37,232 bases of DNA, from positions 1 through 37,232 of the IMG/VR virus record IMGVR_UViG_3300010293_000016, one strand, 5' to 3'. Below, piece by piece: positions 1 to 37,232 of this stretch (its first letter is position 1; each line of letters starts with the position of its first letter). The stretch comes from a virus. The position numbers and the translations under genes are program-made. A model generated the notes under the pieces. It was given only the letters and a program-made list of their open reading frames with translations, did not search any database and was not told the origin of the DNA.

Positions 1-2
1 CA

Positions 3-1727
3 GATAGAACAGCTAAAGGATTAGACGTAGCTTCTATGGACTTTAAAGTTAAGACTCCTAAGTTCTTAGATCCTTACTTTAATATGACAGACAAAGCATT
101 CCAAGTTCAAACACTAGCTGGGCGTTACGCTGGGTACCTAGCAGTACTTGATTCATTTGAACAAAACAAACCAATATATGGTAGCTCCTACTACAAGAAA
201 GAAGCAATCGATGGATTGAAGAGTAATGAAATGAAAGCAATGAAAGTAGTAGAAAATACTCTAGGTGCACCAGGAGGATTCCCTTTCGTTGCTAAGTATA
301 CACAAGGATGGGCAATGTTTATGACATTCCCACTAGCATTAGCTCGTTGGGGTATGGATACTACACGTACAACCGGACGTATTCTTAAAGATATTTGGTT
401 AGGTGAAGTAGACAGCGATGGTCTTAAAACATTAGCTCGTAATGCAGTAGGTTTAATTGGAGCCACACTAGTAACTAACTTGGTTGCATCTCTGGTTGCT
501 GACATGTATGGCGTAGACGAAGACACCGAAGAAGAATGGAAGCAAGATCAAGTTATGTTCAAACCAGTTCAGACTGCGTTATTAGGTAGACCTTATATAT
601 CCTACCAGCAATCCGCAAATCCACTACAAAATCTAGAACAAATGTTTATCGAACCATTCAAGGCTTCTTCAAACAAAACTTTAGGTAAAAAGTTACAAGG
701 ATTATTCATGGAACTTATTGGAGGTAAAGTTAATCCAGTATTCAAAGTTCCTTATGAGGTAGCAACTAACACCGATTGGTATGGAGGAACTCCAGTTAAA
801 ACAAATTACTCATGGGAAGATAACTTAGCACGTAAGAGCATGGGCTTTGTTATTGGTATTGCTGGAGCTACAGCAATGGTAGACAGCTGGAGATATACTA
901 AACTAGATACAGAAGATCCTGTGTTCCTTGAACGCTTAGGTAAATCCTTACAAGCAGCACTATCTGCAGAGATAGGCAATAGCAAAGGTTACAAAGCAGA
1001 ACTTAAGAATTACTACAAAGCACTATCATCAGTCAACGGTTATATCAAGTACGAAAGAGAACTTGCTGGAACAGAATACTTTGGAAGTGACAACTTTGAT
1101 TCAGAACAATCCTATGAACTGGCTAAAGAAATTCGTAAAGCAATGAACTTAGAACAAAAACCTTCTGTTATCTATGGACTAATCAACGAAGCTATTCAAA
1201 ATGGGGCAGGCAAAAATGAGATTCTTTATTCACTAAGATCTAATTCTATCTCACATAGACTAAGCTTAATTAAAGATCCTACAGAGTTTTATGAAAACCT
1301 AAGTGATAAAGAGAAAGCAGTATTAGACGATGCTATTATTCATGAAGCTGAAAACTATAGTGTGTTAAAAGAATTACTTACAGACACTGCAGCCACAAAC
1401 TATAAGAACAGTTATGTTAAGGATTATTTACCAAGACACTACAATAGAAACTATGATGAGAGAATGTACTTCCATAATCCTAGAGTATATAATAGAGGCA
1501 ACACTCGTTATAACGATGACAAGATGAAACAACTATACCTAGGTAGAAAGACATTCGTGCCTCCACTAACATCAGCAACAGGAAGTAAAGCATCTGGCAT
1601 CAGTTCTAAACTAGGAGCAAGACGTCCTTATATTAAACGACAGAATCTTGGAACTAATAAAGTAAGAACTCAAGCACCTAAGAATAGAACTATCTATGAT
1701 CATCAACACGATTGGAGGAATGAATAA
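3..1727 (+). CDS. Large virion protein, C-terminal part (5' truncated by window)
   Basis: The reading frame is open back to the first base of the window, so the ATG at 36 is probably internal and this is the C-terminal 574 residues or so of a larger protein. I do not recognise a catalytic motif. It has hydrophobic stretches (about residues 85-110 and 140-165 counted from the ATG at 36) within an otherwise polar, lysine-rich chain, and a basic, Asn/Tyr/Arg-rich C-terminal tail. It ends in a TAATG overlap with the terminase gene, so it belongs to the late morphogenesis operon. In short-tailed phages a very large gene in this setting is often an internal (ejected) virion protein; that role is inferred from position, partial hydrophobicity and size only. 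A non-structural role is possible. Confidence 0.6.
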   Translation, partial: DRTAKGLDVASMDFKVKTPKFLDPYFNMTDKAFQVQTLAGRYAGYLAVLDSFEQNKPIYGSSYYKKEAIDGLKSNEMKAMKVVENTLGAPGGFPFVAKYTQGWAMFMTFPLALARWGMDTTRTTGRILKDIWLGEVDSDGLKTLARNAVGLIGATLVTNLVASLVADMYGVDEDTEEEWKQDQVMFKPVQTALLGRPYISYQQSANPLQNLEQMFIEPFKASSNKTLGKKLQGLFMELIGGKVNPVFKVPYEVATNTDWYGGTPVKTNYSWEDNLARKSMGFVIGIAGATAMVDSWRYTKLDTEDPVFLERLGKSLQAALSAEIGNSKGYKAELKNYYKALSSVNGYIKYERELAGTEYFGSDNFDSEQSYELAKEIRKAMNLEQKPSVIYGLINEAIQNGAGKNEILYSLRSNSISHRLSLIKDPTEFYENLSDKEKAVLDDAIIHEAENYSVLKELLTDTAATNYKNSYVKDYLPRHYNRNYDERMYFHNPRVYNRGNTRYNDDKMKQLYLGRKTFVPPLTSATGSKASGISSKLGARRPYIKRQNLGTNKVRTQAPKNRTIYDHQHDWRNE

Positions 1728-3334
1728 TGCCTCAGCAAATAGTTATCATTCCTAATTATAAACCACATGCTAAGCAAGTCTTATTACACAACGCACCTCT
1801 TGCCACCGACGGGATATCAATTACCTTGTTCGGTGGTGCACGTGGTGCAGGTAAATCAGGGGGCATCCTCGGTGATGCCTTCATGTTTTGCCAAACTTAT
1901 CCAGGAGCTAAAGCTATTATCATTCGTGAAAGCTTAGGCTCAGTTCGTCAATCATTCTTAGATAAGTTGCCTTCGCTATTCCCTCAGGAAATGCAAGGGC
2001 ACAAGCTATACGACTATAAAGAAAACTCAAGTTCATTCTACCCAGGAAGATCTATTGTATTTCCTAATGGATCTTATATTACATTTCAACGTGTAGCAAA
2101 CTATCAAGAAGCTAAAGCATTCCAAGGATTTGAATTTCAATACTTAGCTGTCGATGAAATTACTAAGCATGATCAGAAGACAATTGAATACTTACTCACG
2201 ATTGTGCGTTCACCTTTGCTCACTAATAAGTATACAGGTAAGCAATATCAGATTCCTACTAAAGTAGTCTTTGGTGCTAACCCTGGAGGCAAGGGACATA
2301 AGTGGGTTAAGAAAATGTTCATTGATCCTACCGTTACATCTTACGATCCTATTCATAATACTCCACTTACTACGAAAGACCACAAGTATAACATGGTGTT
2401 ACCTGGAGAAGATGGTAGAGCAGAACAAAAGATTCCTGTTAATGTTAGATTCATTCCAGCATCTTATAAAGATAATCCTTATATTGCTAAGTCCTATGTA
2501 GCTATGCTACTTATGCAACCTGAGCATATGCAGGAGATGGACATCTGGGGTAACTGGGATGTTGTAGCTGGTAAGATGTTTGATCTTAAAGAAAAACAAA
2601 GACTTGCTGCTTTACAAACAAGACAAGCTCTTAAAGAAATAGAAGAATCTAACATGGATTACGAAATCTTTATATCGGTGGACTGGGGATACAAACCATC
2701 ATACCACTCAGCACACTGGCATATAGTAACTCAGGACAAACGAGTACTCACTTTCCAAGAACAGTATGGTCAAGAATTAATCTTTGAAGATTTTGTTAAA
2801 GTTCTAGCAAACCGCAGTGAAGGCATGTACATCAGTGCTACTTGTCTACCGCATGATATGTTTAGATCAGGAGATCGCTATCGTGATGAAGGTGGCAAAG
2901 TAATAGGCGAAACTAAATCAGATGTGTTTGAACACTGGGGTTTAAACCCTGTATCAGTTTTATCTGGTAAAGGAAACGTAGAGATGCGTAACGATAAAAT
3001 CCATTCATCCACAACTATTGTAGGTGAAGATAATGTTCATAAATTTAGAATCTCTGAGCTATGCCCCAACCTAATAGAAGAATTTGATGAAGCTGTGCAC
3101 GACGAATTTTATCCACTAAAGATAGCCGAAGGATGTCGTGATCATGCACTAGATGACTATGGTTTATTCCTGATCTATTACTCAGATGAACTTGCACCTA
3201 TAGGTTCTGACACCATTATTGTTAAAGATAATAGACCTAAATTGATTAGACTTGTAGAAAAAGAACTAGAAGAGCTTGAAGCAGATGCGGAAGATAATTA
3301 CTCTATCGCACTTGATAATATCTTTGACTTGTAA
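1727..3334 (+). CDS. terL: Terminase large subunit (packaging ATPase-nuclease)
   Basis: This is the motor that translocates DNA into the prohead and cuts the concatemer. The N-terminal ATPase has a Walker A motif GGARGAGKS at residues 36-44 and a Walker B with catalytic acid, YLAVDEIT, at about 139-146. The C-terminal RNase H-like nuclease shows the first metal-binding Asp in FISVDWGY (about residue 320) and a late HALDDYG acidic motif (about 480). At 535 residues it has the usual length for the family and appears intact. The start codon overlaps the stop of the upstream gene (TAATG), giving translational coupling. A plausible small subunit is not adjacent but is encoded leftward at about 36 kb. 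Confidence 0.95.
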   Translation: MPQQIVIIPNYKPHAKQVLLHNAPLATDGISITLFGGARGAGKSGGILGDAFMFCQTYPGAKAIIIRESLGSVRQSFLDKLPSLFPQEMQGHKLYDYKENSSSFYPGRSIVFPNGSYITFQRVANYQEAKAFQGFEFQYLAVDEITKHDQKTIEYLLTIVRSPLLTNKYTGKQYQIPTKVVFGANPGGKGHKWVKKMFIDPTVTSYDPIHNTPLTTKDHKYNMVLPGEDGRAEQKIPVNVRFIPASYKDNPYIAKSYVAMLLMQPEHMQEMDIWGNWDVVAGKMFDLKEKQRLAALQTRQALKEIEESNMDYEIFISVDWGYKPSYHSAHWHIVTQDKRVLTFQEQYGQELIFEDFVKVLANRSEGMYISATCLPHDMFRSGDRYRDEGGKVIGETKSDVFEHWGLNPVSVLSGKGNVEMRNDKIHSSTTIVGEDNVHKFRISELCPNLIEEFDEAVHDEFYPLKIAEGCRDHALDDYGLFLIYYSDELAPIGSDTIIVKDNRPKLIRLVEKELEELEADAEDNYSIALDNIFDL

Positions 3335-3360
3335 TAAAATGAAAGAAAGGAGTGAGAGCT

Positions 3361-3690
3361 ATGAAGTATGCATTAAAAGATTCAACTAAAAATTTTATGA
3401 CATTCTCTTGTCCAGTAGGCAAGTGGAATAGAACAGAAAAGCATTCAATTGCTAACATATCTATTCGTGTTGAAGGAGTTCCTAACTCAGAGTTAAGACT
3501 TAACAGAAACATGTTAAGACAAGTCTTATTAGAGAACCCTAACGAAGTAAGAGATTTACTTGGTCTTGTAGTTAAACCTTATGAAGAAAAGAAATCTAAG
3601 AAAACTATTAAGACAGAAGATGTGGGTTTTGAAACACCTACAGTAGTAGAGCCAGTCGTTGCAGTAGAAGTCAAACCTTCGGAGGAATAA
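3361..3690 (+). CDS. Small hypothetical protein between terL and portal
   Basis: This is a 109-residue protein of unknown function. I chose the ATG at 3361 over the in-frame GTG at 3352 because the GTG lies inside the ribosome binding site AAAGGAG (3346-3352), which sits correctly spaced from 3361. The N-terminal 75 residues look like a compact mixed fold containing FSCPVGKWN; the C-terminal third is a Lys/Glu- then Val/Pro/Glu-rich tail that is probably disordered. Its place between the terminase and portal genes suggests a head-assembly or packaging accessory role, but there is no motif to prove it. Confidence 0.7.
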   Translation: MKYALKDSTKNFMTFSCPVGKWNRTEKHSIANISIRVEGVPNSELRLNRNMLRQVLLENPNEVRDLLGLVVKPYEEKKSKKTIKTEDVGFETPTVVEPVVAVEVKPSEE

Positions 3691-3693
3691 GAT

Positions 3694-3978
3694 ATGGATT
3701 TATACCTATTCATTTTATTTGTTATGTTAGGACTTGCTTTGATACTTGCATTAGCTGCACTCACATTCTTGCTCTATCAACAAATGCTTGCTCATAACGA
3801 AGTTAATAAGCGTATGCTTACGATAACTTCAGAAGCAATGCTCAGTGTTAAAATAACCCAGGAAGAAGTAGAAACATTTATTCGAAGCTTAGATCAACCC
3901 GTTAAAGAATCTATACTCGATGAATCAAAAGACGAAAACACTACTGTATTTAATCCTCACGGTTATCAAGAAGAATAA
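3694..3978 (+). CDS. Small single-pass membrane protein
   Basis: This 94-residue protein has a strong hydrophobic segment at about residues 5-28 (Leu/Ala/Ile-rich) followed by an amphipathic, acidic soluble part. The shape is that of an N-terminally anchored inner-membrane protein with its body on one side. It starts 3 bases after the previous stop. A membrane anchor within the terL-portal interval is not usual for head genes. Possible roles are a lysis accessory, a membrane-ejection factor carried in the virion, or a host-takeover peptide; none can be chosen from sequence. Confidence 0.7.
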   Translation: MDLYLFILFVMLGLALILALAALTFLLYQQMLAHNEVNKRMLTITSEAMLSVKITQEEVETFIRSLDQPVKESILDESKDENTTVFNPHGYQEE

Positions 3979-3992
3979 TAGGAGGTATGTAG

Positions 3993-5921
3993 ATGGGAAA
4001 AGATTATCGTAACATGCCTTCATACATTAGACACTTTGTTGATCAATCAAATACTAAAATTCGGCCGTTCGTAGTGAGCGGGAATTTTAATACTGAATAT
4101 ATTAGAGGAAACCAAAACATCAAGATAGGTGAGAACCTAATCATCAAAGCTAAACAGTATGAAGATGCTAAAGTATATACAGAAAGAAAAATATTTAACC
4201 GCATGAATCCTATCTACTTAACACGCTATGCAATCTTAACAGATAATATGCCTATCCCTGGATTTAAGCCAAGCACATCATCCCATAAGAGTGTCATCGA
4301 TGCGAACAAAGGTAATTCGTTTATCACAGAATTCATGCAAGACATTGACTTTAAAGCTAAGCACTGTAAGATCATCACTCGAGGAGATACCTATGCAGCT
4401 GTATGGGTTAAGACTGGAGTCGATTGGTCTGAAGGTGAAGATGTTGCAACAATAGAAGTAGATGTTAACGGAGAGAAAAAAGAATTCCTTCTTAAAGAAG
4501 GTAGACCTTTTATTCAACCTATACCTTTACACGAAATAGCTGTTGATAATTTATTTGTTGACAGTATTGATGAGGTCCAAGAACTTGCTCACCGTAAGCC
4601 ATACTCTCTTGATTATATTAAAAAGCGTTGGGGCTATGATGCTAAGTCTGAGGAAATAACAGATGTCATGGGAACAGAACTTCCAGGACAACGTGGAGTA
4701 AACAATCCATCGGATATGAAATATGCATTCGTATATGAATACTATAAGAGAGCAGACATTGAATATCCTGAAGGAAGACACATCATCATGGTTAATGATA
4801 AAATTCTTTATGATCAAAAACTTCCATACGAAAATGGGTTTAACGGTAAACGTAATATCCCATTTGATATTGTTAACTTACAAACAGTTCCAGGACATAT
4901 CTTTGGTATGTCAGTTTATCCTCAGTTGATTCCTATCCAGGATACATTGAATGCAGTAAAGAATCGTTACCTTGAATATGTTAACCATATTGCTATTGGT
5001 CAACTCTATTACTGGGAGGGATCCTTATTAAATAAGTCAACCTTCTCTACTAAACCTGGTAAACTAATTGGACTTAAGCGTAACGCACGTCCACCTCAAG
5101 CAGTTCAGAAAACTCAGTTAACAAATGAATTCATTAGTTACTTGCGTATGCTCGATGAAGACATGCTAATCACAGCTGGTCTATCACCACTTACTGTGTA
5201 TGGTACAGGTAAGTCTAATATGAGAACTGATGGTGTTGTTGATAAGGTAGCAGAATCAGATCAAAATAAACTGGTTAATGCAATTGATAATATATCAAAC
5301 GCTTACATCCAGATCTTTAAAAAAATTTTATATCTAGAGAAATTTCGCCAGAAATTTATAAAAGAGAAACTTGGTCTTGCTAAGAAAGACGCCTACGTGG
5401 TAAAATACAACTTAGAAGAGGTTGACGTAGAACAACTCACAATTGTAAACAGGGAGTTCCTGATGCAAAGTGACCAGATATACGACAAGAAACTTCAGCA
5501 AGCAAATCAGTTAGGGCTCTACAATGCCCAGATGAACTTATCTTATATCAGTAAGAAAGAGTTGTTGAATGCTATCAAAGCAAACTATCTGAAGGATACA
5601 CTTGATCCTAAAGAACGTGCGAACCATGAGCTTATTGAAACAGAACATTTTATGATCTTAGATTCTAAGAAACCAAATGTTGAACAGTTTCATAATCATG
5701 AGCAGCATATCTATGAGCATGACCTATTCAGACTGTCTCCTGAATTACTAGTGCTCAAAGATAAAGATGCTAAGAAGTATGATCTTATACTTCAAAGTAT
5801 CAATGAACACATTCAACATCACCAAAAATTTGTACAAAAGAATCAAGGCCAAAATGTTTATGATGGTGCCAAGGCGTTTATGAAGAGTACAGCTCAGGGA
5901 GAACCTAGAGCCAAGGCCTAA
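3993..5921 (+). CDS. Portal (head-tail connector) protein
   Basis: This 642-residue protein is probably the dodecameric portal at the packaging vertex, through which TerL drives DNA. The call rests on position (TerL, portal, scaffold, capsid order), length, and portal-like features: a mixed N-terminal clip/wing region, a segment PFDIVNLQTVPGHIFGMSVY followed by a helix IPIQDTLNAVKNRYLEY typical of portal stem regions, and a charged, helix-rich C-terminus (from about 430) that could form the crown. The ribosome binding site AGGAGG at 3980-3985 fixes the ATG at 3993. No frameshift is seen. Confidence 0.85.
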   Translation: MGKDYRNMPSYIRHFVDQSNTKIRPFVVSGNFNTEYIRGNQNIKIGENLIIKAKQYEDAKVYTERKIFNRMNPIYLTRYAILTDNMPIPGFKPSTSSHKSVIDANKGNSFITEFMQDIDFKAKHCKIITRGDTYAAVWVKTGVDWSEGEDVATIEVDVNGEKKEFLLKEGRPFIQPIPLHEIAVDNLFVDSIDEVQELAHRKPYSLDYIKKRWGYDAKSEEITDVMGTELPGQRGVNNPSDMKYAFVYEYYKRADIEYPEGRHIIMVNDKILYDQKLPYENGFNGKRNIPFDIVNLQTVPGHIFGMSVYPQLIPIQDTLNAVKNRYLEYVNHIAIGQLYYWEGSLLNKSTFSTKPGKLIGLKRNARPPQAVQKTQLTNEFISYLRMLDEDMLITAGLSPLTVYGTGKSNMRTDGVVDKVAESDQNKLVNAIDNISNAYIQIFKKILYLEKFRQKFIKEKLGLAKKDAYVVKYNLEEVDVEQLTIVNREFLMQSDQIYDKKLQQANQLGLYNAQMNLSYISKKELLNAIKANYLKDTLDPKERANHELIETEHFMILDSKKPNVEQFHNHEQHIYEHDLFRLSPELLVLKDKDAKKYDLILQSINEHIQHHQKFVQKNQGQNVYDGAKAFMKSTAQGEPRAKA

Positions 5922-5949
5922 TACGTACAGCAGAAAGGAAAAATAAACC

Positions 5950-6621
5950 ATGGACGAAAAAGAATTTCAAGCATTACAAGAAGAAAACGCACGCATTAAA
6001 GCGGAGCTGGAGGCAGAAAAGGCTGAGAAAGCCAAGTTGGTAAAGAACGTAAGTGATCAGAATAGCTACATCACTAAGTTAGAGCAAGATCGTAAAGCTA
6101 GCACGCCGGATAAGGAACCTCTTGATCCAGCGACAAAAGCGTATCTGCAGAAAAAAATGCGTGAGGATACGATTGCTGGTACCTTAGCTAAACTAACACC
6201 ACAATTTCCAGTAGGAGTTGTTGGTGCAATTAGAGAGGACTTAGATCTATTCTTAGATAAGACGATGAAGCCTGAGAATACTACCGAGGCTTATGTTCGA
6301 GAAGCATTCTATCTATGCTATGGTAAAGCTATGGCAAATAAAGAACATGCTGTTCATCAGATTCTTGCACAAGTTAACCCAGTTACTCCAGTTCAACAAG
6401 GAGCACAAATCATACCTCCAGGTCAAGTACCTCCAGGTCCACTTCCTAGTGAACGGTTACAACAAATGGGTAAACCTCCTGTGTTAAATCCTAATCCAAC
6501 ACAAACTCCTAACGATAGAGGAGTAGTCAATCCTGTAGTACCTGGTGCCTCAGGCATTCAGCCAGCTAATACTCAGGAAGCTCTGAAGTCATTCAAGAGT
6601 AGACTCGGTGGTCTAAAATAA
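5950..6621 (+). CDS. Scaffolding-type head protein
   Basis: This 223-residue protein precedes the major capsid gene. Residues 1-45 form a highly charged Glu/Lys/Ala coiled coil; residues 50-130 are helical; residues 135-205 are a Pro/Gln/Gly/Asn-rich low-complexity linker; the end is a short basic segment (LKSFKSRLGGLK). Coiled-coil N-terminus plus a basic C-terminal helix-turn is the usual design of phage scaffolding proteins, whose basic tail binds coat protein. Position between portal and capsid supports this. It could alternatively be a minor capsid or head-fibre protein because of the unusual Pro-rich part. Confidence 0.75.
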   Translation: MDEKEFQALQEENARIKAELEAEKAEKAKLVKNVSDQNSYITKLEQDRKASTPDKEPLDPATKAYLQKKMREDTIAGTLAKLTPQFPVGVVGAIREDLDLFLDKTMKPENTTEAYVREAFYLCYGKAMANKEHAVHQILAQVNPVTPVQQGAQIIPPGQVPPGPLPSERLQQMGKPPVLNPNPTQTPNDRGVVNPVVPGASGIQPANTQEALKSFKSRLGGLK

Positions 6622-6647
6622 AACTCTAAAATAAGGAGGCCACAATC

Positions 6648-8066
6648 ATGGCTACAGAATTAACAGGATATGCAGGCTTACAAGAAGCGTCCGTAGACGC
6701 CAAATCAGCGATTCAAGACTTCCTTAAGCTTGAATACACTCCAGGGTTAATCAATGAATTCAATCAACGTGAAGCATTGATCAACAGATTAGCAAAAGAT
6801 ACCATCACTGGTAAAAAGAAATACAAGAGTTTCGCTCTTGGTATTACCGACAACGTTCGTGGTCTTGGCGGATTAGGCATTGCATCCGACATGTACCAAA
6901 TCGGTCTTGGTGATTTCATTAAGGGTGGCGACAAGGTTGATGCTGAGTTTGATACAACCAAGATGATTGGTGTATTCTCCATCACTGATGAAACCATTAT
7001 GAAAGGTACTACTGATGGATCATTATACGATACATTAAAGGATACCCTTGATCGTATGAACGTAGGCTTAAAGCATACTCAATCTCGTTGGACTTATGGT
7101 TCACATACAGGTTTAGTTGCTGTTATTAAGACTGCGACAAAATTCAACACCACTGGTTCAGATGGTGATACTGCTCCTGGTGTAACTCATCCAGCTGTTC
7201 AAGTTGGTTCGAAAGAACTTACTGGCTTATGGAAGATTACAATGAGTAACCAATACTTATTGTTACCAGGTATGGGCATCATGCTTAAGAGCAAAGATGC
7301 TACTCATCAAATTGAAGCCGTTACAACTGGTGCTCAAATTCCTTATGCTACAGGTAGAATTTGGCAAGAAGACACTTCAACATTAAACAGCAAAACTTTC
7401 ATCGTTCAACTGACTGGCTACAACGATGCAGTCATTAATGTCATTGAAGCTGGCGTTGAAGTCTTTGCTGCACAAATTATGCCAGGAACTACTGGTACAG
7501 TTGCTCAAGAATACCATGGTCTTCATGACATCCTTATTGACAATAGCACTAAGATTTTCGGTGTTGATCGTTCAATCTATGTTCAACTTAAGAACCCTAA
7601 GAAAGACCTCAGCAATGAAATCCTTACTGAAGAAATTCTTCGTGACATGGCTGACCACCTTGAGCTTACGATGCCAGAAGATCGTAAGATCGGTTTAGTC
7701 TGTGCTCCACACAGAGTCATCTCTGCTGTTGAAAAATCCTTGCTACAATTCAAGTCATATGAAATCAACCAGGATCCAACTAAGGGGTTCAACCTTGGTA
7801 AACCTGTTATTCAATTTGACAATTATCAATTGTACAAAGACAAGTATGCTCACGACAACACTGTCTACATGTTAGACACTGGTGCAGTCGGTGAGTTACT
7901 CCGCAAAGAATTTGGCTGGTTAACTTCAGGTCGTGAAGGTATTCTTGAAAGACGTGACGGTACTGAAATCTATGAGGCAATCATGACTAAGTACGCTGAC
8001 ATGTACATCGAAACTTGGAAATCTCATGCAGCATTTGTTAATGTTGCAGAAGATGTAACACCTTAA
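6648..8066 (+). CDS. Major capsid protein
   Basis: This 472-residue protein follows the scaffold gene with the strong ribosome binding site AAGGAGG (6633-6639), as expected for the most abundant virion protein. The sequence has the character of an HK97-fold coat: a helical N-arm (residues 15-50), a glycine-rich E-loop-like region (GLGGLGIASDMYQIGLGDF, about 73-92), a central domain with Gly/Thr-rich insertions (about 150-280), and a C-terminal region with the pattern ERRDGTEIYEAIMTKYADMYIETW. Assignment is by context and general pattern, not a diagnostic motif. A hairpin directly after the stop probably limits read-through into the tail genes, raising the capsid-to-tail ratio. Confidence 0.88.
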   Translation: MATELTGYAGLQEASVDAKSAIQDFLKLEYTPGLINEFNQREALINRLAKDTITGKKKYKSFALGITDNVRGLGGLGIASDMYQIGLGDFIKGGDKVDAEFDTTKMIGVFSITDETIMKGTTDGSLYDTLKDTLDRMNVGLKHTQSRWTYGSHTGLVAVIKTATKFNTTGSDGDTAPGVTHPAVQVGSKELTGLWKITMSNQYLLLPGMGIMLKSKDATHQIEAVTTGAQIPYATGRIWQEDTSTLNSKTFIVQLTGYNDAVINVIEAGVEVFAAQIMPGTTGTVAQEYHGLHDILIDNSTKIFGVDRSIYVQLKNPKKDLSNEILTEEILRDMADHLELTMPEDRKIGLVCAPHRVISAVEKSLLQFKSYEINQDPTKGFNLGKPVIQFDNYQLYKDKYAHDNTVYMLDTGAVGELLRKEFGWLTSGREGILERRDGTEIYEAIMTKYADMYIETWKSHAAFVNVAEDVTP

Positions 8067-8085
8067 GTAATCTAAGAGACTAACA

Positions 8086-8116
8086 CCCCCGTAAGCCACA
8101 TCCTTATGGGGGTTTA
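8086..8116 (+). terminator. Attenuator-type hairpin after capsid gene
   Basis: A 10-bp stem, CCCCCGTAAG (8086-8095) with CTTATGGGGG (8103-8112) including one G-U pair, closes a 7-base loop and is followed by only a short T tract (TTTAT). The stem is strong but the tract is weak, so partial termination is likely: enough to make excess capsid message while still letting polymerase into the tail genes. Confidence 0.75.
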
Positions 8117-8131
8117 TCTCAATTAACAACT

Positions 8132-8503
8132 ATGAAAACATTACGACATCAACCATGGCTAAAGCCAGTTAACTTATTTAATATTCATAATCGTATACAA
8201 GAAGAAACCCACGGTGATATGGTGGTTGTTTTCAATACGCTTACAGGTAACTACGAGATTCATTCTGAGTATTCATATGAGGGTAATCTGCAATCCTCTA
8301 ATGGAATGATACCTGATGAGTACCTTAACGGTTATTTAATTAAAGATATTCGTGCTACGAACCTACCTGCAAATGAAGAACTTTTCAGGGAACAACGAAG
8401 AGAACAAGAGCATATGTGGGATCAGCATGAAGAACTCGTTCAAAAATATAACGTATCATCCAAACTACGTGCGGTTGAACGTGGACTAGGGAGACGCTTA
8501 TGA
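8132..8503 (+). CDS. Hypothetical virion-region protein
   Basis: This 123-residue protein of unknown function lies between capsid and adaptor genes. The central part, MVVVFNTLTGNYEIHSEYSY, looks like beta strands; the C-terminal third is a charged helix (EELFREQRREQEHMWDQHEELVQKY). There is no good ribosome binding site before the ATG at 8132, since the attenuator hairpin occupies that position, so initiation may depend on the hairpin or start further in. The position suggests a head-completion or tail-joining protein. It overlaps the next gene by 4 bases (ATGA). Confidence 0.65.
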   Translation: MKTLRHQPWLKPVNLFNIHNRIQEETHGDMVVVFNTLTGNYEIHSEYSYEGNLQSSNGMIPDEYLNGYLIKDIRATNLPANEELFREQRREQEHMWDQHEELVQKYNVSSKLRAVERGLGRRL

Positions 8504-9192
8504 AACTATCAGAACTATATACACGTGTTACAGAAACTACAGGGCTTGAAGTACTTACAGCAGAAGCAATCAATGCAGCAATAGCTAATTGTTTTGCTGA
8601 CTTAACTAGTAGAGGATATAGAGAGTTTGAAGAACTTTCTTTTGAAGACAGTGATATTACAGTCATCAATCAGAATTTTATTGCTATTAAACTCCCTGAT
8701 TCTATTCGTAAAATAAACTACTGTAGAATTTATTTTGAAACAGATGCGGCCATCGCTTCAAGAATTCCTATAGGAAATAAGTTATTAGAGTCAATTGTTA
8801 AAGAGGGGATCTTTGTCAGTAATCTATGGGCTCTAGGTAAACGAGCTATCTATTACACCAAAGGATCTAATCTTTTAATTGAATGGCTTGGAGACAGAAC
8901 TCCTAGCAAAATTGTCTTAGGTATTTACAAACGACTTGTTACACCTACATTGATTGCTAGTGAACTAGCTGCCACAGGAGATTTAAGTGCAGTCAACATT
9001 AACATCAGAAAAGAATTTGAGGATGCTCTCGTGCTATACGCATGTTACTTCTTTTATGCTCGTGAGCTTAAAGATACAGAACGTATGCAGTTCCACCTCA
9101 ATCAATATAAATATTACGTCGAAGATATCCTCCACGAACTATCAGAGGAAGATAATTTTGATGATGAAGACGATCAGGTGGTGGTGGAATAA
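8500..9192 (+). CDS. Head-tail adaptor protein (podoviral type)
   Basis: This 230-residue protein starts in an ATGA overlap with the previous stop. It is predominantly helical with a central beta part and ends in an acidic tail (EEDNFDDEDDQ). The N-terminal helix pair (TAEAINAAIANCFADLTSRGYREF) and the late helix EFEDALVLYACYFFYARELKDTERMQFHLNQYKYY resemble the helical bundle of short-tail adaptor (T7 gp11-like) proteins that sit under the portal and hold the nozzle. This is inferred from architecture and its position directly before the nozzle-like gene. A gateway or stopper protein is the main alternative. Confidence 0.6.
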   Translation: MKLSELYTRVTETTGLEVLTAEAINAAIANCFADLTSRGYREFEELSFEDSDITVINQNFIAIKLPDSIRKINYCRIYFETDAAIASRIPIGNKLLESIVKEGIFVSNLWALGKRAIYYTKGSNLLIEWLGDRTPSKIVLGIYKRLVTPTLIASELAATGDLSAVNINIRKEFEDALVLYACYFFYARELKDTERMQFHLNQYKYYVEDILHELSEEDNFDDEDDQVVVE

Positions 9193-11612
9193 TGCCTGCT
9201 CAAGTAAAAACATATCCGCTATATATTTATAACGAGCCTGTAACTTACAATCAGTTCGATGGTGGTATCAATACAAACCCGTCGAATGAAGGCTTACTCC
9301 CTAACGAATTACGTAACGCAGTTAATGTAGATTACTTTAACCGTACGCCCAAAAAGCGTCTAGGTGCTACAAAATTATTAGAGATGATATATGGAGAAGA
9401 CATTCAAAAAGTTCAAGGTGTCTTCCTTTTTACATTAGGTAAGCCTTATATTTTTATAGCAGCCGACGGTAAACTATATTATAGTCTTTACTATCCTAAA
9501 TCAAAAATAACCTTAAGAGAACTTAAGATTGTTTATGATGAACCATTTCAAGATATCGTAAGATACCTAGGCTTACCTACGTATGATAGTTTAATTGATC
9601 AGATCGATCATACAGGTTATATCTATCAAGATGGAGACATTGACTATCTTATCTTTCAGAACCAAAGAAAGATCGAAGCTGTGTCTTATAAAGACAAAAT
9701 ATACTTTACAACAGGTACTCGATTCATTGAAGTTTATCTCGAAGCAGGTAAACTTAAAGCAAGTATCGTTCAACCCTATGCACCTAATGGAATTGAATAT
9801 CAAAACATAGGTATGAATCTATTAGCTGCATATCCTGAATATCATGTTAATACTACAGAAACTGATGCTGTTAAAACTCAAATACATTTTATTAAAGTAA
9901 CTCAGATACTTAATGAGTTAGGTCAAGACACAGGAGAGTTCTTGCTCGAAGCTGTCATGACTTATGCTGCAGGTAAATCCGCTAATGACTACCACTTTAA
10001 ATGGGAAACTGTAGAAAGCGGTGTTGTTAAACCTGTGGGTTGGCCAGACAATCCTATTATCTTTGGAGCTGGGCACGATGGAGTTAACTTTATCTCAAGA
10101 GGTAGACAGTCTATTACCATGACAACAGCAGAGCTTGAAGGTAAACAAGTGCGATGCACATTCGCCGAAGCTTTTAAAGCTGAACCAGAAACAGTTGAGA
10201 TATCTGATACAGAATCTTACATTGACTGGGCAATCGATAAGATTACCGGAGCATGGTTCGGATCTGCAGGATCTACTACACCTTTAATGATTAATACAGA
10301 TCAGAAAGCAACATGGAGAACTATACATTCATGCACAAAAATTATTAGTGATGGTAATAAGTTTTTACTTTATAGTGATGCATACAATAGTGGAGATTGG
10401 TTCAAGACTGTTATTGATAATCCCGGATATATTACATATCGTGGGGGATTAAATTTTAAAACAAATAAAAACGAGGAGCTTCTTAAAGTTATTCAATTCA
10501 AAGGTATCTTAGTATGCTTTTCATTTAGTCAATACTCAGGCGGAAATATCTCCATCGTATTGGGGGATGGCGAAGACTATAATGATGGATCAGGTTCTTA
10601 TTCACCTTATTATCGAAAGGTAGTTCATCATAGTATTACTACAGATAACGGAGATACTGTACAAGTTGCAGAGAACGTGATACTATTTAAGTATCAAGAT
10701 AGTGTATACATGATTGAAGGATCTGAATTAAATAATGAAATCATTTCAATTCAAACAGTTAATACTAAGTTAAAGAACAAGACACAAGATGTTAACATCC
10801 CATGGGAAGATACTAATTGTGTATCCGAGATTACTCAAGATTACTATGCACTAATCTGGGATGAAATTAGAGACTTCGTTGATGATGAAGAAATCATTGT
10901 TAGACCAGGCATACGTATGAAGATGTACTTTAAGAATGGATACTACGAAGGAAATCAAGTATTCTTTCCATGGTTAATGGATAAATCCAGATACTTTAAT
11001 ACAGGATTTATTCTTCAAATTGCTGGCGTAAGCACACACTTATATCAAAACCTTTTAGTTCAATACAATGAACAAGTCTATGATGACTTAGGGAATGAGT
11101 TTGAATCATTCATTAGACTTAAGGCAGTTGACTTAAACTATCCTAAGTTCACAAAGTATCTTACAAGCATGATCATCTATTATCAAAGAGGATTTAAAGA
11201 AGCATTAAACTTTACCATCAGATGCTACAATGAAGCGGGATATCTACTGCTTAGTGCACAAGTCCTTGACGATAAAGCATTCTTCGAAGGACAGAACATT
11301 ACTAAAGCTAGACTAGGTAGCTCTGTGATTGAATCCAAAGTTATTAATCCAAAGCATAAGTTCCCTGCATTACTCATTGATACTTTAATCTATATCAATA
11401 GTAAATCAGACTTCGCTATGGGTTCATTAACTTATAATTATGCTGCAGTCAACACACCTGATAGCACACAAGCAGATCAGTATAGAAAAATTATCAGGGT
11501 AGGAGAACCTATTCTGATTACAAAAGAATCGTTCATGCCCCAAGTTAATAAAGTTGAAGAAGATCAAATCACAATTATTAACGCTGGAGGTGCTGATGAA
11601 GATTATAAGTAG
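9192..11612 (+). CDS. Tail nozzle / tail tubular protein
   Basis: This 806-residue, mainly beta-strand protein starts in a TAATG overlap with the adaptor gene. Near its N-terminus (about residues 20-50) is FDGGINTNPSNEGLLPNELR followed by NAVNVDYFNRTPKKRLG, a pattern common in short-tail nozzle and other beta-propeller-like tube proteins, where an early GG-N-P element is followed by the first blade and an R-G turn. The repeated aromatic/strand pattern along the chain (VYMIEGSELN, YALIWDEIRDFVDDEE) also fits. It would form the tail tube tip beneath the adaptor. There is no tape-measure or major-tail gene nearby, consistent with a podovirus. Confidence 0.7.
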   Translation: MPAQVKTYPLYIYNEPVTYNQFDGGINTNPSNEGLLPNELRNAVNVDYFNRTPKKRLGATKLLEMIYGEDIQKVQGVFLFTLGKPYIFIAADGKLYYSLYYPKSKITLRELKIVYDEPFQDIVRYLGLPTYDSLIDQIDHTGYIYQDGDIDYLIFQNQRKIEAVSYKDKIYFTTGTRFIEVYLEAGKLKASIVQPYAPNGIEYQNIGMNLLAAYPEYHVNTTETDAVKTQIHFIKVTQILNELGQDTGEFLLEAVMTYAAGKSANDYHFKWETVESGVVKPVGWPDNPIIFGAGHDGVNFISRGRQSITMTTAELEGKQVRCTFAEAFKAEPETVEISDTESYIDWAIDKITGAWFGSAGSTTPLMINTDQKATWRTIHSCTKIISDGNKFLLYSDAYNSGDWFKTVIDNPGYITYRGGLNFKTNKNEELLKVIQFKGILVCFSFSQYSGGNISIVLGDGEDYNDGSGSYSPYYRKVVHHSITTDNGDTVQVAENVILFKYQDSVYMIEGSELNNEIISIQTVNTKLKNKTQDVNIPWEDTNCVSEITQDYYALIWDEIRDFVDDEEIIVRPGIRMKMYFKNGYYEGNQVFFPWLMDKSRYFNTGFILQIAGVSTHLYQNLLVQYNEQVYDDLGNEFESFIRLKAVDLNYPKFTKYLTSMIIYYQRGFKEALNFTIRCYNEAGYLLLSAQVLDDKAFFEGQNITKARLGSSVIESKVINPKHKFPALLIDTLIYINSKSDFAMGSLTYNYAAVNTPDSTQADQYRKIIRVGEPILITKESFMPQVNKVEEDQITIINAGGADEDYK

Positions 11613-11622
11613 GTGATAAGTC

Positions 11623-11955
11623 ATGGCTGAAAAAATCCTAAGAGTTCTTAATCGTGTAGACCTTGAGGATAGATGGAAACATATCAACCCAGTAATCATG
11701 CCTGGAGAAATTATCTCCTCTGTATTTCCTGATGGTAGCATTAAATTTAAAATAGGTATAGGTAGTACCTACACTAAAACACCTTTTGTTAATGATCAGT
11801 TCTTTACTAAAGATGAAATGACTGGTATGATGCAGATCATTAATAATATTCAACTAGGAATCTTTAGTGTGATTCAAGTATCAGAAGAAGAACCTACAAA
11901 CTCAGACATATCTATATGGTATGAATTAGAAAAGGAGAATAACAATGGATTATAG
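11623..11955 (+). CDS. Tail protein with tropism-determinant-like N-terminal module
   Basis: This 110-residue protein has the sequence DRWKHINPVIMPGEI, then DGSIKFKIGIGSTYTKTPFV, which fits the common fibre/tropism module pattern 'W...NPvL.pGEi...dg..KiGdG...y..lPf' found at the start of many phage receptor-binding proteins. Here the module stands alone rather than at the head of a long fibre. It probably attaches a receptor-binding component to the tail. It has an RBS-like GGTGATAAG just upstream and overlaps the next gene by 11 bases. The pattern match is by eye. Confidence 0.6.
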   Translation: MAEKILRVLNRVDLEDRWKHINPVIMPGEIISSVFPDGSIKFKIGIGSTYTKTPFVNDQFFTKDEMTGMMQIINNIQLGIFSVIQVSEEEPTNSDISIWYELEKENNNGL

Positions 11956-12352
11956 TAAATTAAAAAAAGAAGAACTTATTGAACTGATAAAGCAACGAGA
12001 TATTACACTTGCCAGTCAATCAGACTATGAAAAAATTAAGAGAGAGCATGGGTTATTCCTAAAAGGTACTCGTGAAAAAGATCAGCACATTGCAGATTTA
12101 TCTCAACAACTATCAGCTGCTGAACAAAAAGTTGTTCATAAAGCACAAGAAGTTGCAGATGTAAGCAACCTAAAGATTGCCCAACTTAGTCAGCAACAAG
12201 TAGCGATTGCTACGGAGTTAGAGTTTTCTAACCAAGGTAATGTAGATATTACTGAAACATTAAACGATGTCATGGAGATCAATGAATTCATGCTTCAGAC
12301 TACTAAAAAACTAGTTAACAGAATTAAATCTGTTTATGTTAAGGAGGAATAA
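11945..12352 (+). CDS. Coiled-coil protein of the tail-fibre region
   Basis: This 135-residue protein is almost entirely heptad-like alpha helix (SKLKKEELIELIKQRDITL, then IADLSQQLSAAEQKVVHKAQE, then a second coil to the C-terminus). It has an AAAAGGAG ribosome binding site inside the end of the previous gene. It may be a trimeric spacer or a chaperone of the adjacent fibres. Position and fold are the only evidence; no enzyme motif is present. Confidence 0.7.
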   Translation: MDYSKLKKEELIELIKQRDITLASQSDYEKIKREHGLFLKGTREKDQHIADLSQQLSAAEQKVVHKAQEVADVSNLKIAQLSQQQVAIATELEFSNQGNVDITETLNDVMEINEFMLQTTKKLVNRIKSVYVKEE

Positions 12353-12355
12353 CCT

Positions 12356-13180
12356 ATGCCTAATATTAAAATGAAGTTAAAAGTTGCTGGTGTATGGCAA
12401 CAATTATTTCCAGAAACAATTGTAGATCAAATCACTGACGCAACTACTGTAGGTAAAAACTTACTTAAGAAAGCAAACCCAGGTGTAACAAGCTTTATTC
12501 AAGTAGGTACAGATGGTTCAATTAACTACCGAACATCTGCTCAGATGTTATCTGATTTAGGAGCAGCAGCTGCAGGACATGCTCATGACACAGGAGACAT
12601 TACAGATTTAGCTGCAGTATTAGCCGCTAAAGCTGACCTTAATGGAGGTGTTATCTTATCTTCACAAGTTCCTTCTTATGCAACAGGTGGCTTAAAGTTT
12701 AAAGAAAGTATTTCAACAACTACATTAACAATTGATTCTACTTGGTTAATTTCCAAAGGAATCACTTCAGTCTCAGCAGCAACTGAGCGTGGTGTATACT
12801 TTATTATTACACATGCATCAGGCTGTACGATTACATTAGGTGCTGGTGTATCAGTGGATGCTCCAGGAGATGAGGGAGATTCAACATCGCCTATCACTCT
12901 TGAAGTTGGTGACTGGTTAGTATTTAAGCTTTATGAAGCTTCAACATTTAAGTTCACTGTAGTTAATAATACTTATGCTAAAGCTGACACTGCTAACTTT
13001 GGTATCGTTCGTTTAAGCAATAATGCAGGAACTACAAGAGCAGCATTAGATTCAAGCGTTAATGCTGAAAAAGTTGTAGATGAAAAAATCTTACGTCAAG
13101 TCATGAAAGACATTTATTATGCAGACACAGAAGCAGCAGCTTCTACTGCACTTAATGGTGACTTGTTATTTGAATACTAA
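12356..13180 (+). CDS. Tail fibre protein, paralogue 1
   Basis: This 274-residue protein opens with an N-terminal anchor, IKMKLKVAGVWQQLFPET, that recurs in the two following genes. It then has the fibre motif AGHAHDTGDITDL (about 77-89), a middle beta region, and the segment FGIVRLSNNAGTTRAAL ... KVVDEKILRQVMKDI, which recurs in paralogue 2. AAGGAGG precedes the start. The shared N-terminus should dock each fibre on the same tail platform, while the C-terminal parts differ. Likely role: receptor binding or a short fibre. Confidence 0.78.
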   Translation: MPNIKMKLKVAGVWQQLFPETIVDQITDATTVGKNLLKKANPGVTSFIQVGTDGSINYRTSAQMLSDLGAAAAGHAHDTGDITDLAAVLAAKADLNGGVILSSQVPSYATGGLKFKESISTTTLTIDSTWLISKGITSVSAATERGVYFIITHASGCTITLGAGVSVDAPGDEGDSTSPITLEVGDWLVFKLYEASTFKFTVVNNTYAKADTANFGIVRLSNNAGTTRAALDSSVNAEKVVDEKILRQVMKDIYYADTEAAASTALNGDLLFEY

Positions 13181-13191
13181 GGAGGTATATC

Positions 13192-14355
13192 ATGGCCTCA
13201 AAGAATATTAAAATACGTAGACGTACATCTGCTGGGTTAGATATACTATATCCAGAAACAAAGAAAGAACAAATCAGATCTTCTGAAGGAGTAGATATCT
13301 CAGCTCAAGCAGAGAATTTTTTAGGATTAGCTTTACCTTCAACAACTCCAAAGTATTTTAAGATTGACTCAAGCGGTAACATTACTTACGGGAATGATCC
13401 CGCATTTATAGGAGCTTCTCCTGAAGAACATGCACATATCATTGCAGACTTCGGCCCAGAGTCTGCTGAAGAAGACAGTCTTCAACAAATGTTAGATAAA
13501 AAAGTCCCTCTAGTTAACGGAAAAATTCCAGCACAATACTGGCCATCCTGGACTAAAGGGCACATGAAGTTTATATCTGCAGTGAATCTTACTGGTGAAA
13601 CTGCCATTCCTCTGTTAACTATATTTAATTATCTTACTACAGAAGCTACACCGGATCTTGACATAGGTAACTACCTTATTGTTAATACACCAGGTAGAAT
13701 TTCTACTAGTGGTGTTGAACCTTATACAACTTTACTTGGTGCTGATGATGGAGAAACTACTAACCCTTATCTAGAAAATGGTGACTGGATTATCCTCGTT
13801 GGATATGAAGCATCGCCAGTATCTTATAGCTTTGCTTTGGTAAGTAATCAACATGATGCTGCATCCACATCTAAAACAGGTATTGTACAATTAGCTAGTG
13901 CTGCAGGAAAAACAAAACGATCTGATCTAGACACAGGCGGAGGTAATACCAAAGTTGTAACTGAAGCAATCCTAAGAGGAGTTCTTAAAAATATTGAGCT
14001 TGTTGATATCTATGACTTTGGTGCAGGAGCTACAACAAAAGTTGAACGTGTCATCCCCACAGGATTAAACCATACTTCAGGGGATGTTGCATCGCCTATC
14101 TCAGGAAATGTTGGAGAATATGTAGTTGTTGCTGACAACACTAGAATATATGAAATGACAGCAGCAGGCTCACCAAACAATACCTGGACATATCGTGGAG
14201 CATTGTCTAACTATCCTGCAGGAGGATTTACTCAAGCTCGATTATATTGGTGGCCATCGCTTAATCATTTAAGATATGCACTAAATGCTACAGCTAACAA
14301 TACAAGCTTGCCTCTTTACCCTGCAGACGAAAACGATATTTTCTTTGAAGAATAA
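13192..14355 (+). CDS. Tail fibre protein, paralogue 2
   Basis: This 387-residue protein has the anchor IKIRRRTSAGLDILYPETKK near its start, matching paralogues 1 and 3, a degraded HAH motif (EEHAHIIADFG, about 80), and the segment GIVQLASAAGKTKRSDL ... KVVTEAILRGVLKNI (about 225-270) shared with paralogue 1. The central strand region, VNLTGETAIPLLTIFNYL to GDWIILVGYEASPVSYSFALV, also parallels paralogue 1 (GDWLVFKLYEASTFKFTVV). The C-terminal 110 residues are unique and may form the tip. AAGGAGG at 13180-13186 drives translation. Confidence 0.78.
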   Translation: MASKNIKIRRRTSAGLDILYPETKKEQIRSSEGVDISAQAENFLGLALPSTTPKYFKIDSSGNITYGNDPAFIGASPEEHAHIIADFGPESAEEDSLQQMLDKKVPLVNGKIPAQYWPSWTKGHMKFISAVNLTGETAIPLLTIFNYLTTEATPDLDIGNYLIVNTPGRISTSGVEPYTTLLGADDGETTNPYLENGDWIILVGYEASPVSYSFALVSNQHDAASTSKTGIVQLASAAGKTKRSDLDTGGGNTKVVTEAILRGVLKNIELVDIYDFGAGATTKVERVIPTGLNHTSGDVASPISGNVGEYVVVADNTRIYEMTAAGSPNNTWTYRGALSNYPAGGFTQARLYWWPSLNHLRYALNATANNTSLPLYPADENDIFFEE

Positions 14356-14371
14356 GTAGGGAGGTGAACCG

Positions 14372-17300
14372 ATGGCTACTAAGTATGTCAAGTTAAAGAT
14401 TAAGACCGCCACCGGTTTTGATCTACTATATCCCGCAACTCATATAGACGAAGTGGAAGGGCTCGCATCTGAGCTCCTTTCAGTTTATGCTGCAATAGGA
14501 GAAAGAAAACCTAAAGATACAACCTATACCACAACAACTCCTACTACAGAAGCATGGTATAGATTAGCTACTCTTCCTTTAACTAGTCCTAAGAAACAAT
14601 TACAATTTAAAGTAAAAGGATATACTGCACTAGGAACAGTGTCAGAAGCAATGGTTTTTATAGATATGGCTTATCGTTCAGACAATACTGGTTCTCAACA
14701 AACAGCTATATGGGCTCAAACTTCACACTCATTTAATGCATGGACTAATGCTGAAAACGGTTATGTATTCTTATATGTAAGAGTTTCATTTGACGCAACT
14801 AATGCATACTTAGATATATATAAATATAAAACAATTACTGTAACATTTGAAGCAACACCTATGATAGATTCTGGCTGGGTATTTGCAACTGGAGCTTTAA
14901 CAGCAAATCCAACAGCTGGAAATGTGCGTTCTGCACAAGTAACAACTCAGGTTGGATTTGTAATGAATACTGGAGCAGTAACATATGCATCATCAACAGC
15001 TTACTCGAACTATGGAATGTTGGGTGGTGGCTCAGTATCGAATACAACAGATAAAACTAATCAATGGGTATATATGGGTTATTTCGTACTTGATTACAAT
15101 GCTTCTTATTTAAGAGGTCGTTCAGGTCAATATGATATTAAGTTTCAAGAGTTATCATACGATGGATTAAAATCAGTATCATCATTAGAAGATTTTACAG
15201 CAAGGATTAAAATTAATTTAGGCTATCACGCAAATACTACTGAGTGGAATTCTTTAGTCCCAACATACAGTATAGACATTGAAGGTAAAACAACTTTTGG
15301 ATCAGAAGATTTAGCAATCTATGTCCATTCAAGAACAACATCACAAAAAATCTTAAGACTATATATAAAATTAAAATCAGCAAATCAATTCTTTCAGTTA
15401 TATGTTTTAAATAGATATGGTCGTTCATTTGCAACAACTTCATTTGCACCAACAACTTCATTTGCTCCATATTTCGTATATACTGAAAATCAAGCAGCAG
15501 TAGCAACTTTACCAACACCGGCTCAAGGTTCAGTAGTTTATGCAGTTAAAATTAACGATGCACCTGCAGTACATACACATCTTGTTGCAGACATTACAGA
15601 TTTTCCTGCAAGTATGCCTGCATCAGATGTTCCCTCGTGGGCTAAGGGAACTTACTTATCAAATAGATCTTTATCAAACGCAGACAGTGCTGACGACGTG
15701 GGTACACGTATAGACTATCTAGCAGCCGGAGCTACTAGTAAGCCAGCAGGCACAGACCACGCTCTTTTTACTATGTCATTCAGTAATTCGTGGTCAGTTC
15801 AATTAGCTGGTGACTGGAGAACTAAAGACTTGTATCTTCGTACACAAGAAAATAGCGTATGGAAAACATGGGCTAAAATTCTCCACACAGATAACTTTGT
15901 GGCCGGAACAAACTATGCAGCTGTAGATGCAGCAATTCATAATTTTAGAAATCAAGCCGGAAATTCTACATACATGCATATCAACTCAAGCGGATTAGTT
16001 GGTATAGGAACAGCAAGCCCTGCAGCAAAATTAACCGTCCATAGTAGTGATGTAGCAACAACTTATCTACAAATCACAAATAACGCAACCGGATCAAATT
16101 TAACGGACGGTTTGAATATAGCCCAATCCAGCTTAAATTCTTTATTTATTAATAGAGAAAATGGATATATGAGTTTTGAAACCAATAATACTGAAAAGAT
16201 GAGAATAGCAGCAGATGGAAAAGTAGGTATTGGATTAACAAACCCAAGTTATTTATTTGACGTTGCCGGTAATGCAAAATTTGAAACCGCCGCAGGAACC
16301 ATCTTGATAACGCCTACAGGTTGGAGAGATACTTCAAGAGCAACAATAAAAGCATTAACTAAAACAAATAATCCTTCGGAAATAGATTTATACAAAGTTG
16401 TTAATACGGTTGAAACCGGTTGGCAAATTTCTGCCAGAGGCACAGGCGAGGGATCACCGCTTAGATTTTACAGATATAACCTAACAGCAGCAGGAGCTCA
16501 AGATACATCAAGTTATGCATTAATGGCTTCTTTAAAGGCAGATGGATCTTTTGAAGCCGTTCAACTTTATGAAGGAACAAGTAGAGTTTACTCAGTGAAT
16601 AATCCTTCATCATTATTAAGTGTCTATAGAAGTTATGCATCTGCATTAGACACAACATATACACCTGGATTCTATTATTTTGATTCTTCTTCAACAGGAA
16701 CCGCTAATGCATCAACTTGGGGTTGGCTCCATGTAGAAGTAAACGACAATATAAATTATAATTTGAGTACTAATTGGATTAGACAAACATTACAACAAAC
16801 AGATGGTAAAAAATATTATAGATATAGAATCAATAATGGAGCTTGGACTTCCTGGTATCAAGAATGGAATGCTCAATTCGCCAATATAGGTACAGGTGCT
16901 ACAAATTATGCTGCAGGAAATCATCTACATGATGATAGATATTACACAGAAACTGAAATAGATAGTAGAATGTTTTTTCATTCTGCTAGAGATTTTGCAG
17001 ATGGTACAATCATTACAACTTCAATCAACTACGGTGTATCTGAAGGAGATCCTTTCTTGTTAATTATAAGAGGTAACTCTTATGGTGAACTAATACCTTT
17101 TAATGTAAACATACAAGGATACATCTATAATAATACTATTATCAATCACGGAGGAACATCTAGCGGAAGGTTAATACCTACTATATATGCTTTAAACGTT
17201 GGAGGTAATCTAACATTTTGGTTTGCTCGTCAAGCTTACTGGCAAGGTTTTGACGTATATTGCATATCAGCACTTAGTGGTAAGCAAGTAAATAAAGTCA

Positions 17301-19396
17301 CGTCAATAAGTAATGGAGTAAAACCTACAGGGACAAAAGAGGTAAACCTTTCTGTAAATTTACGTCAAACAATTTTTGATAATGACGCAAGACTAACTGA
17401 TGCTAGAACACCGGTGTCATCTTACATAGGATCCACAAACATAAATCAGCTAGCATCTATTGTTAACTTAGGTAATGCTACTCAACAATGGATCATCACT
17501 AACTCAGCAACTGAATATAGTATTGCATCAGGAACTGGAACTGGAACTGTACAGTTTAAGGTGAATAACTCCGGTGACTTTTATGCAACACGAACTGGTT
17601 ACATTGCAGGAGATCTAACTGTAGGTGGAACAGCACGAGCAGCACATACATTTGTCAGAGCCTTATCAGCAGATGGATACAATGCAGGCTTCGAAGCCTA
17701 CGGTAACTCTCAAGGAACTGGTTACTTATATGTAGGACAATCGACAACTTTTGGTGGTGGTATCTTCTATAACGGTGATGGCACGCCAGTATTTGCAACA
17801 GGAGAAATTGCAGATTATATTGCATTCTATCGAATGAATGCAGGTGCTAAAGAAGTTGTATTCCATTACCCACATAATTCAAACGTTGTCACCTTTAGAG
17901 CAGCACCTATTGGAGTAACTGTAGCAGCAGGAACAAGTGATACACAGTTAGCAACGACAGCATTCGTAATGACTGCTATAGGTAATCTTATTGCAAGCTC
18001 ACCCGATCTGCTTAATACACTAGATGAATTAGCTGCAGCACTCGGAGATGATCCTAACTTCTCAACTACAGTCATGATTGAAATTGGTACGAAAGTTCCA
18101 CAAACAAGGACTGTTAACTCTAAAGCTTTATCAGCAAACATCACATTAACTGCAGCAGATGTTGGTGCATTATCTACATCACATGATGCCGCAGCTGTAA
18201 CAGCAGCTAAAATTGCTAACTGGGATAATGCTTATAGTGGTCGCTTACAATGGGACGGTGGATCTACTAACCTTGTCGCAGCCACAGGTAGAACTTCACT
18301 TGGTTTAGGTAATGTAGAGAATATAGCCGTCTCTACATGGACTGGTTCAATTAACTTGAATCAAGCTGCTACAAGCTTAAACTTAGGTAACAGTACACAA
18401 CAATGGATCATTAGAAATACTTCAACAGAGTTTATTATTGCCTCTGGTACAGGTGATGGAACACAAAGATTTAAAGTAGACACATCAGGTCAAGGTTACA
18501 TTGGTACAAACCTTATCTACCATGCAGGAAACAAGCCGTCAGCAACTGATGTTGGGTTAGGTAATGTACCTAACACAGATGCAACTAATCCAGCAAACAT
18601 TTCACAGAACGCATCTTATCGTTTTGTCACAGATACTGAGAAGTCTACATGGAATGGTAAAGAAGCAGCGATCAGTGCAGGCACATCAGCACAGTATTGG
18701 CGTGGTGATAAAACATGGCAGACACTTAATAAAGCTGCGGTTGGTTTATCAAATGTTGAAAACACGGCGTTGTCAACATGGGCTGGATCTACAAGTCTTG
18801 CAACCGTAGGCAACACATTGAATCTTGGTAGTGCAGCACAGCAATGGTTGCTTAATAACAACGCAACAGAATTCATCATATCTTCAGGTGCAGCAGGTTC
18901 TGAGACTGTGAGATTTAAAGTAAACACATCAGGTCAAGGTTACATTGGTACAAACCTTATTTATCATGCTGGTAACAAGCCAACAGCAACTGATGTTGGG
19001 TTAGGTAACGTAGAGAATGCAGCACAGGTTAGAACTGATTCAACAACTCAGACAGTCGCTGGTAATAAGACATTCACAGGGCAAGTTCAGTTTACACCTA
19101 CTACGTTAGGGACAACTGGCACAATTAACATTGACTTTGCTGGTGCTAACTATAGAACCATGGCTGCTTTGACAGGTAACATTACATTCACTGCATCAAA
19201 CTATGCAGCAGGCAGAACAATTACCATCAGAATTATTAATGGTGCAACCTTAAGAACATTAACATTCCCTTCAGGGTGGGTGTTCATGGGAACTAAGCCA
19301 GCAAACATTGCAGCAAGTAAACGTGGTATCTTAACACTTACATCCTTTAGTACAACTGAAGCTGAAGTGATCGCAGTATGGGCGGTGCAAGCATAA
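14372..19396 (+). CDS. Giant tail fibre protein, paralogue 3
   Basis: At 1674 residues this is by far the longest gene in the window. It begins with the same anchor (VKLKIKTATGFDLLYPAT), has a long strand-rich N-terminal half, the THLVADITDFPASMP motif (about 405-420) that aligns with paralogue 1, and a C-terminal half built from imperfect repeats: three copies of a 'W-G-S...NLGNxTQQWIIxNxxTEFIIASGxG' unit, two followed by 'SGQGYIGTNLIYHAGNKP(S/T)ATDVGLGNV'. The last 100 residues (INIDFAGANYRTMAALTGN ...) form a beta tip. It is probably a long trimeric receptor-binding fibre. No C-terminal chaperone motif is evident. AGGGAGGTGA precedes the start. Confidence 0.85.
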   Translation: MATKYVKLKIKTATGFDLLYPATHIDEVEGLASELLSVYAAIGERKPKDTTYTTTTPTTEAWYRLATLPLTSPKKQLQFKVKGYTALGTVSEAMVFIDMAYRSDNTGSQQTAIWAQTSHSFNAWTNAENGYVFLYVRVSFDATNAYLDIYKYKTITVTFEATPMIDSGWVFATGALTANPTAGNVRSAQVTTQVGFVMNTGAVTYASSTAYSNYGMLGGGSVSNTTDKTNQWVYMGYFVLDYNASYLRGRSGQYDIKFQELSYDGLKSVSSLEDFTARIKINLGYHANTTEWNSLVPTYSIDIEGKTTFGSEDLAIYVHSRTTSQKILRLYIKLKSANQFFQLYVLNRYGRSFATTSFAPTTSFAPYFVYTENQAAVATLPTPAQGSVVYAVKINDAPAVHTHLVADITDFPASMPASDVPSWAKGTYLSNRSLSNADSADDVGTRIDYLAAGATSKPAGTDHALFTMSFSNSWSVQLAGDWRTKDLYLRTQENSVWKTWAKILHTDNFVAGTNYAAVDAAIHNFRNQAGNSTYMHINSSGLVGIGTASPAAKLTVHSSDVATTYLQITNNATGSNLTDGLNIAQSSLNSLFINRENGYMSFETNNTEKMRIAADGKVGIGLTNPSYLFDVAGNAKFETAAGTILITPTGWRDTSRATIKALTKTNNPSEIDLYKVVNTVETGWQISARGTGEGSPLRFYRYNLTAAGAQDTSSYALMASLKADGSFEAVQLYEGTSRVYSVNNPSSLLSVYRSYASALDTTYTPGFYYFDSSSTGTANASTWGWLHVEVNDNINYNLSTNWIRQTLQQTDGKKYYRYRINNGAWTSWYQEWNAQFANIGTGATNYAAGNHLHDDRYYTETEIDSRMFFHSARDFADGTIITTSINYGVSEGDPFLLIIRGNSYGELIPFNVNIQGYIYNNTIINHGGTSSGRLIPTIYALNVGGNLTFWFARQAYWQGFDVYCISALSGKQVNKVTSISNGVKPTGTKEVNLSVNLRQTIFDNDARLTDARTPVSSYIGSTNINQLASIVNLGNATQQWIITNSATEYSIASGTGTGTVQFKVNNSGDFYATRTGYIAGDLTVGGTARAAHTFVRALSADGYNAGFEAYGNSQGTGYLYVGQSTTFGGGIFYNGDGTPVFATGEIADYIAFYRMNAGAKEVVFHYPHNSNVVTFRAAPIGVTVAAGTSDTQLATTAFVMTAIGNLIASSPDLLNTLDELAAALGDDPNFSTTVMIEIGTKVPQTRTVNSKALSANITLTAADVGALSTSHDAAAVTAAKIANWDNAYSGRLQWDGGSTNLVAATGRTSLGLGNVENIAVSTWTGSINLNQAATSLNLGNSTQQWIIRNTSTEFIIASGTGDGTQRFKVDTSGQGYIGTNLIYHAGNKPSATDVGLGNVPNTDATNPANISQNASYRFVTDTEKSTWNGKEAAISAGTSAQYWRGDKTWQTLNKAAVGLSNVENTALSTWAGSTSLATVGNTLNLGSAAQQWLLNNNATEFIISSGAAGSETVRFKVNTSGQGYIGTNLIYHAGNKPTATDVGLGNVENAAQVRTDSTTQTVAGNKTFTGQVQFTPTTLGTTGTINIDFAGANYRTMAALTGNITFTASNYAAGRTITIRIINGATLRTLTFPSGWVFMGTKPANIAASKRGILTLTSFSTTEAEVIAVWAVQA
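18481..19012 (+). repeat. Near-identical 88-bp direct repeat inside the giant fibre gene
   Basis: Bases 18481-18568 and 18925-19012 are almost the same, differing at a few mostly silent positions. Both encode the fibre unit containing GYIGTNLIYHAGNKP. The copies are in frame, 444 bp apart, and the intervening sequence encodes the related QQW repeat. Such in-frame repeats allow fibre length change by recombination. Confidence 0.85.
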
Positions 19397-19473
19397 TGTT
19401 AATGAGTATAATGACAGGAGCATTACTTGCACAAGCACAAGCAGCTAGTAATGTAACACAATATCCAATGTAA
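19396..19473 (+). CDS. Tiny 25-residue ORF after the fibre gene
   Basis: The start ATG overlaps the fibre stop (TAATG), so it could be translated by re-initiation. The product, beginning MLMSIMTGALLAQAQAASN, is hydrophobic then Ala/Gln-rich, a little like a truncated signal peptide. It has no independent ribosome binding site. It may be a real coupled micro-gene or just leftover fibre tail sequence. The rest of the gap to 19505 holds only the next gene's ribosome binding site. Confidence 0.3.
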   Translation: MLMSIMTGALLAQAQAASNVTQYPM

Positions 19474-19505
19474 TATCTGCATACATTGATATATAGGAGG
19501 ACTAT

Positions 19506-19739
19506 ATGAAACAAGAGTTATTAAATTTTATACTAGCAAATGTAACAGACACAATGAAACTTAAGACCACAGAGCATCTTAATGATGGACGTAAAGGGAC
19601 TAAGATATGGCTTGTTTCTCGAGATAGAACTTATACTATCATCAGAGACAATTTTAATAGTGAGCTTATTGGACATACACCTGGAGATACTACACACATC
19701 ATTACCATAGATTCGTGGGAGGTGGTTCCACTTGAGTAG
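19506..19739 (+). CDS. Small hypothetical protein
   Basis: This 77-residue protein has a good ribosome binding site, TAGGAGG, just upstream. It has an N-terminal helix (LLNFILANVTDTMKL), a positively charged turn (HLNDGRKGTKIWLVSRDRTY) and C-terminal strands (THIITIDSWEVVPLE). I do not recognise the family. It overlaps the next gene by 8 bases and so is likely co-translated with it. It is one of a string of small genes following the fibres. Confidence 0.65.
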   Translation: MKQELLNFILANVTDTMKLKTTEHLNDGRKGTKIWLVSRDRTYTIIRDNFNSELIGHTPGDTTHIITIDSWEVVPLE

Positions 19740-20088
19740 AATATCTTTCAATGGAACATCTTCAATTAAATTTAATGGTACGTCATCATTAAAGTTATAC
19801 CCTGACACAATAGCACCAAGTATACTCGATGGTAGAATATACAACAGCTCAGGAAATTACTACTGCGAATGGAAAGTCACTAATAACGATCCTGCTCAAG
19901 CAACAATAACGTCAGAGTTTAATGACTCAGCACCTGATTTATTTGAAACAGTTCTTAACAGTGGAATAACATCATCATTAATTACACAGGACTTAGGTGG
20001 ATTTGCAGGTGATGGTACTATTTATGCATTCGCACAAGCTTCAGGGAAAGGCCCATCAGATTATGTCTCGGTATTCGTCGCTTTATAA
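19732..20088 (+). CDS. Small beta-rich virion-like protein (TTG start)
   Basis: The start is a TTG at 19732, positioned after GGGAGGTGG and overlapping the previous stop. The 118-residue product opens with a short internal repeat (SFNGTSSIKFNGTSSLKL) and continues as an Ig-like strand domain (NYYCEWKVTNNDPAQATITSEF ... YAFAQASGKGPSDYVSVFVAL). This pattern fits a small surface-decoration or fibre-accessory domain; the function is inferred from fold impression only. It overlaps the next gene by 26 bases. Confidence 0.6.
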   Translation: MSRISFNGTSSIKFNGTSSLKLYPDTIAPSILDGRIYNSSGNYYCEWKVTNNDPAQATITSEFNDSAPDLFETVLNSGITSSLITQDLGGFAGDGTIYAFAQASGKGPSDYVSVFVAL

Positions 20089-20368
20089 TAAGATAAAGCC
20101 TTACCTCACACCAAAAATGTTTATCTCATTTGGTATAGCATGGATAATCACTAACGGGTGGTGTTATATATTTATAGCTTTAGGGCCTATCTTAGGATGG
20201 AACTGGATGACAGTGGCAGGATCAACATGGGCTGTCATCTTATGGCTTCCATTCACCATAGAAAAGCCTATTACATTTGCAATTGCTTTATGGATTCAAA
20301 AGAAACTATTTATTAATAAGAAACGTAATGATATAATAAAGTCAAAAGGAGATGACTTAAGTGAATAA
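20063..20368 (+). CDS. Small integral membrane protein (holin candidate)
   Basis: I place the start at the ATG at 20063 (101 residues) rather than the upstream in-frame ATG at 19997, because the upstream part would lie wholly inside the previous gene and the 20063 ATG follows a GGGAAAGG sequence. It has two or three hydrophobic segments (MFISFGIAWIITNGWCYIFIAL, about 19-40; WMTVAGSTWAVILWLPF, about 48-64; possibly ITFAIALWIQKKLF) and a basic C-terminal tail (KKRNDIIKSKGDD). Size, segments and charged tail match holins, but similar small membrane proteins of unknown role are common in gut bacteria. Holin is a guess. Confidence 0.6.
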   Translation: MSRYSSLYNKIKPYLTPKMFISFGIAWIITNGWCYIFIALGPILGWNWMTVAGSTWAVILWLPFTIEKPITFAIALWIQKKLFINKKRNDIIKSKGDDLSE

Positions 20369-21671
20369 GATTCCCTATTTCAGACAAGGTCAAGAGATTA
20401 CAACTGCAGAACTTAATACAATCATCAAAAGTGTGAATGCTTTTATCACACTCTACACAGAGATGAAAAATTATAAAGGGCAGATTGAAACCGCTGAGGC
20501 CTCACACAATGCAGTGATTGAACAGTTCGTCTCCAGCTATGAAGAGATCATTAGAGAAACGCCTAACATTTTAGACATCTTGCAAAATTTTACTGGCTCA
20601 ATTCCTCCACAAGAAATTGTTGAGGTTATACAAACATTCTCAATCATTGATGGGTACTGGTATATTGACGGTGTTAACACTAACGTCTTAGCACAAGGCA
20701 CACCAGGTGCACAAGGATCTGACGGAGATCCAGGTGCTGATGGTGAACCAGGATATACATTGATACCTGTTATTGAAGATTTCGAAATCAGCTGGATAGT
20801 TGTAGATAAGACAGGTACTCAAGTCTTTGACCATGGACTGACGCTACCTCAAGGTACAAACATACGTGGACCTCAAGGACCTGAAGGGCCTCAAGGTATT
20901 CCAGGTTTAAAAGGTGATACAGGTCATACAGGTGCTCCGGGGCAACAAGGACTCCCTGGCGAAAAAGGAGACAAAGGTGATCCTGGCACACCATTCATTC
21001 TTAAAGGTAGTATCACTGATGAATCAGAATTACCTACAGCTACAGCTTTAATATTAAGCCATGCCTATATTTTAATCAATGAATCAAACCCAGCCCATCA
21101 ACATTTCTTTGTTGCTTCGCTTATATCAACAAATCCTAATGTATACAATTGGGTAGATACAGGTAACGTCTTAGGACCTAAGGGTGACAAGGGTGACAAG
21201 GGTGACAAGGGTGACAAGGGTGACACGGGCGACACGGGCGGCCAAGGTATCCAAGGTATCCAAGGTATTCAAGGTATCCAAGGTATCCAAGGTAATCCAG
21301 GAGCTAAAGGAGACAAAGGAGACAAAGGGGATACAGGAAATATTGGACCTACCGGATCTCAAGGTCCCGCCGGTGAAGGCTTAGGCTCAACAACAGGAGC
21401 TCCGCTATCATCTGACTCCACTGTCAGTGTAGATGGCTTTGCAGTTCAACTAGACTTCTACGACTATGTCAATGCAAAGACTACATCTAAATGGATTTAT
21501 GGTAACAAAACATTTAACATCACTAATGGTGGTAGTGGTAACTATCAATTTGTTACAGTTAGTATCACAATGTCAGCTGAACAAGTCACGATTGTTTATG
21601 ATGAAACAGGATACTCAGGAACTAAACCACAAAGTTTAGTTGTTATCTATAGAGTAAAGAAGGCGGTGTAA
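20361..21671 (+). CDS. Collagen-like tail fibre protein
   Basis: This 436-residue protein starts at GTG 20361, with AAAGGAGATG upstream. Order: N-terminal helical stalk (1-110), a first Gly-X-Y block (about 113-132), a beta insert, a second block GPQGPEGPQGIPGLKGDTG to GDKGDPGTP (about 172-212), a globular insert (about 213-270), a third block with GDK x4, GDT, GIQ x5, GDK x2 (about 271-340), then a C-terminal strand head domain (about 341-436). Gly-X-Y tracts form triple helices in phage fibres. The C-terminal head is probably the receptor-binding or trimerisation unit. The N-terminus does not share the anchor of the three upstream fibre paralogues. Confidence 0.9.
   Translation: MNKIPYFRQGQEITTAELNTIIKSVNAFITLYTEMKNYKGQIETAEASHNAVIEQFVSSYEEIIRETPNILDILQNFTGSIPPQEIVEVIQTFSIIDGYWYIDGVNTNVLAQGTPGAQGSDGDPGADGEPGYTLIPVIEDFEISWIVVDKTGTQVFDHGLTLPQGTNIRGPQGPEGPQGIPGLKGDTGHTGAPGQQGLPGEKGDKGDPGTPFILKGSITDESELPTATALILSHAYILINESNPAHQHFFVASLISTNPNVYNWVDTGNVLGPKGDKGDKGDKGDKGDTGDTGGQGIQGIQGIQGIQGIQGNPGAKGDKGDKGDTGNIGPTGSQGPAGEGLGSTTGAPLSSDSTVSVDGFAVQLDFYDYVNAKTTSKWIYGNKTFNITNGGSGNYQFVTVSITMSAEQVTIVYDETGYSGTKPQSLVVIYRVKKAV
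21183..21300 (+). repeat. Tandem 9-bp repeats encoding Gly-X-Y
   Basis: Two adjacent 9-bp tandem arrays: GGTGACAAG (four exact units, then two variants) and GGTATCCAA (five units including one variant). They encode GDK and GIQ triplets of the collagen-like region. They are translated and in frame, so this is not a CRISPR array. Slippage would change triple-helix length without a frameshift. Confidence 0.95.
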
Positions 21672-21674
21672 CAT

Positions 21675-21836
21675 ATGATCTATGTTAAAGAAATATATTT
21701 AGATGGTTCTACTAAATCAGTAAGAGCTATCAAAGATGACAATGCTATTTTACATCCTGACTTTATTGTCATCACAGAAGAAGAATACAATGCATTTATT
21801 AAACCAAACAATCAACCTGAGGAGCTGATACTATGA
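21675..21836 (+). CDS. Small hypothetical protein (53 residues)
   Basis: A 53-residue ORF lies between the collagen fibre and the next gene, opening MIYVKEIYLDGSTKSVRAIK and containing the turn HPDFIVITEEEYNAF. AAGGCGGTG, within the end of the collagen gene, can serve as a ribosome binding site, and the stop overlaps the next start as ATGA. The short strand-helix design resembles the small tail-fibre-associated or chaperone-like genes that follow fibres in many phages. Function is unknown. Confidence 0.6.
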   Translation: MIYVKEIYLDGSTKSVRAIKDDNAILHPDFIVITEEEYNAFIKPNNQPEELIL

Positions 21837-22570
21837 GCTACAAACTAATTGAAGATCTTAGACTACTTCCTCAGGGACACAAGACATTTAATGGAATGCT
21901 TACAGTAGAAACAGATCTACCAGAAACTATTCAGTTACTAGCCATTGTAGAAACTGAGAGCTTTAAAGTAAGCCTGCCACTGAATCAAACACAACCCAAT
22001 GTTCGTGAAGTCACTTTTAAATTTCCTAATAGTTTTAGTGAACAAAGAGTTGATATTCATATTGCAGTCTTTAATGCAAATGAATGGGTACATGGACCAA
22101 AATTGAACATCGCTGTTGATCTTAGATCTATTCAAAGAACCAATCGTGAGCAGGACATTATGAAGTTAATAGGTTTAGATATAACTGAACTTAGATTTAG
22201 ATTAGATTCATATGCCAAAGGATTTGTTAAACCTAACCTTCCTCCATACAACAAAGAGTATGTTAAGAAAGGTATGGTCTTAATGACAATCGATGATGAA
22301 GGTAACGCAGCATTTATGTTTCCCTTCTATGATGTCATTAAAGAAGTTAATGGAGTAAAGGCAAACGATCAGAAGCTTTCTTTATCTGCTAAGGATATCC
22401 CGTATGCTGGAGATAAGTCCGTAGCAGATGTCATGAAAGATCTATTAACTGTAGTTAGACAAAGTGCTGAGAACGATAAAAAAATTCAAGAAGCACTCAC
22501 TAAGATAGCGAAAAGCCTCGGTGAACTGGAAGCTAAAATTCTCCAGGAAGAAAACCGAGACGTTATATAG
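21833..22570 (+). CDS. Putative virion protein (beta domain plus coiled coil)
   Basis: This 245-residue protein has GAGGAG upstream. Residues 1-105 are strand-rich (TFNGMLTVETDLPETIQLLAIV, SFKVSLPLNQTQPNVREVTFKF), the middle contains a Lys/Pro-rich linker (about 125-145), and the end from about 195 is a long charged helix (VMKDLLTVVRQSAENDKKIQEALTKIAKSLGELEAKILQEE). The ligand-like beta domain followed by a coil suggests an attachment or baseplate component. No diagnostic motif is recognised. Confidence 0.65.
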   Translation: MSYKLIEDLRLLPQGHKTFNGMLTVETDLPETIQLLAIVETESFKVSLPLNQTQPNVREVTFKFPNSFSEQRVDIHIAVFNANEWVHGPKLNIAVDLRSIQRTNREQDIMKLIGLDITELRFRLDSYAKGFVKPNLPPYNKEYVKKGMVLMTIDDEGNAAFMFPFYDVIKEVNGVKANDQKLSLSAKDIPYAGDKSVADVMKDLLTVVRQSAENDKKIQEALTKIAKSLGELEAKILQEENRDVI

Positions 22571-22581
22571 GAGGATAAAAT

Positions 22582-23055
22582 ATGTTTACAGTTCTATATT
22601 CATTTCAAGAATTTGCAGGAACACAAGCAGGATCCTGGATCCTTGCGTCACTTCCAGCATTAGGTACTGCATTACTTTCAATTATCATCGCTAAGCTAAG
22701 ATCTAAAGCAGCTATCATCGCTGCTAAAGATGGCCAGATATCTGAACTCAGTGGACTTGTTCTGCGTTTAACAGATACAATTGAAAAGCTAGGGCAGATG
22801 TTCACCCTTGCCTTTGTAGAATCTAAAGGATTAACTGCACCAGTTAAGATGGAAATTGCAAGACTTGCTAAGACTATGATCACAGACGTTAAGTCAGAAG
22901 CAGCTAAAGCTATTGACATCGCACTCAACCTGGGTAAAGATGCTATAGCTAAACAAGCTGCAGAGCTGCTTCTTAAAGCACAGGAAAAAGCAGATAACCT
23001 TATTACCGGATTAACCCTTCAGACTGATATCCCACAAGTTGACGAGCTAACATGA
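22582..23055 (+). CDS. Single-anchor membrane protein with long coiled coil
   Basis: This 157-residue protein has a ribosome binding site ATAGGAGGA. Residues 18-37 form an Ala/Leu/Ile-rich membrane helix (SWILASLPALGTALLSIIIA) followed by a basic patch (KLRSK) and long helices to about 140. This resembles phage holin-like or anchored coiled-coil proteins. It begins a run of three membrane-protein genes joined by ATGA overlaps (23052, 23516). Lysis, membrane disruption and superinfection exclusion are all possible; none is proven. Confidence 0.65.
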   Translation: MFTVLYSFQEFAGTQAGSWILASLPALGTALLSIIIAKLRSKAAIIAAKDGQISELSGLVLRLTDTIEKLGQMFTLAFVESKGLTAPVKMEIARLAKTMITDVKSEAAKAIDIALNLGKDAIAKQAAELLLKAQEKADNLITGLTLQTDIPQVDELT

Positions 23056-23519
23056 GCACAAAATTAAAGCAGTCGTTATACACGATTGCCTTTATCGTTA
23101 TCGCAATTGTCTTGCCTATCGTTATCTTTTCATTTAAGTATCCTAAACTGTGGGACTTTGAAAGAGATACAGTATGGAAAGTATCTGGATTAGTAATCAC
23201 AATCTCTATTGTGCTACTATTTGTATTCAGAAAATTTGTGAAGGCAAGAATAAAGGCACTGAGATACGGATTCTGGAAAGTATTCTTTACTGTAGCACCC
23301 GCTATTATAGGAGCATGGGTTCTATTTGGATTAGTCTATGGTGTCCACTTATACTTTGCAGCCTTTAGTTATGTAACTATGGTTATAGCTATATGTGAAT
23401 CAGTAGCATGGGGTGGTATCTACCCTATCCTAATGCACTACGATTACATCCTCCTTAAGGAAGAGCGTGAAGACGCAGTCATCAGTGCGATGAAGAAAGC
23501 CGGGGTTATTCAAGTATGA
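23052..23519 (+). CDS. Four-helix integral membrane protein
   Basis: This 155-residue protein overlaps its neighbours at both ends by ATGA. I see four likely membrane helices at residues 9-27, 42-60, 76-98 and 101-125, with a basic cytoplasmic loop (RKFVKARIKALRYGF) and a charged C-terminal helix (LLKEEREDAVISAMKKAG). The positive-inside rule places the loop and probably both termini in the cytoplasm. The family is unknown. Its tight coupling to the neighbouring membrane genes suggests a shared membrane complex. Confidence 0.7.
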   Translation: MSTKLKQSLYTIAFIVIAIVLPIVIFSFKYPKLWDFERDTVWKVSGLVITISIVLLFVFRKFVKARIKALRYGFWKVFFTVAPAIIGAWVLFGLVYGVHLYFAAFSYVTMVIAICESVAWGGIYPILMHYDYILLKEEREDAVISAMKKAGVIQV

Positions 23520-24442
23520 ACTTAGTTAAAAAGATTATGTGGGGATTACTGATGCTATCTGGTATAGCAATCATGATTATATCCTCCGCAGTATTTAATG
23601 TATCTCCTTCACTTAGAGATCGAACTATGGCATGGTTCATGGAGAATCTCTTTGCAGTTATCTCTCTTGTGATGATTACATTTGCTGTTATCTTCTTAGG
23701 CATTGATGAATACAAGAGAACTAATGAAGAGTATAAAGCAGCTGAAGAAGATATTAAAAAGTTTATTAAATTAGAGTACAGACCTACCGTATGGACCAAG
23801 TTTAAAAACTACATCAACCCTATACGTAAGATCAATCAATATCAAGAAGTCCTGAGAGTGCAGCTTCATAACTTAGAATTTAAAGCTAAAGAAGAAGACT
23901 TAATATTATACGATAGCACAAGAGAAGAAGATCAAGATAAAAAACTTACGAACCCATATTGCATGAAACGTAAGTATCTTGAAGACAGATCTAACGAGAA
24001 ATGGCTAAGAGCAAATATCAAACATATCAAAGTTACTTATGATGAAATTGATATTAATGTAGTAGTTAGTGGATCATTTCCTAAGAGCTCTAACAAAGTA
24101 AGACAAGTTAATGAGTTCGTAACCAAAGGTAAAGGATGGAAATTATTCAGATCACGTATTCCTATAATTGTTTTAATTACAGGTATCTTCATGTTTGTAT
24201 CCTCAATGATACTTCAGTTCGAATTCGGTGTAACCTTCTGGGCTAACACCGGAATTAAAATTATGTCCATGGCATGGAATATATTTATTGCTATCAGGTT
24301 TAAAGAAGAATGGAATCAAACGGTAACACTAACCGACATTATGTTCCAAGATGGCATGGTTAAAGAGTATCGTAACTATGTTAAACGTGAACTAAAATCA
24401 CAGGGTTTAAACCCTCAAGGAGGCGACGACAGTGACGCTTGA
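23516..24442 (+). CDS. Membrane protein with large soluble central domain
   Basis: This 308-residue protein starts in an ATGA overlap. Two N-terminal membrane helices (about 8-27, 44-63) are followed by a charged coil and a soluble domain (about 65-210, including YDSTREEDQDKKLTNPYCMKR and a strand pair LRANIKHIKVTYDEIDINVVVSG), then two more membrane helices (about 214-232, 240-260). The soluble part should lie on the cytoplasmic side, making it a candidate sensor or partner of the preceding membrane proteins. I do not recognise the domain. Confidence 0.7.
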   Translation: MNLVKKIMWGLLMLSGIAIMIISSAVFNVSPSLRDRTMAWFMENLFAVISLVMITFAVIFLGIDEYKRTNEEYKAAEEDIKKFIKLEYRPTVWTKFKNYINPIRKINQYQEVLRVQLHNLEFKAKEEDLILYDSTREEDQDKKLTNPYCMKRKYLEDRSNEKWLRANIKHIKVTYDEIDINVVVSGSFPKSSNKVRQVNEFVTKGKGWKLFRSRIPIIVLITGIFMFVSSMILQFEFGVTFWANTGIKIMSMAWNIFIAIRFKEEWNQTVTLTDIMFQDGMVKEYRNYVKRELKSQGLNPQGGDDSDA

Positions 24443-25094
24443 AGAATTAGAAATTAAGGTATTGCAAATGGAACAAGCCTTGCTACCTATCAATGATTCA
24501 ATCGCTGAGTTTTATAAATACATTCCATATGTATATACACAAATCATATCTGATCCAGATAGAATTTTTAATGTGTTTGTTCCTTCTACAAGAGAGAAGC
24601 CAACTACACTTCTTTATTATGTTCCTGTTAAATCAAGCAAGAATGTTATAAGCCAGATGAATGAGCTAAGAATTATTCACGGAACAAATTCAGCAATCAT
24701 TTATAATATCTACTATGAAGCTTCCGATGGAACAACTAAACCTATTCAGGCTCAAGCTATAGTTCCTAACAAGTTATGTATCTTTAGATTACAACCTCTC
24801 ATTGGTAGAGCTATCCTAGTTAATGCAACGATTGAAGACAACGCTAGAGTGTTCCAACTTTATGTAAGCAATCAATCTTACTTTAGAAACAACCCTAAAA
24901 TATATACAGATCCAGATAACATCTTGGGTTCATCTGAAGAACTTGTGACTCAATCGCAAGCAGAAGAGATTGCAGAACAAAAAGCTACACTTGTCTTAGA
25001 AGGTAAGCTTTTATATGGCACAACAGATCCTATCACAGCACTAACAGGAAAGGAAGACGGCACATTCTACGTTCAGGTACCATCAGATGACTAA
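24432..25094 (+). CDS. Putative virion protein
   Basis: This 220-residue protein begins at GTG 24432 with CAAGGAGGCGA upstream, overlapping the previous gene by 11 bases. It has an N-terminal coil (LEELEIKVLQMEQALLPIN), a central beta-sandwich-like region, and a C-terminal fibre-like ending (LLYGTTDPITALTGKEDGTFYVQVP), a turn pattern frequent at the ends of phage fibre repeats (x-G-xx-DP/P...G-DG-x-Y-v). It is probably a tail or fibre accessory. It overlaps the next gene by 8 bases. Confidence 0.6.
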   Translation: MTLEELEIKVLQMEQALLPINDSIAEFYKYIPYVYTQIISDPDRIFNVFVPSTREKPTTLLYYVPVKSSKNVISQMNELRIIHGTNSAIIYNIYYEASDGTTKPIQAQAIVPNKLCIFRLQPLIGRAILVNATIEDNARVFQLYVSNQSYFRNNPKIYTDPDNILGSSEELVTQSQAEEIAEQKATLVLEGKLLYGTTDPITALTGKEDGTFYVQVPSDD

Positions 25095-25947
25095 TCTAAA
25101 GAACCAATATGGTCAAGAAATTGATGCAGTGTTTAAGATTCACGGCACTGTCTACAAAAATTATCTTGCCTACATCAAGTGCACCATCGAGAATAACTTA
25201 GATCAGGATCCTCCTGAATCTTTTCAAGTTGCTTATGTCTATCAAGGAAGAGAATACATGGACAGCCAGTTCTACTGGATAGATGTTGTTCCTGACGGTG
25301 TATTACAAGATGAGGTTTACCATATCAGTGTTAATAAATCCATAAGTTTTAACTTAAGGGTTAACTTGTTTGGTGGATACTTATTAGATAGCCGTGCCTT
25401 GGCTAAAATTGTACGTATCAGAATCTATAATGTAACGGATGTAAAGACTTTGATCTGGGAAAGCTCAGACATTAAACTTGTATCTCAACCTATCAATACA
25501 CCTACTGTAGTAACTGAAGATAAGTATAAAGCTGGAACGTTAACAGTTAAGCATGCCTTTGCTTGGTATTCTGATCAAGACTTCAACTATTATAACGATG
25601 ACTTTCATGTAGTAACTAACCTCCTGGATGCTTTAGGTCAAACTAAACGCACAGATACACGAATGATTAGTGGACCTAAAGAAGTAATCACATTTAATAA
25701 TCTTGATCCAGGGAAGTATGTGCTACTCACTAAGCTTTATGTCTTTACTGGATACACAATGTATACAAGTGCAGACATTAAACAATTAGCCGAGAAGAAT
25801 CCAACACTCTATCTGGTTCATAATGATAAGATCTATAAAGCATCTGGTATCTATGTTAAAGTAGGCACTGATTCATACGGGGTACCTATCATTAAACAAA
25901 TAGATAATCTAGGTGTAATGGATATCATTCCTAAAGAGTCAGTCTAA
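25087..25947 (+). CDS. Putative virion protein, last gene of the late operon
   Basis: This 286-residue protein is rich in aromatic beta strands (YLAYIKCTIENNL, SFQVAYVYQGREYMDSQFYWIDVVP, KYVLLTKLYVFTGYTMYT), consistent with an Ig-like or jelly-roll attachment protein. Its start overlaps the preceding stop region, and the operon ends with an intrinsic terminator 17 bases downstream. No motif identifies a receptor or enzyme. It may pair with the preceding product. Confidence 0.6.
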   Translation: MTNLKNQYGQEIDAVFKIHGTVYKNYLAYIKCTIENNLDQDPPESFQVAYVYQGREYMDSQFYWIDVVPDGVLQDEVYHISVNKSISFNLRVNLFGGYLLDSRALAKIVRIRIYNVTDVKTLIWESSDIKLVSQPINTPTVVTEDKYKAGTLTVKHAFAWYSDQDFNYYNDDFHVVTNLLDALGQTKRTDTRMISGPKEVITFNNLDPGKYVLLTKLYVFTGYTMYTSADIKQLAEKNPTLYLVHNDKIYKASGIYVKVGTDSYGVPIIKQIDNLGVMDIIPKESV

Positions 25948-25963
25948 CTGTGGACAAATACAA

Positions 25964-25992
25964 TCAAGCAGCCCTAACCGGTTGCTTTTTTA
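25964..25992 (+). terminator. Intrinsic terminator of the late operon
   Basis: Stem AAGCAGCC (25967-25974) pairs with GGTTGCTT (25980-25987) with one G-U pair around a short loop, followed by a T6 tract. It closes the structural operon. Its right arm and tract overlap the -35 element of the next promoter. Confidence 0.85.
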
Positions 25993-26010
25993 TACATTAG
26001 AATGTATACT
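25982..26010 (+). promoter_or_regulatory. Early-gene promoter upstream of helicase operon
   Basis: -35 TTGCTT (25982-25987) and -10 TATACT (26005-26010) have a 17-base spacer. The -35 is degenerate and lies inside the terminator. The start would fall near 26017, just ahead of the 38-residue gene's ribosome binding site. A GTGGACAA box (25950-25957) lies upstream. Confidence 0.55.
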
Positions 26011-26034
26011 ATAAATAGGATACGAGGTGATACT

Positions 26035-26151
26035 ATGGCTACACATAAGTTAGAATATTATTTTGAAGTAGAATTTGAGGATGGAACACATAAAGAAATC
26101 CCATGGCCTGACAACACTGATCATAAAGTCTATATGAAGCCTCATGAGTAG
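26035..26151 (+). CDS. Small acidic protein, first gene of the early operon
   Basis: A 38-residue ORF with GAGGTGA ribosome binding site at 26024-26030, the first gene after the promoter. The product (MATHKLEYYFEVEFEDGTHK start) is acidic and aromatic, with a strand-turn-strand appearance, and ends within the helicase start (overlap 8 bases). Phage first-early genes are often small host-takeover proteins; that role is inferred from position only. Confidence 0.6.
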   Translation: MATHKLEYYFEVEFEDGTHKEIPWPDNTDHKVYMKPHE

Positions 26152-27703
26152 AATTTATTTACAGAATGGGTTCATGATTGTAGAAAAAAATGAATTCACT
26201 GATACACTAAAATGGCTGACAGAGTATAGCGAAACTAAATACTTCTTCCACCCTAATATTTACACTAAGGCACTCTTCAGACGGGATGTATGGCCAAGAA
26301 TATCTGAGTTCGAGTATGACATGGAAGACATCAAGTATCTAGGAACTATAGATCTTTCACACAAGCGTCCTGTTACTCATGAAATTGTTCAACCTATAGG
26401 GATAGAATTAGAAGACTTCCAAGTTAAAGCAGTACAACACATGCTTGAGCATGATAGAGCAGGCATATACTTTGGAACAGGAACCGGTAAAACAATTATC
26501 ACAATCTCTTACATGCTATCAACGAAACCTAAGAGAGTTGTTATTGTCACACCTCTTCGTGTCCTTACTCAATACATGAGTCAAATTAAAAAGTATACGG
26601 ACTATGAGGTTAGTGATCAAATTAAAGTATTACAAAATGAGTATAGCACTCTTGTGATCAACTACGAATCATTGCATCACTTAATAGGGTTAAATGATTT
26701 AGACTTACTGATCCTGGATGAATCACACAAAGCTAAAGACTTCACAAGTTTAACTAATGAAACATTACGTAGACTTAGTATAGAATTTAAAGAGATCTAC
26801 TTATTTACTGGGACACCTTTAGATAAGAACAGATTCGAAATACTATCTCAATTAGCTGTACTGGACTGGAGATTTCTTCCAGGTAAAACAAACTTCTTGA
26901 AGAGATACTTTGAAGTAGATCAATACTATAGCCCCATCGCAGAGCTAAGACCACTAGAATTAACCTATTTAATAGGAGATATTATCATAGCAGCTGAGAC
27001 AGATGATGTCTTAGACCTACCACCGGAGGTAGATCATGAAATTAAAATCAAAAAAAGAGATCCGCTTTATGACATACTATTTAAAAAGAAAGTTGTCGTA
27101 CTTGAAGACAGTCAGACAATCGTCGCTGACTCTGCAGGCAAGCTGCTTAACAAACTTCGTCAGATCTCTAACGGGCACATCATTACAGATCAAGGCAACA
27201 CGATCCTACTTGAAACAGGCAAGACAGAAGCGTTATCAAAGTTCTTTAAAGACCATGATCGAGGAATCGTCTTCACAGAATTCGACGCCGACATCACGAA
27301 AGTCCTATCTGTTATGCCCAGCGATCATACATACACCATCGTTACAGGCAAAACTAAAGCTAAGGATAGTGGACCAGCAATTGAAGAATTCAAAGCAGGA
27401 TATTACAACTACCTTATCATACAGTCAACTTCTGGAAACGCCGGGCTCGATCTATGGATGGTTCATGAAACGTTCTTCTATGGAATTCCACTCTCCTACA
27501 TTGTACTTCATCAATGCAAATCAAGAACCAGAAGATATGGTCAGACTCAGCCGTGCAATTACTATTTTGCAATCAATGCAGGAACTGTAGACACTAAGAT
27601 CTACCGTGTTCTTAAACAAAAGAAATCATTTACAACAGCAACATTCAAAAAATTTAAAGGAGTATTAGAAAATGAACCGATTGAAATTCCACATTCTGAA
27701 TAA
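26144..27703 (+). CDS. SNF2/DEAD-type DNA helicase
   Basis: This 519-residue superfamily 2 helicase has the motifs in order: a Q-like region FQVKAVQHML (about 90-100), Walker A GTGTGKT (about 111-117), motif Ia VIVTPLRVL, Walker B LLILDESH (DESH 192-195), motif III LFTGTP (about 226-231), and in the second RecA lobe GLDLWMVHE and motif VI HQCKSRTRRYGQ (about 459-470). SNF2-like proteins of this size occur in phage replication clusters, where they probably remodel replication forks or unwind DNA for the adjacent polymerase. It is the first large gene of the early operon. Start overlaps the previous gene. Confidence 0.9.
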   Translation: MSRIYLQNGFMIVEKNEFTDTLKWLTEYSETKYFFHPNIYTKALFRRDVWPRISEFEYDMEDIKYLGTIDLSHKRPVTHEIVQPIGIELEDFQVKAVQHMLEHDRAGIYFGTGTGKTIITISYMLSTKPKRVVIVTPLRVLTQYMSQIKKYTDYEVSDQIKVLQNEYSTLVINYESLHHLIGLNDLDLLILDESHKAKDFTSLTNETLRRLSIEFKEIYLFTGTPLDKNRFEILSQLAVLDWRFLPGKTNFLKRYFEVDQYYSPIAELRPLELTYLIGDIIIAAETDDVLDLPPEVDHEIKIKKRDPLYDILFKKKVVVLEDSQTIVADSAGKLLNKLRQISNGHIITDQGNTILLETGKTEALSKFFKDHDRGIVFTEFDADITKVLSVMPSDHTYTIVTGKTKAKDSGPAIEEFKAGYYNYLIIQSTSGNAGLDLWMVHETFFYGIPLSYIVLHQCKSRTRRYGQTQPCNYYFAINAGTVDTKIYRVLKQKKSFTTATFKKFKGVLENEPIEIPHSE

Positions 27704-27902
27704 GTATGGCAGTGTTAACAACTTCTTTGAGACTACTAAAGTAAATGTCTCCAGAACAAATCTTTATGCTGTATTAAATAACACCGACGCAAATCCGCAG
27801 ATAGCAACCATTACTGAAATCTCAAAAGCTCTTGAGCTTCCCGCATGGGACGTCATTGAAATGATGAAGCAAGAGCATATGGACTTGCATGTACATAGTT
27901 GA
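27672..27902 (+). CDS. Small helix-turn-helix (XRE/Cro-like) protein
   Basis: This 76-residue protein has ribosome binding site AAAGGAG (27656-27662) within the helicase 3' end and overlaps the helicase by 32 bases and the polymerase by 14. The pattern (NNFFETTKVNVSRTNLYAVLNNT, then ITEISKALELPAWDVIEMM) fits a Cro/XRE HTH with recognition helix around 25-37 and a following helix pair. It is either a regulator of early/late switching or a DNA-binding cofactor of replication. No ligand domain is present. Confidence 0.75.
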   Translation: MNRLKFHILNKYGSVNNFFETTKVNVSRTNLYAVLNNTDANPQIATITEISKALELPAWDVIEMMKQEHMDLHVHS

Positions 27903-29625
27903 TATAGAAACTGAGGGGTTAGATCTACATACACGCATCAACTATATCGGGGTAGGAAATAAAAAGACTAAGAAGATCTTTAGATTCCCTGAGCAAAAGG
28001 ATGAGTGTGTAGTATATCTTAACTCCCTTTTAAGCTTGGGAGAAAAGTTTGGCTATCACGGGGGTAAGTTTGATACAGTAAGAATATTAAGATCTATCGG
28101 TGTAGATCTACCTATTCATCACGATTCATTAGTGCTCGGCTATCTTTATAGTACAGCTAATGAACTCAAGGAGAACAAGAAAAAGAAATGGTTAAACCTA
28201 AAGAAGATGGCTGTCAGACTACTAGGTGTAGAAGACTGGGACATAGACTTAGATAATAAAAAATCTTTATTCTATGAGCACGAGCTCATCCCGTACCTAG
28301 AGAAAGATTTAGATATGTCCCATGACCTAATTGAATTCTTTAGAACTCATTTGGATCCAAAACATTTTGGTACCTATAAATTAATTTTAAAGGCACTGAA
28401 CGCTTTTAAATACATAGAGCTTAATGGAATACCTATTGATCTTAAAATGCTGGCAGAAGCGAAAAAAGTGTACGAAAAAGAACAGTATAGATTAGAAGAG
28501 GAACTTAAAAAGCATGCTAACATTAACTACAGGTCTTCGAAGCAACTAGCAGAGCTTCTTTATAGTGACTTAGAGCTACCTATGCTGAAGAAAAGTAACA
28601 AAGGAAACCCATCTGCTGATAAAGAATCGCTAGTCTTTCTTAAAGGACAACACAAGGTAGTAGATCTACTACTTGAATATCGTAAAGCTTATAAAGCTTA
28701 TGCCTTCCTTAAAGATTGGGAAGAAAGACATATCAACGGTAGACTCTACGGGACATTCAATCTAGTTAACACAGTTAGTGGACGCACCAGCTGCAGTGAA
28801 CCTAATCTTCAACAGATTCCACGTAACAAAACAATCAAGTCAGTCTTCAGAAGCACTGATCCTGAGTGGGTGATGGTTCAACTAGACTATAGTCAACTTG
28901 AGTTACGTGTCGCAGCTATGGTAGCTAATGTTAAAGAAATGAAAGAAGCTTATAAACGTGGTGAAGATCTTCACACAAAGATGGCTATGATTATTACAGG
29001 TAAAGAAAAATCTGAGATCACTAAAGAAGATAGAACATCAGCTAAGGCTGCCAACTTCGGATACCTTTATGGCATGAGTGCTGACACATTCGTAAGCTAT
29101 GCTAAGATCAACTATGGTGTAGATCTAACACTAGCTCAAGCACGTATGATTCGTGATGACTTCTTTAAACTCTTTAACGAGCTGCCTGCTTATTATAGAA
29201 GAACAGAAGACGAACTCTATAGCAAGTTTGAGCTTAAGACTATCATGAATAGATACTATAGGTTAACTTCTAAGTATTATTCAAAGAGAGAACGTGGAGA
29301 ATATCTACGTAGTGGCACAAACGCTACTGTTCAAAGCCCGGCTAATGATATCGTTCTCTGTGGCATCATCGAAGTGGTTGAAACATTACCAAACGATAAG
29401 TTCAGAATCTGTGCCACAGTCCATGACTCCATCATTGCTGAGGTCAGAAAAGATTCCCTTCACTTAGTTAAACAAGCACAGGCTATCATGGAACATCCTA
29501 AGCTTGTAAAAGAATTTTTAATTAAAGACTTTGAGTTAGATGTTGAGCTCAAGGTAGATATTGAAATAGGCCCATGGGGTATGGGTATACCTTATGAACA
29601 ATATGTAAAGGAGAATAATTTATGA
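27889..29625 (+). CDS. Family A DNA polymerase with 3'-5' exonuclease
   Basis: This 578-residue polymerase has an N-terminal proofreading domain: Exo I DIETEGL (D5, E7), Exo II-like GGKFDTVRI (about 63-71), Exo III LEKDLDMS (about 138-145). The polymerase domain has SGRTSCSEPNLQQIPR (about 299-315), motif A VQLDYSQLELR (Asp about 335), motif B RTSAKAANFGYLYG (about 382-395) and motif C VHDSIIAEV (about 510-518). All catalytic residues are present. Motif B carries F where other family A enzymes have Y or F; F is normally linked with stronger ddNTP discrimination. The start ATG overlaps the HTH gene by 14 bases with no strong ribosome binding site, so coupling is likely. Confidence 0.97.
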   Translation: MYIVDIETEGLDLHTRINYIGVGNKKTKKIFRFPEQKDECVVYLNSLLSLGEKFGYHGGKFDTVRILRSIGVDLPIHHDSLVLGYLYSTANELKENKKKKWLNLKKMAVRLLGVEDWDIDLDNKKSLFYEHELIPYLEKDLDMSHDLIEFFRTHLDPKHFGTYKLILKALNAFKYIELNGIPIDLKMLAEAKKVYEKEQYRLEEELKKHANINYRSSKQLAELLYSDLELPMLKKSNKGNPSADKESLVFLKGQHKVVDLLLEYRKAYKAYAFLKDWEERHINGRLYGTFNLVNTVSGRTSCSEPNLQQIPRNKTIKSVFRSTDPEWVMVQLDYSQLELRVAAMVANVKEMKEAYKRGEDLHTKMAMIITGKEKSEITKEDRTSAKAANFGYLYGMSADTFVSYAKINYGVDLTLAQARMIRDDFFKLFNELPAYYRRTEDELYSKFELKTIMNRYYRLTSKYYSKRERGEYLRSGTNATVQSPANDIVLCGIIEVVETLPNDKFRICATVHDSIIAEVRKDSLHLVKQAQAIMEHPKLVKEFLIKDFELDVELKVDIEIGPWGMGIPYEQYVKENNL

Positions 29626-29840
29626 GACTCGACGAAGGATTTGTATTTTTATTAGAAAATATGTTTAAGCAAGCCAACCTTAACGCAGACTGGGATAAGA
29701 TTAGCATCAAGAAAAAAACTGTCGACGGATGGACAACTGTATTATCTAATGAACAACTCAAAGAGATACGTGATATACTAAAAATACACGAAGATGCAAA
29801 GGAGATTAAAGATGAGTCAAAAGGATCCGAAACGATATAG
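29622..29840 (+). CDS. Small hypothetical protein in replication cluster
   Basis: This 72-residue protein starts in an ATGA-type overlap with the polymerase stop, with AAAGGAG upstream (29609-29615). It opens MRLDEGFVFLLENMFKQANL and ends in a charged tail; the body is helical. It overlaps the nuclease gene's ribosome binding site and start. A polymerase accessory or clamp-like role is conceivable but unsupported. Confidence 0.6.
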   Translation: MRLDEGFVFLLENMFKQANLNADWDKISIKKKTVDGWTTVLSNEQLKEIRDILKIHEDAKEIKDESKGSETI

Positions 29841-30762
29841 CTATAGCCGATTCAAAACCCATCAGATCTGCCCAAAAAAAGAAGACTATGAATACAAACA
29901 GCTCATTGAACCAGAGGACAGTGAGCCTTTGTTACTTGGTAAGATATTTCATTCTTTAATTGAGACCATCTTTACAAAAGCAGATCGTACTCCGCTGCTC
30001 AGACAATATGAATTCCTCTGTTCAACAGGTAAGATTACTAAACCTGCAGAACTGATGAGATATATGATTGAACTATACGAAGAATATTATTATTACGAAG
30101 AGATTAATGAACGAGTGATTGCCGTAGAAAAAGAAATTGAAATGAAGCTAGATAAAGGTGACTATTTTTTAATGAGATTAGATAAACTATTAGAGAAGAA
30201 AGATAGCAGCTTAATTTATCTACGAGATACAAAGACAACATCAAGCAACTTGAGTAGCACACTAGATGATGCAATATCAAATCAACAACTCCTACTATAC
30301 ATACCATTCATTGAACAAAAGTTTGGGATTAAAGTAGACGTAGTAGAGTTGGATGAAGTTCGGTTTGCATTCTTAGATGATGTACCTATGAATAAGAATG
30401 GTATGCCATCAGCAGATCGCAAACGATTAGGCTTGGTAACTCACGAGTCGTATTATAATAAGCTATGTGAAATGGATTTACAAGAAGATCCTTTATATCT
30501 TAGAACCCTAGACTGGCTTGAATCTAGAGGACACCCTTTATTTAAAAGAGTAGCCCATCAAGTAGTCGACAGAAATATTATCAATGCAAATCTGATAGAT
30601 ATGAATGGAGTATTGTCCTCAATTAGACAAGGAAATGTTTATCGTAATCCAGGATGGCAATGTAATCACTGTCCTTTCAAAAAATTATGTGCCCTGGATA
30701 AATTTTTTCCAGACGAAAGAGACCGTGAAATTATAATTGGCTCTATTAAGCGAAGAAGTTGA
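29812..30762 (+). CDS. Cas4/RecB-type PD-(D/E)XK nuclease with Fe-S cluster motif
   Basis: I place the start at ATG 29812, as AAAGGAG (29798-29804) sits just ahead, rather than at ATG 29794. The 316-residue protein has a Cys near the N-terminus (HQICPKK, about 19), GKIFHSLIE (about 43-51), RLDKLLE (about 123-129), DTKT (about 138-141), a QQLLLY (about 157-162) motif, and a C-terminal CNHCPFKKLC cluster (about 283-292). This order (GxxxH, D, (D/E)xK, QxxxY, plus 4 Cys) fits Cas4/AddB-type nucleases that bind a 4Fe-4S cluster. It would process DNA ends in replication/recombination. Confidence 0.85.
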   Translation: MSQKDPKRYSYSRFKTHQICPKKEDYEYKQLIEPEDSEPLLLGKIFHSLIETIFTKADRTPLLRQYEFLCSTGKITKPAELMRYMIELYEEYYYYEEINERVIAVEKEIEMKLDKGDYFLMRLDKLLEKKDSSLIYLRDTKTTSSNLSSTLDDAISNQQLLLYIPFIEQKFGIKVDVVELDEVRFAFLDDVPMNKNGMPSADRKRLGLVTHESYYNKLCEMDLQEDPLYLRTLDWLESRGHPLFKRVAHQVVDRNIINANLIDMNGVLSSIRQGNVYRNPGWQCNHCPFKKLCALDKFFPDERDREIIIGSIKRRS

Positions 30763-30764
30763 CA

Positions 30765-30891
30765 TTGTCTACATAGTGGACAACACTAAAAACTATTTGT
30801 ACAATTAAGGTTTGTGTTAAGACCACAGTGTGGACATATTACAAAGTTATTCCGTGGGGAAATTTTTCATTTCATTCCATAATATGGACAA
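30765..30891 (+). promoter_or_regulatory. Operator-like repeat boxes upstream of the regulator gene
   Basis: The 196-base gap before the regulator contains a 19-base near-palindrome TTGTCTAC-ATA-GTGGACAA (30765-30783), a second GTGGACA within CCACAGTGTGG (30823-30836) and TGGACAA (30885-30891). The promoter of the next gene lies immediately after. The shared half-site (G)TGGACAA/TTGTCYAC suggests a repressor operator. Related boxes appear at 25950-25957, 35736-35742 and 36427-36434. Confidence 0.5.
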
Positions 30892-30897
30892 AAAGTA

Positions 30898-30926
30898 TTG
30901 ACATCCTGTTCTGTATGTAGTATACT
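30898..30926 (+). promoter_or_regulatory. Strong sigma-70-type promoter of the second early operon
   Basis: -35 TTGACA (30898-30903) is perfect; the spacer is 17; -10 TATACT (30921-30926). The start would be near 30933, ahead of the AAAGGAG ribosome binding site (30941-30947). Confidence 0.85.
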
Positions 30927-30958
30927 ATAGATAGAATAGGAAAGGAGTCCATTCAAAT

Positions 30959-31396
30959 ATGAAACGAATACAGACTGACGTACATCAAAGACTCGATGTA
31001 TTAGGCGTTAAAGTTTCACAGTTCTTAGAGGACTTTGGCATGTCATCTGCAGGCTTCTATCGTGCACTTATGTATCGTAAGGGAGAACATAAGCCAACGA
31101 AGACGGTTCTTGCAGATTATAACACCATTGAGTTCCTTATGAATAACTGTGAAACACGCAGAGCATATGACACATATGTTAAAGAACATGGTGTTAAAGA
31201 GAAGGCAGTTGTCGCTCAATCTATAGGCGAAGTTTACGAATCAAACAAAGCAAGTGAAGAAGTTATCACTAATGAAGCTTTTAAAATTCAACAAGTTATC
31301 TGGTCAAAGAACAAGCTTAGCTTAGAAGAAAAGATTACTGTCCTTGAAAAAGAGAACGCAGCATTGAAGACACTACTTAAGATTTATATGGTATAG
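30959..31396 (+). CDS. Candidate DNA-binding regulator with HTH-like N-terminus and zipper-like C-terminus
   Basis: This 145-residue protein follows a strong promoter and AAAGGAG. The N-terminal 45 residues (HQRLDVLGVKVSQFLEDFGM, SSAGFYRALMYRKGEHKP) resemble a helix-turn-helix; residues 115-145 (KNKLSLEEKITVLEKENAAL, then KTLLKIYMV) form a heptad coil that could dimerise it. The middle is charged and helical. It sits directly downstream of operator-like boxes, so autoregulation is likely. It may be the early/late regulator. HTH assignment is by pattern and is less certain than the coil. Confidence 0.65.
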   Translation: MKRIQTDVHQRLDVLGVKVSQFLEDFGMSSAGFYRALMYRKGEHKPTKTVLADYNTIEFLMNNCETRRAYDTYVKEHGVKEKAVVAQSIGEVYESNKASEEVITNEAFKIQQVIWSKNKLSLEEKITVLEKENAALKTLLKIYMV

Positions 31397-31404
31397 GAGG
31401 AAAT

Positions 31405-32226
31405 ATGAATCCATTATTAAACATGATTAAGATTGAGGATGTCAAGACTGACCAGACATACCTTATCTACGGAGCACCAGGTTCAGGGAAGACCGTGCTT
31501 GCATCTACATTCCCTAAGACAGCTGAAAGACCGATGTTATGGATCGACGTTAAGGAAGATGGCACCGGTTCTATCGACTACAAAGACAGAGAATTTATTT
31601 TTATTGTTAAGATTGAAACGTTTGAACAATTTGATAATGTAATCTCTGATCTTATGAATGGGTTTATCATTAACCCAACAAACAAACAAAAGATTTGGTT
31701 AAAGTATTCCACTATTGTCATCGATTCAGTCACCGGTTTAGAGTTTCTTATTAAAGAATATCTAAAGACTAGTGACGGCAAATCAAGAATGACATTACAA
31801 CTTTGGGGCTGGGCTCGTGAAGATCAAGACTTCTTCTACAATATGTTGAAGTCAATCCACAATGCAACTAACGCTATCGTTGTTGCAATTGCACACGAGA
31901 AACCCCTCACCGATGAGAACAATCCAGACTTTAACAAGACTATCGCTGCACTAATGACCAACGCTGCAAGATCACTTGCTGCTAAGATGTCATTCGTTTG
32001 GTATACTAAGGTAGAGTTTACTAACCTTGTTGACAAGGAAACTAAAGCGGTTAAAGAAGTATCTGAATTCTATACTTACATTGACCGTCATCCATTCCTT
32101 GATACTAAATGTCGTAAGCCTGTAAGTCTTGCTATTCCTACTAAAGTTAAAAACTTAACTTACCCTCAGTTCAAAGTTAATGTATTAGACCGAATTAATG
32201 TACGACCAGAAAGCCCAAAAGTTTAG
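31405..32226 (+). CDS. AAA/RecA-like phage ATPase (Sak4-like)
   Basis: This 273-residue P-loop protein has Walker A GAPGSGKT (residues 23-30), a Walker B-like strand STIVIDSVTGLEF (about 105-117), and a later VVAIAHEKPL (sensor-like, about 163-172). The family is widespread in phage recombination modules (AAA_24/Sak4-type), where it is thought to promote annealing or strand exchange with the phage single-strand-binding protein. Neighbours (SSB-like at 32500, VRR-NUC, Cas4-like) fit that role. AGGAGG fixes the start. It overlaps the next gene by 29 bases. Confidence 0.85.
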   Translation: MNPLLNMIKIEDVKTDQTYLIYGAPGSGKTVLASTFPKTAERPMLWIDVKEDGTGSIDYKDREFIFIVKIETFEQFDNVISDLMNGFIINPTNKQKIWLKYSTIVIDSVTGLEFLIKEYLKTSDGKSRMTLQLWGWAREDQDFFYNMLKSIHNATNAIVVAIAHEKPLTDENNPDFNKTIAALMTNAARSLAAKMSFVWYTKVEFTNLVDKETKAVKEVSEFYTYIDRHPFLDTKCRKPVSLAIPTKVKNLTYPQFKVNVLDRINVRPESPKV

Positions 32227-32497
32227 ACGGGCGTTTGAGGAACTCCCTCTAGGAATTAGAAAAGAGGAAGTTGAAAGACTCTTACGCATTGTTGAGCATA
32301 AGCCTGTGGTCTACCTGACACTAGAGGGTAGGTCGTACAAGGTACTCACAGTTGCTGATGCTACCAAAATTCTAAAGCGTGAAGGAGTTGCAAAGCCTGA
32401 TCGCAGTTATATTACTAAAGCACTTAAAGGACAGCGTAAAACATTATACGCATTTGATGTCCATGTAGAGTATGAAGAGAACGAAAGAGAGGAATAA
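32198..32497 (+). CDS. Small hypothetical protein in recombination cluster
   Basis: This 99-residue protein opens at ATG 32198 inside the ATPase 3' end and stops 3 bases before the SSB-like gene. It is basic in the middle (TKILKREGVAKPDRSYITKA) and acidic at the end (VEYEENEREE). The alternation of strands and short helices could be a small nucleic-acid-binding fold. A later start after the ATPase stop is possible. Function is unknown; it is co-transcribed with the ATPase. Confidence 0.6.
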   Translation: MYDQKAQKFRRAFEELPLGIRKEEVERLLRIVEHKPVVYLTLEGRSYKVLTVADATKILKREGVAKPDRSYITKALKGQRKTLYAFDVHVEYEENEREE

Positions 32498-32499
32498 AC

Positions 32500-33141
32500 A
32501 TGCCACTACAAATTAGACAAGGAATTCAACCTACATTTGATATCTTAATAGATGAGAATGTTGTGATGAAAATCATTAAACTTGAGTTGAACCCAAAGAA
32601 CTCAGGAAGTATTATTGTATCATTTCAAATAATGACTGGTAAGTATAAAGGTCAGATTCTTAAAGACTATGTAGACTATGATCCAACTAGTAAACTAGCC
32701 TGGAGATATCAAAACCTACGTAAAGCTGCGGGTGTTCCTTATACTAAGGATGAACCAGAGTCAATCGATATTGAACGCTTACTATTAAACCAAGCGGTCT
32801 CAGCTAATTTATCTAAACGGGATTACAAAGACAAGACTACCGGCGTTGATAAAGTTGCTCAGCAAATTGATTACTTAGAAGAATCAGACATCACTGAAGA
32901 AGAGCTAGAAACTATTCAAGATGAGATTGAAGCAAAGCAAAAAGCTGAAGAACAAACATTACCTTTCACACAAAAGAAAGATCCAGAACCAGTAGGTTCA
33001 ACCGTGTCAGACGCCGCTCCATCTAAGCCTGAAGATGTAGTACCTGCGAAACAATCTGAAGGTATAGGCGAATCAATGTCTATTACTGAAGAAGAAATTC
33101 CAGGAAAGGACAAACCAGAAAATGGCTGGCCATGGGAATAA
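32500..33141 (+). CDS. SSB-like single-strand DNA-binding protein (DUF669-like)
   Basis: This 213-residue protein has ribosome binding site GAGAGGAA. The N-terminal 130 residues are strand-rich (TFDILIDENVVMKIIKLEL, SGSIIVSFQIMTGKYKGQIL, DYVDYDPTSKLAWRYQNLRK), a pattern of phage DUF669-type proteins that are thought to act as single-strand-binding proteins. The C-terminal 80 residues are acidic and disordered and end with NGWPWE, comparable to the acidic, aromatic tips by which SSBs recruit partners. Its place next to a Sak4-like ATPase supports an SSB role. Confidence 0.72.
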   Translation: MPLQIRQGIQPTFDILIDENVVMKIIKLELNPKNSGSIIVSFQIMTGKYKGQILKDYVDYDPTSKLAWRYQNLRKAAGVPYTKDEPESIDIERLLLNQAVSANLSKRDYKDKTTGVDKVAQQIDYLEESDITEEELETIQDEIEAKQKAEEQTLPFTQKKDPEPVGSTVSDAAPSKPEDVVPAKQSEGIGESMSITEEEIPGKDKPENGWPWE

Positions 33142-33451
33142 TACTCCTAAGCTAGAATCTAAGTTTCAAAAAGATGTGCTTTACTTCCTTCGCAAAGTGG
33201 TAGGTGGACACTGGATTAAAATCCATGCGTCTGCCTTCCAACTTGAGGGGGAACCTGATATCGTTGGTGTATATAATGGAAGGTTCTATGCTTTTGAATT
33301 AAAGCAAGGGACCTATCAACCTACAGAATTACAATTATTTAAACTCGAAAAGATTAGAGAAGCTGGCGGTATTGCAGATGTCATACGAGACCTTGATCAA
33401 TTAAAAATTATCTTCTATGGATCTACGACAATTCCATTCAGCAATCAATAG
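33122..33451 (+). CDS. VRR-NUC-type nuclease
   Basis: This 109-residue protein starts inside the end of the SSB-like gene (20-base overlap). Its motifs match the small VRR-NUC/PD-(D/E)XK fold: ESKFQKDVLYFLRK with early Glu, the EPDIVG acid (about 44-49), YAFELKQG (E-x-K, about 56-63) and the conserved TELQLFKLEKIREAGG (about 68-83). Stand-alone VRR-NUC proteins of this size are common in phage replication clusters and are thought to act as structure-specific or Holliday-junction nucleases. All catalytic positions appear intact. Confidence 0.88.
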   Translation: MAGHGNNTPKLESKFQKDVLYFLRKVVGGHWIKIHASAFQLEGEPDIVGVYNGRFYAFELKQGTYQPTELQLFKLEKIREAGGIADVIRDLDQLKIIFYGSTTIPFSNQ

Positions 33452-35360
33452 CTATAACGAGCCATGGTATACACCTCTCCGTAATGGAAAGGTTGTAGGC
33501 AGCAGACTTGTTGGCCGTACGATTACAGATCTACTACCTATCGCACAGTCAGATCCACTATTCGAGTTGGGTTTAATTATTCCACCAAACTATATCGTTA
33601 TCGAAATCAAAGAGTATAGAGTACTCGAGGTTATTGAAGAAAGAAAAGAGAATGTAATTGTAATTGAAACACCTAATGGGTTACAGATCCTGGCACAAAG
33701 TTTCTTTGATAAAGCCACGGTTAATAACACCCTAGCATGTGGTGTCTTAGCTGATACTTTAAGTAGTTCAAGAACTAAAACAATTATAACTCTACCTTTC
33801 AAGACAAAGCATTGCACATCAAAGTTCTTAGAATCTTACACTCTTGTTTATGCAGGCGAAAAGATAGGCTTCCTACCTGATTGGTTAGAGCCCATCCATA
33901 AACAATCTAGACCTGACACAACGGATGCATTAGTTCCGCCTTACACATCCTTCGAACCTTTAATTAAAAAGATAAATCAATTCAATGTTGTAACCCGTGA
34001 AGAAGTAGCGAAGATTATAAATAAATATTTTATGCAAAGTCCATTAACAGACGATGAACTACAAGCAGTATTAAAGAATGCAGCCTACATCAATAACAAA
34101 ATATTCTTTGATGGTAATACATTCCTTCATAACGTGCTCGGAGAATACATGATCAATAAGTGTAATATAAAAAGAGATAAGAAAACAAATTTACTGTACC
34201 ACTACAATGAACAAGAAAAGATATATGAACACAGACCAGAATACTTACTAGGATATATGACCAGACTTGTACCTATACTAAAAGATTATCAAAAGACCGA
34301 AGCTTTAAAATACATTGATAATTTCTTAGTCATGGAACCTGTAGAATTTGACCAGGATCCATACTCAATCGTATTTAAAAATGGTATACTTGATGTGTTA
34401 ACAATGGAGTTTAACCCTATGGATGAAACCCATATGGAAACTATCAAACTTAATGTTAACTACAACCCTCATGCGTACCAAAAAACAGCAGATGAATTCT
34501 TCCATACAGCTACACAAGGGGATGCCGATATAGAAGAACTACTATACGAAGCCATTGGCTACTCCATGCTTAAGACGAGTGAACTCCAGAGTGCATTCAT
34601 CATGGTAGGGACAGGGCGTAATGGTAAGTCGACATACCTTGAAGTTATTCGTAACATCTTAGGTAAACAAAATACCACAAGTATATCGTTTAAAGATCTA
34701 GCGAACAACTTCAGAGCAAGTGCTTTGGATGGTAAGTTAGCATCGTTGGCAGGGGATATAAGTAGCACACCTATCTCGGATTCCGACATGGTTAAATCAA
34801 TTATTGCCGGCGAAGAAATCATGGTAGAACGTAAATACAAAGATGCCTATGATAAGTCATTGTTTGCCACAATGTTCTTCTCAGCAAACGTGTTACCAAG
34901 AACTCCGGATACAAGCGACGGATTCTACCGTAGATTTCCTATCATACCATTCACTGCAGACTTGTCAAAGGTAAGCCGTGTTGATGGGGCATCGTTCAAA
35001 CGTGAACTGCTCAGTCAAAAAGCCCTTGATTACATCGCATACAAAGCAGTGATTGCAATTAACAGAGTATTAGAAGTTACTAAAGAGTTTACGATTCCTC
35101 AAGCAGTCAAAGATATGGTTCAAAAATATAAGACAGATAATAGCTCCATCCTATCATGGTTCTATGACTCTTATAAGAACGATGTTAATAAGATTGTAGG
35201 TAAGGAACTACGTAACCTATACTATGAGTACCAAGAGTGGTGCGATAAGAACTCCTTCAAGCATGTCAGAGTTACTAAGTTTGAAGAAGACTTTATGAAC
35301 AATTTCAAGATCGTTATCAACGAAAAGGAACGTATCGCACTACGAGCAGACATTGTATGA
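33417..35360 (+). CDS. D5-type primase-helicase (SF3 helicase)
   Basis: This 647-residue protein initiates at ATG 33417, overlapping VRR-NUC by 35 bases with no clear ribosome binding site. The C-terminal half has the D5-like SF3 helicase: Walker A VGTGRNGKST (about 397-406), a Walker B-like ASLAGDIS (about 441-448), and motif C-like FATMFFSANVLPRTPD (about 478-493), followed by GFYRRFPIIPF. The N-terminal 250 residues have no primase motif I can see and may be a divergent primase or a regulatory domain. It would unwind and possibly prime DNA for the family A polymerase. The gene ends exactly where the structured RNA segment begins. Confidence 0.9.
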   Translation: MDLRQFHSAINSYNEPWYTPLRNGKVVGSRLVGRTITDLLPIAQSDPLFELGLIIPPNYIVIEIKEYRVLEVIEERKENVIVIETPNGLQILAQSFFDKATVNNTLACGVLADTLSSSRTKTIITLPFKTKHCTSKFLESYTLVYAGEKIGFLPDWLEPIHKQSRPDTTDALVPPYTSFEPLIKKINQFNVVTREEVAKIINKYFMQSPLTDDELQAVLKNAAYINNKIFFDGNTFLHNVLGEYMINKCNIKRDKKTNLLYHYNEQEKIYEHRPEYLLGYMTRLVPILKDYQKTEALKYIDNFLVMEPVEFDQDPYSIVFKNGILDVLTMEFNPMDETHMETIKLNVNYNPHAYQKTADEFFHTATQGDADIEELLYEAIGYSMLKTSELQSAFIMVGTGRNGKSTYLEVIRNILGKQNTTSISFKDLANNFRASALDGKLASLAGDISSTPISDSDMVKSIIAGEEIMVERKYKDAYDKSLFATMFFSANVLPRTPDTSDGFYRRFPIIPFTADLSKVSRVDGASFKRELLSQKALDYIAYKAVIAINRVLEVTKEFTIPQAVKDMVQKYKTDNSSILSWFYDSYKNDVNKIVGKELRNLYYEYQEWCDKNSFKHVRVTKFEEDFMNNFKIVINEKERIALRADIV

Positions 35361-35627
35361 GCTTCTGGCCAAAGCTCAGAACCGGCTGGCATTCCGGATC
35401 TCCTAAAGATTAGGCCAGTTTCCATAACCTAGCATGGGTAGAGGTGTCCCCAAGCACCTCACATAATTACGGTAAAGGGGTACTGCCACTTATCCCCCCT
35501 ATCAACTACAATGGAGAGGCTGCCGCCGTAAGCTGAAGGCCTCCTATCAAGGGATTGAGCTCTTGGCCCATGCACACCTTCCTTTCGGAAAGAGAATCGG
35601 AACTTGTCACTCCGGTTCTTTTTCTTT
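35359..35627 (+). ncRNA. Highly structured, possibly pseudoknotted RNA (unclassified)
   Basis: This G+C-rich, ORF-poor segment follows the primase. Pairings: GAGCTT/AAGCTC (35359-35364/35372-35377); CTGGCC with GGCCAG (35365-35370/35413-35418, loop to downstream); AGAACCGG/CCGGTTCT (35378-35385/35612-35619, closing helix or competing with the terminator); GCATGGG/CCCATGC (35432-35438/35567-35573); GAGGTGT/GCACCTC (35441-35447/35454-35460); TTACGG/CCGTAA (35467-35472/35526-35531); AGGGG/CCCCT (35476-35480/35496-35500); GAGGC/GCCTC (35516-35520/35539-35543), crossing the TTACGG helix to give a pseudoknot; CAAGGG/CTCTTG (35548-35553/35560-35565). It ends at a terminator. No promoter is clear, so it may be processed from the early transcript. 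No tRNA, RNase P, tmRNA or group I signature is seen. Confidence 0.6.
35593..35627 (+). terminator. Intrinsic terminator at the end of the structured RNA
   Basis: AGAATCGG (35593-35600) pairs with CCGGTTCT (35612-35619), one G-U, with an 11-base loop, followed by TTTTTCTTT. The right arm can instead pair with AGAACCGG (35378-35385), so the closing helix and terminator are mutually exclusive, a possible switch. Confidence 0.8.
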
Positions 35628-35635
35628 ATAGGTAT

Positions 35636-35677
35636 AAATAAAAAACCAACGCACTGGGGGGGATGTGTACGTTGGTT
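35636..35677 (-). terminator. Leftward intrinsic terminator with C7 loop
   Basis: On the minus strand, AACCAACG (35677-35670) pairs perfectly with CGTTGGTT (35651-35644), extended by GTG/CAC after a two-base bulge, with a C7 loop, and is followed by T6-A-T3 (35645-35636, first Ts shared with the stem). It would also stop read-through from the leftward small-subunit gene. Confidence 0.88.
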
Positions 35678-35715
35678 CTGGGCCTACAACTCGGAGACAA
35701 AAGGTCTCCTCATCT
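35636..35715 (-). ncRNA. Predicted small RNA with C7 terminator loop
   Basis: A perfect promoter and a terminator define an RNA of about 80 nt on the minus strand. From its predicted start near 35715 it has an AG-rich 5' end (with AGGAG), a hairpin GGAGAC/GTCTCC (35704-35709 and 35693-35698) with a 5-base loop, a linker, then the terminator stem. The terminator loop contains seven consecutive C residues (35662 to 35656). C-rich loops in Gram-positive small RNAs often bind G-rich ribosome binding sites, so it may repress translation. The start, end and any target are predictions. Confidence 0.6.
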
Positions 35716-35721
35716 ACTTAT

Positions 35722-35750
35722 ATTATACTATATAACGGACAAAATGTCAA
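35722..35750 (-). promoter_or_regulatory. Perfect consensus promoter, leftward
   Basis: On the minus strand, -35 TTGACA (35750-35745) and -10 TATAAT (35727-35722) are separated by 17 bases: all 12 positions match consensus. It lies directly after the stop of the leftward protein gene. A CGGACAA box (plus strand, 35736-35742) lies in the spacer. Confidence 0.92.
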
Positions 35751-35756
35751 CACATT

Positions 35757-36383
35757 TTATTCTTTTTTATATAGATTAACTCCCTCATAGTGGAGTACAT
35801 AAGGCATCCCGGTATCAGGATTGATATCCGCATCCAGCGTAGCTTCTGGCTCCACATCGATAACAACTTTATCTTTCGGTTCGAAGTCCGTTACAGGTTT
35901 GTCGTGAAGGGTGGCCACTTCAATCTTGTATGTAATGTTATTAACTTCGACATCTGCTTTCTCATTCTTCTTCTTCGTATTCTTCGATAGATCTAATATA
36001 ACTTTTGCTGCTGCTAATGCTATAGCTTCATCCTGTGTAGTGGTCATGATATACTTGGCTTTAGCTAAGGCCATCTGACTTGAGCTAGAAAGTTCTGCTT
36101 CAAATGCTTTATCCTTCGTTACTGTCAGATCATTGATCGTCTCTGTAACTTCGGGAACAGCAAGCATTCGATTCGCAGCGACACGTGCATTCCCTACTCG
36201 GGGTTTCATTACACGCATTGCTTGCTCAGGAGTATAGTCTGCAAAGCAGATCAACTCCACAAACATCTTCTGTTCTTTATCTAGTAGATGATACTTAGTG
36301 TTCTTTATCTTACCTGATTTAATTGCTTTCTCAATTTCTTGCTTCGTTTGCAGGATCATGGGTTGAAATACTCTATCACTCAT
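35757..36383 (-). CDS. Terminase small subunit candidate
   Basis: This 208-residue protein is the only clear leftward protein gene. Its start is set by GAGAGGGGTGA upstream on the minus strand. Residues 33-90 (LDKEQKMFVELICFADYTPE, then QAMRVMKPRVGNARVAANRM, then VPEVTETINDL) match the helix-turn-helix N-terminus of terminase small subunits ('Q..F...y......eAm......n.r.aA.rll..p.V...i'). A helical middle (AIALAAAKVILDLSKN) and acidic C-terminal tail follow. It would recognise the packaging site and load TerL. It is encoded about 34 kb (or the missing part) from terL and has its own promoter, unusual for the pair. A transcriptional regulator with an HTH is the alternative. Confidence 0.6.
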   Translation of the reverse strand: MSDRVFQPMILQTKQEIEKAIKSGKIKNTKYHLLDKEQKMFVELICFADYTPEQAMRVMKPRVGNARVAANRMLAVPEVTETINDLTVTKDKAFEAELSSSSQMALAKAKYIMTTTQDEAIALAAAKVILDLSKNTKKKNEKADVEVNNITYKIEVATLHDKPVTDFEPKDKVVIDVEPEATLDADINPDTGMPYVLHYEGVNLYKKE

Positions 36384-36403
36384 GGGCTCACCCCTCTCAT
36401 ATC

Positions 36404-36433
36404 ATTATATCACATTGACATATTTTTTGTCTA
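36404..36433 (-). promoter_or_regulatory. Leftward promoter of the small-subunit gene
   Basis: On the minus strand, -35 TAGACA (36433-36428), spacer 18, -10 TATAAT (36409-36404) with an extended TGA just before it. It overlaps the rightward promoter; each -35 lies inside the other's spacer or core. Confidence 0.8.
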
Positions 36434-36444
36434 CATGGTATAAT
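36415..36444 (+). promoter_or_regulatory. Rightward promoter of the late/head-start genes
   Basis: -35 TTGACA (36415-36420), spacer 18, extended TGG, -10 TATAAT (36439-36444). A half-site TTGTCTAC (36427-36434) lies in the spacer, identical to the first half of the palindrome at 30765. It drives the 36464 gene and the genes that run off the window. Confidence 0.88.
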
Positions 36445-36463
36445 GATGCCAAGGAGTGGTGCT

Positions 36464-36694
36464 ATGAATATACTAAATAGAATCCTGGGCATAAACGTAA
36501 GAAAAGGCAGACGAGATTATCCACGTCGTAAGCTTACTCCTAAAGAAAAAATGCTAGAGAATACTAGGTACATCCAACGTATCATCCAACGTGGTGACTA
36601 CAGACCTGAGTATTATCAGCACCGTGTGAAAGCACAGCGAGCGATTAAAGAAGGATACTTAGACAAAGATCTAAATATCTTAAAGGAGGCCTAA
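36464..36694 (+). CDS. Small basic protein at the start of the rightward operon
   Basis: I place the start at ATG 36464 (76 residues) with AAGGAG at 36451-36456; the in-frame ATG at 36443 lies in the -10 element and so cannot be in the message. The product, MNILNRILGINVRKGRRDYP onward, is strongly basic (RRDYPRRKLTPKEKM, then RYIQRIIQRGDYRPEYYQHR) and helical, suggesting nucleic-acid binding or a virion-DNA interaction. Function is unknown. The next ribosome binding site overlaps its 3' end. Confidence 0.7.
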   Translation: MNILNRILGINVRKGRRDYPRRKLTPKEKMLENTRYIQRIIQRGDYRPEYYQHRVKAQRAIKEGYLDKDLNILKEA

Positions 36695-36696
36695 TC

Positions 36697-37232
36697 ATGC
36701 CTGTGGAATTAGATCAAAAAGAATTAGCTACCCTACTTGCTGGAGGAGAATTTTCAGAAGGTAAGTTAGTAGGTAAAAAAGAACCAGAATTTACAAACAC
36801 AGCTGACGTGATCAAGATCAACGTTGGCAAAGTCATCGAACCTAAGGGTAAGTATAAAGAAACCCTAGTTGATGATGTTAAAAAACACCCAGGTGAATAC
36901 ACTATCATGACTCCTCGTGGACGTATGACTGTTAAGTCTGCTATGGCCAAAGGGTTTAACCCAGAGACCGGAGAGTTTGATCGTCCTAACATCGAAGAGG
37001 AAAAAGAAAAAATTCTAAACGAACAGAACCCCCGTAACCGGAAGGTTATTAAACGTTTAACTGATCCCAGAAACGCTAAGGTGCTACCTGATCAAGCAGC
37101 TGAGATGGGGATGGAAGAAGATAACCCTATGGTTAAGAAACCTAAACGTCCACCAGTTGAAGAAACTCCTGAAGAACCAGAAGAAGAAGAGGCTGTGGAT
37201 CCAGCTATGATTCAAGCTATGATGGGAGGAGG
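36697..37232 (+). CDS. Putative late protein, 3' truncated by window
   Basis: The open frame starts at ATG 36697 after AAAGGAGG (36682-36689) and runs off the window without a stop (178 codons seen). Residues 1-50 are mixed; a short strand segment EYTIMTPRGRMTVKSAMAKG (about 67-86) follows; from about 145 the chain is Pro/Glu-rich (PPVEETPEEPEEEEAVDP), then MIQAMMGGG. It is probably a low-complexity spacer region of a larger structural protein or a complete protein shortly ending. Family not recognised. Confidence 0.6.
   Translation, partial: MPVELDQKELATLLAGGEFSEGKLVGKKEPEFTNTADVIKINVGKVIEPKGKYKETLVDDVKKHPGEYTIMTPRGRMTVKSAMAKGFNPETGEFDRPNIEEEKEKILNEQNPRNRKVIKRLTDPRNAKVLPDQAAEMGMEEDNPMVKKPKRPPVEETPEEPEEEEAVDPAMIQAMMGG

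Follow-up and report, generated by a model that had tools for sequence, protein, structure and literature searches.

Positions 35361-35627 of the window, by which we mean IMG/VR record IMGVR_UViG_3300010293_000016 (37,232 bases, analyzed from its sequence), are with somewhat better than even probability the 3′ untranslated tail of a replication-operon (primase) mRNA, situated within a phage small-RNA locus. Such a locus likely lies between the primase and the terminase-like gene, as predicted from the promoters, hairpins and terminators found at this junction in the window and in seven related phages. A large structured RNA, as proposed for the segment in an earlier note on this DNA, is possible. 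Apart from its terminator, however, the segment folds little better than shuffled sequence.

Layout and composition of the junction

The last gene of the replication operon encodes a D5/P4-type primase-helicase (33417-35360, plus strand; Pfam DUF5906 and D5_N) that is 42-51% identical to those of the seven relatives and ends with a stop codon at 35358-35360. About 400 bases without a credible ORF separate this stop from a convergent minus-strand gene (35757-36383), a candidate terminase small subunit whose position is conserved in relatives. The L008 homologue of this gene matches PHROG 51, a family of terminase small subunits (5.5e-5), and the segment does adjoin a small-terminase-like gene, as the earlier note had it. 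The link to packaging that the note suggested on this basis gained no support, as the terminase-like gene is convergent and on the other strand, and we found no other pointer to packaging.

By its composition and reading frames, the stretch from 35361 to 35573 (plus strand) is a G+C-rich, non-coding segment that would, if transcribed, form the 3′ untranslated tail of the primase mRNA. Together with the terminator (35361-35627), it has a G+C content of ~51%, compared to a phage mean of 37%. In 100-base slices from 35351 to 35600, the content is 49-53%, compared to 37.4% for the window, which confirms the contrast with the surroundings that had been described. The earlier reading that the segment lacks a credible ORF was likewise confirmed when the frames were checked; two of its longest open frames have no protein family match, and we rejected a coding remnant for this reason.

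The segment closes, as also claimed, with an intrinsic terminator (35587-35627, plus strand). Its stem (35594-35601/35611-35618) is extended by an A-rich stretch that pairs with the U-tract at 35619-35627, with pair probabilities of about 0.9-0.95 over 35587-35601/35611-35625 and a z of -3.9 for the slice 35574-35632.

Searches for known families and homologues

The earlier note had not matched the segment to tRNA, tmRNA, RNase P, group I intron or phi29 pRNA. In the Rfam search that it proposed, no match emerged either: at gathering cut-offs, Rfam 15 matched no family in the window, and loose thresholds yielded only weak matches far under the cut-offs (E 0.22 and 0.46). A tRNA/tmRNA search also returned none, and the segment contains no intron or other element of Rfam. 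Conservation of the segment was not borne out, as searches of phages, plasmids, viral contigs and relatives' genomes yielded no homologue. BLAST against phages and plasmids produced chance pieces only; the phage matches of 41-46 bits (E 0.03-0.4) fall on 35715-35760, which is the area of the minus-strand promoter and outside the segment. Exact patterns taken from the segment had no match in viral contigs, a single 21-base exact match in a Proteobacteria MAG came without further similarity, and a match in G008 (L095), located in an unrelated gene region, was discarded as chance. A covariance model of the core, which is a weak test when built from a single sequence, found only itself. The viral collection yielded about nine records of the clade, the closest being 51% identical in the primase, and near-identical records may escape such searches.

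Folding of the segment

The earlier note described at least nine helices in the segment, including a long-range helix enclosing others and crossing helices that would make a pseudoknot. The complements it listed are exact. The long-range 7-bp pairing on the plus strand (35432-35438/35567-35573, GCATGGG/CCCATGC) encloses hairpins at 35441-35460, 35477-35497 and 35511-35547, while the crossing helices pair 35467-35472 with 35526-35531 (TTACGG/CCGTAA) and 35516-35520 with 35539-35543 (GAGGC/GCCTC). Their frequency, however, is ordinary when compared to shuffled sequence: a helix scan of the segment recovers a single perfect helix of 7 bp, against a shuffle mean of 1.4, and seven helices of at least 6 bp, against a mean of 5.4; at least one long-range 7-bp helix is present in 75/200 shuffles; and the 25 crossing pairs of helices fall below the mean of 30 in shuffles. 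A longer pairing, 35367-35379/35555-35568, competes with 35432-35438/35567-35573, and because of this competition with the named helices there is no single dominant fold; the minimum-energy fold, the centroid fold and the one drawn previously disagree.

The whole 269-base segment has a z of about -3.4, which is largely due to the terminator. With the terminator removed (35359-35573), z is only -1.5 to -1.6, and 17-20 of 300 dinucleotide shuffles fold equally well, so that outside the terminator the folding energy is not set apart from that of shuffles and the large pseudoknotted fold is not upheld. A core at 35428-35577 reaches a z of -2.7 (3/300 shuffles), with borders that were picked after looking. 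When the whole window was scanned as 215-base slices, 82/346 had a z below -1.7, and several coding slices are far lower than the segment, such as 5591-5805 in the coding region of a portal-like gene, which at z -6.3 is the strongest RNA fold of the scan. A gene begins at 33122, and the surrounding region (33090-33340) also folds unusually well (z -3.5).

The same slot in related phages

The seven relatives with the same junction (L006, L087, L007, L086, L009, L008 and L010) were found by primase alignments. Scans with single primase and terminase sequences returned no relatives, whereas alignment-based scans found them, and two further scans added no new member with a full junction. The synteny of a plus-strand primase and a minus-strand TerS-like gene is kept in the relatives, with the two genes convergent and the intergenic gaps short. 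The 396-bp gap of the window is the longest of the clade, the others being roughly 80-280 bp to the next gene or to the terminase-like gene.

At or just past the primase stop, all seven relatives have a sigma-70-type promoter with a perfect TATAAT that scores 9-12 of 12; in three of them the score is 12 of 12 and the -35 box lies within the last primase codons. Of 1000 shuffles, 0-48 attain the scores of 10-12, and 267 attain the 9 of L087. In the window, by contrast, the best promoter at the primase stop scores 7 of 12, a value reached by 765/1000 shuffles. Downstream of the relatives' promoter, a short RNA is predicted that measures about 70-130 nt and closes with a terminator hairpin; promoter and RNA together span 5889-6043 in L006, 5909-6045 in L087, 5946-6098 in L007, 5955-6104 in L086, 5907-6062 in L009, 5892-6026 in L008 and 5886-5994 in L010. 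A clear 5′ hairpin opens the predicted RNA in six of the seven (that of L010 is weak), and four of the seven RNAs still beat shuffles when the terminator is left out, at z -3.4 to -5.8, which the window segment does not. An intrinsic terminator ahead of the convergent gene, which also characterizes the relatives' plus-strand small RNA, is present in the window.

Three of the predicted RNAs (L006, L087 and L008) contain an anti-Shine-Dalgarno-like linker with ACCUCCUUU; it is mostly unpaired and reads ACCTCCTTT, which we take to resemble the anti-Shine-Dalgarno tail of 16S rRNA. In L006 and L008 this reading is ambiguous because the opposite strand reads as a Shine-Dalgarno site, and it stays a lead.

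More distant phages differ in this position. PI-Sepi-HH2 (L003, 4803-5120) and LincolnB (L004, 3836-4090) have A+T-rich post-primase sequences in which CATAAGACA and GTAACAGA-like motifs recur, partly as inverted copies; these sequences are likely replication origins. Their post-primase folds (z -3.7 and -6.4, respectively) were considered as counterparts of the segment and rejected, as they are origin-like A+T-rich inverted repeats that are dissimilar to it.

A predicted small RNA on the minus strand

Of the small-RNA genes that may lie at the junction in this phage, the one with the best support is predicted on the minus strand, at 35638-35715. At the end of the convergent gene, a sigma-70-type promoter (TTGACA-17-TATAAT, 35722-35750, minus strand) matches the consensus in 12 of 12 positions and, read from 35750 to 35722, is one of the window's two perfect promoters. 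The putative transcript of ~75 nt would consist of a 5′ hairpin (GGAGAC/GTCTCC), a linker, a terminator hairpin whose loop is C-rich, and a U-run; it includes an inverted repeat (35644-35654/35667-35677). L007, L009 and L086 show a like arrangement on the minus strand with a recognizably similar promoter.

Interpretation of the segment

The reading of 35361-35627 as an mRNA tail is consistent with non-coding sequence that ends in a strong terminator and with the lack of a promoter above shuffles at the primase stop, where the relatives score 9-12. The convergent synteny, the perfect minus-strand promoter and the significant folding of four relatives' RNAs, which the segment lacks, also speak for it. 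Transcription of the tail would come from RNA polymerase reading through from the primase genes, with no promoter recognizable at the stop here; the polymerase would be released at 35587-35627 and so kept out of the convergent terminase-like gene. A stable piece may then be cut from the 3′ end of the tail, like 3′UTR-derived small RNAs, and the small RNAs of the locus may act in trans, with C-rich or anti-Shine-Dalgarno stretches pairing with mRNAs. Against this reading, the length and G+C content of the segment are unusual for a plain 3′UTR of this phage, and the chosen core has its z of -2.7.

The same core value also speaks for an autonomous, pseudoknotted phage RNA of about 215-270 nt that would replace the relatives' short small RNA, as do the predicted small RNAs in the same slot of seven relatives, the absence of an ORF and an absolute folding energy that is the lowest of any 215-base slice in the phage. 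We nevertheless consider such an RNA unlikely: the segment minus its terminator folds close to the shuffle mean, helices and crossings occur at chance frequency, the long-range pairings compete, no promoter stands at the primase stop and no homologue was found. Of the undescribed phage RNA that was originally proposed, what stands is that the segment is non-coding and foreign to Rfam and that the relatives' slot encodes predicted small RNAs, whereas the large fold and the conservation do not. Quite unlikely, in turn, is the scenario in which the clade carries promoter-driven small RNAs, as a convergent pair in some members, and the plus-strand RNA here became, or was replaced by, a larger structured RNA of an undescribed class. 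A shorter RNA of ~110 nt, starting near 35519 from a weak internal promoter (CTGCCA-18-TACAAT, 35483-35512) and comprising the linker CACACCTTCCTTTC and the terminator, would be a counterpart of the relatives' RNA displaced by ~150 bp from the primase stop. Its promoter-like match is 9 of 12, and its anti-Shine-Dalgarno-like linker roughly resembles that of L006, L087 and L008, but the region has about as many promoter matches as shuffles do, the -35 box is a poor one and the alignment with L006 and L087 is weak, making this RNA distinctly improbable.

Two further possibilities concern the DNA itself. An insertion of foreign DNA or of a now decayed mobile element between the primase gene and the terminator, without present function, would account for the jump in G+C, the longest gap of the clade, the missing promoter and the lack of similarity to anything searched. 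Yet two of the longest open frames have no protein family match, Rfam identifies no intron or other element, and around the segment there is no clear target-site duplication but only an imperfect GAGCTNNTGGCC pair, and we regard an insertion as very improbable. Least credible to us is a replication origin or initiator-binding site. It is suggested by PI-Sepi-HH2 and LincolnB, whose related primases are directly followed by several direct and inverted copies of the motifs described above, but the segment is G+C-rich and lacks iterons, GAGCTNNTGGCC being present in just two copies, as well as any A+T-rich stretch for unwinding, and in close relatives the slot holds a short terminated RNA instead.

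If transcribed, the junction would represent a fixed place for small RNAs between the replication and packaging genes of a phage clade, and the anti-Shine-Dalgarno-like stretches in some members would offer a testable way to adjust translation during infection. The large RNA would gain importance only through covariation among near relatives.

Comparison with known RNAs

The OOP RNA of phage lambda has its own promoter beside the replication genes and a terminator at its end. Together with PreS, it is among the small RNAs known to be encoded by phages (review, PMC12197685). The predicted RNAs of the junction resemble OOP and PreS as short RNAs encoded by phage genomes, but show no sequence relation to them. 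They also differ in lying between two convergent genes and in having no overlap with the opposite gene. RsaE and RoxS are C-rich small RNAs of Bacillota (PMC9217828, PMC5419742). The unpaired ACCUCCUUU in some relatives' predicted RNAs and the CCCCCC loop in the window's predicted minus-strand RNA, which would suit pairing with Shine-Dalgarno sites, are reminiscent of them. However, no Rfam family matches the junction RNAs, and ACCUCCUUU has the ambiguity in L006 and L008 that was described above.

ROOL and GOLLD are much larger than the segment. Both are large non-coding RNAs from phage and rumen-type samples (PMC12286853), and the segment has no match in the Rfam library. The phi29 packaging RNA, considered in view of the terminase-like neighbor, is a small phage RNA as well, but the segment differs from it in having no Rfam match, a convergent terminase-like gene and no ring-forming loop pairs that we could identify.

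Other features of the window

At 36401-36447, an imperfect palindrome contains a pair of divergent promoters that interleave, scoring 12 of 12 on the plus strand and 11 of 12 on the minus strand; they possibly form a switch that admits one polymerase at a time. Within 30898-30941, ahead of the gene at 30959, a promoter that matches 11 of 12 positions is overlapped by an imperfect palindrome (30904-30941) that may be an operator. Finally, 20361-21671 encodes collagen-like repeats (Pfam PF01391), probably of a tail-fiber protein.
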